Origin: Heliocidaris erythrogramma
Taxonomy: Eukaryota > Echinodermata > Echinoidea > Camarodonta > Echinometridae
Assembly (NCBI GenBank): GCA_025617745.1
Contig: CM046853.1
Span: 36,402,625 to 36,466,624 of the forward strand
Length of the DNA: 64,000 nt
Direction: 5' to 3'
The first letter of the stretch is position 1; every line of letters begins with the position of its first letter. Both the position numbers and the translations under genes were made by a program. This document shows, piece by piece, positions 1 through 64,000 of the stretch. The notes below the pieces were generated by a model. That model saw nothing but the letters and a program-made list of their open reading frames with translations. It was not told the origin of the DNA and ran no database searches.

Positions 1-817
1 ACTTTGATATTGTTGATTGATTCATTAGAAGAATTTTCAGAAAGATTACAGTTCCATTTCAGTTAATCCTTTCAAGACAATTGACCGCATTTTGTGGTTT
101 GGCTCATTAACTTTTGATTTAGAGCTCTAAAAAATATACCAGATGCATGGGTAGAAAGAGCAAAAATTTCTGCACACACTACATGTATGTCCATTTTTGT
201 TGCATGACCATATTGCATTTGATGCCAGGAATTTTGAAAACAAGAATAAGCTGTAAATCCTTAAATTGGCAACACATTGAGAGGTTCAAAATCATTGTTT
301 TTTTCTCAAAATTGGCAATTATAAAAAAATTTTGACAATATTCCGAACCATGTATCTTTTTTTCAAAGACTTTACATAGGCATGTAGCACTGAAAGAAAA
401 AAATTATTGTTACCAAATTGAAAAACAAATGGTGATCAATTTAGCCCTGAAATATTCCTGTCCTGAAAGGGTTAATAGTAAATCGGATATTCATTTTCCG
501 AATAGTGCATGCCTGGAATCCTGTATTCTAATCCTCATGTGTGGTAATGAATGAATGAATGAATTGATTACCATTTCTGAAACAAAATATGAAACATATT
601 TACAAGATATTTACAAATGTAAATGGTAATGGAAGACGAAATAGCTGAAATCGCTGATGAATACGTGGCTCCCTGACAAGTTATGAAAATGTGATATAAC
701 TAAAGACTACTTAAAGCATGTAAATACTTCTTAAAAATACAAATACTGATACAAATGAATACAATACACTACACTGATCGCTCCTGTAAAATCGATTCCT
801 CTGGCTTGATATTGTAG
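1..817 (+). other. Intron of the myosin gene (5' part of window)
   Basis: AT-rich non-coding sequence upstream of the first recognisable myosin exon. It holds a short GAAT microsatellite near 546-564. I see no coding exon; the exons encoding the motor, IQ and early TH1 regions must lie to the left of the window. Confidence 0.6.
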
Positions 818-970
818 ATCACTGAGCAGCTTGTTGTCTTGACAACCGCATCCTTCATGGTGATGGATCAGAAGGCATTAACCCAGAAGAACCGAGTCCC
901 TCTAGCAGCAATCTCAGGCATGTCTGTAACACCATACAGCGACTATGTTATAGTCATTCATGTCACAAAG
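818..970 (+). CDS. Myosin I exon (TH1 strands; third-last residues block)
   Basis: Encodes a block from LVVLTTASFMVMDQK to DYVIVIHVTK. The acceptor is TTGTAG at 812-817; a second AG at 828-829 would start the exon 12 bases later in the same frame. The donor AAAG|GTATGT ends the exon at 970 in phase 0, which matches the next exon. Confidence 0.8.
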
Positions 971-3188
971 GTATGTTATAGTCATTCATGTCACAAAGGT
1001 ATGTTATGCATGTCTTTTCATCTTTACCAGAGTACTCTAAACCAGAAACTTTTGTGACATAAAAGTTTCGCAAATTGTTAATGACAGCCATTCTTGCAGC
1101 AAAAACTTTCGCAAATTACCATCATTTGCAAAAGTTTAAAACCACCTCGGGATTGGTGGGTATTTCAATAATTTGGAATACTTTCTTTTGTCTCATTGAA
1201 TGATTACATAACATGTTTACTACAGTGATCAGTAGCACAAGAGTAATGGTATAAGCCTATAGTTCAAGTATGATACATAGGTTATGCCATGAAAATAAAT
1301 TTTTAAATTTTTTGTCTTTCTTTGACTTATTGCATTTTGGAATAGTGGCCTTAAGCTTTTGCAAATGATGGTACAGTAATTTTATGTTTTTTCAATTGTG
1401 ATTTGATTATTTTGTGGCATGAAACTTTCGCAAATCTCAACCACTCGTGAAATTCACGGAAATTTTATGCATGCAAAAATCGCTGGTTTTACAGTATCCA
1501 ATCATTAATATGTTTCAGTATTTTGAAGGAATTATTTGGAGGTAGAATTGTATTGCATATCTTTATTTACAATGTATTATTATTTATATTCTGTCTATAG
1601 GTTCACCCAAGAGGCCTATCATTTATTGCTTTAACCGTATAATCTCTGTTGTAATCACAATGATTAACGAACAGATATTTTCCCCGACTGCTATGGAAGC
1701 AAATGTGTGATTACAGATAAACAATCAGTTGACCCATGACTTCAAGTCCTATCTGAGGGACTTAGAATTGAGGATTAATGCTTTGCAAAAGGGCTCTAGC
1801 ACCCTTCAGATCTGATAACTCCTGGTCACAAGACCACTGCTCTAGCATTGAACTTTTTTACCCCTGTTCCTTGATGTACATATATCTCAACAGTTTTAAT
1901 ATGTCATTTATTCCAGATTCTATATTACAGATGTTTTGTTTGTTTGATTTTTGGTTGAAACAGGGTGAAGACAACACCAAGAAAGGAGACTACGCATTTA
2001 TGAGTGAGAAGCTGATTGAGATGGTTACCAAGTTCCATCGTATCATCAGAACAGCTACTAACAAAGATGTCACTGTCACAGTAGCTGACAGGTATGTAGC
2101 ATGTAACTCTGTCTCCTGTTTTCTTCTTGTCAGTCTTGATGATGAACTGATTAGATTTTACGGTCTCAAGGTCAAAGTTCAAAGGTCATAGAGGTAATTA
2201 TGTACATAAAAATGGTTAGTTCTCGCGATAACTGAAGAACTGTTTGACAGATCAGCTTCTAACCTGGCCCATGTTTGCATATGGGAGGGACAATGAACTG
2301 ATTAGATTTTAGGGTCTCAAGGTCAAAGGTCAAAGGTCAGAGGCGTCATTATGTACATAAAAATGGTTCGTTCTCGCAATAACTTCAGAACTGTTTGACG
2401 GATCAACCTCTAACTTGGCCCATGTATGCATATGTGAGGGACGAGCGATGAATGGATTAGATTTTAGGGTCTCAAGGTCAAAGTTCAAAGGTCATAGAGG
2501 TCATTATATTATTATATTATATGGTTCTTGATGTATGGAGTCTAGGCCTACCTATTTTAGAAATTTCAAGGGGACAGTGGTCTATTTGCTATAAAATATG
2601 TATTTCCTTGGTGTATTTGATGATTGTAAGTCATCAATGGTAACTTTTTTATTTGTACGGGATGAAAATGAAATGAAATAAATTTTTAAGTGAAAGATTT
2701 GTAATTTTGTTGGACCAATCCTTTTTAGAGTGTACATGTATGCCATACATTTCCAATCTGGTGATGGCGGAGGCATAAATTCCGACCGCACGCGGTCGAA
2801 GATTCATCTAGTCTTTCTTTTGTGATTGTGTCTTGTACATGTATATTGTATTAGGAAATATGTTAAGAGTATTGTTTTAAGGTCCATACATACATTAATT
2901 TATTGTTTTAAAAGTTATCTTTAAAAATAAGGTTATGTCATAGTAGAAAGAAGTGATATATTTTGAATGAGGGATAAATCAAAGTATTAACCAAATTAGC
3001 AAGAAATGCTTTCATCAAATCAAAGAAGCAGGAAAAGCTTTCATCAAATGTCTTTTCCATGTTCCAGGTTTCCCATGAACTTCAATGGGACAAAGATTGA
3101 AGCCGTTGTCAGTACGCAAGACCCAACCGTCTCCAACCCAGCACCCCTCATCAAGCGTAAAGCACAAAGGATGGAAATTCAGGCGTAG
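818..3188 (+). CDS. Class I myosin, C-terminal TH1 tail (last three coding exons)
   Basis: Three exons (818-970, 1964-2091, 3068-3188) join in frame with GT-AG borders and give about 134 residues ending at a natural stop. The protein is the end of a myosin-I tail homology 1 domain, the basic, PH-like region that binds acidic phospholipids and anchors these single-headed actin motors to membranes. Family signs are VPLAAISGMSVTPYSD followed by VIVIHV (the strand pattern usually seen as 'L..ITG.SVS..SD..VIHV'), then GEDNTKKGDY and the SEKLIEMVTKF helix, and a C-terminus with KRKAQRMEIQA that resembles the KRK-rich end of MYO1A/MYO1B proteins. The motor and IQ motifs lie outside the window. It faces the THSD7-type gene tail to tail. 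Membership of class I myosins is firm; the 1A/1B assignment is inference. Confidence 0.85.
944..999 (+). repeat. 28-bp tandem duplication across the exon 5' splice site
   Basis: Two adjacent identical 28-bp units (944-971 and 972-999) carry the last exon bases and the GTATGTTA donor, so the donor occurs twice, at 971 and 999. Only the first keeps the reading frame into the exon at 1964. Confidence 0.85.
1033..1496. mobile_element. TIR element (TACTGTAAAACCAG-type ends) in myosin intron
   Basis: The left end reads TACTCTAAACCAG (1033-1045) and the right end is the reverse complement of TACTGTAAAACCAG (1483-1496). The interior is AT-rich with several copies of an ACTTTCGCAAAT word and no coding capacity. 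The TA at both termini fits a Tc1/mariner-type non-autonomous element; that family call is inference. Confidence 0.45.
1964..2091 (+). CDS. Myosin I exon (TH1, GEDNTKKGDY block)
   Basis: Acceptor GAAACAG|GGTGAAGAC at 1961-1963 and donor GACAG|GTATGT after 2091. It encodes GEDNTKKGDYAF, then the helix SEKLIEMVTKFHRIIR, then DVTVTVAD. It starts in phase 0 and ends with AG of a split arginine codon completed by the first base of the exon at 3068. Confidence 0.88.
2144..2512 (+). repeat. About 2.4 copies of a 151-155 bp tandem repeat with AGGTCA half-sites
   Basis: Units start at 2144, 2295 and 2450 and share GATTAGATTTTA, the word TCAAGGTCAAAG, ATGTACATAAAAATGGTT and a GGCCCATGT block. Each unit carries direct AGGTCA-like half-sites spaced by one base; the second has three perfect ones (2320-2339). 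It lies in the last myosin intron. Confidence 0.85.
3068..3188 (+). CDS. Myosin I last coding exon and stop
   Basis: Acceptor TTCCATGTTCCAG ends at 3067. The first base completes an arginine codon, followed by FPMNFNGTKIEAVVS, DPTVSNPAP and the basic KRKAQRMEIQA terminus, with TAG at 3186-3188. The ending matches the style of MYO1A/1B C-termini (KRK followed by a few residues). Confidence 0.83.
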
Positions 3189-3980
3189 AAACAACCTCCA
3201 CTCCAACCTGACTATAAAGGTCATCCAGAGGAAACTTGCAGATCGGCCCTTTGTAGACAAGTTACCAGGGAGTGCCAGGGAGGTCCCATGATTGGTCATT
3301 GTAACAAGGTGATTCTTTTGAAGGGGGTGGTAACTTTAGAAGGTACATGTATCACAGGTTAGCGTTGGAAGATACAATCATCCAAGATTAAGCCGTTTTT
3401 TTTTAAATTTCAGCTGCGTATATTGATCATTGTGACTTTTTCTTGATAACAAGTTTGTGAAACAGGACCCTGGTGTTTGGAGTAGGTAGCCCAGATTCAG
3501 TCTCCTAATATGTCATAGATGTATACCTTACGGCAGGATAAGCTGCATATCTCGTATAATTGGAAGAAAAGTTTAAAAATCCAACACCACCTTAGAATGA
3601 ATCCCTAATGTTTACCTAAAATACATTCACACTCTGCCATGTGTAGAGCAAATACACATTCCTCTAGTAAGAATAGGAGAATTTTAAGTACGTCCTGTAC
3701 CAGTTCTTTTTATGACGTTGTGAACGATTCCTTGTAACAGCCAAATACAAAATGAAGTTAGTTGTCAAATATTGCAAACCAAAGATGATTTGTTGCGAGT
3801 CTTTTAACATGCCTTGTAATCATTCCTCTAGCCTTTTGTGTTGTTGAAGCAGTTTGGATGTTGTGTGGTGGTACCTGTCATATGAACTCATTCTCACTCC
3901 TTTCAACAGTCAGAGAAGAAATTTCAAAAATATAACGGTGGTTTGGTGCTTTGTTAGAGGAGGAATTTATTCGGTTATAT

Positions 3981-4122
3981 CAGGGGCGGATCCAGGATTT
4001 TGTAAAAGAGGGGGCACAGAGCCGGAAAAGTACACAATTAAGGGGGCAAATGCCAGTTGGGTTTCAAGGAGGGGGGGGGGGGTGGGGTGGACCGAATTTC
4101 CCCCTATGTAAATCCGCCACTG
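3981..4122. mobile_element. 142-bp hAT-type MITE with perfect 8-bp target duplication
   Basis: The ends CAGGGGCGGATCCAGGA and, inverted, CAGTGGCGGATTTAC are imperfect terminal inverted repeats. The element is flanked directly by GGTTATAT on both sides (3973-3980 and 4123-4130). An 8-bp duplication plus CAG-starting ends is the signature of hAT superfamily elements. The interior is G-rich and non-coding. Confidence 0.85.
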
Positions 4123-5237
4123 GGTTATATAACATAAATTCTTAACTTGCATCCGTTCATGGTGCTCCTTCTAACTAGAAGTTTTGATTTATTTTTTTTC
4201 CTATTTTTTAATTCAATACAAAGATTGTCAGTATTGTTTAAAGGGATTTTAGACAAATTACTTTGATACAGGGAATTGGTAAACCGTTTTCAATTCTTAT
4301 ATCTTTTTCAAGTCTGTAGTATGGTACTTTGGTGTTTTGGCTTGTATTGACTCATCATGTGATTTGCACGTTGCCTTATTATTGAGAATAATTAACCAGG
4401 ACTTAGTATCAGCCCTGATACTTTGTGAGCTAAACTTTACAGTGTCACTTAAATGCAATTTTATTGACCGAAGAAAATCACTCTTGTGCAAATGCTCTAC
4501 CTATTTGTGAGTCAGAAGATTGTGCCTTTAATATCTGATAGCAATTTTTTTCAATAATTTCATAATTTCAATCATCGTTATATACCTATAGAAATGCCAA
4601 AAATCTTCAGAAATATTGTGTGAACATTATACAAGTAGGTCGTCTTCAAATTCTACCAAAGTCGCTGTGCAGCAAACTGAAACATTCAACTCAATTTCAT
4701 GCTGTCCAACCTTTTGCAATGGATAAATATAAATGAGACTAGCAATAGGAGTGTAATATATATGCTTATTTATGTGGTGTACACTGCTGCCAAACTTGAT
4801 AGATAAGTAGATTTAGTATTTTCCTTCCCATTCTCTGCTAGTACAGTCGTTCAAATGAATCATTATCTTGTGGAAAAGCCCAAGAGAAGCAGTGAAGGTT
4901 ATTTGCCTAAAGCAAATTCTTGTTATACATATGTGTACATATAGATTTGCATTCTAAATAATATCGACAACTCAAATATTCATTAAAAACAAAACTCTAT
5001 TCAATTGCTGCAGCATTGGATTCATTAAATATAAAAAGTGGAGATCTTCTTTCTTTAACTATGAGATTCTTTGTGTAAATGTTTGAATGAATGGGAAGTA
5101 ACAATATACTGTAGTCATATATACAGTATATTTCAGTAAAGATGTCTGTTATCAGTTACTTTTCAAAACAATTGCCATGTTTATCTGTTTATGTAACTCT
5201 GTTCACACCAAGAGCATTCACATGAGGAAGAACCTGT

Positions 5238-5330
5238 TTAACCCTTTGAATACTAAGGCCGATATAAGTTGGGCTGGTATGTATGGGAAATGCATGTTAT
5301 ACCAAAATCAAATCATACCCAAAGGGTTAA
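5238..5330. mobile_element. TTAA-flanked small element, 93-98 bp family, copy 1
   Basis: Begins TTAACCCTTTGAATACTAAGG and ends CCCAAAGGGTTAA, so TTAA borders enclose CCC/GGG inverted ends, as in piggyBac-type insertions. Related copies lie at 13834-13931 and 20860-20952, sharing an internal TATGGAAA-N-ATGNNATACCA stretch. Confidence 0.6.
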
Positions 5331-5350
5331 GTACCAGTGTAAAGTGTAAA

Positions 5351-5527
5351 TACAGTGAAACCTATATATGAAGACCACTCAAAGGAGACAAGAAAAGCGG
5401 TCTTTATGAGCAGGTGGACTCTATATACAGGTTCCTTTTAAAACACGTTTCAATGAGAAACACTGTTCAAGGAAAACGAAACTGGTGGTCTTTCTATACA
5501 GGTGGTCCTAGAGCAGGTTTGACTGTA
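5351..5527. mobile_element. TIR element with TACAGTGAAACCT / AGGTTTGACTGTA ends
   Basis: Inverted ends of 13 bases with one mismatch flank about 150 bp containing repeated GTGGTC words. TA termini suggest a Tc1/mariner-like non-autonomous element. A half-copy end (CAGTCAAACCTATACA) appears near 46167. Confidence 0.55.
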
Positions 5528-8500
5528 TGTTTATTACCACGTGGCATTCATATACATTTCCAAATACAAAAATAATATAGTGTTCATAATTTACCTCTTC
5601 TTTTTGTTGATAGATCATTTTGTGTGCCTTCATTTTTGACAAATGAACCTGCCTTTTTTCTTTCTTTCTTTTTCCATTCTTATTGATGAATCAGCATTTG
5701 TATTAAAATAATGCCTTTTATTAAATTTAATCATGAATTTTGTAGTCGTACAAACTCCAAAGAATAATTTGATCTGTCCAATTCAAGAGCTCTTTCACAA
5801 AGGATACAGCATGCCATTATTGAGAAAACTGTCAATAATGAGATTTTGATTGAATATTGTGTTTAACTAACCACACAGTTTATGCTATGTGAAAGGCCAT
5901 TGAATAGCCTCTGTGTGGTTGAAGTATGTTAACATGTCACTCTTGGAGATTTGCCATCATGGAAAGTAGTCATGGATAACTATATTTCTAGTAATGTAGA
6001 TGATGGTCAATTAAGTATTGTTAGCAGTGATGTTATCATTGTTTAACCCTTCGAGTACTGGCCATAGCAGCTCTCTCTATTATTGTAATACAGGCCAAGT
6101 TTGGTATACGTTATAGGTACTCAAGGATTTATGCCTTTTGTTATATTTTGGTTGTGCCTAAAATCAGTGCCAAGGTGTCCTGTGTCGCTGTTTTTTTTTT
6201 TTATTTAGGCTATGTTTTTAATCCATGTTATGAGGACATGAAGAGTAGCAATTTTCTCATAAATGTGATTCTTGTTTAAAGAGTTAATCATGTTATTACA
6301 CAGAAATCATACTTTTTGTATTTGTACAGAAAGACAGCTACACATGTATGCTTTATACTTGACAGGCATTTTTTATAGCGTTACAAATTACCAGATTATT
6401 GCTGCTTTGTAGAGATGGATTTATCTTGGAACAATCCACATTCTTTGGTTTCACAGTGCTGTATCATATTTTTTCATACCACATATTTCCTTGGAATATA
6501 TGGTGTGTTTTTTGCCATACTGTAAGAATGCATTTTGGTGATGATAGCCATTTTTTTTTTGTGTATTCTGAATTAGAGTGAGAAACTTGATATTGTGTGC
6601 AGGTATTATCAGCACTTCAGCATCATTAAGTTTTACTGTGGTAGCCATTCTGTTTTTAGGGTTTGTTATCATACGACTCAACAGCACAAGAGAAAAATCA
6701 TGCATGAAAATGGTTGAGCCAAAATGTTCTGTATTAGCTTTATGTAGTTTGACCAATCTAAGTAGCATTTTTGTTGATATTGCTCACAACCCAAATGAGC
6801 TGTTTTTTAATCAGGTTTATTCAGTGTCTTGCATTCATAATGTGGCTAAATTATCAAGCTCATTTCTATGCCCCTTTCCGTTGGGGTTTTGATCCTCGCT
6901 CATTGTTGAGTCTATTTCCCAGTAACAGAATTATTTTTGAAATTTGTTTCTATAATTGATAGAATATAAATTTTCTTTCTCATCTATTGTTGAGCCCAAT
7001 TTCCCTGGAACAAAATATTTTAAATCTGCTTTTATAATTGATAGAATATATAACTTCCCTGTTCTTGATTAATTTTGCAAACCAGCCAAGCTAGTGCCAG
7101 TTTTCGTACAAAGAGTATTTCTATTTGTTTCATTAGAATAATATTAAGAACTATCTCCAGTCTGTAACTGCCTATACTTTGGTTTACTTCTTATACATGT
7201 ACTTGGTTCTGATGATGGTACATGATCAGCTGTTCATGGTATTACATATGTAATTTGCAGCATACCATTAAGCAGCAAATTGATTGCAATATATACACAC
7301 AGTAAATAAAATTGGAATCAAGCAAAAGAAATTTTGAAGTTTTTTCTGCACGGTTTCGTAAGCCAGATCATCTGATCAAATAAGAGCTGTACGCGTATCT
7401 TTAATTTGTTTGTATGCAAGATAGAATTGTTTTAGTCTGTGAAATGCAATGGTGATTTTACATCTATTGACATCACCAAGTAAAGCATTATTTTATATAA
7501 TCATTGTTCATGTCTGCATGTATCCAGTGAAATAGGAGCTCATGATTTCTTTGCTGTGTCTCACTTTTGTTATGTTCTGAAATCAAGTACAAGTAACTCT
7601 TGTTTTGTCTTCCGATCGAAAGTGTCTTTAAATTGTTTTTAAGGAAATCAGTCCATGCATCTGGAACATGTACGTAAGCTTAGAATGTATAGAAGTTTGA
7701 ATGTCATTGGTGTATAAAGTTGACATCCATGCAGCTTTCTGTTTTGCAGAACTGTTTATATGTATAGATTGGACCATCCAAAGTATATCTGACCAAATTT
7801 TATAGAGGTAAGGAGTGATGAAATAAGAACACATTTTTATTTAAATGGATGAAAAAGGGACCTCTTCCATTAGAGGTATTCCCTATTTGACATTCCAAAG
7901 TCCTAATAGATCATGGTATTTTATTAGTGATAATAGAAGGGACATCATAACCACAATATCTGCTTAGATTACAAGATGTAGTTATAAATCATGCCTTTGA
8001 TATTATTTGTAGACATTCGTTTTATATTTGCCTCTGTTAAAAGAGATGCTAGAGCCTCTGCTAAAGGTCTCCCTATCCATGGAAACTGTCTTTTTAAGAG
8101 CCCATAATGCACAGAAATTACATGCAGTGAGCAAAAAACATTAACATTCCTTGTTTATATAGAAACTTGTGATTTTCACCCTGTGTGTCTAATTTGAGGA
8201 ATAGCTTCAGAGCATAACTATTCAATTCATCAATCAAGGACCAAAAAAAAAAAAATATTCTTTTGACATAATGTCTCCAAAGTTGAAACAGGAGTAGTGT
8301 GTGAGGTGCTATATGATTATACACATACCAAGATTTTCCATTGAAACCCTATGAAAATCTTAATAAAAATATTGTTACATTCCCACCCATTATATGAAGA
8401 TTTTGTTTCACCTAAATTTCTTTTTCCCCATTTCCCACCTGCCATCATTTCTTCAAATGATATGTTAGATTTGAATTTTATCTGTTACCATGTACATGTA

Positions 8501-9300
8501 GCATATACTGTCTGCTTTGTCAGTACTATTTGTGGTGCATAGATTGTAATTGTAACATGTGGGAAAATGTATGCGGGATATAAAAAATACATGTGTGCTT
8601 TTTGAAAACGGGAATTTATTTATGACAATTATATGTATATGATTGAATTAGAATTAGAAAAGTATTGATAATCATGTAATGATTATAAAAATTGATTTAC
8701 AAATCTTGTCAAAAACCCATTAGCAAGAATTTTCTTACTGTTAGTTTCTTTGTTTTTAATTATCCATGTATATTACTAATTTCATAACTGCATTGCCTAC
8801 TCAAACCATGTAATTGCAATATATAAAACAAGAAAAGATGACGATTTGTATGATTAAACAGTACACATAGCATACAAGAATCAATCCTATATTTCTTGCG
8901 TATACATGTAGATGTTATTGAGCAGAGACTTATAATTCTGTATTATTTGTAATTGTATGACAATGTGATTTGTTATAATTTTTATGCTTCTTTGTCCAAT
9001 ATGCATATATATTTGTGAAGAAAATATCAGTATATAACTGGAAAGATCATTTTTCAGAAAATAAATGTGTCAGATGTTAAATACAAATGAAAATGGTTTC
9101 ATGTTTTATATATTATTGTCCTTAAATTTTCACACTAAGTGAATCAAAGAACAGAATTTTTGCAATTCACCAAAGTTTCTTGCTGCATAAAATAGTCGTT
9201 AACAATTGGCGAAGATTTATGTTGCAAAAAGTAGTGTTTTTAATTTGAGAAGGGGTTGACATGCGTAATTGTTTCACAAATTTCAAAAATTAAAGTGTTG

Positions 9301-12300
9301 TGATTCACTTATACATTTCATATTTCTTGACTACCTCACATCAAATATTAAAAATCTTTATTGGTTATTTGTATGCAGACAGCACTAAATGATGGTATGT
9401 ACACTCTTATTTTCATTTATAATAATTTGATTGTTCTTTATTCTGAAAAGAAAAGAAAGATAGACACGCATATTTAAAAGACTACATACATCCCCATATT
9501 CAAACTTGACACCACTCAAACAGAAAGAATAATTTCCTTTATTTTCAGAACATAAACCTGGAAGAAAACAAAAGACCTTTTATCATATTCATAGAAAATA
9601 CATTGGCGATTTCACATCCACGACAGGGATTATCATTTTTCAATAATTTAGTAAAATAAACAGTATATACAATAATTACATGACACATTGAAAGATGATG
9701 GATGAATATTTATATTCAGATTAAACATTACTTACACAGAGAAGGCAAGACATCTGACACAAAAACAAAAGAAATATATATGTATGTCAGTGTAGATGTA
9801 AAGGGATATGGAAATATAGGTGGGATGGTACATCAGTGAGCACTCATGAACTTCTTATCTATATTCTGTGCACAAGCGACTCTAGAAAACAAGTAATTCT
9901 CATCTAAACTGCATTGAAAAGAAAACCAAATTTCACATGCCTACGGGTATATTCTTAAAGGGAAGGATCACACATGTATGTATACAAAGTTATGCATGAA
10001 TTGATAAATATTTGTTTATAAAAAGATGTTCGTGATGACAAGAATGCACATTAGATTACTCTCTAACACGTATACATGATAAGCTACATTGTATATACGT
10101 AGAATAAATATAGGTGTGTGGAAAAGGGAAATACATTTTTTTGTTTCGTCACAAAAATACTTCTGTTTTTATCACATTACAGTTAAAGACCAACACATAT
10201 TGCTGAAAAGAAATTCCTTGAGTACAAAAGTCATTAATATTTGATCAATAAGCTCAATGTTAGCTCTATTTTATTTATTTTTCAGCAAATACCTGTTCAT
10301 CTTCAATATGGATCTAATTAATTTTCCATCCATAAACTAAATTTCTCTGATATTTTTGTTGAAAATCTATCAAAATCCAACACATACCGGTACATGTATG
10401 TCAGGTAACTGTACTTTATGTTTAAATAATGTGTATAGATGTTTAAACACAATTGAATCAAACAACTTACATAATAAGTTTCCCCATTTGTGGAGCTTTT
10501 TCCTTCTTTGCTTTCCAATATTTAAATTATTTTATTTTATCAGATAAAGAAATAACTTAAAAGAAAGACACCTTCCATAACATACATGTATAATTATATA
10601 TTTACAGTATTCTTTGTATTTTCACTTGATAACAATTCTGATTAAATCTTAATCACATGTGAATTTAAATTATGATACCACTCATTTTAAGTTTGATTTT
10701 CAATGTAAAGAAAGCCATAAAAACAGCACATTCTATCCACTTCATAATATACACCAAGATAATTTACAAAATTGTACAATGAATATTCTATCCTATCAAT
10801 ACACCTTCCATTTTTTTGAGCAGTAGATCTTGCTTTTCACAAATATTTGTTTTGTGGGATGATTTCAGCAACTTTTGCAGATATGTAAATTTGTTTTTCA
10901 CAAAGTAAAAAATTATGGCATGACCATTAGTTGTTCAAGAAAAATACAATATTGAAAAAAAAACATTTGCTTTGATCAGCAGATTTTCCATGGATTTTTG
11001 AAGGAAGGTGTTAACAGAAGCACACTATTTGCTAACGAATGACAAGGTGTTATATGGCGAGAATATATTAGGTTAGGGTCTAGTTTATATACCAATGCAA
11101 TTTCATAAGCAGAGCAAAGTGGAAAAGTAGTTTAAAAAGTAACAGTAAAAATATCTGCCGTATCAGACTGAAAGCACATATTTTCTTCTGTATTTCGTTT
11201 CTGAAAATTGCATAGAATAAAAGAATATTCTTGCGATATCAGGACGTTCACTGTATTTTCCCTTTCCTTGTCTTTCCACTTTACCTACTCTCTCTGTCAA
11301 AAAAAAAACAGATCTGAGGATGTTTCGTGAATATATTGCTATAGATATACCGACTATGTTATGACTACATGTATGTTATTGCCACATGTGGTAAATACAT
11401 GGAGATGAATATGACTTGACGGTTTAATCTTTGTCCACCACGTAGGTGCTAGACATATCAATTTGTTTGTTTGGAGCCAGAAGGATGTTAACTCTGTGTT
11501 AAAGTGTAGAGTTAATGCCCTTCTGGCTCAAAACAGACAATCTTTTGATTCAGGTATTTTACTAAATGAACTAAAATTGATCATTGAATCTATTCAAGAT
11601 TACTTAATTGTCAGTTTTATGATAAACTATTACTGGTAAAACATGTTATTGGCTTTACATTGGCATATCTTATTGAATTATTCCCATGGATGAATTAATC
11701 TCTTACATGCCATTAATACAATTTCTTTTCAAAAAGTGTTCTTTCTATCATTTCTCTTGTCTTTTACAACAAATCATTTTGATCAACACACTGGCCTATT
11801 CCTTTTAGCACCAATGAAGTATAACGTCTTTTCATGCAAGGCTACAAAGTTGATTTCCCTTCTTAACATGTCTCTTTCTCACTGCGATAAATAAAGTTTG
11901 ATATATAAGTTGGTTTGATTTTTCACAATAAGCTGGAATTCAGTTGTGAAAGAATAAGAAAGAATATTAACATATTTTATTTTTTACAAACAATACAAAT
12001 AGTTGCTTGTCTTCTCATTATGACCATATCTCAAAAGAATCTAGCTTAACTTCCTCAAATCATTAATTGAATCAAACAGCACAAGTGCCACATTCCCATT
12101 GTACAAAAATTTACTTCAGCACATTATTTCAAAGTAAAGTCATTTGACCGACAGAGTCCAACAAACAGAATACAAGGATAGAAGCTTTCTCTCAACATAT
12201 ACAAGTTACCATCATTTACAGCTCTTACTTATAGCGTTGTGTGATCTTTCTACATTTGCAGTCACATAGATCACACTTTTCAATCGCTGATTCACACAAT

Positions 12301-12981
12301 GTCTTACCGCATTGCACATTTTTCTTCTGCTCTGCATGATTCATTGTTGACAGTGTAAAAATCCATATCCAAATGGTTATCACGCTCCAATCCTATTCTC
12401 TTCCGGGTAAAATATTCAACTGGAGAAATACTGAAGAATGCTGAGTTCATTCGGGTTCTTTGTACAGAATCAGTACGCTTCTGTATTTCAGCTGACCATC
12501 AGCAAGCTGCATTTGACTGCATGCTCTCAACATGAGATCATGATATTACATGCTCAACTACACCATGGTCAACTAGATAAGGAGCTACGATGTATGTGTG
12601 AAGGAATATTTTAGCACATTCATCAACATGGATGTCATAGTTATGTGGCAGATGTCCTTTTCCAGCAAGGAGTTTAATTTAGAGTCCCATATTAGGCTTA
12701 GAAAGTAAACCACCTTGAAGCAGACAACCCAGATGACAGAAAATTTAGTTCTATGACTGATAAATTTTGGAATCTCTCTTTATAACTCCGCCATGAAGAA
12801 GCTTTGCATAAGGTAATCCTTCTCTGCCATTCACATTAACAATTCTTCCTTTCAAGTCATCATGATAACTGAGCAATTCCTCCAGTCTTAATTTGTCTCT
12901 TTGTAGTAAGAAAATCAACAACGCAGCATGAAGAAGTTTGGTCAAAGTTAAAGTTTTATCATAATAATCTCCTCTCCCCAA
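9301..12981 (-). other. THSD7 3' UTR and/or intergenic AT-rich sequence
   Basis: Non-coding, AT-rich. Possible minus-strand poly(A) signals (TTTATT on the + strand) occur near 9438, 9538, 10270, 10532 and 11976; the true 3' end is not determinable here. A short hairpin repeat sits at 11474-11529. Confidence 0.5.
11474..11529. repeat. Dispersed hairpin family, copy 1 (intact)
   Basis: A 56-bp palindrome with outer arms GAGCCAGAAGG and CCTTCTGGCTC and inner arms around TTAACTCT/AGAGTTAA, forming a stem of about 22 bp with a short loop containing TTAA. Related hairpins lie at 17076, 17417, 41593, 44991, 50466, 52292 and 63121. Confidence 0.8.
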
Positions 12982-13209
12982 TCAGCACTGCGATCCGACC
13001 TCGGTCCCATCTCTTGAAAACCGATAGCTGACGTACGTCGACTGATTCCCTAGCGCGAACCCATCGCTCCTCCTTGCTAGCTCCTTCTCCACATCCCTAC
13101 GCTCCCTAGTCGGGGCTGTTGACGTCGCCGTGCACGCAGCCACGCTACGACGGTTGACCACCGCTGCTTGGCCCTTCTCAATCTCTGTATTCTGTTTGTT
13201 AACATCTAG
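12982..13209 (-). CDS. Putative stop-codon-readthrough extension of THSD7 (75 codons)
   Basis: Directly after the TGA at 13212-13210 the same frame continues without a stop for 75 codons (13209-12985) to a second TGA at 12984-12982. The sequence at the first stop is TTA-TGA-CTA-G, and UGA followed by CUAG is a documented high-efficiency readthrough context in animals. The block is visibly GC-rich while DNA below 12980 returns to AT-rich. The encoded peptide is hydrophilic and basic, with residues such as VNRRSVAAC, RERRDVEKELARRSDG, STYVSYRFSRDG and a final GSQC. No hydrophobic segment is visible. It would lengthen the cytoplasmic tail of the membrane protein. Alternatives are a sequencing error or polymorphism at the TGA, or a GC-rich UTR element. 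The reading frame is seen directly; use in the cell is inferred. Confidence 0.6.
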   Translation of the reverse strand, partial: LDVNKQNTEIEKGQAAVVNRRSVAACTATSTAPTRERRDVEKELARRSDGFALGNQSTYVSYRFSRDGTEVGSQC

Positions 13210-13315
13210 TCATAATTCGATCTCGCCCGTGTATTTCTTCTGGACGGTCTCGTCCCAGTACATGGAGTAGTCTGGTTCAGGCTTTTTCTCCTCCTCTCTC
13301 TTCTTGGGTGCACAC
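13210..13315 (-). CDS. THSD7 exon 23 of those visible: cytoplasmic tail and first stop
   Basis: Acceptor TGCAG at 13316-13320. It encodes CAPKKREEEKKPEPDYSMYW, then DETVQKKYTGEIEL and TGA (13212-13210). The C-terminal I-E-L fits a class II PDZ-binding pattern (hydrophobic-x-hydrophobic). The stop context is TGA CTAG; see the extension at 12982-13209. Confidence 0.9.
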
Positions 13316-16300
13316 CTGCAACAATAATAAATACGAGTAAAACAGTCGGATGATTCTAAATGCTTCAAATTCTTAAGTACCAAGATATATTTCCTACTTT
13401 AGAGATCAAATGATGAACATTAGACAAAAAAAAAAGAAAATGAAAAATAAATTAAGTAGTCTCATTGTGCTTTGAAGCCAACAAATAAAAGAGTCAAATG
13501 ATGAACATATACATATACATGTATCTATATATATATTCATTTATTCATGTGGATGTCTTTAGACATACATGTATAAGAATATCTGAGACTTTTTTTAACT
13601 GACATAGTTCAAACATCCTACATTATATCCTTTGCACTACAAATATAAAACAAATAAAACATCCAGAAAATTTATTAATAACTGTCCTTTTGACAGAATT
13701 TCAGTTAGGGCTGAGTAAATGTAAGTAAAATGCAATATCTTTAGATACAGTTCATGAAAAGGTATTAACTTTTTCACTTGCAATAGTAAATAATTAATTA
13801 AAGCAATAAACGATTGTTGGTGCTACATTAGTATTAACCGCTTGACAATAGTGACCGATAAACCCAAGGTTCCGTTGGGGTTTATGGAAAGTGCATGTCA
13901 TACCAAAAATAAAACATATTCAAATGGTTAATTTAGTAGAAATAGAACATTTAGATATCATGGCGTGATGTATGTCCGAGATACTTACTTAGCACAGCAG
14001 AGAACTACGGCAACTATGACTATGAGAAGAACTACAACTGCTGCAATGGCATACACCCAAGGAGGAAGCGAAGCTGAAATCAAGCAATCAAACAGAGAAC
14101 ACTGTCAGAATAAATTCCAAGGTTCCTTTAACTGAATTTAGAATAGATATCTTTCACACAAAAAACACCCAAAAACTAGTGGTATACATGTATGTTACAT
14201 ATTAGGTTAGAGAAAGATACAACTTTACCCTAAACATCAAAACTGCTTCTAGAATATTTGATATACACTGAATCATCAGCTGGTGTTTGTGAGTACAATC
14301 GGAAATATGTAGACTTTGTAGTCTTTTACATCATTATAATGCTCTATACAATGATAGTACATGTATCATTATCTCAATCTTAATACATGCACATGTACAT
14401 GTATATAGCATATTTTTGCTCTCTCTCTCTCTCTTTTTCTCTTCGTCTCCCACTATCTCCTCTCTCTATGTCTCTCCATCTGTCTGTGTCTGTCTCTCCT
14501 CCCTCCCCCTCCTCATTCTTACAATTTGGAAAATTACAGACAAATAGATATTAATCTACATATTCCTAACATACCTAGAAATGATTGTTGTTGTGGTGAT
14601 TTGGGCGTTGCTGTAGGCTTCTTCGCTGAATCCCCTGTATTGATCCCTTGTTCCTCAGGATCGGTGAGTTCTCCGGCACTTCCAGGTTTACCTGAGGGTC
14701 CGGAGGATAGTGATGGGTCAGCCTCGGTGTGGACCATAGGGGACATGAATCCAACATGCAGGCATGCTTCTAGCTGACCACTGGACATACTGAAAGTAAA
14801 AAGATCAAAAGAGTTAGGACACTATTAGTAATACCGGTAAGCCAATTGCAATTCTTCACAGGTTATCCTGCAAATGTACATATTCCGTTACGCTTTACAG
14901 GTGTCATTCAGTGTATTCAATAGAATACAATCAAGGAAAATCATTTACATTGTGTTTCTTCATATAGCCATAGGCCCATATTTCAATCACAAATCTATTC
15001 GAGATATAATATCTAACTTTTCTCCAATCATAATTGAATGAGAATTGGGTATATATGCCTATAAATTTAGATATTATTAGAATATACAGTGTGGTCTTGT
15101 TATGCCTGTTGTATTAAAAGCTTTTGTATATTGGTACATTCACAGGTAATACAAGTTTGCAATATCTGTTTGACTTCATTCATATAAGAAGAATATCATA
15201 AGATGACAAGAACTGACATGAAGTCGACAATGATATCTGGCAACAAAGATCAAATTATTTCTATTTTCCATGAAAACTGATATTGCTAATTGATATCAGA
15301 TGATTGATATTGGACCCTGATAAGAGAGAAAGTAAAGGAATGACTTACCTGTATATGGCTTTGTAACCTGCATCACATACACATTTATTATCCTCAGTAC
15401 AGTATGATGAAGGGATATGGCATTCTGGATTACATGTAGATCTACTGGATGGCTTATCAAGAGTACATGCACCTGAGAACGAAAAATTAAAAAAAAGAAT
15501 GGTTTAGAAGAATCTGAGCATGCCGTAAGAATAAAAAACTGTTATTAAATAGTTAAGTTTCTACAGTTTGTTAATTAATAGCATACATTTTTATATTGAT
15601 ATAAAATGCGTAACTTGACAACACACAGAATATGTATAACCAAGAAATGTCTAAGCCATTGGATATACTTTGATTTTGCTTAAGCCTGAATTAGGCCCGG
15701 GTGGGGGGTTTGTCTCATTGAGATGTGTACATCATCCGCGTAAATCACTTTCTGAATAGCACCCTAAACGGAATTGCAGTAGAAGCAAGGAGTTATGTGA
15801 TATCTCCTTGGTAGGAGTAGTTTTGATACCCTAAACAGGGAAACACCTCTAACATCTCTGATTTTTATACCTTTAACAGCGATTTCCACGAATCTTCTTC
15901 TTATCACATCTGAATTTGATACCATTTTTCTTGATTTTTGCTGTTTTTGATACCTTAAACGCATAACCCGGGTTATCCGCCCAATGCTGGAAATATACCC
16001 TTTTTACCTGTTTTCGTGTACGCGGTTGATTCCCCCACCCCCCCCCCCCCCCCCGGAATTAATATTCAAAGGATTAAATATCACATACAACAACTTCCTA
16101 ACCTTATGCCTGCCTATTCTTCATATTTATGACATTGGGTCAAGTTTCGAAATACATGTGGAATTGTGGAGAGAACGCTACTTTCACATTATATGGCTGC
16201 AATGGAAATTCAGTATTGGAAAGAAAAAAAAAAGCCTTTGTAAGTTTGTATATTAAAGAAGGCACAGAAAATATGATATTAATTGGAAAAATAAAATGAC

Positions 16301-19300
16301 AAAGAAGTAGATAAAGAGGGCTGTTGTATATACATCTACATCTGACAATTTCTCTGACTGGTGACAGAAGTACCAATACCATCACATTACAAATCCTCAG
16401 AGAAGGAAGGAGATGGAAATACTAAAGCCTTAATCGCAAGATGTTTGAAACAGACAGGGCAAAGTATTCTGCATATTAATACCTGTAACATTGAGTCCAT
16501 CTGACCTTCGACACCAGACGTCTCGTTGGTCTCTCTCCCATTCACCAACAAACCATTCAAACAAATAGCATTGCTCCCCTGTAACAAAAGAAAATACAGA
16601 ATTCCTTCTAATCAAATGTGCAGCAATACACTACTGATAAGTTAACATCTATCCTTTCATGAATACTGCTAAATAATTACCACTTAATCCACACAATGTA
16701 CCTCTTAGTCCCACATATACCATTTACAAGCATCTTACATTGCAAAATATGAAATTAGTCTAGTACGTAAGTTAGTATCAGCTAACTTTTAGTAAAGGAG
16801 GCTGAGTTGACCTCTTTAAATCAAATTTTTGGGGTTGGTAACGGTATAAAATCCCAAAATTACATAATTACAGTGTATATTTGAACAAGATGAATGTGAC
16901 TGTGTGTCCTATATATGCCTCCGCCTCAAATCAGTTAAGTACCTTGCTCAAAGTTTTCTTGAAATATTGTGATAACTAGAATAAAAATAGAACCTATAAT
17001 TACATGGGAAATGCTTCTTTGGCAAACCATATACTTCACACTACATGTATTTAATTTTATTTTACTTCACCTACTGAGAACCAGAAGGGTATTAACTTTG
17101 TGTAAATGTATAAGAGCCAATGCCTTTTTGGCTCTCAACAGAGTATTTGATTCTCACTGAATATACATGTGTGGGGGAAAAAAAATTTAATGATACAGGT
17201 ACAGACTACAAACAGTTGTGATCATACATGTACATATTGTAGTTACAGTGGTATATTACCTGAGCATGTTCTTGTTTCCCAGTCGTCTCCTGGACAGACT
17301 CTATCTGTTGTAAGACTGGCTCGAGATCTCACCTGGATGCCTTCAGAACCTGCAAACATCATCATCATCAAATCTAAGTGATAACTTGTATGTATTGGAA
17401 GAGTAGATCGTTGAGTGAGTGCTAGAAGGGCATTAACTCTTTGTAGATGAGTTAACTCCCTTCTGACTTTCAGCTGACACAAAATGCAATAGAGTGCATA
17501 TGATTCAATATTTTATGAACTTCTCCATAGCTTCTTTCCAACAGAGGTGCTAAATACGTGACTATTGTTTGCAAGATGCAAAACTCTAATGAAGTAAATC
17601 AAGTTGATCTTATTCATCAAAGAGGCTGAAGTAGTATTATTGCTTTTGCAAGAATAGTGGCATGATGAATCTTGTATACATGTACGTGTAAAACTGTCAT
17701 TATAAGGAATAGTTTTGCTTCTTAGATTCACTATACATGTACAGGTACACTTTTTTCTCTGCTTCTTCTCTCTACCCAACCTTTACCCCCTTCTCTCTCA
17801 GTTTCTCTCTCTCTCTCTTTCTCTCTTTCTCTATCTCTCTCTTTGTCTCTCTCTCTCTCTCCCTTTACTTCTCGTCCCTTTACTTCTCGTTCCTTTATCT
17901 ATATCTGTCATATCATCTTTACCTATGGGTCTGTATACGTGTAAGGAATAATTTTGCTTTTTAGATTCACTATACATGTACGGGTACACTTTTTTCACTG
18001 CTTCTCTCTACCCAACCTTTACCCCCTTTTCTCTCAGTTTCTCTATCTCTCTCTCTGTCTCTCCATGTCTCTCTCTGTCTCAGTCTCTGTCTCTGTCTCT
18101 CTCTGTCTTTCTCTGTCTGTCTGTTTATCTCGGTCTCTCTCTCCCTTTACTTCTCGTTCCTTTATCTCTATCTGTCATATCATCCTTACCTATGGGTCTT
18201 CCTTGAACACAAGTTCTATGACATACGCTCCATCGGCTCCATGAAGTATGATGGCATTCACCTGCACAGGGTACCTCACACGAATGTTCTCTCTATGAAA
18301 AGAGCAGAAAATGCACCAGATAAAGTGTGTGTCAAAAGTAGACCATAAATCTGTGCGATAAATTATGGAAGTGGTGAAAAACACGTTCCTTGGTTCATCT
18401 ATACATTCCAAGACCACAATGCAAAAAGGCTTTGCAGCATGTAGCCTTAAAGTATCTTTTAACTCTTGTTACAGTGCTACCAAGTAAGCAATATTTAATA
18501 GTTTATTGATAGTTTTTTTTATTATTTTTTATTATTTTTTTTTTTGGGGGGGGGGGGTCATGGCTATACATTTTTCCCCCCTTCACTTACAGAGTCAAGC
18601 ACATCATTTGTGAGTAACAGTGCTTAACCCGTTGACTACTGCATTCTCTAACTCCCATTAGGCTTAATACAAGGGTTACCCTGTGCTTGTAGTAAATGGG
18701 TTAAGTTCTGGCAGCATTGATTATGTAATTTAAAACCCATTTATGGGTAAAAATTTCTCTTACCTCTAAGAATTCATATCCATGGGATGTGATGTTTGTA
18801 TTCTTATCATAGAGCTCAGTACTTCTTGTCAGGAGACAGTAGCTATCTGGTAATGCTATCCCGTTGGGTTGACGACATGTTACATTCCTTCTCCTTACAC
18901 CAGCACCACACTCACCAATCTGTTTCAATGTAAGGAGACAAATATACATACATGTACAACGATAGAGAAATATGTACTGCAGCTTTAATAGCGATTTTGT
19001 ATCGGAAATTAATTATGGCCTATTTATAGCTCTTAACTTTTACATTGATCTCACATTGATAAATTAGAAATATCTCCACATTCAGGTGCCTGAATACAGA
19101 TAGATAAATACATAGACAGATAAATACATGGACAGACAGACAAATAGATAGATAGGTAGATAGACGGATAGATAAATAGAAAAATAGATACATGTAGATA
19201 GATAAATCTTGACCACTTGCAAGATTCAGGAAAGTTTTATGCAAGCAAAACTTTCTTGTTCTACAGTAGATAGATAGGTGGATGGATATGTGACTAGAGA

Positions 19301-22300
19301 AGATATCTCAATTTAGATTAGCTTAGATAAATACATGAAGATATACAGATAAGATAAATAGAAAGAGAAGATAGATATAGATGTAGATAGCTAAACAGAT
19401 ATATTCTCTTATAAAGTTCTGAGAAAATATCCTACCAGTGTCGTGCATTCAGTCCATTGTGTAATGGCCCAATCATAACAAGGTACAGCCTTGCAGGGTT
19501 TATCTAGAGTTAGGGTAGCGGGACATGGTCGTCCCTTCTGGTTGGGCTCCTGCAGAATACTGCGATATCTTGTCTGTACAGCTGCAATAACAATTCAAGT
19601 GAAAAAATGGTTAAATGACATTTTATTCAGTCTTCACTTCCACAAAGATATAGGACTTGGTCTTGGGTAGTGATTTAGATTAAGACTTCTTGTATGGGTT
19701 AGGTTTATGGTTAGGGTTAGGTTATGCATATTGTAAGTCAAGCAATGGTCGTTTTAGAAAATGTTGTACAAGCAAAGAAATTTTCCATGCATAGTCAATT
19801 AAATGGACAAAGACATGCTGAACATTACATCATTCTGTGTACTATAAAAGTTGTAAAGGAATAAGTACTTAGGCTGAAAGTTTAGATTTTGCTTAGTTTC
19901 TGAGCTAAATGGTTTAGAATAAAAAACATTACTTTCAGCTATTATTCCAACCTTCTTCAAGTTAAGATGAGAATAGGTTATAAACAGATTTAAAAAACAA
20001 ACTTTTTTTTCTGCGGTCAGATCAAAAATTGGAAGCATACTGTACCGTAAATATCAATCCATTTTTATGATGTATCTTATTCATTCAAACAAAGCTTTGG
20101 CTACAAGAACGACAACAATATCATAAATCCACAAATGCACTGATAATATTTTGTGTGTATATCTTACCATCATTGCCACATGTCTTGGAGCATTCTGACC
20201 ATTCAGTCCACTGTGTGAGCTTACAGTCTACAGGGCATGCTACTTCACATGATTGAGAGGTAGTAAGAGGAGTTGATGTAGAAAACTGCGTACAAAATAT
20301 AAACCAAAGGTAAATGTTTGTGACTAAGAAAACCTTTCAGATCAAAAGTAGGTGGAAAAAAATGAATAGTTTCACATCTACCCCTGATTAAGATCAGAGA
20401 TACATGTAGATGTTGAAGAGTATGATTTTAAAAATGAGGAAAACAGATAAAAAAATAAATAAGTGCTTGGTACTGCACAATCAGAAAATAGCGTTGAACA
20501 CGGACATAATATACTCAAACAGTGTTGAACACGAACATAATTGTTCAATGCTATTTTTCAGATAAAAAATAGCATGAACACAAATGTGAAAACAATTTGG
20601 GGAATATGTCATCTTGATAATAAATAGTTTTACACCTCCCTCTTATGAAGATCAGTGGCAGATGTTTAAGGACGAAATAACATGAACACAAAACATGAAA
20701 GCAATTATGAAGAATTTATCAATTTCTGCAATGAATAGTTTCACATCTACTGGTGATAATCAAGTTAAATGGAGTGGAGAAGTGAAATGAATACATTTAT
20801 AGAAGGAATAGAAGGAATACATGTACAAGTATGTTTATGAGTTAAGAGTACATGTATATTTAACCCATTGAACACTAAGCGTGAAGTAAGTTGCATAAGA
20901 GTCTATGGAAAATGTGTATTATACCAGATTCAAATAATATCCAAAGGGTTACGGGAAAATAAGAAAATGATCCAGATGAAAAACAATTATGATTATAATC
21001 TGGTAGAATACATAGACACATGTAGCTGAGATAATGAGAAACCTTCATATCTACTATTGATTATGATCATGTATCTACAGCTACACATATTTCACTTACA
21101 TAGGAAAGTGTTCTGTGATGATTTTGCTGGTTGAAATTTCTTTCCTATGGTTTATGTAATGTTTAACATATCTGCTTATCTGATTATTAAACTAACCTAC
21201 ATTCACCTTGGTCTAATGGAACTACATAACTAATCAACTTTGAACCTACACACCTATGAAATACATAGCAAAAGTACTTTGATTTAAAAAAAAAACAGCA
21301 ACAGAAATTATAGAAGAATTGGAAATAACACATACATGTATAAGAAATTACAGCTGCTATTATTATTTGATACATAATATGACATACAAAATTGTAGTGT
21401 ACTCCATACATGTAGAATCAGTGGGGGGGGGGAACCTTTTGTCCACCAAACAAAAGGCCCCCCCCCACTTCCATTGTCCGAGCCGGACGTTCTGCTGCCT
21501 CTGTGTAGAGTAAATCAGTCTGTAACAGTCACCATAAGGAAACAGAAATAGTGGCCACCGTAGAAAGATGGGCTTTCTAGATACATTTATGTCCTTCACA
21601 TATTTCATTCCAAAGGGACATGTTATGAATGACCACTATAGACAGATGGCATTTACAGAATGGTGGCCACTCAGACTGGTATGAATGCATAGGATTATGA
21701 CTATTTTTACCTCTTCACACTTGGACACCTCCACGATGCGTCCATCGCTTCGCAGACATTGCAGGAGCCTATCCTGGATCCCTTCTCCACAGATCTTGCC
21801 CTTCTCCAGCTGGCAGGGGCTCCACTCAGTCGAGTTCCAGATGTAGGTGAAGCAGTTGATACCAGGCATACACTGCTCGCGCTCCATCAGGTGAGGGCAG
21901 CTCAGGGAGTGTTCATCGTCGCTGACAGCGATGTCGATCGGGTTACGAAGGATACGACGGTTGCGGGTACGGAAGGTATCTTGTGGACAGTCCTGAAAGG
22001 CAATAATTCATATGATTTATACATAAAAGAATAAAGTAGGAGGGTTTTTTTTTTCCTTTCTTTCTTTCTTTCTTTCTTTTGCTTTCTATCTTTCTTTTTT
22101 TTCCTTCTCTGTCTCTTACAATCAGTTCTTACGTGGACATATTGTCCATTCTGTGCAGCTGCTGACCACACATTGATCTGGACAATGTTCAATTTAAGCA
22201 TCTACTAGTTCAGGCTTTCTGCTCACATACATGTATATAATCTTACTTCTCTCTCTCTCTTTCCTTTTCTCTCGCGATAATAGTCAGTTCTTACCTGTGG

Positions 22301-25300
22301 ACATGTAGTCCATTCTGTCCAGCTGCTGACCACACATTGTCCTGGACAATGTTCAATACAAGCATCTACTAGTTCAGGCTTTCTGCTCGCATCACACTCC
22401 GATAGGTTAGTTACTTGTGCTCGGAAACCATGGTCAATGGGAATCACACAGCTGGAGAGTAAAAATATCAAAAACACCAACATAAAACGATAAATCAATG
22501 TCTAATGAAGATACTATCTAACATTTTCACTATTGAAAATAATTGTTCATCATAGTACATATAGTTGCATTGTTGATGAAAAGGGATTTTACAAAAAATG
22601 ATCAGTGTTTAGTGAATGAAATTTAATGTGAATTTCAGTATGAACAATCATAATTCTTCTTGTACCAAAGTACAAATAAAACCTACAATCGCAGACATTA
22701 TCATAACTACAGGTGGAATTTCTGAGGAATTCTATATCATTGTCTCCATTCACACAATATTCCTGCTCACCACAATTTAGACAGATTTTTTCAACATGTA
22801 TATTAAAAAGTTAATTTTTAAGTCAGAGAGCGCACTTACGAGACACCTCTCCTTTGGACGCCATATCCGCAATCCTGTCCATCATTCGTACCGATGACCT
22901 TACTGACGGCACAGCTCTGCCAGTCTCCGGCCTTCCAAGATGCGTCCAATCTACCAACACCCCATCGGCATTTCTTCCTCTCATCAATCTGAAATTTTCG
23001 GAGAGAAACAGCGTTCAAACAATCCACGTTTATTTTCCAACATTAGAGGTGTCATAGTCGAGTGGTTTAAACACTTGACTGGAGATGGGAAGGTCGTGGG
23101 TTCGAACCCCGGCACAGCACTACTGTTCTTTGGCAAGACATTAATCTACATTTGCCACTCTCCACCCAGGTGTTAAATGGGTACCGGCAGGAATTAATTC
23201 CTTGAATGTTGTGAGCACCTAAATCGGTAACCTAGCTAGAACCGTGGTAATATTGGAGCACCAGGAGCACCATACAAGGTGGATATGAGCGCTATATAAA
23301 TATCCAATATTATTATTATTATTAAGTTGCTAACTTTAACCCTGGACCAAACACTTTTCCTAATCCTCTCACCCTAACCATAAACCTAACCTAAAACCAA
23401 GTCACAACCCCTACACTAGCCTTATGTGTCTTTGGCAACATAAAGCTTAGGGCTATTGTCGCAGGAGCAAATGCTCAATCATCTTGTGAACATATTTTTA
23501 ATATCCTTGATATTAGGTAAATGACTTCAAACTGTAAAAAAGATACCATCTATACTACTGAACTTACCCATTCGGTGCTATGCTCTGGACATGGTCTGCC
23601 TCCATTTGATGCTGGCTGTAGAATCTGCTGCCATCTAGAGGTCGAGCCTATGCCGCTTTGCATGCGACCTGTACATGACCTCCAGTCGGACCAATCACTA
23701 AGTACACAGTCCACCGGGCAGGGGATAGCACAGTGTTCTTCCATGAAATCTTGGGTAAAAAAAATAGAATTGTGAATAACAATTAGAATAGGAGCTATTC
23801 AATCACAGCTCACTAAAACCATTTTTTTTTAATTCAGTAATAAAAGAGGTTTTGGCTGCCATGTCTTGATTAATGTGCAAACAAGTAGTAAGTGTTAATT
23901 ATCATAAAATCAAAAACTCGCAAAACTGTCTAACTGTGTCCATAGTGTCATCCATGAAAATATCTGTACCGATCTTGAAGTGGAAAGTATTTTTAGATTT
24001 CTATTTCACTTAAGTTAAAAGCAGAATATGTAGCTGCTTTGTGCTTTAAAAGAGAGATGTACATGTATATGTGTTCATATTTCACACTGAAATATATGAA
24101 ATATATGTATATTATTTTCAGTACCCTCATGCAGCTTGGCTAGCACCGGGGTAGTAGGAGTACTTGGCACCTAGCCTTGAGCATCCCTTGGGATGAACAC
24201 ATGTAATCTATATGTTAATGTAACTATTATCATTGTTCTCTATTTGATGGTACACATTAAACCAGATTTTATGAGTTTCATAGGGTACATTCTTTACAAA
24301 AAAAATGATTATTCAATAGCCATGTCCTTACCCTTTTCAGTTCCACAATGTGTTACATCCACATATCTATCATCTTGATCCAGACACACAAGGGGTCGAT
24401 ATTTGATGCCATTCCCACACTCCAGCTCTTCATCAAATCTATTTCCTCTTAATCCCTGCACCTCAAAGTGAGGTCCTCCAAGAAGGCAATCGGACCAGCT
24501 ACCTTTTGGGACAAGGCGGTAAGAGGGGCACTTGCAAGGGCGTGTCTCGGTCTTGGGGTATATCTCAGAGTTCAAGCAGTCTATCTGACGCGTGCTGCGA
24601 CCTGTATGAAGATAATTTGACATAGGTATTTACTTGCATGTCTACTAAACGATACTTGTTTCAATGGAAAAACTTATATGTCTTGAACTTCAACAAAATC
24701 TGGTTCAATTAATCTAGGCCCAAAATACATATATAGAAATGAAGATGTTCCATGAAAAAATCATGACATTGTCATAGATAGATAATCAAATGTTTCATCA
24801 TAATAATAGACAGACATCATTGATAAATGAAAAAACAAAGATGAATATGAAAAAAATGTTTTGTAGATCAAGGCACTGTTCTATTTGATCATATGATTCA
24901 GACCAATTTTCTGCAAAATAACATAACTAATTTCTACCAACAAAAGATTCATTCTTGAGCACAATGTCAATCACAAGGTCAAGCCATGTCCTTATATGAC
25001 CCTTTAACCCAGACGGTAATGTATCATGGAAATTCCTCCTTGTTTACTTCTTATAGTAAGTTTCCAATTAAACGATCTTCCTGACAAACAATAGCTTGAA
25101 ATCTACAAACAAATAATTGAGTCAGGTTTACATTCCAAATTGTTTGATTTCATGCTAGTTGCATTCTAACCTGTCAATCAAATGTATATTACAGGAACTG
25201 TGCTGCCTGTAATTAACACTGCAGGGATTCAATGTATGATGTTGTTTTCAGTTTTCAATTTTTGGAAGCACTTATCCCATCTTAAAATTCTAAAAGAAGA

Positions 25301-28300
25301 ATATATTGATTCTCATCAATATTTTAAAAGCAAAATGTAAGCAAAATTTCAATCAAATGAATACTTAGTTAAGTACATTACATGCAGTCTGTAATTTCAT
25401 AAACTATGATGTCTGTAATAAACATAATAATTATAATTGTAACTTCAAGGATAATTATAGAATATCGTACAAACTAGTTTTAATTCATTTCAGAAATACA
25501 TTCAGTTAGGTACAGCATATGACCAGTTTTCACTGTTGACTTTAATACAGGAATGAATGGCTACTCAGAAAAAACAGACAAGAAACTTTTGTGAATTTCA
25601 CAAGGGGACAAATTCTTACTTGATTAACAACATAACCAGCATTAATCTTGTTTTACAGTATACTCTGATCTATTAAACTTACCCTGAACTCTGCGTCTTC
25701 TAATCTGTGTGCCAGTGCATTGAGAATGACAATTACTCCATGGTGACCAATCTGTCATCCTGCAGTCATCCTCACATGCTATCCTACATGGTTCTGAAGA
25801 TAGAGGAATCGGTGGTCCGTACTGCAGACACAGGTCACTCTCCATTATGCTACCATCACTCCGTTCACACTGGATACCTGAAAGAAATTGAAGAAATTAA
25901 TTCATGAATTTAATTTTTATAACTCAATTTCGATTGAATTTTGATATAACATGCATTTCCCATAGTCCCTGGCCAGATTTATCTTGAGCTTAGTATTCAA
26001 CTGGCTAATTTCCTCAGTTCACAAGTGTTGTCTGATGTGGGAGGATTAAATATTACCATATTACCAAATATTACCATGTACTTCGACAAATGAATTACAT
26101 GTACCATGTATTTTGCCAAATGAATAATGAATAAAATAAATAAATGTAAAACAAATTCACTGTAATTTATTTCCTGTACATTGCTCATTGTAAAAGCAAC
26201 AACAACAAAACCTGCTTCTCATTTAACATTATGTAGTGTTTCAACCTACTGAAGGCATCAAATCAGCTATTTTAATATCAGTGCTTGATTATGATTCCTT
26301 CTAAAAAGGTAACATATTACAGTTAATAATAATCTGGATATAGTTTCAAATCATGAAAATATACTTAACAAATACTCAGCATAGAGTTACTTGTATGGTG
26401 ACTATAAACACATGCACAGGCATTCAACACGCATGTGGTGTACTGATCGAGAAGCTCATACCAATGTCACTTTCAACAAAAAGCATTTGAGATAAGCCAT
26501 AGAATTAAGTCAGGTACCATGAAATTACAAAATATGAAGGGATGAAAAAGGAATTTTACCTCTGGTTTTCAACCCATCTCCACATTCTTCCTGAATTCCA
26601 TCCATACTAACGACATCTATCCCTGTCAGACGACACTCAGTCCACGTGCCTACCAACCAGGTGTAGGAATAGCAGGAGTCTGGCTGGTTGCAGGTTCTCT
26701 CTTCCCGGAGTAAGGTGGGACACTCCTCGCCTCCATTCTGGGGCTGTTGTAAGATGTAACGCCTCCTCTCTTGGGTAGCCAGGGATCCGTCTAAGGATGA
26801 AAAGATAAATTCTTAGAATTAAGAAGCACAGGAGAGAGAGAGAGAAAGCAAGTGAACGATGATGATAGATGGTGCCATTTTTTATTCCTTTAGACCTTTA
26901 GAAAATTCTGAACAGATATGGTTAGTATGTAATGTCTCCTGTCTTGCATAGCCAGGGACCCATCTATAGTTACTGTGTTAAACATGGAATTATCAGAATA
27001 AAGGAATGCAGTTCTAGAGAGAGAGAGAGTTAGGGAACAATACCTAATGGCTTGTTGCAAGTTCTCTCTTCATGAAGTAGGGAAGGACACTCCTCGATGA
27101 ACACCATCAACATTGAAATTACTTAGCAGCATGCCAAAGCATATTTTTAATTTTGTTACTTGATATTATTGGAAGGTGTCAAACAGGTCTTATTGTTAGT
27201 TAAATTATGAGTTCTAAAAAGTTTTATCAGTAACAATTATGTAAATGAATATACGTCTACTCAGCAAAAGTATATTAGGAGTAACTTAGAGTTAGGAGTA
27301 ACGTGGGTGATAAGGTTGTAGGGGGATACATGTATTTAAAATGAAAGCTCATTCATTTGATTTTGGGGGGCAAAATGAGCCATGTTTTTTAAATTTTGAA
27401 ATGGCATTGTGCACAATAGTCTTGCAGTAACCAATCCTCTTGCTAAGTTAACATTCAGACTTTCAGAGTAGCCCTCTCAATGGAGGGTCACTTTATGGCC
27501 CCTTTTGAACCTGGCCACTTTTTTTGTTTTGTTTTTTGCTGCATTATAGACAAAATATGATTCAATACTCACCTTTGCAAAAAAAAAAAATTCAAATAGG
27601 ATCATAAATGTAGCACTTCTATGATGATAGTGACTGTAAAATCCATTTTATGCAATTATTCAATGAGAGAATTTTAATGCAGGCTGAGTGACAAAAATTT
27701 GAACAAAATTCCAGGTGATCTTAAACTTTTGCAACAACTGTACATGTAACTGAAGATTTCATATTCAGAATGTGACCATGAAATTTGAGTATAATTTTCT
27801 CTGTAAGTCACCCTTTTTTCAAAAACAGAATCGAATAATCTTCATTGTTAAACACATGCCTTTCTTTAACATTCTTCAAGTTATAATCCTTAATTTGTTG
27901 TAATGCCCTCTTTTTTGGCTGCTAAGCATCATTCAAAATAAGACACTACATGAATCTTAATGGGTTGTCTTCCCTTATAACTCAGGCATAATCAGCACAC
28001 ATTCCGCAACTTCTCTGACTTGTATTAATCTTGTCCTGCCCCCTTTTGCTTTGCCTCCCATACATCACGGGCAGGGCGCATGACGGCAACGTCAGACAAA
28101 AAGAAAAGAACGTCCTCAGGCAGTAAGAGGACTGGCAGAAAATTAGATAGCAATTACAGTGGAAATTGATGCTGTTTTCATGGACAGCAAATGCACCCAT
28201 GGGCGGTGGAGATGAAAAAGTAATGCCTCTTTGAAATGGATTTCGTACCTTCGATGGGATAGTGACCTCTGCATCCGATACCATGGTATTTAAAATCTGA

Positions 28301-31300
28301 ATGTTTTTGTTTCATTCTTTAAATGCGTGGGTGTGCAATCAACCCACTCTAAAAGTTGTTAACTGAACTGGTGAATAATTCAGAACAGATGTAAATAGAA
28401 TGTGTAAATAGAATTGAACAAATAAAAAAAATCCAAGATTCACTGTAAATGACATCAGCTCACTCCTCTAGTTATATATACATATATGTATTAATCCAGA
28501 CAATTGAACATCATATAAGACAAAAAGGAAATGGCTTTATTTAATAATCTTTTACAAAAGGGATACCTACCGTCGAATTGGTACACCACAATACTAATTT
28601 AAAAAAGAAGAAGCAACAAAAGAAATCTGTTCTGGAGAAAGATGGAAGGAATAGTTGGAGGGATAAAGTCACTAATGAAGAGGTATTAAAGAGGGTGAAT
28701 GAAGAAAGGAACCTGAGGAAAATAATTAATAGACAGAAGAAGAACTAAAAACATGTAGGACACATGAGTTTAATACATGCATATATAAAAAAATGATTAG
28801 AAGACACAGAACAACCTTAACAAATGTTTAGACTCTAAATCTAATGCAGAGAATAGTAGTAAGCGTTTGGAAATTGATATTTCTGGAGAGTACATTGTTG
28901 TAGCAATGCTGAATGGATGGCAGAAAGGAATAAGTAGACCGAGACCTGGGATTGTGCCTGAACTGAAAGGCAACTTAAATTATGACATGATGAAGAAGAA
29001 GGCTCATCACAGGGAGGGTTTGAGAAAAGACCAATCAGATGAGTCTACTATGGACCTGCCCATGCATGGGCAGAACACTTCAAGGAGAAGATATCATATA
29101 AAGGCATAGCATAAATTTACCTGAAGAGCATGTATTAGGGCATGGAGTCCAGTCTCCAAACTCAGATACCACACAATCCAGTGTACACTGCACCTCGCAG
29201 GGTCTGGAGAAAGGAGGACGCACTGGGGCAAAACATCTGCATAAGAGAAAAACAAGAGGAGATTTACAAAATGTATGAGAGGCTGTTATATTGAATTTGT
29301 TCTGTTTCAGAGAGCAGGCATAATATGTTCAGGGTATAATTACAATCCATCACAATAAATTTCATCATGAAGTCTACATGTACCTTTGGAATCATTCAGA
29401 ATCCTCCCTCTTGACAAATCTGGGATTAGAGAAATAGTAGCAAAGAATTCCTTACCCGATTGACTTTTGACTTTAGCTAGAAGATTTTCACTCCATTAAT
29501 CTACTATTTGTGCACTTACTTTTACTACTTCTACATCTTTCCCGTTTATCAACAGATTTGCTATTGATTCAGATCAACTGCATTTCTTTGTACGAGGTTG
29601 TCCTGGACTGCCAAATTGTTTAGTGTATAACTTTATATAGACACTTTACATGTCACAGAAGTCAACATGAGTGGTCCGATGCATGTTCGGAAAGTTGTCC
29701 AAAGCAGGAAAAGAGTTAACGTACCTTTTGTCTGGTGCAATTTTAGCTGGATTGATCCTACTGCAGGTGACGTTCCTGGTCTGAGTACCCATTCCACAGC
29801 TTCCATGCTCATCGGGTGTAACCATCTGCTCTATGTTTTCTAGACTCGGCAAACATTCTCCCCACTCGGTGGTGAGCCAACCAAAGAGGGTACAACTATG
29901 ATGGTTACAGACTCTTGTCTCTTTCATCTCAGCAGTTTCCATGTCAGGACAGGCTGCTCCACCTGTAGTCAAATTATAAAGTTACAGCTACTTGAATACA
30001 GAGTTGACAATTTAGTAGTGTTCCAATCCCTTGATGAGAAAATGGAATATTTACAATTTACAAAAATCAACATGGTGTGTACCTTGGCAGAAGGGGGTTA
30101 ACAAGTATTTTGGTCAAATAAATCTCAAATGTTTGGTTTTGTAGCAGGATTAAGAAATAATTTAGAGAAGTGGGCAATGCATGGATACTCAGTGCCTGAG
30201 GAGCAGTTGTCCCCAGAGCATGCGTCGTACACACTCAACAATCTCCATACTAACCTGGGCCAGGTTGAGCTACGATGGTCCTGTAGCGTTCTTGGAGCCC
30301 ACCAGGCCGGCCTGTAGACGATTCGCATGTCTGGGAGCATTCGCTCCACGGCCCCCACTCGCCTAACACACAATCGGATGAGCAGGGAGCTTCACAGGTC
30401 ACTTCTGTAGCAGGCCTGTTTGTAAGGGCCTCACACATTGCCTCATCTTCAACTGGAAGCTGGTGGAGAGGGTGGGAAGAACACAATGACAAATTTTAAA
30501 AAGTAATAAAAAGCATTTGTAGAATAATAAATGTTTAATGTCTAATGTTGCAACTTGATTATTAGGCAATCCTTAGTCATATTCAATCTATACGTACATT
30601 CAAATTTTAGACAACATTATAGAACAATAAAAAAAACATCAACGGTAAGATCAGTATGATTAGCTATTTCATGGAAAGACAAGATTACAGTGATTTCAAA
30701 GCAAAATAGTAAATACTTTTATGTTACTATACTAACTGCACATCCAATGCATATAGTCACACATGCCATACCATATACCCATCCATGAAATGCATATTCC
30801 TCTCTGTTTAATATTTGCAACTTATATTTGATATAAATGATACTAATTAAAGAACAAAGTGGATGAATAATAATGATAGACTGACAGGCTCATATTGGGG
30901 AGTAAAATGAGACTATATTGCTCTCAATATGATAATTCTTGGGCAATACACTAAAGTCTCCCCCTCAAAATCACTCCATACGACAAAATACTTTAAAAGA
31001 TTAACAAGGACTTCATACTTCTTGTGAGTTGATGCAGTGGACATTTCTGGTCATCATCCCTTCTCCACACATTGTCTGTGCATCACTTGGCTGGCACGTG
31101 GCCTCTTCTACTACCCATCTGAAGCAAGGTTGGATGTTACAAGGGGCATGTTCAGTCAGGTGGGGGCACTTCCTACCGCCGTGCTCTGGGGGTGCCACAA
31201 TCTCCCTTGAGCGATGTATGTGTCCTGAAAAGATCAACAAATATAAGGAATGAAAGCACAGATTTAGTATGGTATAGTGATCTGTATAGGTAAAAATGAT

Positions 31301-34000
31301 TTTCATTTTCTCTAATTACTGTTAGCCTATCATCTAAGAAGTTTGAAGCTGGACAACTGCTACAAAACAGTCCATTATTTTTCAAGACCTTCAATTATAT
31401 CAAGATATCATTCATTGCCTTCTCAGAGCACTGTAATTTTCATCCTATTCTAGGACAATGCTAGAAAAAGTCTGACTACAATGATGTATACTAACAGTTG
31501 ATTTCTGCGCTGTACTGATGTTGGTTTTGTCAGGATGAACCAATCAACATACATTGCAAATATGTGTTTCTTGTGCTGATTGTATGACGCAATTACATTT
31601 TTAATTCAGCCATCATCACATGATGGAGTATCTTGGAAAAGGGTTAACATATCAAGGGGAAGAAAGAAAACTCCTATAATTGACAACACTCCAAATATAT
31701 TGAGCAAGAGCAGGTTTATTCATTATCTTCACTAAAGAGAAATACAAATATGATGTATTATTCTTTTTTTTTTCAACATAACGTTTCATTAGCCTACATT
31801 TAATCCTCCCACGTCAAGTGACATTTATCAAAGACACAAAAACACAATGGCAGTTTCCCTTTCATTATTTGTGGTTTGCATCCTCTCTCACTCTCTCTTA
31901 CCCCTAGGAAGTCTTGTTAACCAGTTGATTAGATTGTTATTAGCACAAGTCAATAAAGATGCCATTTTAAAGGTAAACTGCCTGGGGGAAATATAAATTA
32001 GAAGTTACAAAATTTTCTCATTACGTGACCTCCTTCAGGAGTTTACAGAGATTCTGATATTGTCCTTCTTCAAAGGTGCGCCATGGAAAATGTTCATTAA
32101 GGTGCGCTCTGCCTCAGGGCAGTCATTATACAGGTAGGTGGAGGGAAATATCAAATCATGGCAAAATAAATAAAAAGGTAGGCAACCAATAAAATGGATG
32201 CTTGGAATAACAAACTATGAATTGGGTTTGAAAAAGAAGTACACCAAATGCACAATATGTCATAAAAAAGGGGGAAAATGTTCAAATTTTATTAGAAATG
32301 CAGGAGTACTCTACTAATTACTTAACACATATTGCATTTGATATTTTGATAAGAATAGTCAAAATTTGATTCATTTCATTACATCTTATTTTCATCCAGC
32401 ATCAATTGATACATTTAATGTCATTCCTTCCACCATACACTCAATTTTTCTGAGCTTTGATTTATAACAGCAAAATTGGATAAACAGTGCATAATGTTGT
32501 TCTTGAGCATAAAAAGAAAAAGTCATAAACTGATTTGGTATCATCAAAGAGAAAGCATTGCCTACGCAAAGAAAATGTCCTTTGGCATGTTTTGAAAGTA
32601 TCCGATGACGATCATGAACAAACATTCACTGAAATATCACAACAAAGACTGGGTGTAATAAGGCAAACAAGAAAAACCTTGAAAGCATAATGAAATGATT
32701 TGCAAATTTTCACGCAACATAGCATCTGTTAACCCTTCAACTACTGAATTTGTTAACTCTCATCAGCTTAATACAGGAGCCACCCGGTTCCCATAGTCTA
32801 TGGGTTAAGAGACAAAAGGGCAAGAAGTAAAGCTCTTCTGGCATGCAACTGTTAAAATTATCTTTTTACATAATTCTGATAATGAAAATGAAGTGATTTA
32901 TGTGCGTCAAATATATCATATTAATTAAGAGGAATTAAGTTTGTAAATAACATCAGAATGAATATTGTTTAAAAAAAATGTACCTTCATATTTCATCAAG
33001 CTGAATGGATTGAATGATTGAATCATATTTTCAAATATATATCCCTTCATCTTTCATGATATACTGATCTACCGTTGCCAACTTGAAGCAGGTAGTGACT
33101 GAGAACCCATTATACCTCGGCAGTGGAAATGTCAGCCGTGTTTGTACCATTGATTGCTGACAATATTAGATCAGGGAAAGAATTAACACAGGTCCTGATG
33201 GCTCTCCCACATGTTCAGACCTAGATTTCGATTAGCAGTGCAAATATGCCGTACCTCTATGCGGGTTTCCTCTACTGAGCTGGCCCATCATCTTTCTCAG
33301 ACTTTCCGAATAATTTCCTCACAATTTTTTTCCTGTTGCCTTCTTCATTTTGTCTATCATGTTCTTCTTCTTCTACTTTTCTCTCTTTTTATTCTGTTGC
33401 TTGTTTATAATCATATTCTATCATCATTAGTCTTCTTGAAAATAAGCAAAGCAGTTAGTTCTTCAAGGTTTGCCTCAGGGAGGAAATACTTGAAAGTAAA
33501 TCTGCAAATTGTACATATTACATGTACTTGAAATACCATAATACAATAAAAAAATATCGTGACTGATCTAATCTACTCATAAAGAAGAATTGATGGGAAA
33601 TAATGAATACTAAATGCCCATTCATTTCTGATACAGATGAGTTACGTGACACAGCAATAAATCATTAACTTCATGCAATGTTAAAACCACATTTTATTCA
33701 TAACATGTAATAACTTCAAAGAAACTTGCAAATTAACCCATCAATAACATTTCCTAAAATATTAAGCACCTGCACTTCATCAAGATAAATCATAATATTT
33801 CTCCAATATCTTTTCCATAAAATGTTAATTTTTATACTTTTTATCCACCCTTTCATTCCAAACTTCCCATAGTATATTTTTGCAATCTCTCTCTCTCTCT
33901 TACTCTCTATCTCTCTCTCTCTGTCTCTCTCTCCCCTCCCTCCCTCTTTGTCTACCTCTTTTCTAACTTTTCCTTCACATTACTGTTCTTCTTTCATTTC

Positions 34001-34044
<44 letters not shown>

Positions 34045-37000
34045 CATTATATTCATTCAATTGTATGTAACATATGCCTATATGGGTTTCACCCAGCATA
34101 CCCCCACTTTTCCATAATACAAGCACGTCACTCTTTTTCTCATACAGAACCCTTCCAAACCAAGTATCCTTGGAACCTCTTGGTATTTCCCATTTTGCAG
34201 AGCAAATTGGCATATTATTCCAAATCTGATCATCACCCGGGGACCCCTAGCGATGATTCTTCATGGAGCCATGCATGTAAATATTTATGTCAAAATAGCT
34301 CTAAAGATATCCATCTCTCTCTCTCTCTATCCTCATTCTTAATTCTTCAATTGCAGTCTCCATTCCATTTCACTCCTCTGCAGTTCCAGGCCCCCCCCCC
34401 CCCCACCTCTCTCTCTCTCTCTCTTTCTTGCTCTCTCACTCTTTTTCCTGCTCTTTATTTCCCACCCCCTCTCTTGGATTCATATTTCATCATCTGCAAA
34501 AAACATAAATGGTGATGGATAGTAGTGGGCCTTCCATTAGCAGCACACATACAACTATATCTGGAAATAATCAAGGAAATATCATTGTCTTTCTCATGCA
34601 AAATATAACTTTTTTTTTTAAAATAGAACTCAAAAGATGATATTCTAACTCAGTTAAACCCAATGCATTGTCTAAAGACTTGAAACCCAGGACTGGGTTA
34701 ACATTTTTGGAAGAATACAGGCCAAAGTGTTTTCAAATCAGAGTTGTAGTCAAGGACCAGGAAGGAAAATGATGGTTACGTTCATTTCATATTAGGTCTT
34801 GGGGTTGAGACCAAGACACCGAAAGTTTGATATTGAGATTGATCTGGGCCCTATCACTGATACAAATCTTTATATGGTAATGATTTTTCAAAATTGGTCA
34901 CCTTTATCATCTCTTTTCTACATGCATTTGCTTGCTTTTCTCAAACATACAAAAGCTGTGTTCTCAACTTCTGTTTACAAAACATTGATTATATCACATC
35001 ATGGAGCTACAAACAGATGTTCCATCTTTACCCCCACGCCCTTCCTTTTCTCTCTCTCTCTTTGTCTCTCTGCTTCTTTATTTCTTTCTTTTTTCTCTCT
35101 CTAATAAATCTACCCTTCTTTACTTCACCCCACTGTATTTTTTCTTTCTGTATCTCCTTCCTTATTCCTTTCACACCCCTCTGACAAGCACCTCTCTCTC
35201 TCTCTCTCTCCCTCTCTCCCCCTCTCTCTCTCCCCCTCTCTCTATCTCTCTATCTATCTACAATGTATCTCTCTGCACCTATATTCAACATCCACTCTCT
35301 CGATCTCAAGTACAAGTAAACTTCAGACACTCTCAAATTGGTTTGCAATCAAATCTCACCTGTAAAACACCTGCAATCAACATATGTTTTTTCTGGAGTC
35401 GACATGTGTCAGGAGCATTTCCTACATGCCGCTAGAGTAAATTTCATCTACTTTCCAGGGCAACTCCTGGGATGAATTTCTCCATATCTTTGCATGCAAC
35501 ACTTGCTATTTTTCCCACATGCTTGATCTTTGCTTCCAGCACAGAATTGCTTTCAGATCTAGCTTACCCATGATCTTCTATCCCCCCCCCCCCCCCCCCG
35601 AGTACTCCTTAGTCTCTTTGGCTCTTTCCATATTACATTATGGAATCATAAACCCAATTATAAATGTAATTATATTGTTTGATAGAACACTTATTTTTCC
35701 ATGCGTTATTTTTCCCTATTATGTATGACATTTTAAAAATATCAGTTGTGTATGTCGTAGGCCTATATGTTGACACTTTCTTGATGTTGTATTTGTGTGT
35801 AACTTTTTACCTTTGTACAAATATTGTTCAATTCAGCTCTTTGGTTGCAATGCAGTATTTTCCTTCAATAAAACATGCCATTATCATCATCAAATCTAGG
35901 CATCTCAACAACTAAAGAGAGCATGCATTCCCTTTAATCTATCAGATACACGCAAAAGTCACATCAAAGATACCATGTTTATCTACCATTAGAAACTATC
36001 ATGTTTGTCAGTTGATATCATATTATTTTACGTCACTTCATCCATCTCTTTCTGCTAAGACTTCAATCTCTCTATCTATATCAAAACATGTGTCAGGGTG
36101 TACATTAATATATTACATTTATATAGCGCATTATGTGAAAACTTCAATGTTGTTTATTATCACCCCTGGTCATTGGATTTCAAGCCCGCACACAAATGTA
36201 CACCATCTCCACTCCTCAGGGAGCATTCCTACCATTTTCCACTGCAAAAACAGTCACACTGACTTTCGGCAATCCTCACAGGTACCCATTATCTCCTGGG
36301 TAAGAGTGGCAATGTAGGTTAATGTCTTGCCAAAGGACGTTAGTGCCGTGGCAGGACTCGAACCACAAAACATGTGATCGACAGTCCGGCGACGTATCCA
36401 CTAGACCACGGCACCTCTACATTCATACGATTTCCATACATGTAGCTCTATTTCTCTCTTTCTTACAGCATAAAACCTCCTTCCAAGAAACCTGTGATGA
36501 TCCACACTGCAGATTTAACTTTCATTTCGAAAAGTGCAACGATCTTGCTCACTGTACTGTACATTCATTAGATTTCTTTTTTAAAATTCCCAGGGTACGT
36601 GCAAGATATAGATCATTACTTTAGATCTGATATATTCCATCTGTATTGCATATTTCACCATATGTCTCAACTCCAGTCGGCATAGGAGTTCTTACATATG
36701 GTGTGTCATATGCCGAAATATGCCCCACGCTTCATGACTATGCTGGAAAAGTATTATACATGTATGAAAGATACTGAAGAGATGTTTCCTATCTTCAAAG
36801 TATCAGCACTTAAGAGAGGCTTGAATTTCAGATATGTAAACCTAGATATGTAAAACTTTATTGTGTAGAAAATGTAACCTTGATGAAGTGAAAACATTTC
36901 TATCCAATCTTCATGATACATGCACCAGTTACTGCTTCAGGAAAGAACAGAAAGTATTCAAATCCAAACAGATATGTAAAGGAGAATAGCCGAGGAAGTG

Positions 37001-40000
37001 TAGATTCGTAATTACAAATAAGATTGGGAATAGCGAATCTACACTTCCAAGGCTGTTCTCTGACTTAAACCATTGCTATGATGTCAATCTATTCAATAAA
37101 GTGTAGATTATTCTTACGAATGTACTGTTATCGGTAGCAATGGTTTAAGTTGGAGAATAGCCGAGGAAGTGTAGATTCGTAATTCCGAATCTACGAGGAG
37201 TAGCCGAGTAGATTGGGAATAGCGAATCTACACTTCCAAGTACATTGGTAAAAATAATCTACACTTTATTGAATAGATTGACGTCATAGCAATGGTTTAA
37301 AAAAGGAATAATATCACTATATGGTACAATTTGCTGCTTGAGGTACAGAAAGGGCTAAGAATGAGAGATTACTTTTTGAAATGTCTTTGGTCACTCTGCA
37401 CTTAAATTACAGCAACAAAAGAAAATTGTACTTTTAAAATTCATCACTGTGATATACCGGAAAAAACAACAACAAATCTTACAAATGATGTTAGTTCATG
37501 TTTAGGACAAAATGATCAATCTTTCATAAGCTCAAGGCTTTATGCACTTTAATAGCACCAAAATAAAACAGCTCCCTCCAGCATGTGAAACAGGGTTCAA
37601 AGTGAGGCTACACTGTAATGCCAAGAATATAAAAGGGAGTTTTATATAACATGGGTCAGTGTGTAGGATCAAAGGTCACGTCATGGTACTCCATCTCAAG
37701 ATAGCAGATATCCAACTAGCTTCAGGGATGACAGGATAGGAGAATAAGTTTACAAAAGGATGTTGCACCTAAGTGGCCGAAGATCCCCAGCAGCTATAGT
37801 AATAGATTCTGTTTTCTTTTTGTAAGTGCATTCTGTCACACCAGGCAAATTAAAGGCTCTGACTTGAAAAAAAAAGAGAAGAATACATGTACAATGTTCA
37901 ATGACCTTATCTGTCCCAGTGTAGAACAATGAGAAGTCAATGACATCACTGTCATTTTGCAAGAAGCAAGAACAAAATACAAAAGAGCAATCAAAATGAA
38001 AGGCATGTACATGTAGCTCTGAAAACGATGAACTTTAGATTTTTTTCACCAAAGGCACAATTTGACGATTGGTTACATCTCAACTGTCAATCTTGGAAAA
38101 TATTTTGTTTGTGTAAGCATGAAAGATGTTTTGTAACCCTTCAATTGTCTAGCTAAACTTTACAAATACATAATTTTCAATAAATTGCATGAGCTGGTCA
38201 GGTTCAAAATTGTGGAATGAGGAATTTCTTTTACAGCTGATGTGAAAGGTCTTCTAGTTTAGTATCTGCATTGGTGAATGTACAAATAATATTATCCAAA
38301 ATTTTGTATCAAAGACTAAATTTCTTAAAATTTTATTTTATTTTAATTCATTGATGCCTAAAATTTAATTTAACTTGCTGCAATGGCGATCTAAACAATG
38401 AAGTAAATATAATTACTTGTTATAAACAAAACTTACAGGTAACTGAATGCTTTTACGCTTGTTCTTCTAGTTTACTAAAGCATGACATGATAAATATCTT
38501 TTGACTTCCCAGGAAACATTTCCCTGATATAAATGATGAAAAGTTTCCAATGTGACATTGTTCTGTTTTCATTCTAAGTTGGCAACATCAGCCATGAATC
38601 TTCATAAAATTGTCGTCATAAAGATTAACTGTCCGAAGAAAGAGTAAAGTCATGGTGCGTGATCTGAGAGGAAGGGGACTTTGTTAAGGTATAATGAGAA
38701 ATGGATGGGTTGGTCTACTCAATCTAACATACCCTACATCATGGTCGTTTTGTTTGGGGTTATGTGTGTCCACCAATGATGGGCTTTCAAGGTTAGTATG
38801 GCCAGGTTCTTGACTAACTAAATTTGTTCAAGCAATCTACATGGACCCGAAGGTAGAGAGAGAGAGAGAGAAAAAGCTGGGGAGTTTGAACTCGAGCATT
38901 TGAATTGTTTGATCCCTGCATGTTCTCTTCTCCTATCATACTCTCTCTCTCTCTCTCTTTCTCTCTCCCTCTCCCCCTTTTCTCTCTCTCTCTCTTCTCC
39001 CCATCTCTCCTTTTCTTCTTTCTTTCTTTCTCTCTTTCTCCTTCCTTATCTTCCTCTCTACACTTGCACTTATTATGTTACACTTACATCTTCAAACCCT
39101 CCTTCATTACCCTCTAGATCTCTCTCTCTTTCTCTCTCTTTCTCTCTCTCTCTCTAGTACCACTCCTACATGTTTTCCTCTATACTTGCATTACTTTAAC
39201 CTTACTCTTCTGTTTTCATCTTTTCCTCCATCCCTGCTTTCTCTCTCTCTCTCTCTCTCTCTCCTGTTTTCACATTTCATCACAAAGAACAATGTAAAAA
39301 ATGTAAGGTGGTGTACTCTTTGAAGAAAATTGGTGCAAGTGCTACTTTACTTGCCCTAGGTTGACATCAACTGGACTGCAGAGTGATCGTCCTATATATT
39401 ATAACAGAAGACCTGTTAAAGTCTTTTACAATGTTACATCCCCCAAATATCTAAAGGGATGTTTTCTTTACATTTCAGAAAACTAGTTCAGAGACCCATA
39501 TATTCTTTCACTTTCAGTTTGCTTATATTGTATTCTTTGTACATGGCATGTAAAATAGGTTTTGCCACCAGCTTGTAGAAATGTGTATATGATAGATCAC
39601 CTGTTAACCAAAAAACATCTCAACATAGAGATACATGTTTTGAAAGCTACAAGCCTTCGCGCTCCCAATACATGTAAGTAGAACTTGTCAGAGTCTGTTT
39701 GAAAGTCTTCTTTCGTAACCCTCTATTGCTTTGTGAACAGTGCTTTTCCATAATGTTTGAAATCCAGATAAAAAGTTACACACCATTTCATACATTAATT
39801 TGACAATGTAAGAAGAGAACATGGCATGTCACTTACTCAAATTACCCATTTCTTGAAAAAGAATGTCAACCTTGGTTGTTGTTGCTCATGACATGGGGTA
39901 CTCATTTTCTATTTTACCATCATTTCAAATGTTGGATTGTACCTTTAAAGAAAAGCTCTGTGCATCTGTTACAAGAGAAGATCTAATTTCCTAAGCAGGT

Positions 40001-43000
40001 GATAGCAAAGCCTCTTATCATTTCGTAACAAAAGAGAAATAATTAATTATAATATGTGAACATCATTTTATTGATCTCAGCTGCATACCAGGATGCATTT
40101 ATGAATGTGGGCTCCAAGTGAGCTGGCTTGGCTTTCTTGCACTTTCAAGTCTTGTTCACACTTGCCGGGATAAATTGCCTCAAAAAAAATCAGCATGGCA
40201 AAATAAAACCATTTAACATGAAATAAATAGCAAGAGGCTGAAAAAAAGTAGATGAATGCAAAAACAGGACCCTTTGCCTATATTCACATTGTGAATGAGA
40301 TACAGAAATGGGAAGCACAATACTCTTATGTCGTTTTACTTTGCGTTTTTTTTCTTTAATAGGCAGTTTACTGCGTCATATGTCATATGTGAATTAAAAA
40401 GATGATTAGTGGGGCTTGGCATGGCTGATGTTTTATGGCTGGCGAGGTCTGTTGTGAAATTCATGAGAAGACACAAAAATTGAGAATAAAAAATGGAGAC
40501 TGTTGACTGGGCAACTACATGTAGAATAGAAATGAATCAAAAGACTAAAAGTGTTCCTGCATAACTTGCCCACATTAATACACAAAAAGGCTATTATCTT
40601 AACCTGTTGACTAATGTATTCTGTGATTCCCAAAGGCTTCGTACAAGAATCATCTGATTCCCGTTGGCAATGGGTTAATGTAATATTTTAGTTAGTGTTA
40701 AGCCTGCCATAATGGTCCAGTACTTAATTCATTGTACAAGTAATAGAGGATTTTGTGTTGCTCGAGTACATATCTTCTTGTCTTGTCTTGTTTATGCACA
40801 AGGGCACTCACATGGAACATGGGCAACAACCTTGGTAGTATTTTTTCAGCAAAACATGCTACAATGTCTAAGTATCTGAGAGCTTGCGTGCTATGGGACT
40901 GTTTTGATTGCTCGCACAAGACACAAGACCTCATTAAGGAAATGTCAGCAATTGCATAATGATCAGCTTGAATACCTACTACGACAGGCAGGTAATGATG
41001 TAAGAAAGCACATTTAGATGGCACTGAACCTTACATGATAGTAAGGCCACTAATGAGTTCTTTGATGGAATGTTAAGCACAAGATAGGATGGGACAAGAA
41101 GGGTTTGATCCCTCTGCCTATTTGGAGTGAAATGAAAGAAATGTTTACTAAAAACGTGACTGCAATATTCTACTATAAACAGGTAGTAAGCCTACAAGGC
41201 TAAACTATACATACAGTTCATCATTCATAAACACACTAGATGATTCATAAAGAATATGATTGTGAAGGACTTTCTAAAAAATCAACTTAAGGACAATTTC
41301 TAGGTAAGGTTTGAAAATTTGAACAGATGATGCACGAGGCTTTTAAATTACCCTGAAGTCTTTTTTTTTTAAATCTATGTTATACGGTTGAAGGAAATAC
41401 TTTATTCAAATCCATCTCTCTCACTCTCCATTCCTCTCTTCCCATGTCCCTTTCTCTCTGCCTCTGTGTATCAAACTTTTTCCACTGACCCTCTTCGTCT
41501 AGAATTATCAAATACTGGGTCATCAAGCATCATATACATTTCAAATCTGGCTCTTTTAGTTGATTAATTTCTTTCATCAGCGATAGTGTCCCGAGAGCCA
41601 TAAAGACGTTAACTCATACACTTTAACACAGAATTACTACCCTTCTGTCTCTCAAAAGATGATATTGCAGTACCTTTAATAGTGCCCCTGGCCCTTCCTG
41701 TATCCTTCAATATCTATCATACTCTATACGTTTACTGACTCTATATAAGCCTCTCTAACATGACTCTTCATATAAACTAGTTAATGAACAACGTTATAAT
41801 TGCATGGACAGTGTCGCTTTGATGTGTCATATCCCATCCGTCACACTCAATACACTACATTAAAAAAACGGCCAGACGAAGTAAACATTCACCAGACAAG
41901 CTTTCTATTAAATGTATTCTATGGAAACACTCTGAATATCAATACTGATTTAGATAAAAGAAAATACATAATTGATATATCATAAACTTGATATGGATGA
42001 AAGAGAATGAATGTGGAGAAAGTGTGAAAAAAGATTGTCAAATGCCTCTTCATATCTCTGCCTATTTCAGTCTACCTAATGTGAAGATGTAATGTAGTTT
42101 AAGAAAAATCATGGGCAAAAGGGAGATCCCAAGAATTTCAATGTTCCCTTTTTTTAATCATTTGTTATAAAATATCAGTGGAGCTAATAGCCCTTTATTA
42201 TACAAATAATGAATGTTTATGAGTGCAATGGACAGAATATTTCATGAGGTGAAAGATGAAATGATCCACTCAACAAGGCGGAGCCAAGTTGAATGGATCA
42301 TTTTCATCTTTCACCGAATGAAATATTCCGTTCATTGCACGAACAAAAAAACATTCATTATTTGTTTTATATGACACCTAAATATAGTTATCCTTCTCAT
42401 TTGACATTTTATGAATTAAGAAACAAGAGTGAAGTGACTTACATTTTGTTGTGTAACACTGGTCCTTATATGCTGAGCGCGCGGCGGTCCATCAGTGTAC
42501 TTGCTTGATAGTCGCATGCGCGCTGCAAAGGCAAGTTGTTTTTGCGTAAGAGAAGCGTTGGTGGTCGCGAGTGCAATGGACAATTTCGTATGGATCCAAA
42601 ATTGCACGGTGAATGGATCAAATTTGCACGATTGATGACGTAATTGTTAAATGGGACAAATGATCACCATCAAACAACCAATCAAATGGCAAGGATCTAA
42701 TTAGGTGTCATATAATAGTTACTGAAACTGCTATTTGAAATAAATAAATTTCTTTTGACCTCAGTTTTACACTTCTAAATCACTTATATGACTACAAAAG
42801 TGAATCAAAATAATATAAAACATAACTGCAAATCAGAGACCATGTACACAAATTGGAGAAGGCAGAGCAGTAAAAATTTCCTCTAGATGAGATTGACTTG
42901 ATAGCCTGAACTGACCCACTATCAATAAAAGCAAGAAATGACTATGAGCCTTCTTCTGTCACTATCACATGTCATGGCCAATCTATCACACTCAAATACT

Positions 43001-46000
43001 AAGGTCCAGCCAAACTACAATGAGTCACTTTCTTGGGTCAACAATGCTGAAAATGACACTCTCCAAACTGAGTTGAATTCCAACCTCTGTGGGCTTTAAG
43101 ATTCCTATGCGACGAACATAGAGATCAGATCTCTGTGGCTTCAATAAAGAGAGTTTGCGAGTTGAAAGTGGGTTCACTTTTGCAGCTCGTTTGTGACGTA
43201 CGAAGACCCAAGAGTATATATTCCTAAAATATCATCAAAACAATCATGAGAATATAATTGCTCTGGACCCTTTAGCGGAAAGGGGAGGGAAACATATTAA
43301 AGCAAGTCTTTTCTATCAATTCTATAAAGCTTTTACAAAACTTTTTCATTGATAAAAAGGTCTAAGATTACAATACGTCTATCTGTCACATAAGCCAACT
43401 CCATTGAAACAGACATCTAAAATATCATAACTTTGGGGAAAGCAACATTTTAAAAAGCATTAGAAACATAATTTTCCGCTACAGATGCCAAACGGTAATG
43501 GGAGTTAAAAAAGACAAGCTATCTCACATTATCCTATGCAGTCATTTAAGTGGTTAGGAGATCTATTTATTGGATAACAGGTAATTTCATATCTACTATA
43601 GAAAGCACATTCATCTTGTGCATGCAGCTGGCATTTATGGTACTGACTGTAGCAATCTATGAAGGTATGCAAATCAATCTTATTTTCTCTTGCATCCTAA
43701 ACAGCTAGGTCTAGAATATATGGATCACAAACCAGGCAAATTACTAATAGCCTTTCTCCTATGATTATTATGGCATATTCATCATTAACCTGGACGAAAG
43801 GTATTAAGAGGCAATTATCTAAGTACCCTCTTTGCGTAATTGTTTTTTGTTGCCTTTCTGACCAGTGCCTTTTCATTCACGCTCAGTTTCCCTAGCTCAC
43901 ACCGACTTACAAATTCATTTACTTCTGCTTTACGTCACTCAATGAAATTAATAAATATTATGACTCAAATTTGGCAATGAATATGCATTGTTTTTCCTTT
44001 TCCTACTGACTCAAAGTCCAATTCACCACTTACCTTTTGCCTTTTTGGTTCCTTTGACATCGCATGCAAATGATATACAAGGACCCCAGCTTGTCCATGG
44101 GCCCACCCTGCAAGGCTTAGCACATGCAACATGACAGTCTGTCGTGGTACCAGGTCGGTCAGCGGGGTTACAGAGGTCATCAGGAAGTGGCATGGATGCT
44201 GTAAAATAAGGAGAGATAAACATTCACTTATTAGAGTTGATACAAGAAATGCAAACACAAAGGAACTACTAAAAAACTATGAAAACCTTAAATATTTTTA
44301 CAACTAATTACATGTACAATTACCAATTATAATGAACAATCAACAACTATTAAAAACATAACTCCAGAATTCTTCTTGAGATACTAGTAAGCCATTTTAT
44401 TCACTAGGCTATTTGTATTAGTCCATCTCACTTCTTTCAAATTTGCTTTGGCATACTTTTTTTTTGTGTAAAGTCAAATGAAATCTGATACTAAGTTATG
44501 AAAATAATTGCACGTAATTATTTCATCTATCATCCTGTCATGATAACCTGCAGCAAATACCAGAAGATCATTTTCCCTTATCAGATCACTTGTCAATATC
44601 ATTGAATGGCTTGGATGGGAATACCAGATTTTATTTGTTGATAAGATAAGGCTGATTACTGACATGCTTGACAGTCAACATTGTATTCCAAACGCAAGGA
44701 TAGGCAGATAATTACATAGTAAAAGCATCGCATATTACGCAGCTACATTTAACCCATTGCCGACGGGAACCAGTTGGTCCCTATATGAAGCCTAAGGGAA
44801 TGAGAGAATTCAGTAGTCAACAGGTTAAATCACTGTAATGTAGGCATGTTAAGTGATATTACTATAGAAATTGCACTTTTGAAATAAGCTTACATATTAG
44901 TGTCGTCATTATATATGTCTTTTTGAATTTTTCAGTCACCAAATTTTGTCTTGAGAGCCAAGGGTGCTAACTCATATTATTGTCTGTAGAGAGCCAGAAG
45001 GGCATTATATCTGTGTTAACCCAATGCCTATGGGAACAGGGCGGCTCCTACATTAAACCTATGAGAATGGGTGAATTCAGTAATCAATGGGTTAAAGTAT
45101 TTGAGTTAACGCCCTTCCGGCTCCAAACAGACATTATCATCTTCCATGAATTTGTCTCTCAGCAGAAGCTTTGTCTATGGCATACATCTATGAATAGCTC
45201 TGAGCTTCTCCATACTCTGTCGGTGCATTAGACAGTTTGATCATGTACTCATTTGCTGCTACACATGGTCCATACCACATGATACTTTCATGTACATTCA
45301 AGGTATTCCAGTGATCTTTTGGGGACAATATTATTAACAGCACGGGTGAAACAGATCAATTCAAATTTTTTTTTTTCGCTTAAATATTGGAAAATTATGC
45401 TGACTTTAATACTCTCCTATGATTATGAACCCCCAAAATCATCCAGAATAATCTGAACTAGCAATGGCTGGTTTCTTTGCTCACTTTTGCATCTTCTCTG
45501 TTTCTCTCAAGATGAAGATATAAATAGAGGACTACTACGGTGCATGCTCAGAATTGAAATCCCACCATCATCCAATCGCCATGGCAACCACCAATGCACT
45601 TTTGCGACAGGTGAATGCAATTTTCTAGGTTTTCAGCCTCATTTTAGGAGTTCATAAACTAATACAGACATAACACAAAAATTAATAAACTGACACTTAT
45701 TTTTACTTACATGATGACAGGGCAAATGTAAGGACATTCATAATGCAGCAAAAAAAGCTTGATTTGAAAATAAAAATAAATTCTGTCCTTGCAGAAGAGT
45801 ATAATTAGAGAGTCTCTTTTTGGCAGACTAGATCCAAACTACCAGGTAAAGGAATGCTGGAGCGACACCTTCCCTCCGTAAAATGTCAAACGGTGACGTC
45901 CATAACACCCGCAAATACTTCCTGCGGCAGCATCACGTGGGATTTCAGCACAAACAGACTGAAATTTGTCTGTAAATACTCGCGCTGAATGAAACTAATT

Positions 46001-47031
46001 CACGTCAATCTCGGAGGGCGATTTAAAGGCGTAATCCATTCCCGTATTGGTTCACATGTTGAATCTGTTTGATTTGGTGTATTTGGTCTAATCTTATAAG
46101 CTCTTTCGCTGCAGGAATTCGCTTTCACAAATATGTACACGAATGTGGCATATGCGGATGATTGCAGTCAAACCTATACATTTCCATGTTATTGTACACT
46201 GCTGATAGAGACAACAGGATGCTATTCTCATATTTTTTGTTTGTTTCTATTTTAAGAATTCTAAAGTTTGAAAATGCACACTTTGATAGAATAAAGCATC
46301 TCTATGGAGGTATTATGGATTTCAATACTACCATTTAACTCTTATTTTTCAAGATTCTATATTTACCAAATGACTCAGAAAATTTCTAAAATTCATGAAT
46401 GCAACATAGTGCCTTTAGACATTGCAAAAAAAGTCTGAAGAACATAATTGTCCTGCCTTTAAAGGTTTAAAGCAAATCATTGTAAAATCTTCCTGGAATG
46501 GGAATATTGACTGGATGTACGATTCACTGATTGAATTAGTTGCTTAATTCTTCAGGTGGGGGTCTCTTAAACCACTCAGCCACCACACATAAAAGTCCTG
46601 CTAAAAAGCAGAGCTCCGATGAGCGAAGACAATCTTGTACAATCAGGACAGATTTATTGCTATACACAGGGGGAATCAAATGTAGTTTCTGCATCCTTCT
46701 TGTTTAAAACACTTAAGAAAGGAAAAAAATAAAGTGGTTGGAATGTAATTACTAATGCAGGAATGAGGTAAGATGGGAGAGGCACGATGCTTTAAATTAG
46801 TTCCAATTCCCAAAGCGATACATAATGTAATACTTGGAAAACAAGAATGTGTATGGACGATAGTTAGTACTGGGGAAATTATATACTAAAAGATGGATGA
46901 TGTGGAAATGCAGAGAAGGACAGAAAACTGAGCACTTGGAAGGGGGGAGAGAGAGAAAAGAATTGGAGAAACTTAAAGGGGGAAAGGAAAAGAATAACCA
47001 ATAGTGAAGGAGACAAAGCTGAGGGAGAGCT

Positions 47032-47063
<32 letters not shown>

Positions 47064-48552
47064 CAAGAGAGTTTGTGTTTGTAAAGAAAGGAGTATTGAG
47101 AGAATGACACAATGAGAGAGAAAAAAAAGAGGGAGAGAGAAAAAAAAGAGGGAGAGAGAAAAAAAGAGGGAGAGAAAAAAAAAGAGGGAGAGAGAAAAAA
47201 AAGAGGGAGAGAGAAAAAAAAGCGGGAGAGAGAGAGAGAACACGTGAGTTCATGTGTTTGTAAAGAAAGAAGAATTGAGAGAATGAAACAATGAGAGAGA
47301 GAGAGAGAGAGAAGGGAGGAGAGAGAGAGAGAGAAGGGAGGAAAGAGAGAGGGGGAGAAGGAGTTGAATGAAACAATCAGCATGAGATAAAGAGAGATAG
47401 ATACAAATGTGAATAGAGAGGAGGAGATACAGCTAATACATCCCATTGTGAATGCATGCAACACCTATTCTATTTGAGAGAAAAACCTAATTTACAATGA
47501 TTGGTGTTTGATTAAAAAATGTGGTTGAAAAAAGAGCCTTGGGTTTGTGTCCATCTTAATTAGAGTTTGGTTGGTGAACACTGCAATTTAGCAATTAGAG
47601 AAATAAAGCTGTCACTTTCAATTTGGGAATGACATCAACTATATTTGGGCATAAATTCAAGGATATTATAAAGTTGCACAGAGTTGCAAACTCATACAGT
47701 AAAAAATGGTTAAAACATGTTATACCACTAGGAGGTCATACAGGATGGAGGATAAAACAATATTATCGCCACAAGGACAAAACTTGTTAAATATTAATAC
47801 CATATATGAGCACCATTGATGAATCATGGTATAGCTGCATTAAGCATGCATCCTGTACATGTACAACATATAATTGCTTTGTGTCCTATACACGTAGATA
47901 TGCTTTGAATATAATTCTGATTTTCATGCACAATCCCAAAAGGTATCATCTTCTTACCCGTGTCACGAAACTGGTTATGAGAGACATCCTAATCATATTT
48001 AAGACCAATGTTTATTCTTTCTGACCTTTATTACTGACAAAGGTGCAGAAAACATCCTTGTGTATATTTTTAACAACTATTGCATTTATCACCTGCTTAC
48101 CTCTGCCACTGACACAACAAGAGAAGTGTTATTTTGATTCATTATATTTACAACCTTCCAACCTGTCTCATTGCAATGGGTGTGGACGAATTATTTAAGA
48201 ATTGTATTATACTTTTGATATTTACTACCATCTTACTTGAAAAAAACCCTCTCGCCGTACCTTACGTATCCTTTTATAACTATTACATTTAATAATAACA
48301 ATAATGGTCATTTACATGTATAAAGTGCTATATAAAAAGAACTACCATACCTCCTTATGCATCATTTTATAACCATTTGTATTTACTACCTTCTTACCTG
48401 TATCATTAACGTGGGTACAGAAGATTTCTCTCGATGCCAGTCCTCCTCCACATGGTCCTCTTTCTTCATCATCATCCCCATCTTCACTTCCAGATGATCC
48501 AGGCAAGATGTCACATTCAGACCAAGCAGATGTCCTCCAAACATACTTTACC
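13210..48552 (-). CDS. THSD7A/B-like: Thrombospondin type-1 domain-containing protein 7 (THSD7A/B-like), 5'-truncated by window
   Basis: Twenty-three exons, all with GT-AG borders and matching phases, encode 1262 continuous residues. The order is about 17 TSP1 modules that alternate between a C-x-x-x-x-W-x-x-W-x-x-C type (for example CVLGEWGPWSEC, CRMTDWSPWSNC, CKLTQWTEWSEC) and a divergent type (for example WRTSAWSEC, WLTTEWGEC, WNSTEWSPC). These are followed by an EGF-like cluster near residues 1088-1127, a Ser/Pro/Thr linker, a transmembrane helix near 1202-1226 after PPWVYAI, and a 36-residue tail. This layout and many local matches identify the THSD7 family, large type I membrane proteins known from vertebrate endothelium, neurons and podocytes. 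The WxxW motifs and CSKTCG are typical sites for C-mannosylation and O-fucosylation. From family knowledge, roughly 450-480 N-terminal residues are missing and should lie beyond 64000. The 7A versus 7B choice cannot be made and may be a pre-duplication single gene. Confidence 0.93.
13316..13988 (-). other. Intron (tail/TM exons) with a TTAA-flanked element
   Basis: Non-coding. It holds a 98-bp TTAA-bordered element at 13834-13931 of the same family as 5238-5330 and a short AT/TA-rich patch near 13500-13560. Confidence 0.7.
13834..13931. mobile_element. TTAA-flanked small element, 93-98 bp family, copy 2
   Basis: Starts TTAACCGCTTGACAA and ends CAAATGGTTAA. It shares the TTTATGGAAA and CATACCA words with copies 1 and 3 and adds a short internal CCCAAGGTTCCGTTGGG palindrome. 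Confidence 0.55.
13989..14073 (-). CDS. THSD7 exon 22: transmembrane helix
   Basis: Encodes ASLPPWVYAI followed by a run of Ala/Val/Leu/Ile (about 20 residues) ending in CCA and a split lysine. PPWVYAIAA resembles the entry to the membrane helix in vertebrate THSD7A. Donor GCTAA|GTAAGTAT. Confidence 0.92.
14074..14574 (-). other. Intron with CT-rich simple repeat
   Basis: Non-coding; a CT/TCTCC-rich microsatellite occupies roughly 14418-14515, close to the next exon's donor. Confidence 0.75.
14575..14789 (-). CDS. THSD7 exon 21: Ser/Pro/Thr-rich juxtamembrane linker
   Basis: Encodes about 72 residues starting SMSSGQLEACLHVGF and rich in Ser, Gly, Pro, Thr and acidic residues, ending KSPQQQSFL plus a split alanine. 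It is likely an extended extracellular stalk. Borders CTTTCAG|T and CTAG|GTATGT; phase fits both neighbours. Confidence 0.9.
14790..15348 (-). other. Intron, no notable content
   Basis: AT-rich DNA with no repeat or coding signal that I can recognise. Confidence 0.6.
15349..15472 (-). CDS. THSD7 exon 20: EGF-like cysteine cluster
   Basis: Encodes GACTLDKPSSRSTCNPECH followed by SSYCTEDNKCVCDAGYKAIY. The C-x-C-x-x-GY ending is EGF-like and corresponds to the CNPPC...YCSE...CHCEEGY segment of vertebrate THSD7A. Donor ATACAG|GTAAGTCA. Confidence 0.93.
15473..16482 (-). other. Intron with an inserted C/G-ended repeat element
   Basis: Most of 15694-16055 is a foreign-looking element bordered by CCCGGGTGGGG and a long C run, itself flanked by GAATTA on both sides. 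The rest is AT-rich non-coding DNA. Confidence 0.6.
15694..16055. mobile_element. Repeat element with G-rich/C-rich inverted ends and GAATTA flanks
   Basis: The left end GGCCCGGGTGGGGGG and the right end CCCCCACC followed by a C run are inverted. GAATTA occurs immediately outside both ends (15688-15693 and 16056-16061), consistent with a 6-bp target duplication. The interior repeats ATACCTTAAAC-like words. Family unknown. Confidence 0.45.
16483..16578 (-). CDS. THSD7 exon 19: last divergent TSP1 segment
   Basis: Encodes GEQCYLFEWFVGEWERD, then VWCRRSDGLNVT, matching the C-Y-x-Y-x-W...TVWCQRSDGINVTGG region of vertebrate THSD7A. NVT is a possible N-glycosylation sequon. Confidence 0.93.
16579..17259 (-). 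other. Intron with a hairpin repeat copy
   Basis: Non-coding, containing a degenerate member of the hairpin family at 17076-17136. Confidence 0.65.
17076..17136. repeat. Dispersed hairpin family, copy 2
   Basis: Arms GAGAACCAGAAGGGTATTAA and its approximate complement ending GCCTTTTTGGCTCTC, with a loop of about 20 bases. More decayed than the copy at 11474. Confidence 0.6.
17260..17349 (-). CDS. THSD7 exon 18: C-terminal half of a TSP1 module
   Basis: Encodes GSEGIQVRSRASLTTDRVC then DDWETRTCS, the strand region after the WxxW motif supplied by the previous exon. It matches GGIQVRSRP of vertebrate THSD7A. Phase 1 at both borders. Confidence 0.92.
17350..18189 (-). other. Intron with tandem duplication of its 5' end and CT repeats
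   Basis: Holds a hairpin repeat (17417-17471), two CT-rich microsatellites (about 17800-17865 and 18025-18150), and a 239-bp-offset duplication (17704-17932 and 17943-18199) that includes the upstream exon's donor. Confidence 0.75.
17417..17471. repeat. Dispersed hairpin family, copy 3
   Basis: GTGCTAGAAGGGCATTAACTC and the inverted GAGTTAACTCCCTTCTGAC arms with a loop of about 9 bases. Confidence 0.6.
17704..18199 (-). repeat. Tandem duplication (239-bp offset) carrying an exon edge and splice donor
   Basis: 17704-17932 and 17943-18199 share AAGGAATA-TTTTGCTT, the ACATGTAC/GGGTACAC block, the CT repeat, the TTTACTTCTCGT stretch and finally TTACCTATGGGTCT. In the second copy that last word is the true exon end and donor; in the first it is a decoy donor plus 10 exon bases. 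Confidence 0.85.
18190..18292 (-). CDS. THSD7 exon 17: TSP1 module start
   Basis: Encodes REHSCEVPCAGECHHTSWSR followed by WSVCHRTCVQGRPI. The WSRWSVC and TC motifs are a canonical TSP1 start with a disulfide-preceding CEVPCAGEC cluster. Borders CATAG|AGAG and ATAG|GTAAGG. Confidence 0.93.
18293..18763 (-). other. Intron with a TTAA-flanked 81-bp element and a poly-T/poly-G tract
   Basis: A T-rich run leads into a run of about 12 G near 18545-18558; a TTAA-bordered element occupies 18624-18704. Confidence 0.7.
18624..18704. mobile_element. TTAA-flanked 78-81 bp element, copy 1
   Basis: TTAACCCGTTGACTACTGCA at one end and AAATGGGTTAA at the other. Five further copies lie at 32729, 40599, 44749, 45016 and 50782. 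Borders and length are constant, in both orientations. Confidence 0.7.
18764..18919 (-). CDS. THSD7 exon 16: divergent TSP1 module, second half
   Basis: Encodes IGECGAGVRRRNVTCRQPNG, then PDSYC, a spacer with a sequon (NIT), and GYEFLE. CGAGVRRRNVTC is the typical post-WxxC strand. Phase 0 at both ends. Confidence 0.93.
18920..19435 (-). other. Intron with GATA-type microsatellite
   Basis: GATA/GATAAATA repeats cover roughly 19098-19200 and 19265-19400, with a short non-repeat gap. Confidence 0.8.
19436..19581 (-). CDS. THSD7 exon 15: end of one TSP1 module and start of the next
   Basis: Encodes AVQTRYRSILQEPNQKGRPC, then ATLTLDKPCKAVPCYDWAI and TQWTECTTL. The RPCPATL and KPCKAVPCYDW cysteines match the module boundary in vertebrate THSD7A. 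Acceptor TTGCAG, donor ACACTG|GTAGGAT. Confidence 0.93.
19582..20167 (-). other. Intron, no notable content
   Basis: AT-rich; contains a short (GGTTAG)-like patch near 19698-19715. No coding signal. Confidence 0.6.
20168..20285 (-). CDS. THSD7 exon 14: canonical TSP1 start with CSKTCG
   Basis: Encodes FSTSTPLTTSQSCEVAC, then PVDCKLTQWTEWSECSKTCG. It has two tryptophans in WTEWSEC (C-mannosylation pattern) and the O-fucosylation motif C-S-K-T-C-G. Phase 0 to phase 1. Confidence 0.94.
20487..20560. repeat. Short inverted repeat (AAAATAGCGTTGAACAC arms)
   Basis: AAAATAGCGTTGAACACG at 20487 pairs with the inverted GTTCAATGCTATTTTT at 20545-20560; a second internal GTTGAACACGAACATAAT copy lies between them. 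Confidence 0.55.
20860..20952. mobile_element. TTAA-flanked small element, 93-98 bp family, copy 3
   Basis: TTAACCCATTGAACACTAAG at one end and CCAAAGGGTTAC at the other (one mismatch to TTAA). Confidence 0.55.
21421..21472. repeat. G-run / C-run palindrome
   Basis: A G run, AACCTTTTGT, a short loop, ACAAAAGG and a C run form an almost perfect hairpin of about 50 bp; it may be a MITE remnant or a structure-prone simple repeat. Confidence 0.5.
21711..21992 (-). CDS. THSD7 exon 13: TSP1 end plus complete divergent TSP1 start
   Basis: The longest exon (94 codons). Encodes DCPQDTFRTRNRRILRNP, the CPHLMEREQC cluster, NCFTYIWNSTEWSPCQL, CGEGIQDRLLQC and RSDGRIVEVSKCEE. The RSDG...CE ending matches the DCVRSDGKSVDLKYCE segment of vertebrate THSD7A. 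Phase 0 at both ends, so removal would keep frame. Confidence 0.95.
21993..22294 (-). other. Intron with a decayed exon-12 copy and (CTTT)n repeat
   Basis: A CTTT-rich stretch (about 22049-22110) is followed by a partial copy of the neighbouring exon (22123-22227). Confidence 0.8.
22123..22227 (-). pseudogene. Decayed duplicate of exon 12 (3' two-thirds) in the next intron
   Basis: Nearly identical to 22285-22389 at a 162-bp offset. On the minus strand it reads SRKPELVDA, then a stop (TAA where the real exon has TGT), then IEHCPDQCVVSSCTEWTICP. The second-last tryptophan is now Cys. The GTAAGAACTG donor is intact, but the upstream end has no copied acceptor. Confidence 0.85.
22295..22451 (-). 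CDS. THSD7 exon 12: canonical TSP1 start
   Basis: Encodes CVIPIDHGFRAQVTNLSEC, then VDACIEHCPGQCVVSSWTEW and TTCPQ. One split serine joins it to exon 11. Donor CCACAG|GTAAGAAC. A degraded copy of its 3' part follows at 22123-22227. Confidence 0.93.
22452..22839 (-). other. Short intron, no notable content
   Basis: AT-rich with no recognisable repeat. Confidence 0.6.
22840..22988 (-). CDS. THSD7 exon 11: divergent TSP1 module
   Basis: Encodes IDERKKCRWGVGRLDASW, AGDWQSCAVSKV and DCGYGVQRRGV. The donor used is GTCTC|GTAAGTGC; an upstream GAG|GTGTCT is weaker and breaks the phase match. Confidence 0.9.
22989..23567 (-). other. Intron containing a tRNA-derived SINE
   Basis: The SINE at 23047-23325 takes up about half the intron. 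The rest holds TAACCCTAAC-like words near 23336-23410. Confidence 0.75.
23047..23325 (+). mobile_element. tRNA-derived SINE (forward orientation)
   Basis: A tRNA-like head carries an A box (TAGTCGAGTGG) and a B box (GGTTCGAACCC). A body follows with CTTTGGCAAGACATTAA and GGGTACC, then a GAGCGCTATATAAATATCC tail and ATT repeats. It shares its central block with the reverse-oriented SINE at 36112-36418. Confidence 0.85.
23568..23749 (-). CDS. THSD7 exon 10: canonical TSP1 module
   Basis: Encodes DFMEEHCAIPCPVDCVLSDW, then SDWRSCTG, SRWQQILQPASNGGRPCP and HSTEW. NGGRPCP is the conserved turn in this position of THSD7 proteins. Ends in phase 0 (TGG|GTAAGT). Confidence 0.94.
23750..24331 (-). other. 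Intron, no notable content
   Basis: AT-rich; no repeat family recognised. Confidence 0.6.
24332..24601 (-). CDS. THSD7 exon 9: divergent TSP1 module (KGSWSDC)
   Basis: Encodes GRSTRQIDCLNSEIYPKTE, RPCKCPSYRLVPKGSWSDC, a charged insert, then ELECGNGIKYRPLVCLDQ and VDVTHCGTEKG. The CKCPSY pair matches the YCPCDKY segment of vertebrate THSD7A, and CLDQDDR parallels CYDQNGR. Confidence 0.95.
24602..25682 (-). other. Intron, AT-rich, no notable content
   Basis: About 1.1 kb with no repeat or open frame of interest. Confidence 0.6.
25683..25877 (-). CDS. THSD7 exon 8: canonical TSP1 start
   Basis: Encodes GIQCERSDGSIMESDLC, LQYGPPIPLSSEPCRIAC and DDCRMTDWSPWSNCHSQC, ending RRRRVQ. It parallels the CLQYAGPVPALTQACQIPCQDDC segment of vertebrate THSD7A unusually closely. 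Confidence 0.96.
25878..26559 (-). other. Intron, no notable content
   Basis: AT-rich, with a short TACCATGTA-type repeat near 26070-26110. Confidence 0.6.
26560..26790 (-). CDS. THSD7 exon 7: TSP1 end plus divergent TSP1
   Basis: Encodes DGSLATQERRRYILQQPQ, NGGEECPTLLREERTCNQP, DSCYSYTWLVGTWTEC, then IQEECGDGLKTR. Fragments of this exon recur upstream at 26930-27095. Confidence 0.95.
26930..27095 (-). pseudogene. Two truncated exon-7 copies in swapped order
   Basis: 26930-26978 reads GSLAMQDRRHYIL on the minus strand (exon 7 start, with AG retained before it), and adjacent intron bases are also copied. 27041-27095 reads EECPSLLHEERTCNKPLG (exon 7 middle). Relative to exon 7 the two pieces are in reverse order, so at least two truncated duplications or a rearrangement occurred. 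Confidence 0.85.
28600..29090 (+). mobile_element. Decayed non-LTR retrotransposon (C-terminal RT-end fragment)
   Basis: In one frame from about 28653: SWRDKVTNEEVLKRVNEER, then a stop, KHVGHMS. Later, in another frame, QKGISRPRPGIV, ELKGNLNYDMMKKKAHHREG. This is the familiar pattern near the end of LINE proteins (NEEVL-RV-EER ... GH ... GKRPRGRP ... MK-A-DRE-W). Several stops and a frame change show it is dead. The clade cannot be assigned. Confidence 0.65.
29121..29236 (-). CDS. THSD7 exon 6: canonical TSP1 start
   Basis: Encodes CFAPVRPPFSRPCEVQC, TLDCVVSEFGDWTPCPNTC and SS. It parallels LPCKKDCIVTPYSDWTSCPSSC of vertebrate THSD7A. Starts with one base of a split Arg codon; donor TCAG|GTAAAT. 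Confidence 0.94.
29237..29724 (-). other. Intron, no notable content
   Basis: AT-rich; nothing recognised. Confidence 0.6.
29725..29962 (-). CDS. THSD7 exon 5: TSP1 end plus divergent TSP1
   Basis: Encodes GGAACPDMETAEMKETRVC, NHHSCTLFGWLTTEWGEC, an acidic spacer, CGMGTQTRNVTC and INPAKIAPDKR. The VCNHHSCT.FGW run parallels the SCNEHPCTVYHW segment of vertebrate THSD7A. Confidence 0.95.
30255..30459 (-). CDS. THSD7 exon 4: canonical TSP1 start
   Basis: Encodes LPVEDEAMCEALTNRPATE, CEAPCSSDCVLGEWGPWSEC, SQTCESS and GLQERYRTIVAQPGPG. Acceptor CCACCAG, donor CCAG|GTTAGT. A WxxW C-mannosylation pattern is present. Confidence 0.94.
30460..31018 (-). other. Intron, no notable content
   Basis: AT-rich; nothing recognised. 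Confidence 0.6.
31019..31224 (-). CDS. THSD7 exon 3: TSP1 end plus divergent TSP1
   Basis: Encodes GHIHRSREIVAPPEHGGRKC, PHLTEHAPCNIQPCFRW, a VEEATC variant of the WxxC motif, and CGEGMMTRNVHCINSQE. The CINS(D/Q) ending matches CINSDGEE of vertebrate THSD7A. The donor is GAA|GTATGAAG, phase 0. Confidence 0.94.
32729..32808. mobile_element. TTAA-flanked 78-81 bp element, copy 2
   Basis: TTAACCCTTCAACTACTGAA to CTATGGGTTAA, with internal CAGGAGCCACCCGGTTCCC. Confidence 0.7.
36112..36418 (-). mobile_element. tRNA-derived SINE (reverse orientation)
   Basis: Read on the minus strand: a tRNA-like head GCCGTGGTCTAGTGGATAC (A box) and GGTTCGAGTCC (B box), then CTTTGGCAAGACATTAACC, GCCACTCTTACCCAGG, GGGTACC, a variable body and ATGCGCTATATAAATGTA. 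Confidence 0.85.
36980..37301. repeat. Nested palindrome cluster
   Basis: The word GAATAGCCGAGGAAGTGTAG occurs at 36983 and again near 37155, and its partner GCGAATCTACACTTCC at 37034 and near 37220, giving two hairpins. A longer arm starting TAAACCATTGCTATGATGTC at 37067 pairs both with 37128-37148 and with 37249-37301. Confidence 0.75.
40599..40678. mobile_element. TTAA-flanked 78-81 bp element, copy 3
   Basis: TTAACCTGTTGACTAATGTA to GCAATGGGTTAA; same internal layout as the other copies. Confidence 0.7.
41593..41653. repeat. Dispersed hairpin family, copy 4
   Basis: GAGAGCCATAAAGACGTTAAC pairs loosely with CTACCCTTCTGTCTCTC; degenerate. Confidence 0.5.
42203..42716. mobile_element. Composite palindromic element
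   Basis: 42203-42364 is a near-perfect inverted repeat (arms CAAATAATGAATGTTT / ACATTCATTATTTG, GTGCAATGGACAGAATATTT and AGGTGAAAGATGAAATGATCC). It abuts a second segment bounded by TATATGACACCTAA (42369) and the inverted TTAGGTGTCATATA (42701-42714). It is a likely MITE pair; family unknown. Confidence 0.65.
44034..44198 (-). CDS. THSD7 exon 2 of those visible: canonical TSP1 start
   Basis: Encodes ASMPLPDDLCNPADRPGTTT, DCHVACAKPCRVGPWTSWGP, CISFACDVKGTKKAK. It matches CHIPCPTECEVSPWSAWGPC...KKG of vertebrate THSD7A. Acceptor TTTTACAG, donor AAAAG|GTAAGT. Confidence 0.95.
44749..44828. mobile_element. TTAA-flanked 78-81 bp element, copy 4
   Basis: TTAACCCATTGCCGACGGGA to GTCAACAGGTTAA; opposite orientation to copies 1-3. 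Confidence 0.7.
44991..45123. repeat. Dispersed hairpin family, copy 5, interrupted by a TTAA element
   Basis: Arms GAGCCAGAAGGGCATTA and TTAACGCCCTTCCGGCTC remain. The loop TTAA is split by the 80-bp element at 45016-45095, and removing the insert and one TTAA restores a hairpin like that at 11474-11529. Confidence 0.85.
45016..45095. mobile_element. TTAA-flanked 78-81 bp element, copy 5 (nested)
   Basis: TTAACCCAATGCCTATGGGA to ATCAATGGGTTAA, inserted at the TTAA of a hairpin repeat; the uninterrupted relative at 11474-11529 acts as the empty site. Confidence 0.85.
47112..47225. repeat. Purine minisatellite (GAGAGAAAAAAAAGAGG units)
   Basis: Six to seven tandem units of about 17-19 bp inside a wider GA tract. 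Open frames made of Phe/Leu/Ser on the opposite strand here are low-complexity artefacts. Confidence 0.85.
48398..48552 (-). CDS. THSD7 exon 1 of those visible: divergent TSP1 module with acidic insert
   Basis: Encodes VKYVWRTSAWSECDILPG, an acidic Ser/Gly/Asp/Glu stretch, then CGGGLASREIFCTHVNDT. It matches YGWRTTEWTEC...LCGGGIQTREVYC of vertebrate THSD7A (around residue 480-530 by memory). Starts with one base of a split codon, so an upstream exon ending in phase 2 is required and is not found up to 64000. Confidence 0.93.
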
Positions 48553-48626
48553 CTGAGATAAATCAAGAACAAAGTCAATTCCGGTTGGACAAGGAGTTTT
48601 TAGAAAAAAAATAATCTGCAATATTA

Positions 48627-49012
48627 GCAAAATACATCATCATCTCGTTCTTCACCTCCACATGATCCTGGGGGTGTATCATAAAAGCTGTTCGTAAAGT
48701 TACGCATGACTTTACGAACGACTTGAGTATGAAATGCCAGATAGGATGGCCAAAGATTTTCCTGATGTTTTAACAAAGTGTGACTGTATTTCCAATAACC
48801 TCAAATGAATTATGGCAAAAAAAATATACTTTGCATTAAATATGTTTGTTATAATAAGAATGTTAATCTACATGTACATCTGCACAGTTCAACTTCGTAA
48901 AATTCGTAAAGTCATGCGTAACTTTACGAACAGCTTTATGAAACACCCCCCAGGTAGGATATTACATTCTGACCAAGCAGATGTCCTCCAAGCATACTTC
49001 ACCCTAAGGTAA
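48627..49012 (-). pseudogene. Partial copy of THSD7 visible exon 1, split by a TIR element
   Basis: 48956-49012 reads, on the minus strand, an acceptor TTACCTTAG then VKYAWRTSAWSECNILP. 48630-48668 continues the same exon (GSCGGEERDDD). Between them lies a TIR element (about 48666-48954). The copy lacks the CGGG...C end and the donor. Confidence 0.85.
48666..48954. mobile_element. MITE-like element with 40+ bp inverted ends
   Basis: Left end GGGGTGTATCATAAAAGCTG with TTCGTAAAGTTACGCATGAC; the right end is its inverted counterpart (AACTTTACGAACAGC ... GAAACACCCC). CCTGG/CCAGG at the edges may be part of the ends or a target duplication. Confidence 0.8.
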
Positions 49013-49126
49013 ATTAAGAACACAAATAAATCAATATTTCAGAAAGATAATACTTAAATATAAGTAACATTTTAATAATTATACTAGCAAATCAGCAATC
49101 TTCTTCGTGATCTTCTGTAATGACAG

Positions 49127-49600
49127 AAGTCACTCGCGATATGGAACTGTTCCGAAATTGGAACAGAATTTCTGGTGTAGGAACAAGGTTATTTTCACTG
49201 ATCCCATGCATGTCGATTCAAAATGCATTCATAGTGCAATATGAACAAAATTTATAAAGTATGATGTTTTTGTATTGAAAAAAATAGATTTGAATAGATC
49301 TTACATGACTATAGACAAATATTTGTCAAGTGAAATATGCATTTATTGGCAGGTGTATTATTCTATGCTTTCATAACTTATGAGACATCATAAAGATCTT
49401 AGCTCTAATACAATTATTTTATTTTTTCAGCTGTAGATGCTCAAAACAACAAATGACATCATCTTCAATGTCCTGTCTGAATCTCAGATTCCAATCACCG
49501 ACTTGGTTTTTTACAAATCATGCCTTCCACAAGACCATAGCCCACAGTCACGGTCAATAAGTCACTCGCGATATGGAACTGTTCCGAAATTGGAACAGAA
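49127..49600. repeat. Pair of identical 42-bp direct repeats, 432 bp apart
   Basis: AAGTCACTCGCGATATGGAA and the following 22 bases are identical at 49127-49168 and 49559-49600. The repeat includes an imperfect palindrome GTTCC-N6-GGAAC. Confidence 0.85.
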
Positions 49601-50465
49601 AATTAGAGCAAGTTTAATTGCACGAGTCGAGACGTCTGTAAATAACTCAATCTTGTCCATACTGATTGACCAGCTGTGTGATTGGTTCATAAAAGGACAT
49701 TTCAGCTGTAGGGTTGAACATTTTTAAGATTCATTGTTTCACCTAATATGATTAATACACTCCTGATCAATGGACGAAATTGCTTCCTGCACAGTAATTC
49801 CTAAAGTTATTTATTCAACGTGTAAGAAGTGGATATGTGTCAGTCCATCTCTCTCTCTCTCTCTCTCTCTCTTTCTCAATACACTTATATCACCGACAGC
49901 ACAATATTATCAAAATATTCTTTAAAAAAAATCAAAGATGACAGAAATATCTTTCACTTTCAAAAAATCAAAACATTAAAGCAATATCTTTTGCCTACTG
50001 TTCTCATAAAAGTAACTAAAATCCACCTATATGATATTGATAAAGGAAAACAAATCTTAATGAACATTTTTTTTTTTAAATGTGGGTTTATATTTAATTG
50101 TCACCATTCCTTAAAATGCTACCTTTTGAAAGAGCATGAATGGAAGTATGACAAGATACTCCAGAGCAAACTTGCCATTCAAGTTTGTCAATAGATGGCA
50201 TCTACAACTGTGTGATGCCTACCCTAGCTTTTCATCCTTTTGCATTTGCTCACCTAATGTGTGAACCGAATACTACCTTTTATCAAAAGACAAGCACAAC
50301 CGTGACAATGTGTCATTAGAAATTGGCAAACTATAATTCTGAAACCACAGATTTTATTATTAAATGTACATAGGGAATTGTAAGTTAAGCAACAGCTCAT
50401 TCAGTTCTTCAGCATAGGTATTTTGTCTTGTGATTTAAATATAAAATGGAACATATCGTCTGTTT

Positions 50466-50526
50466 AAAGACAGAAGGGCATTAACTCTGTACAAATGATG
50501 GGACTTTAATGCCCTTCTGGCTCTAA
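50466..50526. repeat. Dispersed hairpin family, copy 6
   Basis: AGACAGAAGGGCATTAACTC pairs with TTTAATGCCCTTCTGGCTCT. Confidence 0.65.
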
Positions 50527-50781
50527 GCAGATTATGTCTATACAATGCAGCAATACTTTTTAACTTGAGTGTAAAATGAGTTTCATATGAAGAGATTCTG
50601 CAATAACAGATGTGATGATGACCATGCCACAATTCATGATGCTGATTTGGGCTATTTGCCATGGGTCACAAGTCCTCAATTGAAAGCAGTATTTTGTGTC
50701 ATCTTATCTCATAAAATGTCTTATATTTCTATTATGATGTTGCAGAATCTTTGAGCTCCATGGTGGCGACTGCAAAATACA

Positions 50782-50859
50782 TTAACCTGATGACTACTGC
50801 ATTCTTTAGCTCTCATAGGCTTAATACAGGAGCCACCCAGTTCCCAGTCTATGGGTTAA
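50782..50859. mobile_element. TTAA-flanked 78-81 bp element, copy 6
   Basis: TTAACCTGATGACTACTGCA to CTATGGGTTAA. Confidence 0.7.
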
Positions 50860-51365
50860 GGATAGACATTGACTTCAGATGAAACCATGCAATATTCAGC
50901 ATGTGAAACCAGTGAGAGAGAGTCTTGTAGATCCTAATCTAGCAAAGTGGATAATACCCCAGTTACACCAACAAGACCGACATGAGATCGTCAACAGACC
51001 AACAAAGAATTACATTCCCGGCCAGGAAGAGGTCGGTTGGAATCGGTTTGGCAGTGTGACTGAGGTATAAGGAATGGAATCATCAAGAATTGCTATTCAG
51101 GTCCAGCCTACCCATTTGGCAGGACCTCTATTTGCGCTCTCTTCACATGATCAGTCGGTTGTTTGATAGTGTACTTGCACCATCGTCAATGGAAGCATTA
51201 AACGAGTGCTGGAAAGCTTGCCGTGTCTTCATGATCAGAATATTGGAATGGATGCTAGTAATGGGTTCTATGGTAGTCAATTAACCACCAGTCTGCTTGT
51301 TTAACGGGTGTCAGTATGGCACATGAACGTCCTTGCACCATTCAATCTATGTTAGTTTCTTAAAA

Positions 51366-51417
51366 ATGATGATGATGATGAAATTATGATGATGGTGATG
51401 ATGACTATGATGGTGAA

Positions 51418-51448
<31 letters not shown>

Positions 51449-51450
51449 AT
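51366..51450. repeat. (GAT)n microsatellite
   Basis: Imperfect GAT/ATG repeats; the His-rich open frame on the minus strand is an artefact of this repeat. Confidence 0.9.
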
Positions 51451-52291
51451 TATGATGATAATTGAAAGCATTACATGGTAACATATTTTCTGTGAAAAAC
51501 AAATGAAAAGCACATGGTGCTTCAATGAAGTTAATGCTCACATATCTGCTGAAATTCTTAGTGTATCATTTGTTTTGTTAAGAAAATTCGCCAATAGTAT
51601 GTGTAGTAAATTCTACTGCTCTGTGCAGTGGTAAAATCTTCTAAAGGATGAAACTTCATCATTTAGAAGTAGATTCTAATAATAACCTTTTCTCTTTTTT
51701 AATGAATTTAATTTTTTTTTTTTCTCTTTTTTAATAAATTTATTCTGTGTTATTCTGTAGCTACGACATACATGTATGTTGCATCTTACGAAGATCTCAA
51801 ACTCAAGTAAGGGCTACTATGTTTCACACATAATCGCTCTGCCCACCCCCCCCCCCCCTCTCTCTCTCTCTCACACATACCAACCACAGCATCATAATTC
51901 AAGGACTGGTCAGCAAACGGTCTTCAATTTTCACCACTCTTCTTTATCAGCTGTGGACAAACATGGTGGGGGTCAACAGAAAATCTCCCTGCACAAACAG
52001 GCAATTTCCTCAGAAAGATTATTTCAACTTATGCTGCACTTTTCGTTGTGCAAAAACTTCTTGAAAATATTGTACTATTAGGAAAAAAACAAGCTTGGTT
52101 ATACCTAACTGGTATTTTTTTGCATCAGGTGTTTGCAGGATATTGTTCTGCAACAGCTTTAAAATTGTTCATGCTGTCATCTACATGTAAGCATTCAATT
52201 TCCTGAAACAAATGTCACAATGGAGATTGATACATGTCTCTATGAAGGGAAAAAAGTAGGTTATACCTGTCTGCCTATCATATTGTGTGTT

Positions 52292-52350
52292 GAGAGCCAG
52301 AAGGGCATTCAGCCTGTGATACATGATATAAGTTAACACCCTTCTGACTG
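52292..52350. repeat. Dispersed hairpin family, copy 7
   Basis: GAGAGCCAGAAGGGCATTCA pairs with GTTAACACCCTTCTGACTG. Confidence 0.6.
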
Positions 52351-53804
52351 TGAACAGACAATATATTCTTGTCCATGCTATTTTCAACTTTTGCCAAAGT
52401 CCATTCGCCCTTTTTCTATTGCTTTCCAATATTTGTATTAAAACCCTACCCAAGGCTCTGATCGAATATTAGCTTCAAATGATATATTTGTATAGTGAAT
52501 AATATCATTTTGCAGTGAAAATAATCACAAAATAACAGCTTACAATTATACACATGAACCTTTTTGTATAGTGTTTACATTAGATGTGCTGGCGTTCAAC
52601 AACCGAAATTAACAAATTGTTGTGAATCTTTGATTTCATTGGTCAAAATCAGGGCACCCTCTTTATTTTTCACCTATAGGTGGCCTTATCGCCTATTCTT
52701 TAATTCATCAACATAAAATACCAAAATAAATAAAACCTTTGTACATGTGTTACTAATAATAAATCAAATTGATCAGCTGCAATAGAGTACTACAGACTTC
52801 GCTATTTTCCCTTGATCATTCTAACCGATACTTCTCACACCACAAAGCATTATGAAAGAAACAGAACCCCCTCTATTGATCAACCCTCATAACCCAATCT
52901 GTCCTTACGATCGACACAGAGATGGATTTTTGATGAAGTCGGAACAAGATCAGACTCCCTCTCTTTCTTAGCCCAGTTCATACATAACCCACTTATGAAG
53001 GGCTCTTGAGGGGTGCTTCTATCACACGTCGGCTCACTGAACAGAAATCATAGAGACACAAAAGAGCTGACAAAAAATAAGTCAGATTAAATATAGACAA
53101 AGTGAGGGTTCTATGTCGGAACAAACTGTCCTGTTACTTTAATTTGTTATGCGCTAAACATAGTCTACTTGTTTAAGACATTCCTAGGCAGTTGATTTCA
53201 GCATAGGAACATCAAATTAGCACTCTGAGAAATACAGTATTTGAAGGGAAGTTGTTTATCTACATACACATTTTTATTTAGAGTAGGATATTTAACATAC
53301 AAAAAAAGTATATAGGAAATATTGAATTTTGTACCCTTTTGCAAAGAAAATACTACATACAATCCAAAATTCACAGCCTATAAAACCATTATATGGTCAT
53401 GTATATGGTAGATAAAGAAATTATAATTATATCATATTCCCCAATAAAGATCAACAACAACAAACTTTTATCCATCAATTTATTAAAAGAAATGAATGTT
53501 CTAGTGATCGAAATCCTTCTTTTCACAGTAATGATGACATGGTGCAGGCCTAGACTCAGGATCCAGTGGGGGAAAGTGCAAAGGCGGACAATTTGGTCTG
53601 TAGATAAAGACTAGCATATATCTGGGACAATTGGAGTGCTAGACAAAGAATAACCCTTGAAGTTTTTCAAACAGGAAAAAGGTGGTTTCATGTTTATTCC
53701 CTGTGGCAGGGAAGTTATCTTTCAAAGAAATAGCAAGAAAGAGAGAATGGTGGAGAACATGAGAAAGATATATAAAGAAATAGGGATAGGCTGCTGAAAG
53801 AAAA

Positions 53805-53925
53805 AGAAAGAGAGAAAAAGAGAGAAAAAGAGAGAAAAAGAGAGAAAAAGAGAGAAAAAGAGAGAAAAAGAGAGAAAAAGAGAGAAAAAGAGAGAAAAAG
53901 AGAGAAAGAGGGAAAGAGAGAGAAA
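53805..53925. repeat. Purine tandem array, 10-bp unit (GAGAGAAAAA)
   Basis: About eleven nearly perfect copies in a row. Confidence 0.9.
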
Positions 53926-54247
53926 AAGAGAACTGCAGATTTAGTGCGGCAGGAGTCTCAAATCATCTTATAATGATACACCAAGGCCTAACGATCGCTG
54001 TATTTGACTAGTAATAAATATCACACGATACTAAGAATAGAAAACAGAGCAGTAACAATTCAACCATGAAGTAAATTGGACACGCTGATATATTAGTTTT
54101 ACCTTCCACTATACATGCACTCATCTTAGAGCATCTAAACAGTTCCATGCAAGCAAGGTTCAACACTCAGTAATTTCCTCTCTCATGCACCGACTATTGA
54201 TCGAACATATAAAATGGAATCTTGGACAAATAAACACTTTGTTTCAA

Positions 54248-54430
54248 TAATAATAATAATATGAACACTTGTAATGCGCCGGTATCCATCATGGGTAGAT
54301 GCTCATGGCGCAGTGAAAGGAAGATAGAAGATATAAAGATATAAGAAAAGGGATGAAGGGAACGTTTAAAAAAAGGCTTGTCTAAATAACCAGGTTTTGA
54401 GTGAGGTCTTAAAGATGTTATCACTATTAA
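54248..54430. repeat. Dispersed repeat with ATGCGCC...GGCGCA inverted block
   Basis: AATAATAATAAT lead-in, then GTAATGCGCCGGTATCC and GATGCTCATGGCGCAGTG as loose inverted words, then an AAGGCTTGTCTAAATAACCA stretch. I recognise the style as an interspersed repeat of marine invertebrates but cannot name it. Confidence 0.4.
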
Positions 54431-55212
54431 GATCAATGGTGCTATTCTACCAAGGAGAAATGCAAAGAATCTGTAAAAGCTCCACCTTGATTGACAGTTA
54501 GAGATATAACTATTTTTTTATGAAAAAAGTTTCTCTAACTTCTCTTATTCAAAGTACATAGCTTGCCTGTCTTTTTTATTTGATCATGAATTCTTCAGAG
54601 TACATTCCTCTCACATACCTCATTCTCAATCTCCATTCTTCTTCCTTCAGGGTATATTGACACTGTACCACCTTTTCACACCTGAGTGCATACCAGGGCA
54701 ACGTGCAACAAAGAAATATAAAAATTATGAAAAAGAAAGACAAGGATCCATGCAAATGAGGTCGGTAATTGCATAAATGTCTCGATCTACACCCAGGAGA
54801 GCGTATATAATTCCCCGATCTCTGGTTCGAGACACCCCACAAATCATTACCTGTGACTAGCAGAGGTGTGTGGTGATCAATAATGCATGATAGCCACCAT
54901 CAGAAATGCATAGGTGGGACTAAGGCCCGTCATGGGTTATGGACGATGACAGAGGAATTGGCACTCTCGCGTTGTGGATCGTGAGCAAATTACAGACTTC
55001 CTGCCCTGCTGGGAAATCTCATGGCAATTACGCCTTGTAGGAAGCATTTTGACTACTACAGGTGCTGAGGAATGTTGAACATGAATGGCATTTACATGAA
55101 TGAATGTTTGATTCTAGTGGAAGGTGGTGAGAGTCAGATGGCAGTCTTAGAACGTTTGAAGAGTCCCCATACAATGACACTATAGGACTAGATGATTCAA
55201 AAGAAGCATCAT

Positions 55213-55548
55213 AACCCATATCTGCCGATCTACGGGATATCCCGTAGACGCTCCGAACGTTGCAATCGACGAACTACGGGAAAATCCGTAGTTGAGATCT
55301 CCTGCTAAATAACTCATATCTGATTTATGTTGATTGGTATATTTTTCCGATTGGTCTAAATGCATGTATTTTTATATCAAATTAAAGGCAATTTCATGCT
55401 CTTTATTTTGGTACATAATTTGTCAACCTTCTGTTCTTCTTTGAGAGGGATGTGAAGTGAAAAATGTTTTGAGTGTGAATATGTGTGTGAAGTGGCTAGG
55501 TATAATGGGACTGTGCATAAGATAATGTGTTAGGCGGATATGGGTTAA
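55213..55548. mobile_element. TTAA-type element with internal 20-bp perfect palindrome
   Basis: Ends ATAACCCATATCTGCC and, inverted, TTAACCCATATCCGCC. Inside lies the perfect palindrome TCTACGGGATATCCCGTAGA (55229-55248) and a related ACTACGG/CCGTAGT pair (55273-55292). Confidence 0.5.
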
Positions 55549-56524
55549 GTACATACATCATGCAATATGGAATAATAAGTAGTTTAACATCTACTGAAGA
55601 TTCACTGTAAGGCTGTGTATACTCAGAAGGAGAGAGTGATAGAAGGAAGGAATGAGACAAAAGAGTTTGTGAGAGGGAGAGAGGGAAAGAGAAAGAGAGA
55701 GAGAAAAAAAAATAGAGAGAGTATGGTTGAGCAAAGAACAATAGAAAAAACACATCACAGTTTTGAAAACCCCAAGGAGATGTAACATTGGCACAAACGT
55801 GCCCCTCTTTTATTTTTTTTTTATATTTTTACATTTTCTTCATGATCGTGTAAAGTTTAAACCAGAGTAGGTTCTTCAATCCAACTAAACAAATGGCTAT
55901 GGAATGATGCCAATAGCCTGACTCCTAGGATTAAAATTTTTCCAACTCGAGATAAAAAAGGTTATTGGTTGAGTCTTGGATTTGTAGAATAACTTTAGTC
56001 ATCTCTCACCTTTTGGAATATCAAGGGTTAATCTTTCATTATTTCAGACTGATTTCCGCATAGGTTCATTTGCCTGAAAATTTAGTGCAGATTATGAGGT
56101 AAAACAAATCAACATAACTTCATGAGGATTCTGAGGTTTGTCATTTCAGTATCTCAAACATGGAAATAGTTGGTGTTTTACATTGAATTTCTCTCTGGAA
56201 ACAAGAAGATACAATCAGTTCACAAGGAGTCTGTCATCACAGACAATCCTCCCCTATTTCTATGTAAATCTGAAAGTCTCTTTTGTAGTCTACTCTGACA
56301 GGTGAACGACACTTCCATCCTCCCTCAATCCCCCAAAGCATAAAAAATGTTCTCCCTCTATAGTTCCGACTTTCTGTAAACTTGTGCCGGTGTGTGCCTC
56401 TGCGTAGTCCCGAATACTTGTCTAAATGAATGCGGCGGCATGTGGGTGACCTGACTTTTTGACGTCAGCGCTGCCGCTTTTGTGAGTGGATTGGGACTTT
56501 GGTACAGAGGGAGACAGTTCTCAT

Positions 56525-56890
56525 CTTATTATTTGTAGGTAATGCTTTAAAAGTATAGGAGTCAAAAAGAGACAAGAGTATTTGGGAGGACTGAAAATGA
56601 TGAGTTTACCACTAAGTGCAAGGTTCTATTTGTTATTTGAACGACCCTCTTTCTTATTGCAATCATGAAATTAGTGTTTACCATTATCTCTCCTTGCACA
56701 TTTTTTGTTTGTTTGTCAAAAGGGCTGTTGTACAAGGGGATTCTGGTCTTTTAAAACTTATTGTAGGTAATACTTGAGGTTTAGGAAATGATGAAAGAAT
56801 TTGGGAAGATTTGAAATGAAGAGTTTACTACTTTTAGTTCTATTTGTTATTTGATCAACCTTGTTTCCCTTCTCTAATTCTTTTTTTTTT
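56525..56890. repeat. Diverged tandem duplication, about 230-bp unit
   Basis: TTATT-TGTAGGTAAT, AAGAGTATTTGGGA/GAATTTGGGA, GATGAGTTTAC/GAAGAGTTTAC and GTTCTATTTGTTATTTGA recur in the same order at about a 230-bp offset. Confidence 0.65.
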
Positions 56891-57440
56891 AAACAAAATT
56901 TTAGTGATTGAATTGTTCAAGTCCAGTTTTCCCCTTTGTTTTCACACTATCTAGCTGTTTTTGTATGTAAAATAAATTGCATCTCTGTCTTTTCTCCTTT
57001 ACCTTAGTATTCCTTTCTTAACCCAATCTTCCTGTCCTGTGTTCTTGGTCTATTTCATCTACTTCTATATGTTCAGGTCTAGGGAAAGCCAAGTGAGTTT
57101 ATTATATTTCATTTCAATCCCACCTCTCCATCATCAGAGCATTTCAAAGTATTCAAATCCTCTATTTGGGTGCACCATCTCTGAACAAATAATTTCCTAA
57201 TGCCTGTCATTCTTCATTAAACACAGCATCAAACTCACCAGCCCAAAACCCAGTCTCCATCCCACTGTTTCTCTCGAAGTGCATTTAGAAAATTAATTTT
57301 TGATCCTCTCTGTTTGAGATTTGACCAGTTTGGATTTCCCTGCTGCCGCCACCGCTTTGCAGATGGCCGTGGCCTTTGTTTCTTACGAGTGGTCTCCTAG
57401 CATATTTGAATTGAAGAATTGAGATTAGGATGCAAGCGGT

Positions 57441-58010
57441 CAGATATGATTTGATTTCAGGGCTTGCTGCTGCACACCTGTCTTTTGACTCAACTGCATT
57501 TTCATCTGGTATTTGATCGATTCAGGTTTAAAGCTGCACTACGAGCTTCATTTTCATGTTTTAAGCTGCACTATGTGGTTAATGGAATAATGAGCATAAG
57601 GTCACAATTCAGATATGATTTGATTTCAGAGCTTGCTGCTGGACACCTGTCTTTTGAAGCAATTGCATTTTCATCTGATATTTGATCGATTCAGGTTTAA
57701 AGATGCATTACGTGCTTCATGTTCATGTTTAAAGCTGCACTATGTGGTTAATGGAAACATGAGCTTAAAGGCACAATTCAGATATGATTTGATTTCAAGG
57801 CTTGCTGCAGAACACCCGTCTTTTGACTCAATTGCATTTTCATCTGGTATTTGATCACTTTGGGTTTAAAGCTGCACTATGATAACAATTTAAATATGAG
57901 CTTAAACTGAGAATTCAGATATGAAATTTTAGGGACTGGCTAACAGACAAGTCTATTTGGACTCAATTTCATTTTCTTGTGGTATTTGATCACTTCAGCG
58001 TTAAAGCTAC
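57441..58010. repeat. Tandem array, 169-bp unit, about 3.4 copies
   Basis: CAGATATGATTTGATTTCA begins units at 57441, 57610 and 57779; a shorter diverged unit begins at 57916. Each unit carries a TTTTCATCTG(G/A)TATTTGAT word and TTTAAAGCTGCACTATG. The open frames here simply repeat the unit. Confidence 0.9.
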
Positions 58011-58189
58011 ACTGTGTTGCAAAATACAAAAAGAAATATGAGCTGAAATCTGAAATGATTTTATTATCTTAAATGAGAGGGAAAATTGGGAGTCTAGACC
58101 TTATCAGAAGATCAATCACTACCATGTGGAAATACGTTAAAAGGAATGATGAGTAGAAAGTATGAAAGATGAAGTAGGAAAAAGAAAGA

Positions 58190-58380
58190 AATATATAATG
58201 AGAAAGAGAACAAGAGAAAGTGACAGATTAGAAAACAGAGAGATAAAGAAATAGATAGAGAGAGAGAGAGATGATATGAGAGACAGAGAGATGATATGAG
58301 AGACAGACAGATAGATATGAGAAAGAGGCAGACAGACAGAGACAGAGACAGAGAGACAGAGACAGACAGACAAAAACAGG
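58190..58380. repeat. GA/GACA-rich simple repeat
   Basis: Mixed GAGA and GACAGA repeats, with two copies of GAGATGATATGAGAGACAGA. Confidence 0.8.
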
Positions 58381-59584
58381 GGGGTCAGGAGAGCCATACA
58401 CAGACAATGTGGATGAGGCCTAGGTTTCTGAATAATAAAAGAGACAAAAGAGACAACATTAAATGACTAATTAACAGACAGACGGCCCCTCCCCCATCAT
58501 CTTTACAAAGACATAGAAATCAATGCATCGCTCTGCGAGTAGCGTACCAAAACCTAATCATGTTATTGTGGGCCATTGTCAGTAGCCTAGAGAGAGATTG
58601 TTTACCCTAACTATTACCAATCGATATCGCTTGATGTTTCCCTGCACGCTATGTTCCCCAGGATGATGCCAGCATTCTATTTTTCCCTTTCTTCTCTATT
58701 GACATAGCTCATTATTATGGGCCCATCATGCATGGGAGGGAAAAGGTCATGTGACTGTAATGAGTCTGGTTTAACGAGCCCTGTAAGATTCTGTCTGGTG
58801 GTCCTGAAGATTATCTTCTAAGCTAATTAGCGTAATTGATGCAGGAGAACTTTGCATTGGGAGAGTGTATCAAACAATGGTATAAAGATTGGAGGGAACT
58901 ATAATTCCATAATTGAGAAAAAGCAGTAGAAGAGCCATCTTGTTAAGATATGAAAATATTTTCAGGTCCTGAATTTACACCATTTTGAAGAGAAGAAGTT
59001 TGTAATGCTGATGAAACTGAATAATATGAAATTATCAATCAGAAGAAAAGAGCTTTCAACATTTCATATGGTTCAACTAGAAAACATTTATGACTAAAAA
59101 GGGAAATTGTTCAGAAAGCTTTTCCTTTTCCCTTTTAAAAATTGATTATAATACATAAACCCTATAATTTCATAAAGGATTTAAGACCTAAAGGCTGTAA
59201 TCGATTTCTACAAAAAGAAAACTATCAACATTTTAACTTTAAGCAGCTGATGAGCAATTTAGTTGTTCAAGAACTTTCCAACAAAAAGTGAAGAAGAAGA
59301 AAAAGCGAGGAAGAAGAAAAAGCGAGGAAGAAGAAAAATTGAAAAAATTGAATAAAACTTCAAAGGTGTGACTGGCACAGTTGGAAATGCTTTTTAACAG
59401 ACTTAAGCACTGAGGTACCTTCACGCTCTCTCTGTGTACATTCACCGCCCTATGCCTCAGACCCTCCCTCAGCCCCAGAGAATACTGTTATTTAGGTCAT
59501 GTTTTTCACCAGTGACATAATCAGCTAGGGACCCTGTGAGGCTCCATGGCTTCCAGAATACAGGGCCACAATTAGAGCATCTAC

Positions 59585-60590
59585 ACACAGCCTCAGGTGA
59601 GCTCGTTCAAGAGGAGAGAGAGAGATGTTGGCGGCGTCTGAAATCTATCAGGTTTCTCTCCGAAAGTTAAGGTTCTCACCCTCTAAATCTGTGTTTTAGG
59701 TTTTATCTCTTCATATTCTTTTCAGTTAAGTATTGCATTTCTTAGCGCTGGAAGGGATATATTTGTTGAATGATGAAGAGGAAACATAGGGCACCAGCAT
59801 GAATACAGGTGTATACTTCTAATTGATTTTAGGGTCAGTCAGGGAACAAGTTAAGCTGAAATTGTTCAATTTCTTAAGAATTACAGCCTTCACAGAGACA
59901 AGCTTCACATGTATACAAAGAAATAAACTAATTTTGCTTAGGTGTTCAACGGTGCTGAAGGCTGTAGGGTAAGTATGACAACTAAAATTGTTGGAGAGAA
60001 TCATTCCAGGTGAGCTCATTTAAGAAGACAGAAAGAGAGATCTTGGTGGAATCAGAAATCCACACCCTCTAGGTTTTTTCTCTTTGGGTCCAGTATTTTT
60101 TTCTTTTTTCTGTTAGGGATATATTTCAAGAACGGTATTCATTATGCAGATATCCAGATATAAAGATGTATGGATCTGATAAATTTAGTCAGTTGGGAAG
60201 TAAGTCAAAGTTGAAACTGTATAATTCTATTTTTAAAAATCAAGGCCTTCAGAGAAAAATAATTTTGGGGTCAGTCAGAAAGCAAGTCAAAGTTAAAACT
60301 AAAATAATATTTTTATGAATAAAAAAGCAAGTCAAAGTTGACACAAAAAAGCTTTTGTCAGAATGCAAGTCAAAGTTGAAACTATTAAAAAAAAATCTAT
60401 TACTAATCAGAAAACAAGTCAAAGTTGAAACAGTACAATTCTATTCAAAATCAAGGCCTTCACAGAGACAGAGCTTCGCACAAATAGTTAAACAAATCAT
60501 TAACCTAGGGTTTTGAACAGTTCATCTTTTGGCAGGGAAGATATGGCAACTAAAATCATTGAACTGAATCATTCATTTTCAATTAATGCC
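59585..60590. repeat. Diverged tandem duplication with internal CAAGTCAAAGTTGAAAC array
   Basis: Shared landmarks in both halves: CAGGTGAGCTC-TT-AAGA, TTTTAGGG/TGGGGTCAGTCAG, GCCTTCACAGAGACA and GACAACTAAAAT/GGCAACTAAAAT. In the second half the AAGTCAAAGTTGAAAC word is expanded to five spaced copies (60205-60430). Confidence 0.7.
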
Positions 60591-63120
60591 TGGTGTGAAA
60601 AGTACAGAGACTAAACACCAGAATAAAATATGAGGGAAATTGACCTCTACTTTCCTAAACAAATAAAAGAACGAATCTGCAGCTACGTGACTTTAACACA
60701 TTTTAATTCAAACCTGAAAGTGTCCTCCTTTGTTGTCCTTTAAAGTTGACCCAGCCAGCTTACCAATCACAAGCTTCAAATCGAGCCTATCAACTCAAAC
60801 TAATCAACACTACGCTACCACACCATTGAACAAAAGAATCAATTCATTGGCTTCAATCATTCTCTCTTGGCTTTCTCTCGATCCATGTTCCTTCTCGCTC
60901 TCTCTAATCCCTCAATTCTCCCTTCACTCTGTACATGATCCAGTTCCCCCTATTTTGTGACCTATCTCATATTACATTTTCCCTTTTTCATGCTTGTCAA
61001 AGATTCTATGATTATTTTTTCCAGTCTTTCGTTTCTTCAAGGAGTTACCAGAATCCTTGATTTCATCTAACTTCTACTTCTACCCTGTAGGATTTGCACG
61101 TTGTTGTTTTTTTCTTCAGAAATTTTCAAACCCTCATCATCTACTTCATTTGTGTTATTTCTATTCACATTCATTCATATTATTTCATTTTCCGTGTTGC
61201 CTTTTGCTATAGGCCATCCACATTCAATCACACAACTTCACATGCAACTATGCATCTTTCAGTCATGATCATTACAATCAATTTCTTCTCTGCATCAATT
61301 GATTTTTGTCCTGTCTTCATACATATACTTTCAATTTATTCCTCTACTATTGATCTGTTTATCCTTCTTTGCTCTCTACTTCACAAACTCTCCAAATCTC
61401 GTTCTCTCTCACCAGCCCCGATCCCTACTCAAGCTTCTCTTTTACCCACAATGCATCGCATCACTCTGTCCCCAAAACCGAAAACATCACAAACACAGGC
61501 TAATGAGCCGCCGAACATCGCGTCACCAAAGGTCACATGTTCCCGCAGCAGTGGTAACCGGATTAGTGGTCGCAATCCACGCTGGTCTCACTCACGGTGG
61601 TTACATAGTCTACCACCAAAGACTCTTTTGTTTCCCTCACCTCTGTTTTAATTTTCATATGTGGTTTCACAAGGCAGATCATTGTAGGATGCGTATTTGC
61701 GCCAGTGCTTTCTCGCATTACAGAATGTGTAATCTAGCAGTGTAGATCTTATTTGTGGGGAGATGTGTCGCTGTATGATACTTTCAATTTGCATCAAAAT
61801 TTCTGGTTCAAGAAAAGGTGAAAAAGTCCTCTGTGCCTTTGCACTTTCAACAGTTTACAGCAAGTATCAAGGTATTTTCCTTCTTTTTTTGCTGGAGATA
61901 TACACAGATGACAACAGCAAATATATTTTCCAAAGAAACATTTAATACCTCAAAATCTTTTATATATGCCAGTAATTTATTATACTTTAGTGTAAGGTAA
62001 AAAAAAAAAAGGAAAAAAAAAACAGTAGGAAAGCTGCAGGAAAATGTCATTGTTTACAAGTATTGATTAATTGAATAGATATACTTTCAGTGCAGCTTTG
62101 AGTTGTCCAGCTGTATCGGCAAAAAATATTTGTCTTGTTCTGCTTATAATATTTCATACATCTTTTATGATTAAAACAAATTGTTTTGAAGATTTGTAAG
62201 CATGCTATATCAGCTTGAGTTCTGCCAGATTTTTCACATCTCCACTCCTGCTTCAAGATCAAGACCGTCAAAGAAGATAACTAGAGGGTGGCTCTGCTCA
62301 AACTGGTAGAAGAAAACACCATATTTTATTGTTCTATGATTTGTGTGGGTACATGCTCCCTGGGGACACCTGTGTAATTTGAGCAAGGGATGGACTAATC
62401 AGCAACATCCGCATAAAATGTCACGAACGCTCATCAGGTTACCTCTAAAATCATGCCACACTCACTCTCAGAACTCTCAGATACTTAAAGGCACACGGTC
62501 TCCTTTGAAAAATATTTAGGGCAACTGCCTCTGCTTTTCCAAGATAAAAATACATTATGAATTTTACAAATTGTCAACAGTGAGCTAAATACAAGGGGCA
62601 AAGATTAGGAAACATTGGAAAATTCCTCATTTCAAACACAAATACAATAATGTTTGAGTTATTAAATGTCCCTTTCTATACAAATTTTTTTTTTAATTTC
62701 AAAAGGTGAAATATTGATGTATCAAGGAAAAAAGGGTACTTTTTTATTCAGAAACCATGGCAAGGTACTTTTTTTATTCAGAAACCATGGCAAGAAACCT
62801 ATCCACACCCTGTATCGGGCACTTAAGTGCAATCCTCCTTTAAGTCTTGTAAAAGGGGAAAATACATTTACAGATTTTTGGAGGATAGCACAGGTGAGAT
62901 GAAAGGTAGGATGAGAGTATATAGAATTGTTTTCTAGGTCAGGCTATAAGCCTTTACTGATGTACACAGCAAAATTGCATGACTCACTAAATTGGTGAAA
63001 ATTGATTCCTTAAAAAACCGACCCCATCCTACAAAAAGGTAGAGGTTTTGGGTGTTTATGATTGGTCGTTATTTGATCTAGGATAAGAGAAGTTAAGCAT
63101 CTTCCATAAGACATCCTGTT

Positions 63121-63187
63121 AGAGCCACAAGGGCCATAACTCTATGTAAAAGGATATGACTTACAACGTAATACCATTTGGGCTTTC
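63121..63187. repeat. Dispersed hairpin family, copy 8
   Basis: AGAGCCACAAGGGCCATAAC and a degenerate partner ending ATTTGGGCTTT; the most diverged copy. Confidence 0.45.
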
Positions 63188-64000
63188 AACAGACACAGGG
63201 ACCTACAGCTACAATTCTAACAAAGGTAAAGGCATGAAAGCTGATCAGCAAAAAGGGTAGAACATGTTTTTATGATTTTGTATGACTAATGTAACAGGAG
63301 AAGGTCGGCCTTGCAGGGTTGTAGATGTGATCATTATAATTTCCTATATTCATGCTCTACTTACCATGATAAATCATTGTGTTTATTATCAGTATTATCG
63401 TGTGACTTCCATTAACGGACATGTCTATATCTACCGCAGATAACCATCTCTGTGTTAATTCTAAAGGGGTGTCCATTTGTTTGGTGTTATTCTAATGTTT
63501 CATAATGTAGAATGAAAAAAAAAAATCTCCTTTGAACAGAATGCAGCCAGTATTCATCAACATGTAATATAGTTTGAATCATGATTATGCTTGAAACAAT
63601 CATCTTGTTATACAATCTCTGAACCTGCATAGCAAATCTGATATCATTTAATCTCTATAACAAAAAAAAAATACATTTTCTGGTTTAATATCATTTACTT
63701 CTTGCAGAAATCCACCCCCCTCCCAAAAAAAAGTATTATAAAGGTCAATTTTACTCAATTTCAAACCAGGGGACAACTCTATGAAAGGCTCCACAGATAT
63801 GCTGGGAATATCTGTCCTCGATATATTGCTTAAAGCTTTACAGCTTCAAACATTAAACTAAACTCAACTCACCTGCAAGTTGTTCTGCGTAGATTTTGAG
63901 AGCATTAGTACTTTTTCATCACCACCTTTATTTTAAAGGGCTTTAATTTAAAAGTTCATCATTACATTAGAGAGGATTTACCTTAGGGGTGCAATCAAAT

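Follow-up and report, generated by a model that had tools for sequence, protein, structure and literature searches.

Where does the THSD7 protein of the sea urchin Heliocidaris erythrogramma end? In the 64,000-nucleotide stretch of DNA that we analysed (hereafter the window), the minus-strand frame that encodes the tail of this protein reaches TTA (13215-13213) and then a TGA stop codon (13212-13210), which is directly followed by CTA (13209-13207) and G (13206), and a re-reading of the minus strand confirms that the frame stays open for 75 sense codons (13209-12985) before it meets a second TGA (12984-12982). The original prediction had described this arrangement and had proposed the first TGA as a candidate for programmed readthrough. 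The question is whether this codon is only the ordinary end of the protein or also a codon that a share of ribosomes would read as sense.

The THSD7 gene and its ordinary end

The gene at this locus appears to be an echinoid THSD7, a single-pass membrane protein with many thrombospondin type-1 (TSP1) repeats, as it displays the TSP1 repeats, the THS7A/B C-terminal domain, the transmembrane segment and the short tail of the family, which is described as including a human podocyte autoantigen. Two full-length homologues, P0001 and P0002, passed out of 1207 candidates. By tblastn, P0001 (1633 residues, from the Logan collection) is placed in ordered blocks on the minus strand from 48554 (its residue 357) to 13213 (residue 1633), and its residues 1-356 have no placement within the window. 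P0002 is annotated as THSD7A-like from the sea urchin Diadema antillarum, which fits the earlier guess that the DNA came from an echinoderm. The THS7A/B C-terminal TSP1 domain (PF23308) was matched just above its cut-off, at 28.9 bits against 27, over profile positions 1-23 of 40, and one TSP1 exon, searched by sequence against the PDB, had no match. Beside the main exons there are extra short THSD7 matches at 26923-27095 and 48949-49005, both on the minus strand, in which residues 740-755, 689-732 and 357-375 are represented; some of these may represent alternative exons or exon fragments that arose by duplication.

The transmembrane exon, ASLPPWVYAIAAVVVLLIVIVAVVLCCAK (13989-14073, minus strand), which was delimited from reading frames and splice sites and was too short to appear among the tblastn rows, ends AA/gtaagt and splices to the last exon at 13315. 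Its transmembrane segment is unchanged in P0001 and carries one change in P0002. The acceptor of the last exon scores 15.0, where the acceptors of THSD7, itself among them, range from 5.1 to 15.7. From this acceptor the reading frame encodes the canonical cytoplasmic tail, (K)CAPKKREEEKKPEPDYSMYWDETVQKKYTGEIEL (13213-13315, minus strand), and the exon runs on as ...MYWDETVQKKYTGEIEL TGA CTAG, giving a protein that ends in YTGEIEL; we take human THSD7A to have a similar acidic motif at its C-terminal end. The tail in the window is matched at 34 of 34 residues by P0001 and at 33 of 34 by P0002. Since both homologues terminate at the same L, the first TGA reads as the ordinary end of THSD7 and an assembly error at this point is unlikely. 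A DNA search found the last exon once in G000, the genome of the window (1.06 Gb in 26 contigs).

The open frame beyond the stop codon

The proposed readthrough extension, LDVNKQ...EVGSQC (12985-13209, minus strand), begins with the CTAG that lies directly 3' of the stop (13206-13209) and includes the peptide SDGFALGNQSTYVSYR. It had been predicted to be basic and hydrophilic; the second property is borne out by a low hydropathy of -0.82, but the extension is basic only mildly, with a net charge of +1.8 and a pI of 8.8. Pfam assigned it to no family and no tandem repeats were found over it, and it contains RRS motifs that, by eye, presumably resemble kinase sites. Between the exon start and 11981 the sense strand has no AATAAA site, so the exon could run beyond the second stop. 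On the opposite strand, an open reading frame of 74 codons (13046-13270, plus) overlaps both tail and extension and is probably a consequence of the GC content and of the codons on the sense strand. We also observed a sub-threshold Rfam match to mir-2003 at 11462-11541 (plus), which at 31.8 bits against a gathering threshold of 114 is probably a chance hairpin.

The original prediction described the open block as coinciding with a GC-rich island that gives way to AT-rich sequence, and both observations hold. The GC content is 0.50 in the tail and 0.57 in the extension, and falls to 0.35 in the following 232 nt and to 0.26 in 231 nt of the upstream intron; a three-segment maximum-likelihood fit places an island at 13319-12969, spanning tail and extension. 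The extension has a CpG observed/expected ratio of 1.18, whereas the THSD7 exons have 0.45, a difference that counts against the readthrough reading; it may arise because the end of the gene is unmethylated.

Such a composition bears directly on the reading in which the stop is ordinary, the GC-rich end of the exon happens by chance to contain both CTAG and the 75 open codons, and P0003, a sequence described below, is a close relative with a 3' untranslated region that has not yet diverged. Open runs of 75 codons begin at 2543 of 127,550 start points in the window (both strands) and at 211 of 1854 where the GC content is at least 0.5, so they are not rare in GC-rich sequence. When the extension was shuffled with its dinucleotides preserved, 2.8% of 20,000 shuffles were open for 75 codons, and at least 75 open codons come after 41 of the window's 2943 TGA triplets. 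The motif alone is not special, since the window has four copies of TGACTAG where eight would be expected; a long open frame follows it only at the THSD7 stop, the other three occurrences being followed by 10, 8 and 8 codons. A rough product of three assumed frequencies (TGA at about 40% of stops, CTAG at 1/256, an open frame at 2-3%) puts the chance of frame and motif together at about 1 in 20,000 to 30,000 per gene; the combination is thus unlikely at any one gene, but a whole genome should hold of the order of one such case by chance. Against the ordinary stop stands the GC edge at about the second stop, whose support interval (12990-12964) includes that codon.

Codon usage also favours the ordinary stop. 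A frame-specific codon score assigned 19 of 20 THSD7 exons to their true frame in leave-one-out trials; for frames 0, 1 and 2 of the extension it gave -0.09, -0.19 and +0.11, so that the extension's own frame is not favoured. The training exons are mostly Cys-rich and extracellular, and amino-acid composition therefore confounds this score; the result counts against readthrough, by a yardstick that is biased. A second score, which contrasts coding with noncoding sequence, is reached by none of 278 open noncoding windows, but mononucleotide shuffles of the extension match it (z -0.3), and it therefore reflects composition only. The sequence of the locus alone does not prove function, and the comparison with P0003 carries most of the weight.

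A relative that carries the extension

A search with the 75 residues against 5.8 billion proteins produced a single candidate and a single match, P0003, and a further protein search with tail and extension as a two-row alignment again found only P0003 (1 of 173 candidates). P0003 is a protein of 106 residues in ENA, encoded on one 6661-base contig, which begins inside the canonical tail, continues across both stop positions and the extension between them, and is 86% identical across the whole extension; scans of viral_contigs and genome_contigs gave no match to its DNA. It has W at both positions that are stops in the window, and these two residues probably reflect a call with genetic code table 4, where UGA is Trp, on TGA stops. 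P0003 would be the terminal exon of a eukaryotic gene that entered a public protein set after translation, it appears, with table 4. Miscalled entries of this kind can bring conserved readthrough extensions at UGA to light, and one could mine protein sets for them.

If W in P0003 were instead TGG, as it would be under table 11, the longer protein would be ancestral or a variant in that species and the stop in the window derived or polymorphic. This would need TGG at both of the positions that are TGA in the window, whereas a single table-4 call would account for both residues, and both of the full-length homologues (2/2) terminate at the same residue; we regard it as very improbable.

The original prediction called for conservation of the extension in relatives. 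This is borne out in one sequence, at the level of amino acids, in which the frame is open to the second stop and 65 of 73 aligned codons give identical residues, but the frame-specific codon usage described above speaks against the readthrough reading. The two indels, of +1 and -2 codons, keep the frame, and at a minimum 10 nucleotide changes of 219 separate the two extensions, only two of them in the last 39 codons. The W-L-D of P0003 determines no more than two of the bases 3' of the stop, a U in the second position and a G in the fourth.

Detectable similarity to P0003 ends at the second stop. Beyond it, a gapped protein alignment paired only three scattered residues, and 89 of 300 shuffles reached the score of a gapped alignment between the nucleotide sequence and back-translated P0003. 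Where the amino acid determines the base, the extension mismatches at 6 of 123 sites and the sequence past the second stop at 7 of 17 (Fisher p = 1.2e-4). The latter count comes from the best of 150 offsets, two of them tied, and hence from the one that most favours the null; without gaps, 20 of 25 such sites past the second stop mismatch. This loss of similarity implies a neutral divergence above a few percent, unless an insertion sits exactly at the second stop, which could mimic the edge.

The case depends on that divergence. We simulated neutral evolution by substitutions without indels and asked how often no stop arose while at least 65 of 75 residues, and 36 or more of the last 38, were kept. 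The probability was 0.48 at a divergence of 0.03, 0.18 at 0.05, 0.03 at 0.08 and 0.0075 at 0.10; at 0.15 it was 0.0 over 4000 runs. At a neutral divergence of 0.03-0.05, substitutions alone would not reject neutrality, and the 65 of 73 identities could then be explained by low divergence, as the ordinary stop requires; at 0.10 and 0.15 the same simulations argue against it. The openness of P0003 is not independent evidence, because its entry in the database depends on an open frame, and the frame-keeping of its two indels, which also speaks against an ordinary stop, is in part a matter of the same ascertainment. Of the 23 human genes with UGA_CUAG, 19 have no positive PhyloCSF score, a point in favour of an ordinary stop, and the four with a positive score are reported as the ones confirmed by reporters (PMC4132726). 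With the halt of similarity at the second stop set against these points, we consider an ordinary stop with a chance extension unlikely, though by no means negligible.

Routes past the stop codon and a proposed second protein end

An extension that is conserved as peptide might also be reached by routes other than readthrough. Alternative splicing that skips the TGA and links the upstream exon with the extension would likewise conserve the peptide, and there are donor-like sites at 13261 (score 4.5) and 12999 (7.2), against 1.7-12.4 for the gene's own donors; the second is close to where the extension ends, and the residues beyond it are kept in P0003. However, no acceptor within the extension scores above 2.3, against the gene's own 5.1-15.7, and the one with that score lies near the extension's end (13010), all of these scores being approximate, as the matrices were built from THSD7's own introns, which were chosen by simple rules. 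Moreover, the first 11 residues after the stop, LDVNKQNTEIE, are identical in P0003. Such identity would be unexpected of intronic sequence and is what entry of ribosomes through the stop itself predicts. We judge this route very unlikely. A-to-I editing of UGA to UGG (Trp) would produce the extension with no ribosomal readthrough, but the sequence around the stop has no unusually stable structure (z 0.53 and z 0.11, with no notable structure downstream) and the stop lies in a known high-readthrough context, which makes editing extremely improbable. Selenocysteine insertion, in whose favour stands the codon itself, UGA, is scarcely credible, as no SECIS element was among the four Rfam matches at E of at most 1 (9000-14000, both strands). 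Internal initiation was likewise rejected, the extension having no in-frame ATG. By sequence-based scoring, then, no alternative splice, SECIS element or internal start explains the extension, and together with the end of similarity at the second TGA this leaves the proposal of a readthrough candidate standing.

THSD7 has the defining feature of the UGA-CUAG class, a UGA stop followed by CUA(G). This context is reported to drive readthrough in four mammalian genes (PMC4132726), and the UGA CUA consensus was derived in PMC4359377, which counts 30 human genes with UGA CUA G. A further paper treats UGA CUA G as a high-readthrough motif and stresses the upstream context (PMC12233894). According to PMC4132726, UGA-CUA alone gives 1.5% readthrough, and reporters needed no more than 12 nt of 3' sequence for maximal readthrough, which fits the lack of RNA structure at the THSD7 stop. 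The locus resembles the vertebrate genes OPRL1, OPRK1, AQP4 and MAPK10 in having UGA followed by CUAG and a conserved in-frame extension, and in that downstream RNA structure is not needed (PMC4132726). It differs from them in being another gene in another phylum, known here from sequence alone, and in an extension longer than the 13 residues of MAPK10 (PMC4132726). The UGA CUA G context is also shared with LDHB (PMC4359377) and with MDH1, for which readthrough of about 3.5% is given (PMC4132726). The LDHB extension of 18 nt makes a peroxisomal form (PMC4359377), whereas that of THSD7 has 75 codons and ends in GSQC, with no peroxisomal signal by eye.

In insects and a crustacean, but not in the other animals tested, readthrough is reported to be abundant (PMC5100048, PMC3609751), and the cases there resemble THSD7 in that long conserved second open reading frames were recognised by a comparative signature (PMC5100048). 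In contrast to our echinoid locus, abundant readthrough is there confined to Pancrustacea, and the main text of PMC5100048 contains neither "urchin" nor "echinoderm". Echinoderms figure in PMC10471768 only in TGA/TAG ratios. In the titles and abstract openings of the open-access literature that we searched, we found no case of conserved readthrough in echinoderms and none that joins THSD7 with readthrough or THSD7B with a stop codon, in agreement with the original statement that no such report was known for THSD7 proteins.

Taken together, we favour, with a probability of about 0.78, programmed UGA-CUAG readthrough of THSD7, with the extension under protein-level selection and a second form of the protein with a longer tail, so that one message would give two versions of the protein. 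The ordinary product would terminate at the first TGA with a short conserved cytoplasmic tail ending in GEIEL, and the mRNA would stay in frame for the 75 further codons, on which we infer selection. A small share of ribosomes would decode the UGA, in its UGA-CUAG context, by a near-cognate tRNA; the candidates at UGA are those for Trp, Arg or Cys. The second form would thereby gain 76 residues in its cytoplasmic tail (75 plus the decoded stop), would end in GSQC and would no longer expose the conserved GEIEL end. Such a switch of the tail may exchange a possible PDZ-type carboxyl end for a hydrophilic, mildly basic tail, and a change of cytoplasmic partners might follow. It is possible, although doubtful, that this represents an old echinoid receptor with two ends, in which regulated readthrough switches between the GEIEL end, a possible class II PDZ ligand, and the 76-residue tail, whose end would be conserved in its own right; if so, one stop codon would decide the cytoplasmic partners of THSD7. 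This could be the first conserved UGA-CUAG readthrough described in echinoderms, whose eggs, in the case of sea urchins, can be injected with reporters. If the extension is translated, the vertebrate UGA-CUAG readthrough code would extend to echinoderms, which suggests that the motif works across deuterostomes, and a THSD7 protein would possess a testable cytoplasmic switch.
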